Virus record (IMG/VR): IMGVR_UViG_3300000117_000142
Span: 1-29,872 of that record
Source: a virus
Length of the DNA stretch: 29,872 bases
Reading direction: 5' to 3' (one strand)
Below, piece after piece: positions 1-29,872 of the stretch. Below the pieces are notes generated by a model. The model was not told the DNA's origin, made no database searches, and was given only the letters and a program-made list of their open reading frames with translations. How positions within the stretch are numbered: position 1 is the stretch's first letter; each line of letters opens with the position of its first letter. Both the position numbers and the translations under genes were made by a program.

Positions 1-255
1 AATGCCGCATACGAATACATAAAGATGAACGGGCCAACAACATCAAGTGAATTGCTTGAGATGGTTAGGCAGAAGAACGGCAGACGATTCATAAATCGTG
101 GGCCAAGTCACGCCAATGGTGCGTCACAGTTATTGCGAGTGGATAAACGCTTTGAATCAAGAATGGTTAAACACCGAACCCAAGCGATAGGTGATGGTAT
201 TACATATATGTCATATGAAGTATGCGAATGGAGTGTGGTTGAGCATGAAGAGTAG
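1..255 (+). CDS. Winged-helix DNA-binding protein, 5' partial
   Basis: The reading frame is open from the first base of the window to TAG at 253-255, so the true start lies upstream. About 84 residues are visible. The core reads as helix, NGPTTSSELLEMV, then GRRF and a DKRF turn, a pattern of a compact winged helix-turn-helix. It aligns by eye with the protein at 874-1143 (GPQLLSQILDEL, GRPF, SDKR), so the two look like paralogues that flank the zinc-finger gene. The next gene starts inside its 3' end. A role as small DNA-binding regulator or packaging accessory is inference. The nearest internal ATG is at 25, but the homologous helix begins before it, which argues against that ATG as the start. 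Confidence 0.6.
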   Translation, partial: NAAYEYIKMNGPTTSSELLEMVRQKNGRRFINRGPSHANGASQLLRVDKRFESRMVKHRTQAIGDGITYMSYEVCEWSVVEHEE

Positions 256-877
256 GCGACAGATACAGAATAGATTGAATGACGAAACAGATGATACCGA
301 CTTTTTGGCTGCGCTTGAGTGGGTACTCAAAGCCGACGGCTGCCCCATGTGTAATGTAGGCAACCGAAGAGGTCTTGAAGTTAAGGTACATCGTGGTGAA
401 GTTACGCCAACATTCCTTGAGACTAAGAATCAATGGCCTGTTGGGACAGTAATGAATCACATGGATGAACACTTAGAGTACGACCCTATGGAGGCCGCAC
501 ACATGGAGAAGATGAGGGATGAATCAATCTCCACCCTCAATGTAGCCGAGGACTTGGCACAACGCCTTGTCTCATGGGTCGGTGAGTTAGAGGCTCGTAA
601 GGTCGAGGAAGGTTTGACATCTGAATGGATTGGTGACGCTACCAAACTACTGAACCAAGGTCAAGGATTCCTCAAGTTAATTGGACAACTCAAGAAGGAG
701 ATAGGTGTTGATTCACAACTCCTACTGGCTGACCGTAAGGTTGAGAACATGATGGGTATTCTAGTTGATGTACTCAAGAGTGAGCCGATTTACTTAGACC
801 AAATACAATTGCGTCTTGCTACACTGACCGCACCGACACAGCATATACAAGAGGCTGACTTCGAGGTGGTTGAATGA
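245..877 (+). CDS. Zinc-finger DNA-binding protein, possible small terminase-like
   Basis: A 210-residue protein. I chose the ATG at 245, which overlaps the stop of the previous gene by 11 bp; an in-frame ATG at 191 would overlap by 65 bp. Near residue 30 is CPMC, followed after about 40 residues by HMDEH, giving a C-x2-C...H-x3-H zinc site around a short helix-turn-helix-like region. The rest is long amphipathic helices (LAQRLVSWVGELEARK, LIGQLKKEIG). The same order, an N-terminal CxxC...HxxxH module followed by a helical oligomerisation region, is seen in phage proteins often annotated as small terminase subunits or site-specific DNA binders. That is pattern recall, not a search. Flanking winged-helix genes fit a DNA-binding role. 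The function remains unproven. Confidence 0.5.
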   Translation: MKSRRQIQNRLNDETDDTDFLAALEWVLKADGCPMCNVGNRRGLEVKVHRGEVTPTFLETKNQWPVGTVMNHMDEHLEYDPMEAAHMEKMRDESISTLNVAEDLAQRLVSWVGELEARKVEEGLTSEWIGDATKLLNQGQGFLKLIGQLKKEIGVDSQLLLADRKVENMMGILVDVLKSEPIYLDQIQLRLATLTAPTQHIQEADFEVVE

Positions 878-1143
878 AGTTTAAGCATAAGCGTTGGCGT
901 GATGCAGTAGTCCGACATCTGAGTGAGAAGGGGCCACAACTCCTGTCACAAATCTTAGATGAGTTAAGGAATAAGGATGGTCGGCCATTCGTGTCTGCAC
1001 CACGGTTGAATGCAGCAAGTAATGTACTCCACTCCGATAAGCGCATAATGGTTCGTGAGGTTTTCAAGTATAGTCTTGGTACTAGCGGGCGATACAAAGC
1101 ATATGAATATGCTGTTGACGAAACGGTTGAGTGGAATGGTTAA
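874..1143 (+). CDS. Winged-helix DNA-binding protein
   Basis: An 89-residue protein whose ATG overlaps the previous stop as ATGA, a mark of translational coupling. Residues 5-60 form a winged helix-turn-helix: WRDAVVRHLSEKGP, LLSQILDEL, then NAASNVLHSDKRIMV as the recognition helix and wing, followed by a beta-rich tail (YKAYEYAV). It resembles the partial protein at 1-255 and, more distantly, the N-terminal part of the protein at 2735-3178. It is probably a small viral transcription regulator or DNA-binding accessory protein. No partner or operator can be named from the sequence. Confidence 0.65.
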   Translation: MKFKHKRWRDAVVRHLSEKGPQLLSQILDELRNKDGRPFVSAPRLNAASNVLHSDKRIMVREVFKYSLGTSGRYKAYEYAVDETVEWNG

Positions 1144-1327
1144 GCGATTCTGCAAGTCGCTTGGATGTAAGGCTGAATTAACTGACCCAAGCAAGGGTTA
1201 TTGTAGCCGACACATTTATAGAATGGCGATATTAATGGACACTACGAAGTGGTTGAGGGATAAATATGACACGGAACGGATGGCGAAACAAGACGAAGCA
1301 AATGCTAAACACAAGACCGATATATGA
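1136..1327 (+). CDS. Small zinc-finger protein
   Basis: A 63-residue protein starting MVKRFCKSLGC. The ATG at 1136 overlaps the previous stop codon by 8 bp; an earlier in-frame ATG at 1055 would lie deep inside the previous gene and is unlikely. Residues 6-30 hold C-x4-C and YCSRH (C-x2-H), spaced like the small treble-clef or HNH-like zinc knuckles common in viral genomes. No catalytic HNH residues follow it. The rest is a charged helix rich in Lys, Asp and Glu. The cellular role is unknown; nucleic-acid binding is likely. Confidence 0.55.
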   Translation: MVKRFCKSLGCKAELTDPSKGYCSRHIYRMAILMDTTKWLRDKYDTERMAKQDEANAKHKTDI

Positions 1328-1538
1328 GCATGAGTTTCCGACACTAGCGAAGGCTATGGCCGAGGATGGTTTGACCCTTAGAATTGTATCTAAAGGTAAT
1401 GGTTATGAGTGGCTCGTTGCTGATTACATACTCTCGGCTAAGAGTGTGCGTGAGGTGTGGGAATTAACACCCCATCAGATGCGTCGTTTCACTGCTTGGC
1501 TGTTGGCATTCAACACGGAGTTGGTTATATGGGAGTAG
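1266..1538 (+). CDS. Hypothetical protein, unrecognised
   Basis: A 90-residue protein that I do not recognise. The ATG at 1266 has a fair Shine-Dalgarno (GAGGGA at 1255-1260, 5-nt spacing) but overlaps the previous gene by 62 bp. A second ATG at 1302 would reduce the overlap to 26 bp but has no clear ribosome site. The protein has a basic N terminus, a short beta-like section (LRIVSKGNGYEWLVADYIL) and a C-terminal helix rich in Trp and Phe. Its 3' end overlaps the next start by 10 bp, which fits the compact operon. The unusual depth of the 5' overlap leaves the start uncertain. Confidence 0.5.
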   Translation: MTRNGWRNKTKQMLNTRPIYEHEFPTLAKAMAEDGLTLRIVSKGNGYEWLVADYILSAKSVREVWELTPHQMRRFTAWLLAFNTELVIWE

Positions 1539-2197
1539 TTATATTTACAAACGATGACGCTAAATATCGAAAGGGTAATTTCATACCTATGTATGGCGAC
1601 ATTACTATTCCACCGACAGCACCGGACACTACATTTATTCTTCACAACAAGTCCTTTAGCGAGGCTGATATTCTATACTGGGCACCGATTATATCCCACC
1701 GCTTAGTAGTGGTGGTTGACAAGGTACCCAAGTTAACCGATGCCAGTGAGGACTATGTTATAGTTGACCAAGCACTCAAGGTTAGGCGTGAGGATTATAG
1801 TCGCTCTATTCGTGCAGCGTTATGTTGGACTGACCGAGACAGGGCGTTGAGCGTACTTGCACCTATCCCACTCCCACTAATGAACGCCTTTGTCAAGGCT
1901 AATGTGGATAATATGGAGGTCGGTAGGCTCTTGGCGCAGTGCCGATATACTCTACATGATGACTACACTAGGGCGGTTATGGCCTACGGTATTTATCCTG
2001 TGTCTAATTTCAAGTGGCCGAAGAAGGCTAACAAGAATGACTATATACTGCCGAGCGATATGAGACAATCAGACAAGCACCTTGGAGTCATACTGAATAA
2101 TGACATCGTGGTTTCAAATGCTCTCCGTAGGGATGAGCCTAACTCACTGCCAAGTAGTTTGCCTAAACGAAAACAGAAGGCGATTGAATGGTTATGA
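1529..2197 (+). CDS. Candidate T4 gp62-like clamp-loader small subunit
   Basis: A 222-residue protein starting MGVVIFTNDD. The ATG at 1529 overlaps the upstream stop by 10 bp; a start at 1457 would overlap by 82 bp. It has no ATP-binding motifs. Around residues 125-175 is a helical section ending YGIYPVSNFKWPKK, and the C terminus is KQKAIEWL. As I recall the T4 gp62 family, its short proteins carry a helical section ending in basic residues and W-x-K-K, and T4 gp62 ends in a short hydrophobic EW-type tail. Gp62 is the non-ATPase partner of the AAA+ gp44, and the gene at 3207 codes for a clamp loader with a gp44-like P-loop. This call is inference from motif and context. Otherwise it is an unknown viral protein. 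Confidence 0.4.
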   Translation: MGVVIFTNDDAKYRKGNFIPMYGDITIPPTAPDTTFILHNKSFSEADILYWAPIISHRLVVVVDKVPKLTDASEDYVIVDQALKVRREDYSRSIRAALCWTDRDRALSVLAPIPLPLMNAFVKANVDNMEVGRLLAQCRYTLHDDYTRAVMAYGIYPVSNFKWPKKANKNDYILPSDMRQSDKHLGVILNNDIVVSNALRRDEPNSLPSSLPKRKQKAIEWL

Positions 2198-2553
2198 ATG
2201 AAGTATTTGTATATGGAACACTGAAGCAAGGCGAAGCGAACAATGATTTACTAAAGGACTCCAAGTTCTTAGGTGAGTATCAGACTGAACCACGGTGGGG
2301 GCTGCTAGATTTAGGCGCATTTCCCGGCATGGTGCCCTCTAACAAGGCTGTTAAGGGTGAAGTATTCTTAGTTGATGATGATGTGTTGGCGGCTGTTGAT
2401 TTACTCGAAGGGGTTGAACACGGATTTTACAGGCGCAATATGATTTACATCTACTGCCCTGTCTCTAACGAGAGGCGTGAGGTATGGACTTACATCTACT
2501 GTGGTATGCGTTACATTATGAACGATGACACTACTGCGGAGTGGTCACGATGA
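2194..2553 (+). CDS. Gamma-glutamylcyclotransferase-like (AIG2/GGCT fold) protein
   Basis: A 119-residue protein of the usual length for a single GGCT/AIG2 domain. VFVYGTLKQG at residues 4-13 is the family's YGTL(R/K)xG substrate-binding loop. The LLEGVE segment at residues 70-75 carries the acidic position used as general acid/base in active members, followed by the typical FYRR strand. Family members cyclise gamma-glutamyl peptides or amines, releasing 5-oxoproline; in viruses the substrate is unknown. The ATG at 2194 overlaps the previous stop as ATGA; an in-frame ATG lies two codons earlier at 2188. Such genes occur as accessory genes in tailed viruses. Its position in the regulatory operon does not reveal its role. 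Confidence 0.8.
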   Translation: MNEVFVYGTLKQGEANNDLLKDSKFLGEYQTEPRWGLLDLGAFPGMVPSNKAVKGEVFLVDDDVLAAVDLLEGVEHGFYRRNMIYIYCPVSNERREVWTYIYCGMRYIMNDDTTAEWSR

Positions 2554-2738
2554 GTTTTGTAATAGGTATGTTCACGGCCTTTATTATCTATGCAATCATA
2601 TATGTGTACATTGATTCTCATACATGGGAGGAATGGAGTATAGGTAAATTAAGGAGTGGTTACTCCGGCGTTGATGGTGATGTTGGCAGCGAAACTAATA
2701 TGAGTGAAGCGGCCATGTTCATGAACATTAATGAATGA
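2550..2738 (+). CDS. Small membrane protein, unknown
   Basis: A 62-residue protein with an N-terminal transmembrane helix (FVIGMFTAFIIYAIIYVYI, residues 3-21) and a polar, mildly acidic C-terminal tail of about 40 residues. The ATG at 2550 overlaps the upstream TGA by 4 bp; the GTG three codons earlier is less likely. It probably sits in the host membrane with the tail in the cytoplasm. A holin-like or superinfection role is possible but nothing in the sequence shows it. Confidence 0.55.
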   Translation: MSFVIGMFTAFIIYAIIYVYIDSHTWEEWSIGKLRSGYSGVDGDVGSETNMSEAAMFMNINE

Positions 2739-3178
2739 GGGTCAAATACCAAACACTCATAAGACAGGCTGTGTCAGCCAATAATAACAACAAGCGAGTG
2801 CGTCGAGCGATAGTGGAAATACTACTAAAGCATGGGGCATGTACTCGGGAACAGGTAGCACAACACCTGCAAAATTACAAAGGTGTTAAGAATGTTCCTT
2901 CTCCCAACAGCCTTTCTGCTCTTATGTCGAAGAATCCTCAATGCGTTATTGTTGGCCGTGAGAAGGTCGAAATGACAAGTGGTATTAATACTCACCATAT
3001 GTTATTCGACATTGACCGTAAGGTAATTCAGACCAAGGATGATTTAATTTTGACAAGACCAATCTCGGTTATGACTCCTAGCGAAAGGCGCAAGGCTATA
3101 CAGTGTAAGTGCTGTGGTCGCACAAGAATAATGCCTAACGATTCCCCCGATACCTGTATCACTTGTCTCCGACAGTAA
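2735..3178 (+). CDS. Winged-helix protein with C-terminal zinc ribbon
   Basis: A 147-residue protein whose ATG overlaps the previous stop as ATGA. Residues 20-75 make a winged helix (RRAIVEILLKHGACTREQVAQHL, then SLSALMSKNPQCVIVGREKVEM), similar in layout to the proteins at 1-255 and 874-1143. After a linker, residues 122-145 hold a zinc ribbon with two CxxC knuckles (CKCC and CITC). The combination suggests a sequence-specific DNA- or RNA-polymerase-binding regulator. It is the last gene of the left operon; the TATA box of the clamp-loader unit begins right at its stop codon. Confidence 0.65.
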   Translation: MRVKYQTLIRQAVSANNNNKRVRRAIVEILLKHGACTREQVAQHLQNYKGVKNVPSPNSLSALMSKNPQCVIVGREKVEMTSGINTHHMLFDIDRKVIQTKDDLILTRPISVMTPSERRKAIQCKCCGRTRIMPNDSPDTCITCLRQ

Positions 3179-3192
3179 TATATACTGCCGAT
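3179..3192 (+). promoter_or_regulatory. Archaeal promoter P1 (TATA plus CCG element)
   Basis: TATATACTGCCGAT starts 28 nt before the ATG at 3207. That spacing puts the expected start site on or next to the start codon, so the clamp-loader mRNA should be leaderless. It is one of six near-identical elements in the window. Here the usual TGGCG reads TGCCG. Confidence 0.8.
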
Positions 3193-3206
3193 GACTATTG
3201 GAAACC

Positions 3207-4106
3207 ATGCGAGAAGTATGGGCGACGAAGCACCGACCAACACACCTTGATGGTTTCGAGGGACAGGAACACATTGTAAAGGAAATGGACTACATACTGT
3301 ATGGTAGTGCTTCAATGCAACACTACATATTTTATTCTCCCGAACCCGGAACAGGCAAGACATCTATGGCCCATATCTTAGCAAAGGGGTTAGGGTATGA
3401 ATTACATCAGTACAATGCTTCATCCAAGCGTCAGCGTGGTATCGAGTTTATCGAGGAAGAGTTGGCACCTATGACTAGGCTAGGTCAGTATGAAACCATA
3501 TACTTCCTAGATGAAGCAGACCAACTAACACCTGCTGCACAGTCAGCACTCAAGGGAGTGATTGAAGATGCACAAGGGTTCTTTATTCTTACATGTAATG
3601 ACCTAAGCAAGATTAGTCCTTGGCTTCAATCCCGTTGCCAAGTGCGAACCTTTGTACCTATTAATGATACAGATATGTTCACACGCCTATGTCATATTGA
3701 CGGCAAGGAAGGGTTTCAAAGTCCAACTAAGGATATTGATACCATAGTCGATACGAACCGTGGTGACTTGCGTAATGCAATTAATTCACTACAAGCGTAC
3801 CACTCTATCCCCGTAGCAGACCGTGAATCATTCTTAATTGGTTTAGGTCAACCGCCTGTGGATGCACAGATGATACTCACCCTTTGTTTGAAGGAACAGC
3901 AGGTTGAGGAAGCCGTCAAGTTGATGGGTTCTTCTAACCTTAGACAAACAATAGATGCCGTGTTTAGATACGGCATTGATTCTCCCGCCAAACCAGCCAG
4001 CAAATTAAAGTTGGTTGAGGCCGCAACGCAAGCCCGCCGTGATTTACTCATGGGTGTGGAAGCCCACTATGTAGTGTGGGACTTCTGTCGGAGGCTGGCA
4101 GCGTAA
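3207..4106 (+). CDS. Clamp loader AAA+ ATPase (RFC small subunit / T4 gp44-like)
   Basis: A 299-residue AAA+ ATPase that opens and loads the sliding clamp on primed DNA. It starts W-A-T-K-H-R-P, the usual clamp-loader N terminus, then GQEHI. Walker A is SPEPGTGKT (44-52), Walker B FLDEAD (100-105), sensor 1 lies near TCND (129-132) and the arginine-finger SRC motif is at 142-144. A C-terminal helical collar domain follows from about residue 215. The SPxPGTGKT loop resembles T4 gp44 more than the GPPGTGKT of cellular RFC. The ATG at 3207 is preferred to TTG at 3198, because it stands 28 nt from the TATA box and matches the family N terminus. The likely partners are the clamp at 6500 and possibly the protein at 1529. 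Confidence 0.93.
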   Translation: MREVWATKHRPTHLDGFEGQEHIVKEMDYILYGSASMQHYIFYSPEPGTGKTSMAHILAKGLGYELHQYNASSKRQRGIEFIEEELAPMTRLGQYETIYFLDEADQLTPAAQSALKGVIEDAQGFFILTCNDLSKISPWLQSRCQVRTFVPINDTDMFTRLCHIDGKEGFQSPTKDIDTIVDTNRGDLRNAINSLQAYHSIPVADRESFLIGLGQPPVDAQMILTLCLKEQQVEEAVKLMGSSNLRQTIDAVFRYGIDSPAKPASKLKLVEAATQARRDLLMGVEAHYVVWDFCRRLAA

Positions 4107-4110
4107 GGAC

Positions 4111-4124
4111 TATATACTGGCGAG
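4111..4124 (+). promoter_or_regulatory. Archaeal promoter P2 (TATATACTGGCGAG)
   Basis: TATATACTGGCGAG starts 26 nt before the ATG at 4137 and lies directly after the stop of the clamp-loader gene. It should drive the single-strand-binding, ATPase and sliding-clamp unit as a leaderless transcript. Confidence 0.85.
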
Positions 4125-4136
4125 ACAGACAACAAA

Positions 4137-5360
4137 ATGGAGGCAAAAAATATGGCAGATATTAACCAAATGATTGACCGAATAAGCAAGAACATAGGCG
4201 CAAGCGAGGAAACACTACGCTCGAGAATGGATACAGTCCTTTCCGAGAATAAGAACACATGGCTTGACGCTGGAAAGACAGAAGATGAGTGCGGACTCAA
4301 CGCTCTTAGAATCGCCGGTAGGCAGATTAAAAGTGAGAGTGAACGCCTAAAGCGTAGCGGTGCTACACTATACGAAGGTATGTTCATCAGCGTTCCACGC
4401 TACAAGGATTGGGCAGAACTAGCATACAAGAAGGCTGCTGGTACTCTTTCCCAAGGTATCGAGACTGTGACTGAATCACTTATCGAAGAGGGTAACATTA
4501 TTCTTTACGAGGATAATAACGACGGTACATTTACCAAGCGTTACAACCCATCCTTAGCGCAGAAAGCAAAGTTTGAATCCGGTGCAGCGACTACCGAGTT
4601 AGACTCTTTACCAAAGGGTACTTACGATAGTGGTAACGGTATTCATTTCCACCTAGTGTGGGATAAGAATAACCCAACATTCCCTTCCGGTGATAGTAAC
4701 TGGAAGTACGGCGCACCTAGACCACTCACTGAGAAGGACAGAACATGTCTATTCCTTGGTCGCCCTCGAGGTACTAAGGATGACATGCGTGTGTACTCAA
4801 TGAGGTTCAACGGCCAACTTGCCGAAGAACAGCACCCTACTTTCGTAGCAGGTACTATTGCTATGCGCCCTGCTCGTAATGGAGATGTAGCCTACGGTAA
4901 GGCTGGCGTATCAGTATTCAACCGTGATGATTCTATACAGGATTCTTTCAGTGACGCACCGGATACCTTGGTTGGCGGACTAGAGCAAATCAAGACTCTC
5001 GAAGGTGGTCTGCAAGACATAGAAGCGTATGTTGGCACACTATCCGACAAGGAACGCTGGGATGCTTTAGCAGCAGCCATCGTAGAAGTGATTCACATTG
5101 ACCCAAGGGACAATGGTGGTTACATTATTACTACCGGAGACTTGGATATTATGTCCACTGCCGGTACTGTTGACATCTATGTTACAGGTAAGCATGACTC
5201 ACTTGTTAACTTCGCTGTCGGTAGTTCACTGATGCTAGTAGGCTCTCCATACATGAGCCGTGATGGTGAGGCTAAACTTGCTGTCACAGGTTGGTGGTGT
5301 GCTGAATCTATGGCTGCCCCACAGGCAGTTGAGATGCCCGAAGAAGGGGGCTGGGACTGA
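4137..5360 (+). CDS. Candidate single-stranded DNA-binding protein (OB-fold, RPA-like)
   Basis: A 407-residue protein, first in the unit that also codes for the RecA-fold ATPase and sliding clamp. The N-terminal 80 residues are helical and charged. Residues about 80-400 are rich in beta-strands, with segments that fit OB folds (ATLYEGMFISVPRY near 76-89; TAGTVDIYVTGKH and LMLVGSPYM toward the end). The protein ends in a short acidic tail with Trp (EMPEEGGWD), a feature many single-strand-binding proteins use to recruit partners. I see no enzymatic motif. The OB-fold call rests on pattern and context, not on a confirmed match. ATG 4137 fits the leaderless promoter; ATG 4152 (MADINQ) is an alternative start. 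The stop overlaps the next ATG as TGATG. Confidence 0.55.
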   Translation: MEAKNMADINQMIDRISKNIGASEETLRSRMDTVLSENKNTWLDAGKTEDECGLNALRIAGRQIKSESERLKRSGATLYEGMFISVPRYKDWAELAYKKAAGTLSQGIETVTESLIEEGNIILYEDNNDGTFTKRYNPSLAQKAKFESGAATTELDSLPKGTYDSGNGIHFHLVWDKNNPTFPSGDSNWKYGAPRPLTEKDRTCLFLGRPRGTKDDMRVYSMRFNGQLAEEQHPTFVAGTIAMRPARNGDVAYGKAGVSVFNRDDSIQDSFSDAPDTLVGGLEQIKTLEGGLQDIEAYVGTLSDKERWDALAAAIVEVIHIDPRDNGGYIITTGDLDIMSTAGTVDIYVTGKHDSLVNFAVGSSLMLVGSPYMSRDGEAKLAVTGWWCAESMAAPQAVEMPEEGGWD

Positions 5361-6304
5361 TGGCGTGGGCGAAGCAAGAAGCCGCTTCGACTACGGCCCC
5401 TCGCCCCTCATTTGGGGTTGAGCATTACCGTCAGTTATTCGACTTGAAGCGTGAGTCGATGGCACCAATCCGTATGGCATTGGTAGGCAAGGAGAACACC
5501 GCTAAGACAGGGCTTGCTATTGATTTAGCGTTGGCTCACACAGATAAACAAGTAGTAGTTATCGACTGTGATAACTCGGCTCAGAATACTGTCGAGTATC
5601 TCATATCCACCGGGGCGGCTGAGGCTAGCCGTATTAGGGTTATTCCAATCATTGATGAGTTGGATGACGCTATGTGGAATGAGGACAATACTACTAACTG
5701 GATGGCAGTTGTTGACAAGATTGAATGGTTTGCATCCTTCTTGGCTGAGTCTACTGAAGAAGTTGGCGCAGTTATCTTCGACGGTGGTTCAACATTCCTC
5801 AAGTGGTGTGAGTTTGTCATGACAGATAGACTAATCCGCCGTGGAATTATTAATGACAGTGGTGATGGATTCAATCAGAAAGAATGGCGGGAGCGAAATA
5901 GTATTTACAAGGGTGTCTTTGACCGCTTGACAGCACTACCAATTCCGTACATCTTCTATACCTTCCATCTGAAGGACAATCAAGAGTACATGGATATTGG
6001 CGACGGTACCAAAGCACTGATGAAGGTTGGCGAGAAGGTTGAGTGGGCTAACGGAACACAAAGATTCGTGAGTCAGCAGATATTCCTAAGACGATACACT
6101 AAGAAAGGTGACAAGTCGGCGGGTGTTGAAGCAGACAAGGCTTTGAAAGACGGAGAGTTTGCTATACGAGCCAAAATCGAAGAGATGAAGGGTCGAAACA
6201 TGGAACACTTAGGTAAAACTTACGAGGTTCTCAATGTCGATGGTGGTAAAGTCACTTGGAGTGGGCTGCCTTTGGATTGGTCTAATCCGGTGGAGGAGTT
6301 GTAA
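5360..6304 (+). CDS. RecA-fold ATPase (Sak4/RadA-like recombinase core)
   Basis: A 314-residue P-loop ATPase with a RecA core and no added DNA-binding domain, as in phage Sak4-type single-strand annealing/recombination proteins. Walker A reads GKENTAKTG (43-51), where the usual Gly before Lys is Ala. Next come the strand VVVIDCD (65-71) and Walker B VIFDGG (138-143). YIFYTFHLKD is at the place of the sensor strand. A basic stretch (RRYTKKGDK) and a C-terminal beta section complete it. It probably acts in single-strand annealing, recombination-dependent replication or repair with the upstream single-strand binder. UvsX or RadA identity is less likely because of the short length and missing N-terminal domain. 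Confidence 0.7.
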   Translation: MAWAKQEAASTTAPRPSFGVEHYRQLFDLKRESMAPIRMALVGKENTAKTGLAIDLALAHTDKQVVVIDCDNSAQNTVEYLISTGAAEASRIRVIPIIDELDDAMWNEDNTTNWMAVVDKIEWFASFLAESTEEVGAVIFDGGSTFLKWCEFVMTDRLIRRGIINDSGDGFNQKEWRERNSIYKGVFDRLTALPIPYIFYTFHLKDNQEYMDIGDGTKALMKVGEKVEWANGTQRFVSQQIFLRRYTKKGDKSAGVEADKALKDGEFAIRAKIEEMKGRNMEHLGKTYEVLNVDGGKVTWSGLPLDWSNPVEEL

Positions 6305-6305
6305 G

Positions 6306-6500
6306 ATGAAAGAAGTGTCTCAACATGAAATCAAGATGCTGAAAGCAAAGATTGATAGACTGGAGAGGGATATTGATGATATGATGGGAAGGTTTGCTAT
6401 GGTCGGGAAACTGTGGTCTGCTGTAAAAGAATTACAGGACATGCGTAACCGACAGGGAGACTTCCTAGCACATGAATTATTGTACCGTGAGGTGAGTTGA
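6306..6500 (+). CDS. Small coiled-coil protein
   Basis: A 64-residue protein starting MKEVSQHEIKMLKAKIDRLER. The ATG at 6306 follows the previous stop by one base and has a strong ribosome site (GGAGGAG at 6292-6298). The first 30 residues have a heptad pattern of Leu/Ile/Met with charged residues between, predicting a coiled coil. It lies between the recombinase and clamp genes and overlaps the clamp start as TGATG, so it is probably a replication accessory or oligomerisation factor. No known family is recognised. Confidence 0.6.
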   Translation: MKEVSQHEIKMLKAKIDRLERDIDDMMGRFAMVGKLWSAVKELQDMRNRQGDFLAHELLYREVS

Positions 6501-7306
6501 TGAAAGTACCTAGAGATTTATTATTACAATTACTGGCAGTTACGAAGAGGGAACAGTCTATCAATAGCAAGACGCAGCCACAAGTTACTGGTTGTATCTT
6601 GTCACTTGGTGACAAAAGACTCTCGACTACAAGCATTGTAAAGGATGGGAAAACAAGTCTCTCTCGATTTTCATTTACATGTGATGATGACACACAGGAT
6701 AGCGTACCAGTACCCGACATTGACAGGATGTTAGGTGCCCTAAAATATCACGGGGAAGTTGTTACCCTATCCTACAACAAGGAAACCGCTAAGGTTTTGA
6801 TTAAGTCCAACAAGAAACAGACCACACTGGTAGGTGGTATGAAGGCCAAGGCGTTTGCCAACAGCCAACAGAACCTACTGGAGTGGCATAAGACCAGCAT
6901 CGAAAGAGCAAAGCAGGTTCAAGGTAGTGTGTATAAAATGAATAATGGGGAAACTCGTTCACCGTTTGCTACTATTAAAGTATCATCAGATGTTTTACAT
7001 GATGCTTTGAAATGCGATGCTATGAATGGGCAGAAACTTAATCGCTATTCTTTTGACATGAAGGGTGGAGAATTAATCGTAAGTGTTGGCGACCATTTCA
7101 AAGGGCTGACTGAGACTACTGTGGCCGATGGTTATAGTGACGATGACTTTACTGCTGTGTTTGAAGGTGGTTTAGAAAATATACTACGCTATTACAAAGG
7201 TGATGTTACTCTTAATTTCCTAGACTTCAAGGCTGAAGGACAGGGTACTAGATTGATTATGACCTTTGCTAATGGTGATTGGGTATTCCAAGCAGGGGTC
7301 TTGTGA
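6500..7306 (+). CDS. DNA polymerase sliding clamp (PCNA / gp45-like)
   Basis: A 268-residue protein of sliding-clamp length. It follows the clamp pattern of two repeated beta-alpha-beta domains joined by a linker near residue 125. The N terminus MKVPRDLLLQLLAVTKR is the first clamp helix. VTLSYNKETAKVLIKS (about 90-105) and LENILRYYKGDVTLNFLD (about 230-247) give the typical strand-helix-strand units. The end, GTRLIMTFANGDWVFQAGVL, resembles the closing strands of PCNA and T4 gp45. It encircles DNA and tethers the polymerase. The real start is ATG 6500 (TGATG overlap), not the TTG one codon before. The family is very divergent, so PCNA versus gp45 cannot be decided by eye. Confidence 0.75.
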   Translation: MKVPRDLLLQLLAVTKREQSINSKTQPQVTGCILSLGDKRLSTTSIVKDGKTSLSRFSFTCDDDTQDSVPVPDIDRMLGALKYHGEVVTLSYNKETAKVLIKSNKKQTTLVGGMKAKAFANSQQNLLEWHKTSIERAKQVQGSVYKMNNGETRSPFATIKVSSDVLHDALKCDAMNGQKLNRYSFDMKGGELIVSVGDHFKGLTETTVADGYSDDDFTAVFEGGLENILRYYKGDVTLNFLDFKAEGQGTRLIMTFANGDWVFQAGVL

Positions 7307-7641
7307 TGCCTAAGTTTTGGACTACTCCTAAAGGAGTTACCTTTCCTATGTTTGAGGAAGTTATCGGTAATAGTAATTATGAAGACTTCATTGACAAAAG
7401 GAAAAGGAATAAGCGTGTTAGGGGAATGCTAGCATGTATGGTTTATTTTGATATGGAAATAGGCGAAGAATACAAAACAGGTACTCTACGAGAGTACTGT
7501 CTAAAGTACAGCCCGACAGGTAACAGTGCAATAGTACTGTCAGCACAGAAGGTGGGTGCTTTGTTAACTGCTATGGTTAGACATGGCATACTATCTAGGC
7601 GTAGGTCGGGTAGCAAATCATATTATAGGAGATTGATATAA
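7306..7641 (+). CDS. Small basic winged-helix-like protein
   Basis: A 111-residue protein starting MPKFWTTPKG at the ATG that overlaps the clamp stop by one base. Residues 30-110 are basic (KRKRNKRVRG) and end in a typical winged-helix C terminus: QKVGALLTAMVRHGILSRRRSGSKSYYRRL. It is probably a DNA-binding protein co-expressed with the clamp. It is not close enough to the other winged-helix proteins of the window to call them paralogues. Confidence 0.6.
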   Translation: MPKFWTTPKGVTFPMFEEVIGNSNYEDFIDKRKRNKRVRGMLACMVYFDMEIGEEYKTGTLREYCLKYSPTGNSAIVLSAQKVGALLTAMVRHGILSRRRSGSKSYYRRLI

Positions 7642-7859
7642 TGAAATGTAGTAAATGTGGACACGAAGAAACGATTGAGAAGAAGGAAGATTACAAGTTT
7701 GCGACTTGGTTACACGAAGAATATGTGACTAAGCGTAGGTCTATGGTGGATATAGCGGCAGAACAAGGCGTTACCCCTATGACTATCAACAACTGGCTCA
7801 AGCGTTTTGACATCAAGACAAGAGGTCGTGGTGTCCGTTCCGGCTTATTTGACATATGA
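7641..7859 (+). CDS. Zinc-finger helix-turn-helix protein
   Basis: A 72-residue protein whose ATG overlaps the preceding TAA (TAATG). It starts with CSKCGHE, half of a zinc ribbon. Residues 20-65 then form a classical helix-turn-helix (WLHEEYV, MVDIAAEQGVTPMTINNWLKRFDI) of the homeodomain-like kind found at the ends of viral endonucleases and in small regulators. The basic tail (KTRGRG) suits DNA contact. As the last gene of the clamp unit it may regulate it or the following polymerase promoter; that is inference. Confidence 0.65.
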   Translation: MKCSKCGHEETIEKKEDYKFATWLHEEYVTKRRSMVDIAAEQGVTPMTINNWLKRFDIKTRGRGVRSGLFDI

Positions 7860-7876
7860 ATAATAGTGCAAACGCA

Positions 7877-7890
7877 TATATAGTGGCGAG
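7877..7890 (+). promoter_or_regulatory. Archaeal promoter P3 (TATATAGTGGCGAG)
   Basis: TATATAGTGGCGAG starts exactly 28 nt before the polymerase ATG at 7905, in a 45-bp gap between genes. No ribosome-binding site precedes the ATG, so the polymerase mRNA is expected to be leaderless. Confidence 0.85.
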
Positions 7891-7904
7891 GCATACTTAA
7901 TAGT

Positions 7905-10151
7905 ATGCAAGTAACACATAGCGGTGGTCGTAAGATTACCATACGAAGGCGTGACCCGGAGACTAAGGAGCGCATACAGGAAGTGATTGACACTTACCCG
8001 TATTGCTTTATGCCTACCGAAAAGGTCAATGATACATACGGATTGATTAGAGTTGAGCATGGGTACGAAGGTGTCTATGGTACGAAATTGACCAAGGTCT
8101 TTTTCAGAAATGAATATGACCGTAGGGAGTGGGTTCGCTCACACCACACATGGGAAGGTAACATATCCTTCGCTAACCAAGTTCTTAATGATAGACTGAA
8201 AGAGCAAGAGCCGTATCCTAACTACGAACATAGGGTATGGTATGTTGACGGCGAATGGAAGATGGGTTCTGAGGAGATAACTATACTCAGCGCACACGAC
8301 TCATACACTGGCAAGATGTACACATGGTTACAGCATCCCGATGTCGAGTCGGGGATGGTGACTAGCATACCTTGTAAGAATCACCCCGAGGGGCTTGAGG
8401 AAGTAGTGTTTGACCCACCTGCCAAGGCGTTTGCTAATGAGCGTCAACTACTGGCTGACTTTGCTGCTCATATGAAGAAGCAAGACCCCGACATACTGAC
8501 GGGCTGGTACTTTGTTGATGCCGATGTGTCAACAATCAGCACCCGTATGCGTAAGTTAGGTCTTGACCCTAGAAAAATGTCTCCTCTTAATCAACATAAC
8601 TACAAGTATGGTGTAACAGATTTGCGCTGGACACAGCCTATACCGGGCCGTAGTTGTATTGACTTGATGGTTGCATTCAAGAAGTTATGGACTATCAAGA
8701 ACGGTCAGTTAGCAGGGCAGAAGTTAGATGAAGTGGCGGACTTTGTACTCGGTGAGCGCAAGGTTGAGTTAGAGGATGGTCACGATACATACTACACTGA
8801 TATAGGTACATATGTTGACTATAACAGACAGGATGTGCGCTTACTTCCACGCCTTGATGAGTACCTAAATGTAACTAATTACTACACATCATTGCAGCAT
8901 CTAGTACAGTGTGACATAGAGACAGTACCTATGACTACTGCACCTGCTACCAGCCTGTTCATACAGGATGAAGAGTCCACAGGCCGTATTCCCGATGACC
9001 CACGCTTTAACAAGGTGGAGTACGAGGGTGCAGATGTACAAGAGCCGGAGCCGGGTCGCTATGAGAACATGGCAATCATGGACATTAAGGCCATGTATCA
9101 CTCCAATGTAAAGTTGCACAACATTTCGTGGGACACGCTGAATGATGGTGGTAAAGACTGTGGTAACGGTAGCAAGTTTTTACAGGATAAACCCGGTCTG
9201 CTTGGTAGGGTCATGGATAAGATGACAGTCAAGCGTAATGAATACAAGGCTCTAATGAAACAGGCTACTACTGATGCTGAAAAGCGCAAGTGGGATGCTA
9301 TGCAGTTTGCTACTAAATCTATGGTTGCTTCGCTGTATGGTGTTGCTGGTGATGCCAAATATGGTATGTATCACCCCGACATTGCTGCGGCTATCACATA
9401 CACTAGCAGACAGACACTATTCCGTCTGCGTGATGAGTGTAATGAGCGTGGTTATCCTGTGCGATATGGTCACACTGACTCTATCTTCTGCCAAGTACCA
9501 AGTCCCGAAGAAGGTATGCAATTGGTAGCCAAGATTAATGAGTCTATGGCACCTATTGAGACCGAGTTCGAGAAGTGGTGTGAGTCTATGATACTCAAGG
9601 CTAAGAATCGCTACGCTGGTAAGGTCACATGGACTGATGGTAAGTACCATGACCCCGACTACTATTACAAGGGGCTGGAATTGAAACAGGCTCGTATGCC
9701 CAAGGCCATGAAGAGTGCTATGGATGGTACTTTGCGTGGTATTCTCGACGGTAAAGACCGTGAGGACATTGATGACTATTTAATCGGCTTAATCAGTGAT
9801 GGTAATGCTGGTAAATTGGGTGAATCTCTACTGATGAAAGGTAGATTACGCAGACCATTACATAGATACAAGAGCATTAGTGGTGCTGTTGCCGGTGTAG
9901 TGTGGGCCAAGGAACATCTTGGCAAGCGGTATGAAGTTGATGACACCTTCCTCACTGCTATCGGTGCTGGCGGGCAGTATTATGCCTTCGACAATGTTGA
10001 TGAATTAGAAGGTGTTGCTAAGATTGATTGGCCCGAGATGACTGAGAGATTCATTGTCAACAAAGCATGCGCTATCTATGACTTGGTTAACTGGGACACT
10101 CAACCCCTATGGAACGCTCACCGTGGCATTGGTAATGTCAAGTGGTTATAA
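7905..10151 (+). CDS. polB: Family B DNA polymerase
   Basis: A 748-residue replicative polymerase with a proofreading exonuclease. Exo I is VDGEW near residue 114, Exo II GWYFVDAD near 200-207 and Exo III YNRQD near 306-310, so all three acidic exonuclease sites are present. Polymerase motif A is MDIKAMYHS (near 392-400), motif B KSMVASLYG (near 471-479), motif C YGHTDS (near 521-526) and the thumb motif KNRY near 567. In motif C the first Asp of the usual DTDS is His; the essential second Asp is kept. It is somewhat shorter than typical archaeal PolB enzymes. The C terminus (GNVKWL) may contact the sliding clamp. It has its own leaderless promoter. Confidence 0.96.
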   Translation: MQVTHSGGRKITIRRRDPETKERIQEVIDTYPYCFMPTEKVNDTYGLIRVEHGYEGVYGTKLTKVFFRNEYDRREWVRSHHTWEGNISFANQVLNDRLKEQEPYPNYEHRVWYVDGEWKMGSEEITILSAHDSYTGKMYTWLQHPDVESGMVTSIPCKNHPEGLEEVVFDPPAKAFANERQLLADFAAHMKKQDPDILTGWYFVDADVSTISTRMRKLGLDPRKMSPLNQHNYKYGVTDLRWTQPIPGRSCIDLMVAFKKLWTIKNGQLAGQKLDEVADFVLGERKVELEDGHDTYYTDIGTYVDYNRQDVRLLPRLDEYLNVTNYYTSLQHLVQCDIETVPMTTAPATSLFIQDEESTGRIPDDPRFNKVEYEGADVQEPEPGRYENMAIMDIKAMYHSNVKLHNISWDTLNDGGKDCGNGSKFLQDKPGLLGRVMDKMTVKRNEYKALMKQATTDAEKRKWDAMQFATKSMVASLYGVAGDAKYGMYHPDIAAAITYTSRQTLFRLRDECNERGYPVRYGHTDSIFCQVPSPEEGMQLVAKINESMAPIETEFEKWCESMILKAKNRYAGKVTWTDGKYHDPDYYYKGLELKQARMPKAMKSAMDGTLRGILDGKDREDIDDYLIGLISDGNAGKLGESLLMKGRLRRPLHRYKSISGAVAGVVWAKEHLGKRYEVDDTFLTAIGAGGQYYAFDNVDELEGVAKIDWPEMTERFIVNKACAIYDLVNWDTQPLWNAHRGIGNVKWL

Positions 10152-10261
10152 TTATACTCAGACGGGGTGCATTTAGTATTTGTTTTATACTCACAAACGC
10201 TATACTGCAATCCATTTTACTCATAGGTTAGACTATATAGTGGCGGGTGTAATGGTAGGGC
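10152..10261 (+). other. Intergenic region with promoter P4
   Basis: This 110-bp gap is the longest non-coding stretch between genes in the window. It is AT-rich and contains short T runs after the polymerase stop that could help termination, but no clear stem-loop by eye. Its last third holds promoter P4. Confidence 0.6.
10234..10247 (+). promoter_or_regulatory. Archaeal promoter P4 (TATATAGTGGCGGG)
   Basis: TATATAGTGGCGGG starts 28 nt before the ATG at 10262. Another ATG at 10252 is out of frame with the gene and only 18 nt from the box, so 10262 is the supported start. Confidence 0.82.
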
Positions 10262-10663
10262 ATGGAAGAAGAATACCATAACAACAGCGAGCCGGGTGAC
10301 GGCGATAACCTACTGGAATTACTACTGGATTTAAGTACAAGATGGGGCAAATTAGTCCCAACTCTCCCTTACGGAGCATTCAAAGACGATACTGATTCAG
10401 ATTTATTTTTAGATGTTTGGAGCGATTTTCAACATGCGCAACACTGGTTAGAATCCGGCGGTAATAGTTGGGAAGCCCTAAACGATACTATACGACAAGC
10501 AGGTATCATACTAATCAATCATGCTATTGACTGTCTCGAGTATTCGACATCGGGCGTAACAGCAAGTTTAGATAACATGATTGGCTTACTTTCTAATGAC
10601 GAATGGTATAAGGTTGATAATAACTTGAGGATGCAGTTAATGAGTTTTTACTCCAAAGTATAA
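10262..10663 (+). CDS. Hypothetical acidic protein, single-gene unit
   Basis: A 133-residue acidic protein that I do not recognise. It begins with a Glu/Asp/Asn-rich tail of about 16 residues, followed by predicted helices (NLLELLLDLSTRWGKLV; FLDVWSDFQHAQHWLES; IRQAGIILINHAIDCLEY). There are no metal-binding or nucleotide motifs. It has its own leaderless promoter and is followed by another, so it is transcribed as a separate unit between the polymerase and nuclease units. Its Trp- and acid-rich helical composition would suit a protein that binds other proteins, but this is only inference. Confidence 0.6.
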   Translation: MEEEYHNNSEPGDGDNLLELLLDLSTRWGKLVPTLPYGAFKDDTDSDLFLDVWSDFQHAQHWLESGGNSWEALNDTIRQAGIILINHAIDCLEYSTSGVTASLDNMIGLLSNDEWYKVDNNLRMQLMSFYSKV

Positions 10664-10673
10664 TCATAAAGCA

Positions 10674-10687
10674 TATATACTGGCGAG
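10674..10687 (+). promoter_or_regulatory. Archaeal promoter P5 (TATATACTGGCGAG)
   Basis: TATATACTGGCGAG starts 29 nt before the ATG at 10703 and only 11 nt after the previous stop. It should drive the zinc-ribbon, Lys-tail and Cas4-like nuclease genes. Confidence 0.85.
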
Positions 10688-10702
10688 ACTAGAGGGATAG
10701 AT

Positions 10703-10987
10703 ATGGCAGAAGAACAGAGACAGCCGAAAAAGATGACAACCGCACAATTGACCAAAGGATATTACGCTCTTGAACAGGCGTTCAATAACATAGCAGCCGC
10801 TATCGGTAACGATATGTCGCAGGTTATGAATGTCCTTTCGGGTATGCTTAGACACTTAGATTTACTACTAGATATTACATGTCCTTCATGTGGTACCGAA
10901 TTGAGTCACCCTAAGATGGATGGAGTACCGCTACCGGACAAGTGTCCGTCATGTCAAAGCGACTTGTATCCAAGCGAAGAAGAATGA
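10703..10987 (+). CDS. Helical protein with C-terminal zinc ribbon
   Basis: A 94-residue protein. Residues 10-55 are predicted amphipathic helices (LTKGYYALEQAFNNIAAAI; MSQVMNVLSGMLRHLDLLL). Residues 58-88 hold a zinc ribbon with CPSCG and CPSCQ knuckles, followed by an acidic tail (PSEEE). This resembles small viral transcription- or replication-associated zinc proteins, but no family is recognised. It is the first gene of the P5 unit and is followed 29 bp later by the next start. Confidence 0.65.
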   Translation: MAEEQRQPKKMTTAQLTKGYYALEQAFNNIAAAIGNDMSQVMNVLSGMLRHLDLLLDITCPSCGTELSHPKMDGVPLPDKCPSCQSDLYPSEEE

Positions 10988-11016
10988 TTATTAAACAAAC
11001 GGGGAGTGGAGTAAAT

Positions 11017-11328
11017 ATGGCACGAATACTTATTGTATCTGACGGCGAAGATGAAAAGATTTTCGCTGAAGCATTAGCAGAACATGGTCGCCGAGATGTT
11101 TATTGGGCTGTGGATAACACAGTTATGAATAAGCATAAGGCAGAAGCACTTGGAATTGACAGCAGATTAAATCTTGTTGGTTCTAAAGTGACCCATGATT
11201 CATTCGATAAAGTAATTGGACTATCCACCCCCGCACCTAAGAGCAAGAAGTCTTCTCCAAAGAAGACTCCAAAGGCTCTTGACAAAGAGGTTGAGGCGGT
11301 AGTTAATGAGTCCGAAAAAATACTCTAA
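11017..11328 (+). CDS. Hypothetical protein with Lys/Ser-rich C-terminal tail
   Basis: A 103-residue protein starting MARILIVSDGEDE. ATG 11017 is chosen because a purine-rich ribosome site (GGGGAGTGGAG, 11001-11011) precedes it and the first strand begins right there. ATG 10984, which overlaps the previous stop as ATGA, would add 11 residues. The first 70 residues suggest an alpha/beta fold (strand, acidic loop, helix, then VYWAVD), and residues 72-88 are basic and Pro/Ser/Lys-rich (KSKKSSPKKTPK), like a nucleic-acid-binding tail. I do not recognise a family; the catalytic glutamate pattern of a full Toprim domain is not complete. Confidence 0.6.
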   Translation: MARILIVSDGEDEKIFAEALAEHGRRDVYWAVDNTVMNKHKAEALGIDSRLNLVGSKVTHDSFDKVIGLSTPAPKSKKSSPKKTPKALDKEVEAVVNESEKIL

Positions 11329-12265
11329 GGAATGGTTCGCTATTGAAGGCCCGACGCATGGGCATTCTAACCCTATCAAGGCTAGTAGCAATGGATGGCC
11401 TGTAAGGCTATCTAAATCAGCATTTATGACCTATCTTGGTTGTCCCCGTAAGTATTGGTGGGGCAATGTGGCCGAGATACGCTCACCGCAGAATCATTTT
11501 ATGGCTCACGGCACAGCCGTACATAGAGCACTAGAAAACCTATATGGCAATTGGAAAAATGAAAATGGTGACAAGTTTGCAGACTTAGGTCTGATTGATT
11601 GGGAGGATGAATCCACCCACCACCCTCATTTACTTTGGAACAAAGACCAACAACAAATCTATTCTGACTCGCTAATTTCACTTTGGCAATTGGAAAATGA
11701 GAGATTAGAGCGTTGGGGACAGGAACATTTTGCTCCTGTTGAGTTTGAAATTAAGCATGTTGTCAACCATCCCGATTCTAATTTCCTATTGGTAGGTAAG
11801 ATTGACGGTGTACATAGACATCCCGACGGCGGACTTGTAATTACTGAATTGAAAACAGGGAAAGCCACCAAGGGTAAGATGACTAAGACTCGCAAGGAAT
11901 TATGTTTCTACCGACACATGTTATCCCTACTAGACTTCGATGAAGCGGTGTATTTTTACTACTTATTTCCCGAGGCTAGCAATACTGACCTGTATCTTGA
12001 GTTACTCAACAAGAAAGATACGGAGGTATGGTTAGGTGAGAAGCAGGGAATGGCTGTGTTAGAGAAGGTTTCTAAGCGTTCTGTGTCAGCCATGTACAAA
12101 TCGCTAGATAAAGCCATAGAGGGCATCAACGGCGACTTATGGGGTATGAAATGGAATGATTACTTCTGCACCGAGTGGTGTGAGTTCAATATGTCCTGTG
12201 AAGGACAGTTAGTTGGGCTTGATGAAGACCCCACACATTCATATACTGGCGGGACTGAGTGGTAA
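11306..12265 (+). CDS. Cas4/RecB-like PD-(D/E)XK exonuclease with Fe-S cluster
   Basis: A 319-residue nuclease. The order of motifs is that of Cas4/AddB-type enzymes. SKSAFMTYLGCPRKYWW holds the first cluster cysteine (C46), AHGTAVH (67-73) the metal-binding His, GKID (164-167) the Asp, and ELKTGK (181-186) the Glu-x-Lys. FYRH (201-204) lies near the QxxxY position, with Gln replaced. A C-x3-C-x5-C group (C288, C292, C298) completes a 4Fe-4S site. Such enzymes degrade or resect DNA ends during recombination. There is no Cas1/Cas2 nearby, so a CRISPR role is not supported. The start overlaps the previous gene by 23 bp. Its 3' end contains promoter P6 within codons. Confidence 0.88.
   Translation: MSPKKYSKEWFAIEGPTHGHSNPIKASSNGWPVRLSKSAFMTYLGCPRKYWWGNVAEIRSPQNHFMAHGTAVHRALENLYGNWKNENGDKFADLGLIDWEDESTHHPHLLWNKDQQQIYSDSLISLWQLENERLERWGQEHFAPVEFEIKHVVNHPDSNFLLVGKIDGVHRHPDGGLVITELKTGKATKGKMTKTRKELCFYRHMLSLLDFDEAVYFYYLFPEASNTDLYLELLNKKDTEVWLGEKQGMAVLEKVSKRSVSAMYKSLDKAIEGINGDLWGMKWNDYFCTEWCEFNMSCEGQLVGLDEDPTHSYTGGTEW
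12240..12253 (+). promoter_or_regulatory. Archaeal promoter P6 (CATATACTGGCGGG), inside a coding region
   Basis: CATATACTGGCGGG starts 28 nt before the ATG at 12268 and lies in the last codons of the nuclease gene, where it codes for SYTGG. It differs from the other promoters only in the first base. It should drive the zinc-ribbon, primase and XPF-type nuclease genes. Confidence 0.75.
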
Positions 12266-12267
12266 AT

Positions 12268-12450
12268 ATGACACAATGTAGCAAGTGTGACGGACTGATG
12301 GCGGAAGAAGTAGCATGGTTAGTTGGTGGACAGATAGATGGCCCTAGAGAATCAATGACACTACTGGTATGCCAAAAGTGCGGACACACAATAAAAGGAG
12401 AGGACACGAATGAAGCAACTACTGACATTTCCGAGGGAACTGGGGCTTAA
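12268..12450 (+). CDS. Small zinc-ribbon protein
   Basis: A 60-residue protein with CSKC near the start and CQKC about 32 residues later, a four-cysteine zinc ribbon of the usual spacing, followed by a polar acidic tail. ATG 12268 stands 28 nt from promoter P6; the GTG at 12259 is not needed. The gene overlaps the primase start by 41 bp, so the two are translationally linked. A primase- or polymerase-associated role is only suggested by position. Confidence 0.6.
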   Translation: MTQCSKCDGLMAEEVAWLVGGQIDGPRESMTLLVCQKCGHTIKGEDTNEATTDISEGTGA

Positions 12451-13441
12451 ACGAGCCATTGTTAAAGACTTAAGGGCATACAGTGGCTATCTCAACAAGA
12501 TGAGAAGTAAAACTTCTTGTTATACTAGCCTGTATTCCTTTACTAAGTTGGACAATAATAATAAACCGGATTACAGGTATGCTATCATAGACCGAGCGTG
12601 GTGGGATTTCGATGCGGGAGAACGAGGGGGAATTGAACAGGTCAAGCGTGATGTCGCCGAACTCATCTCTAGGTTGGAGGGTGATGTACGGGTCGTGGCG
12701 ACTGGTCGTGGCTTCCATGTCCACCAATTATTCAACAAAAGCGTGGTCGGACAGGAGTATAGACTCCCCCTCGAACACTACCAGCGACGAAAAGCAAGAG
12801 GATTAGTAACGCTTGACGGCGTAGGCTTTCCCGAAAAGATGACTCGCATTCCTAATACATACAACCCCAAGCGTGGGCGTTGGTGTGTGGTTATTCCTAC
12901 TACTGAGTTCACTGCTGACCCTATGAACTACAATATACCTACATCTCCTGTCAGATTAGATAGGTCACATCATCCGTTTGGTGAACCTAACAATAGAGTA
13001 TCTGCATTCGACTTTGAGCATTGGTGTGATAATTATGCACCTATACATGAGGATTATTCGTTTGCTGACAGCGTTACATTAGATAGTGATACCTTAACTG
13101 CTGGCTCAGTACCACTGATGCCCTGCTTGGCTAGAGCAATACACCAAGACAAGCCTAATCATCATGTGAGAGTAGCATTAGTACAGCATATGGCTGATGT
13201 GCTTAGGGACTATGCTGACCCCGATGCAATTAGTAACGAGCAAAAGAATGAGATACAGGATGAGATATTTAATTTCGTCAAAGGTCTTGGTTGGTCTAAT
13301 TGGAATCCTACCGCATCACGCAAGGGCATAAAAAGTACGATGAAATACAGGCGTGTTCCGTCATGCTCATGGTTTGCTGCCCGTGGAATGTGCGCTAAAA
13401 AATGCTGGAGATACGATGGTTCGGCAGACATTCCCGAATGA
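12410..13441 (+). CDS. Archaeo-eukaryotic primase, PriS domain fused to PriL-like Fe-S domain
   Basis: A 343-residue primase that makes primers for the viral polymerase. The catalytic PriS-like part has DFD in WWDFDAG (63-70), the GRGFHVH motif (99-105) and MTRIPNTYNPKRG (144-156), which supply the metal, nucleotide and phosphate contacts of the AEP superfamily. The C-terminal part from about residue 235 matches the PriL C-terminal pattern: PC (C239), HHVRVALVQHM, EIFNFVKGLG, then C319, C328 and C332. Four cysteines are thus available for a 4Fe-4S cluster. The ribosome site AAAGGAG (12394-12400) supports ATG 12410. A fusion of catalytic and Fe-S parts in one chain removes the need for a separate large subunit. 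Confidence 0.85.
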   Translation: MKQLLTFPRELGLKRAIVKDLRAYSGYLNKMRSKTSCYTSLYSFTKLDNNNKPDYRYAIIDRAWWDFDAGERGGIEQVKRDVAELISRLEGDVRVVATGRGFHVHQLFNKSVVGQEYRLPLEHYQRRKARGLVTLDGVGFPEKMTRIPNTYNPKRGRWCVVIPTTEFTADPMNYNIPTSPVRLDRSHHPFGEPNNRVSAFDFEHWCDNYAPIHEDYSFADSVTLDSDTLTAGSVPLMPCLARAIHQDKPNHHVRVALVQHMADVLRDYADPDAISNEQKNEIQDEIFNFVKGLGWSNWNPTASRKGIKSTMKYRRVPSCSWFAARGMCAKKCWRYDGSADIPE

Positions 13442-13474
13442 GGTTAATAGACCAGCCGCACACAGCGTTACTTA

Positions 13475-14209
13475 ATGCTGATAGTTGATGACCGAGAGAA
13501 CGACCTTTTAATTCACAAACTATACGCTTCTATGGGCCATCATGACGAAGGTGGTCATGTCAAGGTCAAAAGACTACCTTCTGCTGATTATATCATCGGA
13601 GAGATAGGGATAGAGGCTAAAGAGATTAATGACCTGTATCACAGTATCATGGGGCATGGGCGTTCTCGTACCATTGTAGGTCAATTGGTGGACTTACAGG
13701 AGTCATTCGAGCGACCTATGCTAGTAGTGTACGGTACTAAACTAAAACCGTACATTCCCGGCAACCCTAGACCTAATAGAGCGCAGATAGCGAAAGAGAT
13801 AAAAAAGATGAACGCTGTCATAAAAAAGTTTAAGCAAAACTTTATCATACAATTTCCAAACATACAATACATGGAGGTGTCCAGCATGGATGACATGGTT
13901 GATTGGCTGTCCTCAGTACATCACAACCTAAGATTACGCCGTAAGCCTACCAGTGAGCCAAAAGAATTACAGCGCAAGAGTAATCGTAAGGTGGACTTGC
14001 GTGTTAGAGTACTGTCTGCTATTGATGGCATCTCGGAGAGAGCAGCACATGATTTACTCAAAGAGTTCGGGTCAATCCCACGACTCTTACGCTCACGAAC
14101 CAGTCAGCGAAAACTCATGGAGATAGAAGGCGTTGGTAGAAAGAGAGCCAAGGCTATACTATCCCTGCGTGAACGCTATCCCGACCAACCTGACCATCAA
14201 TCTGAATAA
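13475..14209 (+). CDS. XPF/ERCC4-type structure-specific nuclease
   Basis: A 244-residue protein with the two-part layout of archaeal XPF/Mus81/Hef nucleases. The N-terminal nuclease domain has VDDRE (4-8), SADYIIG (36-42) and EAKEINDLYHSI (47-58), corresponding to GDx(n)ERKx3D. Metal-binding D38, E47, K49 and D53 are kept, but the Arg of ERK is Ala. The C-terminal part (about 172-232) holds two helix-hairpin-helix motifs (IDGISERAAHDLLKEFG; IEGVGRKRAKAI). It should cut branched or flap DNA during replication or recombination. It is the last gene of the plus-strand module; its stop overlaps the last codons of the convergent tail gene by 13 bp. Confidence 0.9.
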   Translation: MLIVDDRENDLLIHKLYASMGHHDEGGHVKVKRLPSADYIIGEIGIEAKEINDLYHSIMGHGRSRTIVGQLVDLQESFERPMLVVYGTKLKPYIPGNPRPNRAQIAKEIKKMNAVIKKFKQNFIIQFPNIQYMEVSSMDDMVDWLSSVHHNLRLRRKPTSEPKELQRKSNRKVDLRVRVLSAIDGISERAAHDLLKEFGSIPRLLRSRTSQRKLMEIEGVGRKRAKAILSLRERYPDQPDHQSE

Positions 14210-17200
14210 CTCATTTGGTTGGATTGACTACTACCAGCCACAGAACGGGAGTCAAAGCCCACCTGTATATTATGTAGTGTCACACCACTATACTGTGCAG
14301 TATCGGGGGCTAAACCAGCAACACGACTAATTTTAATTTCAATAGTGTTGTTTGGTATATTCAGTCCCGCCAGTGTTCCACTAAACAGTGAGACAGAAGC
14401 ATTGGTACCTACTGCGAGAAGTGCTGTTGTATTTGCAGTAGCACCTGTTTCTACACACTTTACCTCTACATCTAAAGAAGCAACGCCGCTTGCGGCACCT
14501 AGTGTGTATCTTCCCGTTATATTTGTTTGTGTACTGTTGCTATCCGCAGGTACCCTAACTACCGTTGTGAACTCGTTATATGCTTGAGCCGCATCCGTAG
14601 CACCTGCAAAGGACATACCGTTGTTTGTCATAACTGCGTCACCCGAGGAGGCTGTGATGAATGAATCAACACCTTCTACACCCGAAGTTTTCGCTGGAGG
14701 CTTTGCGGGTTTCTTTTGACCTAGTACTGCGAAATTACCACCTAAAAGACTGTCGTTATTGAAGTCCATACTGCCTTTTATTTTATTGCTTAGGCCACTG
14801 CTTAGTATGTTACTACTAATAGTCTTGGAAGAATTGCTAGATAGGTTAGTCCCATCTACATTAGGCCCAGTACCTACTTGTGTCATTGGATTAAAATCTA
14901 CACCAGTACCAGTACCAGTTTGAATACCCATAGAACCGCTAGTATTCCAAGAGCCAGCGACAGGGGTACCGCCGAACCCACTCCAGTCAAATGTACCGGA
15001 GCCTTGGGGTTTAGATTTACCACCATCTCCTCTACCACCACTTGTACCTGTACCAGTTCCGGGTGTTTGAGTACCACCTTTGTTAGTTGTTGGTAATAAT
15101 AGAGATGCGAAGTTTTGAATACTTCTGCTAACATCTCTCTCTAATTGAAGTTTTACTTGTTGTCTTTGCGCTCCCGAGGCTGACCAATTTATCTGTTTTA
15201 TGCCCATGACTTCATTGTTTAACCCTAAAGCCGTGTCACGGTAAGTGACTTGGGTTCCGGGTACAAAGTTTATGTCATCACAAATATGTAAGCGTGGGGC
15301 ATACCATTCAGACCTGCGACCCATATAATTTACAGAAGCGGGGTTCCATTTCCTCATCCCAAGTGGGAATAGGCTATCTGCGTTGATTGCCATAGTTGAT
15401 GAGCCACCGTATTCATTAGCGTTAGCCAAGTGACCGGTACCACACCTATTTTTTGCGACTGACAAAAGATAGTCGTAGTTCACCGATAACACAATTCTTT
15501 CCCCACCTTCCATATCAGCCCAATATGTACTAGGAATCTCTATCTCATAATATCCATTTGAATCAACCGATACGCTGCTACTGCTTCTAGCAGTTGCTAC
15601 GAAATCACTATCTGTCCAATCATAATCAATTAGTTTTATATTAAATACTGGGTTTATGGTAGTAGGGGCATATTCGGTAACGGTTCCGTCACCTACTTCG
15701 ATAGCGAATCTCAACTTGCCGTCTGCATTTATGTTTGAACCACTAGGGGTTTTGGCTGTTGTTTTTGGCATGTTTCGTGGTATATGTACTACTTGTAGAG
15801 CATAACTTAGAGACGCTGCACCATACCAATAATACATATCACTGTATGGTTCTTGTACATACGGGGTTGTGAAATCAGAACCCCCATCCCTACCGTTAAG
15901 AGCAGACACCATACCGGGGAATAGATTACCTCCCCATATACTTGTCCACGCCCACGCTTTATCTTCTACATACGAGCCGCCAGTACCAAATACTCTTGGG
16001 ATAGTCCTAGATTGGTCGGCAATGTAACCATACCTTCCTCCGTTGACCATCATATCACCAAGCCCGGACATTGTGTAATTGTTATCAAAGTTTAGTATTT
16101 CTGCACTTATTGATAATGGTGCGCTCTTATTCTTTTCGTATTCCGCCTTTGCCACTGCAAGTGCTTCTGCATTTGTGGTTACAGATGGCATGTCGAGTAT
16201 CTCCCAGCGTGGGGTTTGGCCCAAACTAGGTGCGGGATAGTCAACAAACGCCCCACCTGCGCCGTAAAACACCCTAACATTGCTGATTTGCTTATTGGAC
16301 TGAGTATTAAGTGTGGAAACCATAAGGTTGGTCTCGTCAAACTCTAAGTTTAGATTGTAGTTTGGTCTAAAGGAAGGTTTAGAATCACGCCCCATCAACC
16401 ATGAAAAGACTTGTCTAACTCCATTGCCACCCAAACCAGCAAGTGATTGCGAACTAGAGTATATTGTAGTTAGTGTGGTGTTTCTACAATCATTCACTCC
16501 ACCGAAATCATCTACTGAGTTAGTTAATCTCCATCTACCAAAAGAACCCGACCCCGCTACTGATGTAGTGTTGGGTATAGTGAAGGTATCGTCGGCTGGT
16601 ATAGCAGTAATCACTGCTGTATCAGTCTTACCCAATAGGCTAATTCTCTCGCTATCTATGATTGTCACCGTGTCTCCTACTGACAGCCCGTGTGGGGTTG
16701 ACGCAGTGAATGTAGATGAACCGCTACTAGGGGCGGTTATGGCTGTTAGCCTCCCACCTCTACCCGGAGCGTTACAATCAGCAAATACCGTAGCCATATC
16801 CTTAGTAACTGGTACTGTTCCTATATCGTGCATACCATACAGTCTTGATTGAGTTAACCAATTCTTAGTTAAACAGTCTAAATAAGACATTCTTAATTTC
16901 TCACTGTCCCACCATGTACCACTTGCTTTGTTTTCAATAAACCCATTGAGTGCCATAAGCAGACGCATAGGAAATACATTAGCCAATCCGCCATACACAA
17001 GAGCGTCTGTGTATGAGTTCTCATTATCCGGGTCTAACGAAATACCTACCAAGGCTTCATTTGAAGGAGATGGGATACTACCAACAGAACCAGCGTAGGT
17101 TAAAATATACGCACCGTTAGTGGTACTATACCCTGTACCATCCCATTCCCCAGCAGTAGTAGTATTTTTAACGGGCATACCTAGTGATAACAAAGTCCTT

Positions 17201-20200
17201 AGTTTCCTTGAGTTCAAAGCATCTAATTTACCAGTACCCGCAGTAATACTAACTCCGGCATCAATAGCAATCGTCAATGTGGTTGTTGTAGCGTATGGTA
17301 CTGCTGGGTTAACTGCATTTACATGCGCTATTGTATAGTCACCATCTATGCTAGGAGTAGTTGTGCTGGCCCTAATGGTAATTTTATGACCGGCTCTAAA
17401 GGTTTCACCTATTCTATAACCTACACCCGAAACATCTGTAATTTTTACAAACCCTGCCCCATCTGCGACAAATGAAACCGATTTATCTTTAAAAGCATAA
17501 GCCGAAGTATCCCAAGAACCACTGTATGTGGCAAAGTGGAAAATTGTTTTTTTGTCCTCAGACCGGATTTGCCCTACTTGGGTGTCAATTGGAGGTATTA
17601 TGCTCGCATCAGTTAACTGTATAATCTTATCACCTAGTTTTATTTCAGAATCCAAGGTGGTGACATCATTTAGTAGATACTTGTAGTTACCATTCCATGA
17701 ACTGCTGTTCACAATGTTTTCGTATGTAGTAGGTGCCTTGGCCCAATAGTTGTCAATCAAAACAGGAAACCCTTCAGTCTCAACTAAATAGTCCCCTATC
17801 TCTCTTCGACCACCCGATGCCTGTCCTGTTCTACCGTTGTTACTAACAGTATTTAGGTTGAAAAACTTTGAAGAATCTATAATAACAAACGCACCCGCCT
17901 TGTCCTCCCAATTGTGATATTTACTGTCTGACTCGCTATCAGAACCACCCGCCACACTGCTCCATGTGTTGCCTGTTATTGGGTCAATAGCAGCGTCTAT
18001 CTCCCAAATATCTACATCTTCTCCTATTTTCAAATCAACAAATCTTTCTCTATCTTCTGTCGCTGATATGTTAGTGTCAGCAATTCCTAAAGACAGTTCA
18101 TAGTTACCGGAGTACGGGGACATTAGACCAAATTGGTTTTTCCTATAAGAGTTATCTGCATCGGCACTGCCATCATTACGCATGTCCGACCATAAAATCC
18201 AAATGTGTTTATAGTCATTAGTGTCAAGATTTCTTATGGCGAAATTGGAACCCGAAGCGTGGCTGCGTTGGAAAAAGTTAGTAGTAGGTAGATTGAGAAC
18301 GGTCTGACCGTACTTTAATGTAATTCCCGTATATTCAGAATTGACCCTGTAATCGTTATTGTATCCTGCACTAACTAAACTAGCGTTAGTGTGATTAGGT
18401 GTTTCGAGAAGGGTATATGCCGTAGTTGGGCTTACTACTCCGGTTGGGCTATTAGTTTCTCCAATCCACTCGAACTTACCATGTCTACCATATTGAGTAT
18501 CTAACTTTCTCATCTTATACACGAAATAATCAACACCATTAACTGTTAATACAGTGCTATAATTGTTGGCGGTTGCTGGTGTTAATTCATTTACATTTAA
18601 ACCATAAGTACCGTTCACAAATGAATCCGAAGCACCTTCGATTGATACAGTGCCATGTGGCAGTGTGCGTGTGTTAGTGAGGGTCACATCTTGCCAATTT
18701 GTATATGCAGTTTGTGGCACAAGTAGTAGCATTCTATACCTAATACCCGGGGATGCACCAAAGGTATTGTTTAATCCCCATACGCTGCGAGCGTCATAGT
18801 TTCCGGCATTAGGGTCGGCGATAAACCGTTCCTCATACACTCTAACAATACAATTAGTAGCAGTGTTGGTAGTACTTATTCCACTATAAACTCCCGAATC
18901 AACAAACCCGTCGTCGTCAACAAACTCAATACTACCGGCAGAACCAAGACCTTTGGCCACTCCATTTATTGTTAGTGTAGAGTCTCCGGGGGTAAAGTTT
19001 GCCGCAATGGTGCTTATACTACTATACTTATTACGGTTACTACCGTATGACCTTTGGTCTCTCTCTACTATATTTTGGGGGTCTTGGCCAATCTTTGAAA
19101 ACAAGTGCATAAACCACGGCGATGATTTTAGGTCTTTCATCCATCTCGAGTGAATACTACGGTATGCGGTATCAGCAGTGGCATGCCCACCTGTAATTGC
19201 ATCATCCCAATTGTCATAAGCCTCATTAGGCCCATTTATATCTTCTCCTAAATACATCTGTATTGGGTGTGCCGACCTGTTTCTCATTCTGCTGTCTAGG
19301 TGCCATTTCCATGTACCTGTCCCGTCTTGTACTTCATTGAAACCTAAGTCTTGATTTGCAGATTCTAATAGGGATGTGCCGAAGTAATAAGAGTTTAGTT
19401 CGTTCTGTGCCTCGCTTCTATTATACGCCACCTGTGTAGTACTGTCGCCTTCGCCACCTTGCCCCATTTCCCATGTAGGAATCTGCGTATTAAGATTGGC
19501 GAAATAGTCACTTGCACTAATTTTTATTGTCGGGGTTCTTCGGTTAGCGTCTTGAGAGTATGACATTCCTGTTACTCCCCCTCTCCATAGCGGCCTATCA
19601 ATACGATTATGGAACATTAGTAAAGACCATTCGGAATAAGATGATTGGTTGAAGAATGAAAGTAACTCTAGTTGAGCGTCATCATCTACAACGGTGATGG
19701 ACAAGGATGATGAAGAGTTGTTCCCCATAGTACAGTCAAAGTCAATTACGGGTGGCATTTCAGTAGTGCTTAGGGGATAATCATTTAGTGGCCTAACCAA
19801 ACCTACCCTATCAATTAAAACCGTTACTTTTTTTGCGGCCTTTTTTGCATCTAATTCCCAGCCATACATATCAGCCGCTTGGAACTTGACTCCGGCTGAT
19901 GTATTTCCGATAGCATTGCCAGTTGATACAGACGCACCGTTCTTTACTATGTCGTATGTACCTGCTGTATAATCCATTATGAAATCGTAATCATCCCACA
20001 AAGAGTCCATGCTAGTTCCGGCGTATGTTGTCATTTCTTGAAACGCAATAGGTGTTATTTCATAATCAATAGCGGCATGACTATATCCGGTATCCCCACC
20101 AACGACAGATGCAAACGCTGTGCCTTCACAGCCAATGCGAAGTCTAAGTCTTGCGTTGGTTGTGTCTACTGCCATAGGACAAATACGAATAGTAAATATA

Positions 20201-21066
20201 TCCCCATCACCTTTGCTGTTTAGTGTACCGTCATAGGACATTATTACATCGTATGCGGTAGTCGAGTTTTGGTATATTTCAGTTACTAGAAATGGTTTGC
20301 CGCTTGGGGATTCAATGGGCATTAATGTTGCCTTGGGTGCCCCATTATTCAAAGCATCCCAAAACGGAACTTCACCGGAATAAACACCGGCTAAGTGGGT
20401 TCTAACTATCTTGGCTGGTGCTGCCAAAACTGCTACCGCACTGCTCATAGGCATACCGGACTCCGGCTCTAAGGCTGGTGAGATGCCACCCAAGTTATAC
20501 ATTGGGTCGAACATAGAGGCTCTACCAAATGTAGAGTCGTTAGTACCTGTCGCTACATAATATCTTTTGGATGTGTCATAGCCGTTGCATAGCAATAAGT
20601 AACCTTCTACTGCTGCATAATTAGAATTAGCGGTATCAGTTTCGTAAGCCTTTGTTGCGCCACCTATAATACCTGTACCGCCGTCATACTTTTGGCGATT
20701 AGCGTTGGTTAATGAGTCGGGGTATTCTAATTGAGCAAGACCATCCCACTTGCCGGGATTGTTGCGGTTAATATCCAGTGAAGCCCATTCGCTTACACCT
20801 TTATTGAATGTGTATTGTATAGATGAAGCCACGCTACTATTGTTAAATCGAGCAGAATCTCCGTCACCACGCTCAACCCAAGCATAGGTATAGCGGGGAT
20901 TTAGTGTGGCCCATCCGTTGATAGGATTACCTTGGTGAGTCTTGGATGAGTACCACTTTACGGCAGGGCTATTTTCGTCGTCGGGTACTGTTCTAGCCGA
21001 CATGAAATCGTCATAATAACCAGCCATCCAAAATGTATATGCTCCTTCGTCTATACTCCTAACCAT
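14197..21066 (-). CDS. Giant tail hub/fibre protein with receptor-binding-like C terminus
   Basis: About 2289 residues, the last gene of the late operon and just after the tape measure, where the distal tail proteins lie. ATG 21066 with AGGTGA (21072-21077) is preferred to GTG 21075. From about residue 435 (PVIDFDC...LSITVVDDD...LFHNRIDRPLWRGGV) it resembles gp27/late-control-D-type hub proteins. A second hub-like section (NVRVFYGAGG...AVAKAEYEKN...LSISAEIL) lies about 900 residues later, so large beta-rich and Thr/Ser/Asn-rich domains are inserted between. Residues about 1990-2110 are a Gly/Thr/Ser linker with GTGTGT repeats. The last 160 residues form a beta-rich domain that may bind the host surface. 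Domain calls are by eye; the overall role as distal tail protein is well supported by position. Confidence 0.8.
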   Translation of the reverse strand: MVRSIDEGAYTFWMAGYYDDFMSARTVPDDENSPAVKWYSSKTHQGNPINGWATLNPRYTYAWVERGDGDSARFNNSSVASSIQYTFNKGVSEWASLDINRNNPGKWDGLAQLEYPDSLTNANRQKYDGGTGIIGGATKAYETDTANSNYAAVEGYLLLCNGYDTSKRYYVATGTNDSTFGRASMFDPMYNLGGISPALEPESGMPMSSAVAVLAAPAKIVRTHLAGVYSGEVPFWDALNNGAPKATLMPIESPSGKPFLVTEIYQNSTTAYDVIMSYDGTLNSKGDGDIFTIRICPMAVDTTNARLRLRIGCEGTAFASVVGGDTGYSHAAIDYEITPIAFQEMTTYAGTSMDSLWDDYDFIMDYTAGTYDIVKNGASVSTGNAIGNTSAGVKFQAADMYGWELDAKKAAKKVTVLIDRVGLVRPLNDYPLSTTEMPPVIDFDCTMGNNSSSSLSITVVDDDAQLELLSFFNQSSYSEWSLLMFHNRIDRPLWRGGVTGMSYSQDANRRTPTIKISASDYFANLNTQIPTWEMGQGGEGDSTTQVAYNRSEAQNELNSYYFGTSLLESANQDLGFNEVQDGTGTWKWHLDSRMRNRSAHPIQMYLGEDINGPNEAYDNWDDAITGGHATADTAYRSIHSRWMKDLKSSPWFMHLFSKIGQDPQNIVERDQRSYGSNRNKYSSISTIAANFTPGDSTLTINGVAKGLGSAGSIEFVDDDGFVDSGVYSGISTTNTATNCIVRVYEERFIADPNAGNYDARSVWGLNNTFGASPGIRYRMLLLVPQTAYTNWQDVTLTNTRTLPHGTVSIEGASDSFVNGTYGLNVNELTPATANNYSTVLTVNGVDYFVYKMRKLDTQYGRHGKFEWIGETNSPTGVVSPTTAYTLLETPNHTNASLVSAGYNNDYRVNSEYTGITLKYGQTVLNLPTTNFFQRSHASGSNFAIRNLDTNDYKHIWILWSDMRNDGSADADNSYRKNQFGLMSPYSGNYELSLGIADTNISATEDRERFVDLKIGEDVDIWEIDAAIDPITGNTWSSVAGGSDSESDSKYHNWEDKAGAFVIIDSSKFFNLNTVSNNGRTGQASGGRREIGDYLVETEGFPVLIDNYWAKAPTTYENIVNSSSWNGNYKYLLNDVTTLDSEIKLGDKIIQLTDASIIPPIDTQVGQIRSEDKKTIFHFATYSGSWDTSAYAFKDKSVSFVADGAGFVKITDVSGVGYRIGETFRAGHKITIRASTTTPSIDGDYTIAHVNAVNPAVPYATTTTLTIAIDAGVSITAGTGKLDALNSRKLRTLLSLGMPVKNTTTAGEWDGTGYSTTNGAYILTYAGSVGSIPSPSNEALVGISLDPDNENSYTDALVYGGLANVFPMRLLMALNGFIENKASGTWWDSEKLRMSYLDCLTKNWLTQSRLYGMHDIGTVPVTKDMATVFADCNAPGRGGRLTAITAPSSGSSTFTASTPHGLSVGDTVTIIDSERISLLGKTDTAVITAIPADDTFTIPNTTSVAGSGSFGRWRLTNSVDDFGGVNDCRNTTLTTIYSSSQSLAGLGGNGVRQVFSWLMGRDSKPSFRPNYNLNLEFDETNLMVSTLNTQSNKQISNVRVFYGAGGAFVDYPAPSLGQTPRWEILDMPSVTTNAEALAVAKAEYEKNKSAPLSISAEILNFDNNYTMSGLGDMMVNGGRYGYIADQSRTIPRVFGTGGSYVEDKAWAWTSIWGGNLFPGMVSALNGRDGGSDFTTPYVQEPYSDMYYWYGAASLSYALQVVHIPRNMPKTTAKTPSGSNINADGKLRFAIEVGDGTVTEYAPTTINPVFNIKLIDYDWTDSDFVATARSSSSVSVDSNGYYEIEIPSTYWADMEGGERIVLSVNYDYLLSVAKNRCGTGHLANANEYGGSSTMAINADSLFPLGMRKWNPASVNYMGRRSEWYAPRLHICDDINFVPGTQVTYRDTALGLNNEVMGIKQINWSASGAQRQQVKLQLERDVSRSIQNFASLLLPTTNKGGTQTPGTGTGTSGGRGDGGKSKPQGSGTFDWSGFGGTPVAGSWNTSGSMGIQTGTGTGVDFNPMTQVGTGPNVDGTNLSSNSSKTISSNILSSGLSNKIKGSMDFNNDSLLGGNFAVLGQKKPAKPPAKTSGVEGVDSFITASSGDAVMTNNGMSFAGATDAAQAYNEFTTVVRVPADSNSTQTNITGRYTLGAASGVASLDVEVKCVETGATANTTALLAVGTNASVSLFSGTLAGLNIPNNTIEIKISRVAGLAPDTAQYSGVTLHNIQVGFDSRSVAGSSQSNQMSYSD
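14875..15070 (-). repeat. Low-complexity Gly/Thr-coding repeats in tail protein linker
   Basis: Two short blocks of ACC-(A/T)GT repeats, read on the minus strand as GGTACTGGTACTGG and coding for GTGTG, flank a Gly/Ser-rich stretch. They form the flexible linker before the C-terminal domain. Such repeats are prone to length variation. Confidence 0.65.
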
Positions 21067-21071
21067 TCTTT

Positions 21072-21077
21072 TCACCT
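21072..21077 (-). promoter_or_regulatory. Ribosome-binding site of the giant tail gene
   Basis: AGGTGA on the minus strand, 5 nt before ATG 21066. The sequence GTGAAAAGAATG is shared with the chaperone gene start at 25632. This makes the ATG rather than the in-frame GTG the likely start. Confidence 0.65.
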
Positions 21078-21090
21078 AATCTAATCTATT

Positions 21091-24000
21091 CTATGCAGTT
21101 GACAACGAAGGTGCTATTTCATTTAATGCCCTTCTGATGCGTTCAGCCGCCTCTCTCTCATTGAAGAATCCGTGGAAGTTATTCGACATAACTATATCCA
21201 TCTTGTTGTATAGGACACCTACGCCCTGCTTGACAACCTGCTTGTAAAGAGAACCTGTGACATTGCCATACTTACCGCCAAAGAATAACTCTTCTCTTGC
21301 ATTACCAAAGTCGTACACATCTTCAGTTAGATTTTCTAATGCCGTAGCAATATCATTGATATTATCCTTTGCATTCTCGGTATCATCATCATCGAAAAAC
21401 ATTTCTTCGATAGTACCGGCTGTTATCATGTTATCACTAATTTTCTCAATGAAGTCAAACGCCCCATCTTCAAGGAAAAACTGTAATGCGTCTAACTCAT
21501 CTTGGGTAAGTTTTCTATTTTCAGTTAGTAATGCTTTTTCTAAGTCCTTTAACATTTCATACTCATCGTGTATGAAAGTATAACCTCGGGGGTTTTTTGA
21601 AACAAGCAAAGCATCCCTATCGAATAAATCCGAATCATCCAAAAACTTTGCTGCATCGGCTTGCTCGCCTGTGGGCGATGAAAACATAGACTCGCCTCCT
21701 TCCTCAAACCAGTCAACCAATGAGTCAATTGGGCCTTCGTATTCTTCGTATAGATTGTTAAACCGTCTTCTCAACGCCCGTGTGTCTGCAAAACCGGCTT
21801 CAGTATTTATACCCTTTATTGCATTAGCCAAATCGAGTGCCGAGTTTTTAGCGTCAATTTGCGCCGTATCCATATCTACATATGTCTGATTCAGTCTTAT
21901 AATTGTGTCATCTAATAAATCCGAGTCATTCTTTAAGTCATTTATCCTTAAATCAGTCATACCTAACTTGTCCGCTAAATAGTCATTTTCTTCGCTAAAC
22001 AAATGTGTTTGGCTTTTGATTGCTAACAGTGCTTCTGCTTGTCTGTCAAGAGTACGGTTTAGTTTTTCATTAGCCTCAGTATAACCTTGTGCAGTGTCGT
22101 TTGCATACCAAAGTGCGCCGGTTATGGCAATAATCGGGCCTAATGATTTACCTAGCATACCCGCATAGCCTACGAATGACTTACTTGCGGCAGCATTGGC
22201 GAGAATCAAGGCTTTTTGCGTTGCGATAAACTCCTTCGTCGCTTTAGTTATTTGGCTGAATGCCGGAAGTAGTGTCATAGACATTGTGACTGTTGCCGCA
22301 GTAGCAGCGTTAACCCCTTTGAACATGGACATTAGTGGGACAGCAGCAGCAGATAAAGCAAAGGTTAATTTTCTCGTCGAGTCTGCTGCCTTAATCTGAG
22401 CCTTTGATAAATCAGTCTCTAGTATGTCTCCATATTTCTTGACTTCATCCGATTGTGCAGACTGTCCCGAAAGTATAACCTTTTGTAACTTATTCTTTTC
22501 TTTGAGTGTGAGAATGTGATTTTTGTCTGCTTCGTTTAATTCTTCGGTTAACTGGTCTAGTTCATCGGTGACTGGGCCTAGTTCTTGTAATACATTAAGT
22601 AAGTCGCCCTTAGTAGTCTTTGCTTCTTTGGTGAGCATGGTGTTTGCTGTCTGTAATGCGTTTTCTCGGAATAACGCCCTGCCGTGTAGGTCAACTGTTT
22701 TCATTAAAGTATCAGTTTCCATTTGGTGCCCAACAGTTTCCTCACCTAATCTCATCAAAGCCGCCCTAGTTTGTTGGTCTAACTCTAGGTTCTGCTTTTT
22801 CCCACTAATAAGTTCCTTTAACTCCGTATCTAATGCAGCGTACATGCGGCCTTCATGCTCTAAGTACGCCAACTTTTCTGCTTGCTTTGCACTTAATTCG
22901 TTACCTTTAGTAAGTTTCGCTTTTGTTTCTTCTAGCACCATTAATTTGGCATTACTTTCTTCGTATGCTGCGGTCAATACTTCTAGTGTTGCTTTGGCTG
23001 CCCGCATTTGGTCGTTACCGAAATCTATCTGTGCCCTTTGTCCGCCATAAGTAGCATCCCTTGTTGCACTCAATAGTCTTTCTTCATCTAATAGACTTTG
23101 GATATTAATACTTTGCTGCTTTAATTTGTCATTCATTCTTTCAACATCGGCTATCTGCTTGTTGCTCATTTTGTTGGTGTTTGTGTGAGCAACTATAACC
23201 ATTCTGTTGTATGCTTCTTGTGCCGCAGTTTTGGTGTTGAATATATACTGGTACTGTTGCTCTAATCTTAGCGCATTATTGTTTAATTGATTGCTACGAG
23301 TCTGTATTCTGTCAATTCGCCCTAATGATAGACCAGTATCCCTAAGCATCATGTTATTCATCCCACGCAGTTCGTGTAATTCTTGTTCATTACCTACTAT
23401 TTGCTCAGTTATACTGTTAGCATACTCTTCAAGCCTAATCTGCTCCTCCATAGTACCTTTGTTTTCCCTATTTAGAATGTTTATTTGTAGGGTTAGGTCA
23501 TTCTTTCTTTCTATGTACCTGTTAGTAAGTTGATGTAAATAAGTGATAGCGTCAAGTAGGACTCTCTCCTCCTTGGTCGCTTGTATATTGAAATCGAATA
23601 ATGTCGCTTGCTTGCTATGTAGAGTTTCGTTAGCAATTAGAATACCATGCAGGTCACGCTGAACAGAATCGAACATGCTCATACCAATTGCCAAGGATTG
23701 CATACCCAAACCAAACTTTACAAACCCACCTAAGACTTGTGTAAAACCAATCATTCGACCCATTGCTTCGGCAAACCCTTCCCCAAAGGTGTCGGCAACC
23801 ACTACCTGCATTTCTAAGAAGTCATTCTTTGCTCCCTGCACACCTAGTAAAAATGGAGACATTGACTCACCGAGAGAAGCCTTTAGGTTCTCGCCAGCCG
23901 CTTCTGCCGACTCTAACTCATATGCGAAGTTTCGCATAGCCTCACGGGCCTGTTCTGCCGCAGAATCAACATCGTTTAGTGCATCCTCAGATAACTGTAC

Positions 24001-24987
24001 TGCTCTCGCTTGGTTTTCCATTAACTTGATGAAACGAACATAGTGTCTGTTACCAGCGATAGTCTGCGCTATGTTCTGCTTCATAGCAGATGACATTTCA
24101 TGCCAACCTTTGTCAACCAGTTGCTCTATGACACTTTCCATAGTATTCATATCACCTGACGCATTGATTATTTCAATGCCCATAGCCTCCATTTCACTTC
24201 TTGCTTTACCGATGTCACCACCCATGCGAGCATAGACCATACGCAAAGCACGACCAGCCGCACCTGCTTCTTCACCTGCTTCGAGTAGGACAGCAGACAT
24301 AGCCGCCATAAACTCAAATGATTCTCCGACTAACGCTCCTTGTGCGGCGAAGTTTGTCATAGTTTCAACTAATTCACCTTCAACCGCTACGGAACGGTTA
24401 GCAATTGTGTTAAGAGTGTCAAGAGCAAAAGCGGCATTATCAGTCAATACTGATTCCTTTTCAAGTTGAGTTAATCTTTGGAACTGCTTGGCGTTTAAGT
24501 CACCATACAATACACCAGTCTGCTGCTGTAATTTGATAATACCCTTCATGGCTTCTTCCGAAGTCAAGTCGGATATGTTAGATAAGATTTCAGCCTGTTC
24601 AACCAACAGTGGGATATTTTCCTTACCTACGATAGCCGCTACCTGTGCCGCCCTTGAACCTGCGGCTAATGCCTCAGTACCAACTTTAGCATACGCTAAA
24701 CCAACTGCTTTTAATTCTTCCTCTAACTCCGCCGCATCAGCACCGTCATAGAACTTGTTAAACTCAACCGAGGCTTTGCCCATTTCCATTGATATTTCTT
24801 TTATGGAGCCAATATACACACCTATGGCTCTTGACACATCTTCGATAGGCTTTAGCATAGCCTCGAATGAATCCAGCGTAACCGCCTTCATAACATTCAT
24901 TACCGTATTATGGTCTTGAATTAACTTACGAGCGTTAAAGCCCGCAACTACATTGAAGAATACTTGGGATGCGCCAACTCTTGTCAT
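21091..24987 (-). CDS. Tail tape measure protein
   Basis: A 1298-residue protein placed directly after the tail chaperones, the classical tape-measure position. Residues about 80-400 match the TP901/PhageMin_Tail-type core (GTEALAAGSRAAQVAAIVGKEN, MTNFAAQGALVGESFEFMAAMSAVLLEAGEEAGAAGRALRMVYARMGG, in part). Residues 480-900 are long charged coiled coils. Around residues 905-1000 are hydrophobic segments (FALSAAAVPLMSMF; SLGPIIAITGALWYAND) that may insert in the host membrane at DNA entry. By the usual 1.5 angstrom per residue rule the tail would be near 190 nm, as for a siphovirus. ATG 24987 has GGGGGAGTGAT just upstream. Confidence 0.95.
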   Translation of the reverse strand: MTRVGASQVFFNVVAGFNARKLIQDHNTVMNVMKAVTLDSFEAMLKPIEDVSRAIGVYIGSIKEISMEMGKASVEFNKFYDGADAAELEEELKAVGLAYAKVGTEALAAGSRAAQVAAIVGKENIPLLVEQAEILSNISDLTSEEAMKGIIKLQQQTGVLYGDLNAKQFQRLTQLEKESVLTDNAAFALDTLNTIANRSVAVEGELVETMTNFAAQGALVGESFEFMAAMSAVLLEAGEEAGAAGRALRMVYARMGGDIGKARSEMEAMGIEIINASGDMNTMESVIEQLVDKGWHEMSSAMKQNIAQTIAGNRHYVRFIKLMENQARAVQLSEDALNDVDSAAEQAREAMRNFAYELESAEAAGENLKASLGESMSPFLLGVQGAKNDFLEMQVVVADTFGEGFAEAMGRMIGFTQVLGGFVKFGLGMQSLAIGMSMFDSVQRDLHGILIANETLHSKQATLFDFNIQATKEERVLLDAITYLHQLTNRYIERKNDLTLQINILNRENKGTMEEQIRLEEYANSITEQIVGNEQELHELRGMNNMMLRDTGLSLGRIDRIQTRSNQLNNNALRLEQQYQYIFNTKTAAQEAYNRMVIVAHTNTNKMSNKQIADVERMNDKLKQQSINIQSLLDEERLLSATRDATYGGQRAQIDFGNDQMRAAKATLEVLTAAYEESNAKLMVLEETKAKLTKGNELSAKQAEKLAYLEHEGRMYAALDTELKELISGKKQNLELDQQTRAALMRLGEETVGHQMETDTLMKTVDLHGRALFRENALQTANTMLTKEAKTTKGDLLNVLQELGPVTDELDQLTEELNEADKNHILTLKEKNKLQKVILSGQSAQSDEVKKYGDILETDLSKAQIKAADSTRKLTFALSAAAVPLMSMFKGVNAATAATVTMSMTLLPAFSQITKATKEFIATQKALILANAAASKSFVGYAGMLGKSLGPIIAITGALWYANDTAQGYTEANEKLNRTLDRQAEALLAIKSQTHLFSEENDYLADKLGMTDLRINDLKNDSDLLDDTIIRLNQTYVDMDTAQIDAKNSALDLANAIKGINTEAGFADTRALRRRFNNLYEEYEGPIDSLVDWFEEGGESMFSSPTGEQADAAKFLDDSDLFDRDALLVSKNPRGYTFIHDEYEMLKDLEKALLTENRKLTQDELDALQFFLEDGAFDFIEKISDNMITAGTIEEMFFDDDDTENAKDNINDIATALENLTEDVYDFGNAREELFFGGKYGNVTGSLYKQVVKQGVGVLYNKMDIVMSNNFHGFFNEREAAERIRRALNEIAPSLSTA

Positions 24988-24991
24988 GTTA

Positions 24992-25294
24992 TCACTCCCC
25001 CGTATTCTGTACAGGTATGCCCCGTTGTTTTAATAATTCGACTACTTCGCCTTGAGATACTTCAGTGGTAGGGGTTTTATCCCTACCCTGTCGAACCCTC
25101 TCCATCATGGCTTTGCCATCTTTCTTGGAGTTGCCCGATGCTTCCTTAACTTGGTCTTGCATCTCGTTAAGTACGGCAAGGTCGTATTCAAACTGGTACA
25201 TTCCTCCCTCCACACTATATTTCATCAACAAATCGCTTGGTACGGCTCCTTTGTAAGATGAACATAATGCGGGGGCTACCTTGCCTAGAAGTCC
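24992..25294 (-). CDS. Tail assembly chaperone T extension (made by -1 frameshift)
   Basis: About 100 codons in the -1 frame relative to the preceding chaperone gene, open from the slippery site to the stop at 24992. No stop lies between 25294 and the first ATG at 25225. Translation through the shift adds GLLGKVAPALCSSYKGAVPSDLL and then FEYDLAVLNEMQ, a sequence that resembles GT-type chaperone extensions. An independent start (TTG 25231 or ATG 25225) has no ribosome site, which favours expression only as a G-T fusion of about 213 residues. Such proteins bind the tape measure and recruit tube subunits during tail assembly and are absent from the virion. Confidence 0.75.
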   Translation of the reverse strand, partial: GLLGKVAPALCSSYKGAVPSDLLMKYSVEGGMYQFEYDLAVLNEMQDQVKEASGNSKKDGKAMMERVRQGRDKTPTTEVSQGEVVELLKQRGIPVQNTGE

Positions 25295-25632
25295 AAAGGG
25301 ATTGCACCTTCCGGTTCACCAATCCCTCTAACGAAATTAAATATCAATAATAGTTCATCTTTGTCTAGCATGTTAACATCCATGTCTTCCGGCAGACAAG
25401 CGGGTACCATCTTTGCCATTTGGCTAGAAATGTCTCCACCAGCATCTTCAAGAGCAACCATAAACTGCTCTTGCTGGTCTTCAGTCCATTGGTCTTGGTC
25501 TAAGCCAAAGTGCTTAAACTTACGGAATGTTTTGGCTAGTATGGTTTCAAACTTGAGTCGCTCCATACCGGAGGCTTGGCGTACCCAAATCTTCTTATTT
25601 CCTAAATCAAACTCTTTTTTTAGTATTGGCAT
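25285..25632 (-). CDS. Tail assembly chaperone G-like protein
   Basis: A 115-residue protein starting MPILKKEFDLGNKK at ATG 25632; a GTG three codons upstream (25641) is possible. It is acidic and helical in its second half (DQWTEDQQEQFMVALEDAG, DKDELLLIFNFVRG), as for lambda gpG-like chaperones. It lies between the tail tube and tape measure genes, where this pair is always found in long-tailed viruses. The slippery heptamer CCCTTTG lies four codons before the end of the frame. Most ribosomes should stop at TAG 25285-25287; a minority would continue in the -1 frame. Confidence 0.75.
   Translation of the reverse strand: MPILKKEFDLGNKKIWVRQASGMERLKFETILAKTFRKFKHFGLDQDQWTEDQQEQFMVALEDAGGDISSQMAKMVPACLPEDMDVNMLDKDELLLIFNFVRGIGEPEGAIPLDF
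25294..25300 (-). promoter_or_regulatory. Programmed -1 frameshift site CCCTTTG
   Basis: On the minus strand the zero-frame codons read atC CCT TTG, a correct X-XXY-YYZ heptamer. After slipping, the tRNAs re-pair with CCC and TTT. The -1 frame is then open for 100 codons through the T-like extension. I see no strong stem-loop or pseudoknot directly downstream. Confidence 0.72.
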
Positions 25633-25825
25633 TCTTTTCACTCTTCTTTGCTTTACTTTTCTTTACTGGCTCTTTCTTTGCCTTAGTTGTCTTTTTCTCA
25701 ACAACTACTTTTTCTTCAACAACCGGCTTCTCTTCTGCCGGTGTTTCATAGAGTTCCATGTCAACCTTCTTACGAAGGACTACGGACTTTACTTTGCCCA
25801 TTATTTTTCCTACTGCTTTTTTCAT
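25607..25825 (-). CDS. Small Lys/Glu/Val-rich protein
   Basis: A 72-residue protein starting MKKAVGKIMGKVKSVV. ATG 25825 is chosen because AAGGTGA lies at 25831-25837; the ATG at 25849 is inside the previous gene and lacks a ribosome site. After about 25 residues it becomes low complexity: alternating Lys, Glu, Val and Pro, then a strongly basic tail (KKSKAKKSEKNANTKKRV). It lies between tail tube and chaperone. It could bind nucleic acid or be a structural or assembly factor; no family is recognised. The basic tail overlaps the start of the chaperone gene by 26 bp. Confidence 0.6.
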   Translation of the reverse strand: MKKAVGKIMGKVKSVVLRKKVDMELYETPAEEKPVVEEKVVVEKKTTKAKKEPVKKSKAKKSEKNANTKKRV

Positions 25826-25830
25826 TTTAA

Positions 25831-25837
25831 TCACCTT
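25831..25837 (-). promoter_or_regulatory. Shine-Dalgarno AAGGTGA
   Basis: Minus-strand AAGGTGA followed by TTAAA and ATG 25825. It is one of the best examples of the late-gene ribosome site of this window, G(G/A)TGATT(A/T)AA then ATG, which matches the 3' end of 16S rRNA (AUCACCUCC). It decides the start of the Lys-rich gene. Confidence 0.7.
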
Positions 25838-26030
25838 ACTGGTCTTCAAACATTAAGATTGCTGTAACTTTATCATTATACTTATTGGGTATGTAAGACA
25901 CCCCAAATAAATAATCTCCACTCGCCATGTTATCCCTTATCCAAGTTTGGACAGTAGTATGGATTGTAGCCGCAGTACCGCTTAGGTACTGTGTGGTTAC
26001 TTTGGAAGGGTCTTGAACTGGGCCGCTCAT
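25836..26030 (-). CDS. Hypothetical small tail-region protein
   Basis: A 64-residue protein with a polar N terminus and a short alpha/beta pattern (TIHTTVQTWIRDNM, YLFGVSYIP, KVTAILMFED). It follows the tail tube stop by 5 nt and has GTGATTTAA before its ATG. I do not recognise it. Its position suggests a tail-assembly or minor tail role. Confidence 0.55.
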   Translation of the reverse strand: MSGPVQDPSKVTTQYLSGTAATIHTTVQTWIRDNMASGDYLFGVSYIPNKYNDKVTAILMFEDQ

Positions 26031-26035
26031 TTAAA

Positions 26036-27175
26036 TCACGCCACTGAATACTTCTTACCTGTCGCCAATCCTGTTGAATCGGTGGTGTGAGTTAGTACAG
26101 TTTCGCTCATTACATTGTCTGTTACATCAACAAGAGCCACGAAGTTTAGACTTAGGGTTTGGGTGTCACGACCACTAATGTTTGCGGTTGGTGCTTCCCA
26201 GCGTACTTTACGAATACCGAGAGCCAATGATTGTGTACCGTTTGTTAGGGATAGCATAATTGCTGGTTCTGCGGTATCACCATTAAATAATTTGCCACCG
26301 CTTGTTAGAAGCATGTCGTAGCCCGGAACGGTTACAGTGCCGCTCCCACCAAACGAAGAAGTTGTTGAAGCGTCTGAAAACTCAACTGTTCCTGTGATTT
26401 CACGCATCTGTGGTTCGGGTTGGCGAAGGTATGTCCTGTCACCAATTGAGCAAGCCGCATCAGTATCAAGGTTCATGTTAAACTCCATACTAATTGACTT
26501 AATCTTAGTTGAGGTGGACTCGTTAGTACCATCATCGGAGAAGGTAACTGTTCCGTCTGCGAAGTGGAATCCGTCTAGTGCGGCACCGCCGAATGTTGGA
26601 CTTGCTAAGGTTGTTACTCCCGATTCGCTCTTGCCTGTGAAATCAGCAGACATAGTGACATATTCACCGTGAGAACAGTTAAGGCTAAGTCGGTTAATAC
26701 ACATACCAGTGTATGTGTGTTCCTTTTCCTCACGGCCTACTTCAAGAGTGAATGAAGGTAGGACATTGTTTTTATGTTCTTTCCATGTGTGTACGAAGGA
26801 GGATATTGTATATCCGCCGCCGGTAGGTGGGGTAGTAGTAACTGCTAGAGCATCACCATAGATACCATAGAAACATAGACCCAAAAGGTCATCCGGTTGT
26901 GCTACAAAGTTAATTCCACCTTCGGAATACTCTTTGCCATTCACAGACTTAGCCGCACCGTAGCGACTTACATCTGCTCTTGTCATTAAGTCAAATCTGT
27001 ATTGTATGCTTTCGTCGTCTATTTCACCTATCATTTTTCCCGATGCTGTCATAACCGATGCAGTGCCGAATCCGGCAGATGCGGCGGCATCAGTTCCGTC
27101 ACCGGTTCTATTACCAGTAACAGTTTCTTGCTCGGGGGTCATGGCGAAATATCTGTATTCAAAATTAGAGGTCAT
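26036..27175 (-). CDS. Major tail tube protein
   Basis: A 379-residue beta-rich protein with the tail-tube pattern: an early VSRYGAAKSVNGKEYSEGG segment, then FTLEVGREEKEHTYTGMCIN and NCSHGEYVTMSADFTGKS, typical of the Phage_tube_2-like family that forms the tube of long-tailed viruses. The C-terminal half repeats a similar beta architecture (SMEFNMNLD, LRQPEPQMREITGTVEF, LSLNFVALVD). Its place between the terminator and the chaperones and tape measure is the expected one. AGGTGA precedes ATG 27175. At 379 residues it is longer than many tube proteins, consistent with an added surface-exposed domain. Confidence 0.85.
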   Translation of the reverse strand: MTSNFEYRYFAMTPEQETVTGNRTGDGTDAAASAGFGTASVMTASGKMIGEIDDESIQYRFDLMTRADVSRYGAAKSVNGKEYSEGGINFVAQPDDLLGLCFYGIYGDALAVTTTPPTGGGYTISSFVHTWKEHKNNVLPSFTLEVGREEKEHTYTGMCINRLSLNCSHGEYVTMSADFTGKSESGVTTLASPTFGGAALDGFHFADGTVTFSDDGTNESTSTKIKSISMEFNMNLDTDAACSIGDRTYLRQPEPQMREITGTVEFSDASTTSSFGGSGTVTVPGYDMLLTSGGKLFNGDTAEPAIMLSLTNGTQSLALGIRKVRWEAPTANISGRDTQTLSLNFVALVDVTDNVMSETVLTHTTDSTGLATGKKYSVA

Positions 27176-27224
27176 ATTACCTTCACCTGTATGTCGCTAC
27201 ATCCGGTTTGTTATTTGAAGGTTC

Positions 27225-28334
27225 TTACCGGTGCAGCATATTTAATTGGCGCATGTAAGTGATTTCCATTTTGTGAACACACACAACTTCGTCATCATCC
27301 ATCTTAGTATCGAATGTGATTGCATAATCGGTTAGGCTGTCAGTGGTGCCTTTTAGTCCGGTGTTGGTATAGATTTCATCGAAAGCATCTCCAGCAATCT
27401 CCATCCCTTGACGATAGGCGTTCTTATAATCTGTGCCTCTAGTAGTTATGAATAGGATAAGTGTGAAAAACTGTTTGATTCTAGTCCCACCAATTGTTTC
27501 AAAGTTAGGTGAATCTAATTTTTGTAGGATTACATGTATGCTTGGTGGAGGAATCCTTGAAATCTGCTGTGATGATATATCATAGCCGTATAGAATGGAT
27601 GAGTTATCTACAAGATTTTTGATAAAGAATCTTTTACTGTTCTGTAATAGATTAACTACTGATAAACCCATGCGGATAAGACTATCAGATACAAATGCGC
27701 TAGTGGATAATTCGTCGGGGTTAAAAGCACCCATGTTCGTAACATATACATTATTCCATAAAATTGTTCCATCGCCATTTCCCCATTGGATTGTTTTGCT
27801 TGAACCTGCGCTGCCTGTCACTTCAAGATAGTTGGTGCTGGCTAAATCATCTTCTATGATTTCACGCATATACAGTTTGGCTTTACCATCACTACTTAGA
27901 GTAAGTCTAAGCATAATTGGGACTGGTTCAAATGAGTCCGCTTGTGCTAAATCCAAATCTCTTGATGTAACGGTAGTGGCTCCTACTAACTTTATTGTCT
28001 GTAAGTTACCAGTAGCATGTACTTCTGCTTTGTGAGTACCGTTATCTAATTTCATAAGCACTGTTCCATCTGCCGGTGCCACTGAGTATTTGAAGCAAGT
28101 AATAATGGTGTATTCATCGGTACTAGGTGTTACTGACCACACCTGCCCACTACCTGCGCTAGCAATCTGCCAAGCCTCGCCAACTGCACTACCATCACTA
28201 CCAGTACCACTAAGGGTAAATGATTCATTATCTTGGCCGTAGTCTGTTAAACTGGAGGGGTCGCCTCCATTCATACGACTTGTCCAGTATTGATTAGTAC
28301 TGGCTATTGCCACGGCCACCACCCCAAGCGTCAT
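27225..28334 (-). CDS. Tail terminator-like protein with N-terminal lectin-like domain
   Basis: A 369-residue protein in two parts. Residues about 15-210 look like a concanavalin A/LamG-type beta-sandwich (SVTPSTDEYTIITCFKYS, VLMKLDNGTHKAEVHAT, PIMLRLTLSSDGKAKLYMRE). Residues about 215-369 resemble tail terminator/completion proteins (LIRMGLSVVNLL, PSIHVILQKLDSPNFE, FTLILFITTRG, the IAGDAFDEIYTNTGL helix and VCVHKMEITYMRQL). The gene sits between the gp10-like neck gene and the tube gene, the terminator position. The ATG at 28334 overlaps the upstream gene by 41 bp; GTG 28313 (after GGGGTGGTGG) or ATG 28274 are possible starts. Confidence 0.7.
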   Translation of the reverse strand: MTLGVVAVAIASTNQYWTSRMNGGDPSSLTDYGQDNESFTLSGTGSDGSAVGEAWQIASAGSGQVWSVTPSTDEYTIITCFKYSVAPADGTVLMKLDNGTHKAEVHATGNLQTIKLVGATTVTSRDLDLAQADSFEPVPIMLRLTLSSDGKAKLYMREIIEDDLASTNYLEVTGSAGSSKTIQWGNGDGTILWNNVYVTNMGAFNPDELSTSAFVSDSLIRMGLSVVNLLQNSKRFFIKNLVDNSSILYGYDISSQQISRIPPPSIHVILQKLDSPNFETIGGTRIKQFFTLILFITTRGTDYKNAYRQGMEIAGDAFDEIYTNTGLKGTTDSLTDYAITFDTKMDDDEVVCVHKMEITYMRQLNMLHR

Positions 28335-28863
28335 TAAATGCGTTCACTATCGCCACTTCTATTTGTGCAGCACTTCTATCTCTTGCTTTGCTTAACCAAT
28401 CAATAGATTTGAAACCGGGATGCACCATATTGTTACCAGTCTTGGCATTGATAAATCCATTACCAGTGCCAAATGTTGTACTGTTGTCAATAGTCTTGAA
28501 TGTAAATGGATAGTCAAACTTAGGTGAGCCGTACTCAAGCAATTGTGCTAATTTACCACCACGGGAACCTGTGACACCACCGGAGTCAATAGGGTCAGAA
28601 CCAAAGCGCACTTCTGCTTTTTGATTATGGTTTTCTCCTACCTCTACAATTAGTGAATCTGCTACTTTTTGAGCCATAGCCTGTTGTCTAACTGGACTAT
28701 CACTTTTAATTTGACTTTGTGTTGGGCCTACTTGACCTTTTAGTACTTGGAAAATAGCATTAGCCATAATGTCAGCCGAAGTCCTTTCCATCTCCTTGAT
28801 AGCCGCCCTTGTCTGACGGTCATCAATTTGAACTGAAAAGCCCATACCAAAATTATTTCCCAT
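28294..28863 (-). CDS. HK97 gp10-like neck / tail-completion protein
   Basis: A 189-residue protein with the gp10-family pattern. An N-terminal helix rich in Arg/Glu (TRAAIKEMERTSADIMANA) is followed by a beta section with SLIVEVGENH and AEVRFGSD. The signature segment LLEYGSPKFDYPF and HPGFKSIDWL, followed by a C-terminal helix, closes the domain. This protein joins the connector to the tail. A GAGGGGATTAA sequence precedes ATG 28863, 9 bp after the connector stop. Its size is slightly larger than the typical 120-160 residues. Confidence 0.85.
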   Translation of the reverse strand: MGNNFGMGFSVQIDDRQTRAAIKEMERTSADIMANAIFQVLKGQVGPTQSQIKSDSPVRQQAMAQKVADSLIVEVGENHNQKAEVRFGSDPIDSGGVTGSRGGKLAQLLEYGSPKFDYPFTFKTIDNSTTFGTGNGFINAKTGNNMVHPGFKSIDWLSKARDRSAAQIEVAIVNAFNDAWGGGRGNSQY

Positions 28864-28872
28864 TTAATCCCC

Positions 28873-29403
28873 TCAATCAACAGTACCTAAGTGGGCCAAG
28901 CGAGTTAGGCTACCATTACCCCTTGCTCGAAGGACATTAGAACGCACAGGGTCGGAACCTGCTGTGTGGAATGCTGATTCATCTTCAAGATAAATAGCCG
29001 CCGCTAGGTCAGCACATATCTCTCTAACTATTTCTGCAAACTCCCCTTCTTGTACGGGGGATGCGTTGTCATGACCAAAATCAATTCCGGTGCAGCCTGT
29101 TAGAGTAGCACCTCCTTTACCAGTCCACTTGAATGTATCACCATCTATGTTACCTGTACCAGCAGTTGAAAAACCACTATTGCTAACAAGCGTTATAGTA
29201 GTAGCACCTGCTACTACTGCGCCGCTAAGTGTGCTAGATGCAGTGTAGGAGGATGGAGCGTCACGCCCATAGTCTCTAAATGTTTGGTCAATGTCAACAC
29301 CTGCTCGGCGAATAGCACTCGCTATACGAGTAGCGGCTCTATCACGCTGACCGGAGTCTAACCCCAATCTTACCGAAACATCTGATGCTGTACAATATCC
29401 CAT
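28873..29403 (-). CDS. Head-tail connector protein (HK97 gp6/gp15-like)
   Basis: A 176-residue protein that opens MGYCTASDVSVRLGL and continues ASAIRRAGVDIDQTFRDYG, the helical N terminus of head-tail adaptors of the gp6/gp15 type. Residues about 52-110 form a beta-rich insertion (GAVVAGATTITLVSNSGF) like an added decoration or Ig-like loop. It ends with the usual helix EIVREICADLAAAIYLEDES. It would sit under the portal and bridge it to the neck. A TGATTTGAA precedes ATG 29403, which is one base after the previous gene. Confidence 0.8.
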   Translation of the reverse strand: MGYCTASDVSVRLGLDSGQRDRAATRIASAIRRAGVDIDQTFRDYGRDAPSSYTASSTLSGAVVAGATTITLVSNSGFSTAGTGNIDGDTFKWTGKGGATLTGCTGIDFGHDNASPVQEGEFAEIVREICADLAAAIYLEDESAFHTAGSDPVRSNVLRARGNGSLTRLAHLGTVD

Positions 29404-29404
29404 T

Positions 29405-29560
29405 TCAAATCAGCCCGCCAATATCAACGCCGAGAGAAGCAATCATAGCAAAGAAAGCGTATTTCAAATACTTAGCCATTATAGATAATTCAAAAACTGC
29501 TTGCTCGAGCAATTTTACCCTTTCATCAAGGGACTCAACTTTATCCTCAAGATTTGCCAC
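29405..29560 (-). CDS. Small coiled-coil membrane protein
   Basis: A 51-residue protein with GTG start at 29560, supported by AAGGAGTGA upstream. It begins with a heptad coiled coil (ANLEDKVESLDERVKLLEQAVFEL) and ends with a hydrophobic helix (YAFFAMIASLGVDIGGLI). The layout, coiled coil plus a single membrane segment, is like small phage lysis or host-membrane proteins, but could also be a tail-associated protein. It lies 5 nt after the gene at 29566-29748, which also has a membrane segment. Confidence 0.65.
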   Translation of the reverse strand: MANLEDKVESLDERVKLLEQAVFELSIMAKYLKYAFFAMIASLGVDIGGLI

Positions 29561-29565
29561 GAAAA

Positions 29566-29748
29566 TCACTCCTTGTTTTTCTCTTCGGTGACTTCCTCAA
29601 CAACTTCCTTAATGTCGTCAACTATTCCACCCAATTCACTTAGGCTAATTTTACCATCATCGAGGTAATACTTCTTGTATATTTGGTATAAGCCAGTAAC
29701 GACTATACCTGCCAATCCTACATATAATGCCAATGTTGTTATATCCAT
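29566..29748 (-). CDS. Small membrane protein with charged C-terminal tail
   Basis: A 60-residue protein starting MDITTLALYVGLAGIVVTG, with one transmembrane helix (residues 5-22) and then basic YKKYY, an acidic DDGKISLSEL section and a Glu/Lys-rich end. ATG 29748 has GAGATGATTAAG before it, which makes it preferable to ATG 29757, which overlaps the previous stop. In tailed viruses such proteins often lie near the head-tail genes and can be holin-like; that is inference. The acidic loop is not a complete EF-hand. Confidence 0.65.
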   Translation of the reverse strand: MDITTLALYVGLAGIVVTGLYQIYKKYYLDDGKISLSELGGIVDDIKEVVEEVTEEKNKE

Positions 29749-29749
29749 C

Positions 29750-29872
29750 TTAATCATCTCTATATTCTATTTGTTTTACTGCCGAGGTCGGTATAAAAGT
29801 AAAGGGCTTGCTCTCGCCGACCCTATATACAGCGTAGCCGTGGTCTGTCTTTTCAATGTTCACATTTGTATA
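29750..29872 (-). CDS. Unknown protein, C-terminal end only (partial)
   Basis: On the minus strand the frame is open from the window edge (29872) to TAA at 29750-29752, giving the last 40 residues of a protein, ending FTFIPTSAVKQIEYRDD. This looks like a beta-strand-rich tail of a small protein with an SH3- or Sm-like feel (YRVGESKPFTFIPTSAVKQIEY), but too little is visible for a family call. It is the upstream neighbour in the late operon, one base before the next start. Confidence 0.6.
   Translation of the reverse strand, partial: YTNVNIEKTDHGYAVYRVGESKPFTFIPTSAVKQIEYRDD

Follow-up and report, generated by a model that had tools for sequence, protein, structure and literature searches.

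A near-invariant G/C-rich element directly behind the TATA box of promoters in one clade of probable marine archaeal tailed viruses

Genes of the window and the promoter element

The window, a stretch of 29,872 nucleotides, makes up most of a 30,605-base IMG/VR virus record and probably belongs to a 60-kb tailed virus of marine archaea; the records of its clade are ~60 kb long. Its + strand carries a replication block with genes for an RFC-like protein, a 402-aa conserved protein, an ATPase with a weak PHROG match to a Sak4-like ssDNA annealing protein, PolB, a PD-(D/E)XK nuclease and an ERCC4 nuclease, and its - strand carries large structural genes, one of which matches tail tube. For genes that have no Pfam match, the labels SSB, PCNA and primase are positional and not proven: the primase reading is based on resemblance to a magrovirus-like ORF together with gene order, and the clamp gene gave no Pfam match. 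No tRNA genes were found, and orf133 is present solely in this record. Just before PolB, at 7641-7859, lies a gene for a 72-aa zinc-ribbon/HTH protein that resembles HNH-associated HTH families and occurs in clade and outer-clade genomes. The non-coding stretch between PolB and orf133 (10152-10233) contains the repeated words TATACTCA/TATACTGCA.

An earlier note on this DNA had described six promoter elements, each with a fixed TG(G/C)CG(A/G) directly behind a TATA box. We find TATATA-(C/G)TG(G/C)CG(A/G) at all six (Table 1): the pattern TATATASTGSCGR matches exactly at 3179, 4111, 7877, 10234 and 10674, and the site at 12240, which lies inside the 3' end of the upstream PD-(D/E)XK gene (11306-12265), differs by the one mismatch that gives it a CATATA box. 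The fixed block itself also stands, with the addition that relatives take A as well as G or C at its middle base. A seventh exact site, overlooked in that note, begins at 2042. When up to two mismatches are allowed, the window holds 10 matches to TATATASTGSCGR compared with 4.3 expected.

Table 1. Coordinates of promoter elements, adjoining genes and comparison sites
Feature	Position	Strand	Remarks
Seventh element, TATATACTGCCGA	2042..2054	+	inside ORF 1457-2197; exact match
orf147, candidate promoter factor	2735..3178	+	start probably GTG 2771; winged helix and C-terminal zinc ribbon (model)
Clamp-loader unit promoter, TATATACTGCCGA	3179..3191	+	ATG 3207; kept in orthologous RFC promoters, weaker in G005 and G011
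RFC small-subunit-like AAA ATPase	3207..4106	+	PF00004, E=1.8e-13
Promoter of 4152 unit, TATATACTGGCGA	4111..4123	+	pattern match; orthologous promoters compared
GGAGG, Shine-Dalgarno-like	4139..4143	+	precedes ATG 4152; read from sequence
402-aa conserved protein	4152..5360	+	without Pfam or PHROG match; SSB-like label from position in replication block alone
PolB promoter, TATATAGTGGCGA	7877..7889	+	ATG 7905; TA-S-TG-V-CG kept before PolB in ~20 viral loci
Family B DNA polymerase (PolB)	7905..10151	+	PF00136, E=3.7e-30
orf133 promoter, TATATAGTGGCGG	10234..10246	+	ATG 10262; pattern match
94-aa zinc-ribbon gene promoter, TATATACTGGCGA	10674..10686	+	ATG 10703; 11 orthologous promoters scored, block broken in G011
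Promoter of Zn60 gene 12268 and next gene 12410, CATATACTGGCGG	12240..12252	+	pattern match; orthologous promoters compared
Late control region	G002 ~19390-19500	-	before first late gene
Late control region	G014 ~9230-9340	+	before first late gene
Magrovirus-like promoter examples	G081 88893, 86374, 73096	-	exact-core search

Counted from the first T of TATATA, the ATG follows after 28 nt (3207), 26 (4137), 28 (7905), 28 (10262), 29 (10703) and 28 (12268), and the TATA box thereby falls within the ~24-30 nt before the predicted start that are typical of archaeal BRE/TATA promoters. In nearly all orthologous promoters the distance from the fifth base of TATATA to the ATG is 24-25 nt, so most starts look leaderless if initiation occurs at the usual distance. 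The exception is the second unit, where in relatives a purine-rich, SD-like stretch precedes an ATG at +36 to +38. Since ATG 4152 behind GGAGG, 41 nt from the first T of its TATATA, matches these relatives, ATG 4137 is probably not the start, and from the sequence comparison this unit is probably better read as SD-led from 4152. The claim that all six units are leaderless therefore holds for the general geometry and probably fails for this one unit.

Conservation within the clade, inside a gene and on the late operon

A search with PolB returned 45 viral loci. Among those with at least ~61% identity, TA-(C/G)TG-V-CG is mostly kept directly before PolB, with L019 and L021 as the clear exceptions, and the downstream block stays even where the TATA half has become TAAGTA, TAAATA or TATAAA. 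At identities of ~50% or less, the block is absent upstream of PolB. Unseeded EM on 295 upstream regions from ten records recovered RnAAGnnTTATATASTGGCGA in ~43 regions, and word counts, which are independent of EM, rank TATATACTG, TATAGTGGC and ATACTGACG at the top among k-mers. Across 11 genomes we compared 56 orthologous early promoters, which are related by descent and thus do not represent 56 independent events. Their post-TATA letters are conserved at T 0.95, G 1.00, C 0.82 and G 0.93, about as strongly as the TATA letters at 0.73-0.98, and the flanks drop to background.

A comparison that does not depend on orthology, covering 471 kb in ten related records, ties the block to gene starts: of 27 TATATA words with STGVCG behind them, 15 are correctly spaced from a gene start, whereas of 150 lacking the block 4 are (Fisher p = 2e-11). 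Similarly, TASTGVCGR precedes 22 starts, while 300 random orderings of the block averaged 0.40 and never exceeded 8, and the top-scoring orderings are near-copies of the block itself. The element had also been thought to stand in place of a BRE, which is not supported: an A-rich BRE is conserved as well, at five to six nt upstream of TATA (A 0.59/0.73 in the 56 promoters and 0.91/0.73 in PolB promoters), and the block thus supplements an otherwise normal promoter. Conservation of block and spacing in related viral genomes, which had been set beforehand as a test of the proposal, is what we observe, and the element is confirmed as a stronger feature than the earlier note claimed.

The sites at 2042 and 12240 lie inside genes, which is the one point in favour of reading the conservation as coincidental or coding. 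We give that reading practically no credence, as it is ruled out by the permutation, Fisher, spacing and synonymous-constraint tests and is also contradicted by intergenic conservation in relatives of 66-86% identity. At 2042 the codons TAT ATA CTG/GTG CCG AGC have a synonymous-codon identity of ~0.95 compared with a mean of 0.47 (203 codons, 11 relatives), and this run is the top of 204 runs in its gene. In G008 and G009 the CTG is changed to GTG, which is exactly the C/G choice of the motif. The synonymous-codon test rejects a coding coincidence, and the 2042 site is under DNA-level selection. Our best guess from its position is that it is a putative promoter for the genes at 2188 (GGCT-like), 2541 and 2735, with a leader of ~118 nt.

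The element had been proposed to coordinate the early genes, but it is not confined to them, since the first late operon of relatives has the same block. The first gene of the structural operon, which encodes a 461-aa protein upstream of terminase, has a GAAACATTGATAAGGTGGCG-like promoter in eight genomes; these 8 late promoters carry TTGATAAGGTGGCG-like sites in which TG and CG are each conserved at 100%, with the ATG 25-26 nt on. An operon switch restricted to early genes is rejected by this finding. Upstream of the first late gene lies a single-copy region of ~100 bp, conserved across genomes, that contains CGCCAAAAA, ACAGCCAAnCACCATGCG and ATAGGGACAGCCAAgCACCATGCG blocks and two T-runs, followed by TTGATAAGGTGGCG (Table 1). 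Within it, CGCCAAAAA is an inverted TGGCG and may function in activation, in packaging or as part of a divergent promoter.

Limits of the clade and promoters of magrovirus-like records

Searching IMG/VR for the exact pattern with its spacing gave 57 stretches compared with 21 for a scrambled control whose word composition differs from that of the real pattern. Homologues of the window's replication genes are carried by 12 of the 57, and two exact hits in one stretch (L115, L120, L149) occur solely within this clade; the remaining matches are single hits without homology, 45 compared with 21 in the scrambled control. As judged from these sequence searches, the block is specific to one virus clade. 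EM on the outer clades G015-G019 gave no shared post-TATA block of this type. Single examples seen there by eye, without statistics, are GTTTATAGGCGGA (G017) and TATATACCGGAG (G015/16).

Three records of 91-109 kb (G081/G082/G083, L219-L233) were recovered through an alignment of TFB. They encode PolB, ERCC4, a thermosome, TFB and a convergent ~2,200-aa protein and are magrovirus-like by content (compare PMC10768690). The window's motif was not found in these three records, even at one mismatch. Their gene order is similar to the clade's, and they have another extended promoter (TTTAAGAACCATCAACAATAA), with the form TCCTTTAAGAACC(A/G)(T/A)CA(A/G)CAATAA before early-strand genes. The exact word TTTAAGAACC occurs in 20 copies compared with 0-1 simulated, and each record has 4-9 exact cores, which precede mostly SD-led starts by 35-48 nt. 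This promoter, TCCTTTAAGAACCATCAACAATAA, resembles that of the clade in having a TATA-like box and a conserved downstream block before early-strand genes, but it differs in sequence, in the SD-led starts 35-48 nt downstream and in belonging to viruses that encode TFB. Magrovirales encode a replisome of PolB, primase, clamp and clamp loader together with a convergent structural module, and in the window PolB, RFC and PD-(D/E)XK/ERCC4 nucleases are supported. Magroviruses are 90-100 kb long and have TFB and thermosome genes, whereas the records of the clade are ~60 kb and no TFB was found in 19 records searched.

The literature assigns named magroviruses to Poseidoniales, and the host of the window's clade would be the same if the similar gene order, the only guide here, is followed. 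Among GTDB contigs, the PolB alignment matched just one, a distant contig of Bathyarchaeota at 29%, and no phage record exceeded 60% identity.

Candidate readers of the block

To our knowledge, the promoters of uncultured marine archaea and of their viruses are essentially unmapped. The reading we favour, with confidence about evenly balanced, is that the core promoter of the clade consists of an A-rich BRE, a TATA box and a lineage-specific downstream element, and that this element is read by a lineage-specific factor or a host regulator. The third element, (C/G)TG(G/C/A)CG(A/G), lies directly behind TATA at ~-22 to -16 from the inferred start, and it would be read in the region occupied by the first cyclin repeat of TFB and by TFE-like winged helices. 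Host RNA polymerase with TBP and TFB would initiate at the ATG or 1-2 nt away, and the block would contribute positively to the initiation complex, labelling promoters as viral and allowing initiation even from weak TATA boxes (TTAAGTA, TTGATAAG). That related viruses have different blocks points to a lineage-specific promoter code. Because the blocks of related lineages differ at the same place, a reader specific to the virus lineage, for which orf147 is the best candidate, or a host regulator appears likelier than unaided host basal factors.

The candidate readers that we considered are host TFB and orf147. No gene for a virus-encoded TFB or TBP was found in the 19 records searched, which rejects these two as readers and speaks for host TFB. 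The host factor is also suggested by the position of the block: the first cyclin repeat (HTH1) of TFB contacts DNA downstream of TATA, and the block, if the start is at the ATG, likewise occupies the BREdown position immediately behind TATA (PMC8131849). Its occurrence on early and late promoters alike is what a basal element would give. It is accordingly possible, though we lean against it, that the first cyclin repeat of the host's TFB prefers STGVCG as BREdown and that the virus copies strong host promoters. This is opposed by the different block of the magrovirus-like records, the named relatives of which the literature places with Poseidoniales, by the restriction of exact multi-copy IMG/VR hits to this clade and by the Sulfolobus BREdown, which is described as A/T-rich, whereas the clade block is G/C-rich and near-invariant (PMC8131849). 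An operator for a virus- or host-coded repressor or activator that overlaps the TATA edge, regulatory rather than basal and comparable to the Aca8-type regulation of rudivirus early genes, seems to us improbable. SIRV2 early genes do share extended regulatory sequences around TATA (PMC11065993), and small HTH and zinc-ribbon proteins are encoded near the elements, but the block is non-palindromic, no such protein is tied to it, and its early, intragenic and late occurrence is unexpected for a temporal switch.

Returning to the lineage-specific reader, orf147 is among the most conserved early proteins and, G019 apart, occurs in all clade and outer-clade records that cover the region, with identities of 77-90% in most clade members, 55-64% in G006, G011 and G013 and 40-51% in the outer clades; the magrovirus-like records gave no significant match. 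No Pfam or PHROG family was found for it, and TFIIE_alpha is included in this negative Pfam result. Its AlphaFold model (pLDDT 87.8) has the secondary structure of a winged helix followed by a four-cysteine zinc ribbon, the arrangement of TFE/TFIIE-alpha, and C124, C127, C141 and C144 are invariant. Human TFIIE is rank 1 in Foldseek (E=9.5e-4) with a poor superposition (rmsd 12.9, TM 0.35), whereas VIA-align gave generic winged helices with no TFIIE among the 50 matches listed, the best neighbour being the solved marine environmental protein 2od5 (Z 8.6). With hhalign, the probability is 35% both for archaeal TFE, aligned over 110 collinear columns, and for TFB, whose alignment, however, spans 22 zinc-ribbon columns. 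We consider orf147 weakly TFE-like by these model comparisons and a candidate, not a demonstrated, factor. In the sequences orf147 and the block are linked only by co-occurrence, and outer clades that have other blocks encode orf147 too. It seems unlikely to us that orf147 is the virus's own TFE-like factor, reading the block and reprogramming host polymerase onto viral promoters, with magroviruses using a virus TFB and another block instead. Any virus-encoded reader also faces the objection that immediate-early promoters must work before it is synthesized, unless it is packaged or merely boosts them.

A near-invariant G/C-rich post-TATA element that is swapped between related lineages offers a direct way to study how promoters are marked by viruses of archaea and yields a short list of candidate factors; in this virus group it is also a signature by which contigs and gene starts can be assigned. 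In the passage of PMC5569661 that cites Kessler 2004, SIRV1 and SIRV2 are described as having a virus-specific GTC downstream of TATA on the majority of their promoters. Set against that description, the clade likewise has a short virus-specific motif behind TATA on most viral promoters in addition to BRE and TATA, but here it is STGVCGR, a longer block, in another virus class and an unrelated host lineage. The class I and class II intergenic repeats of halovirus HF2 are, similarly, extended promoters that recur in a tailed archaeal virus and are conserved in its relatives, with TATA at ~-26, whereas those repeats are 58 and 29 bp long, have motifs around TATA and the TSS and form separate early and late classes, and here one short core element serves both (PMC8707807).

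A further observation concerns another archaeal tailed-virus record, G003, where positions 13910-16432 (L054) encode an 840-aa protein with amidoligase and glutamine-amidotransferase domains.
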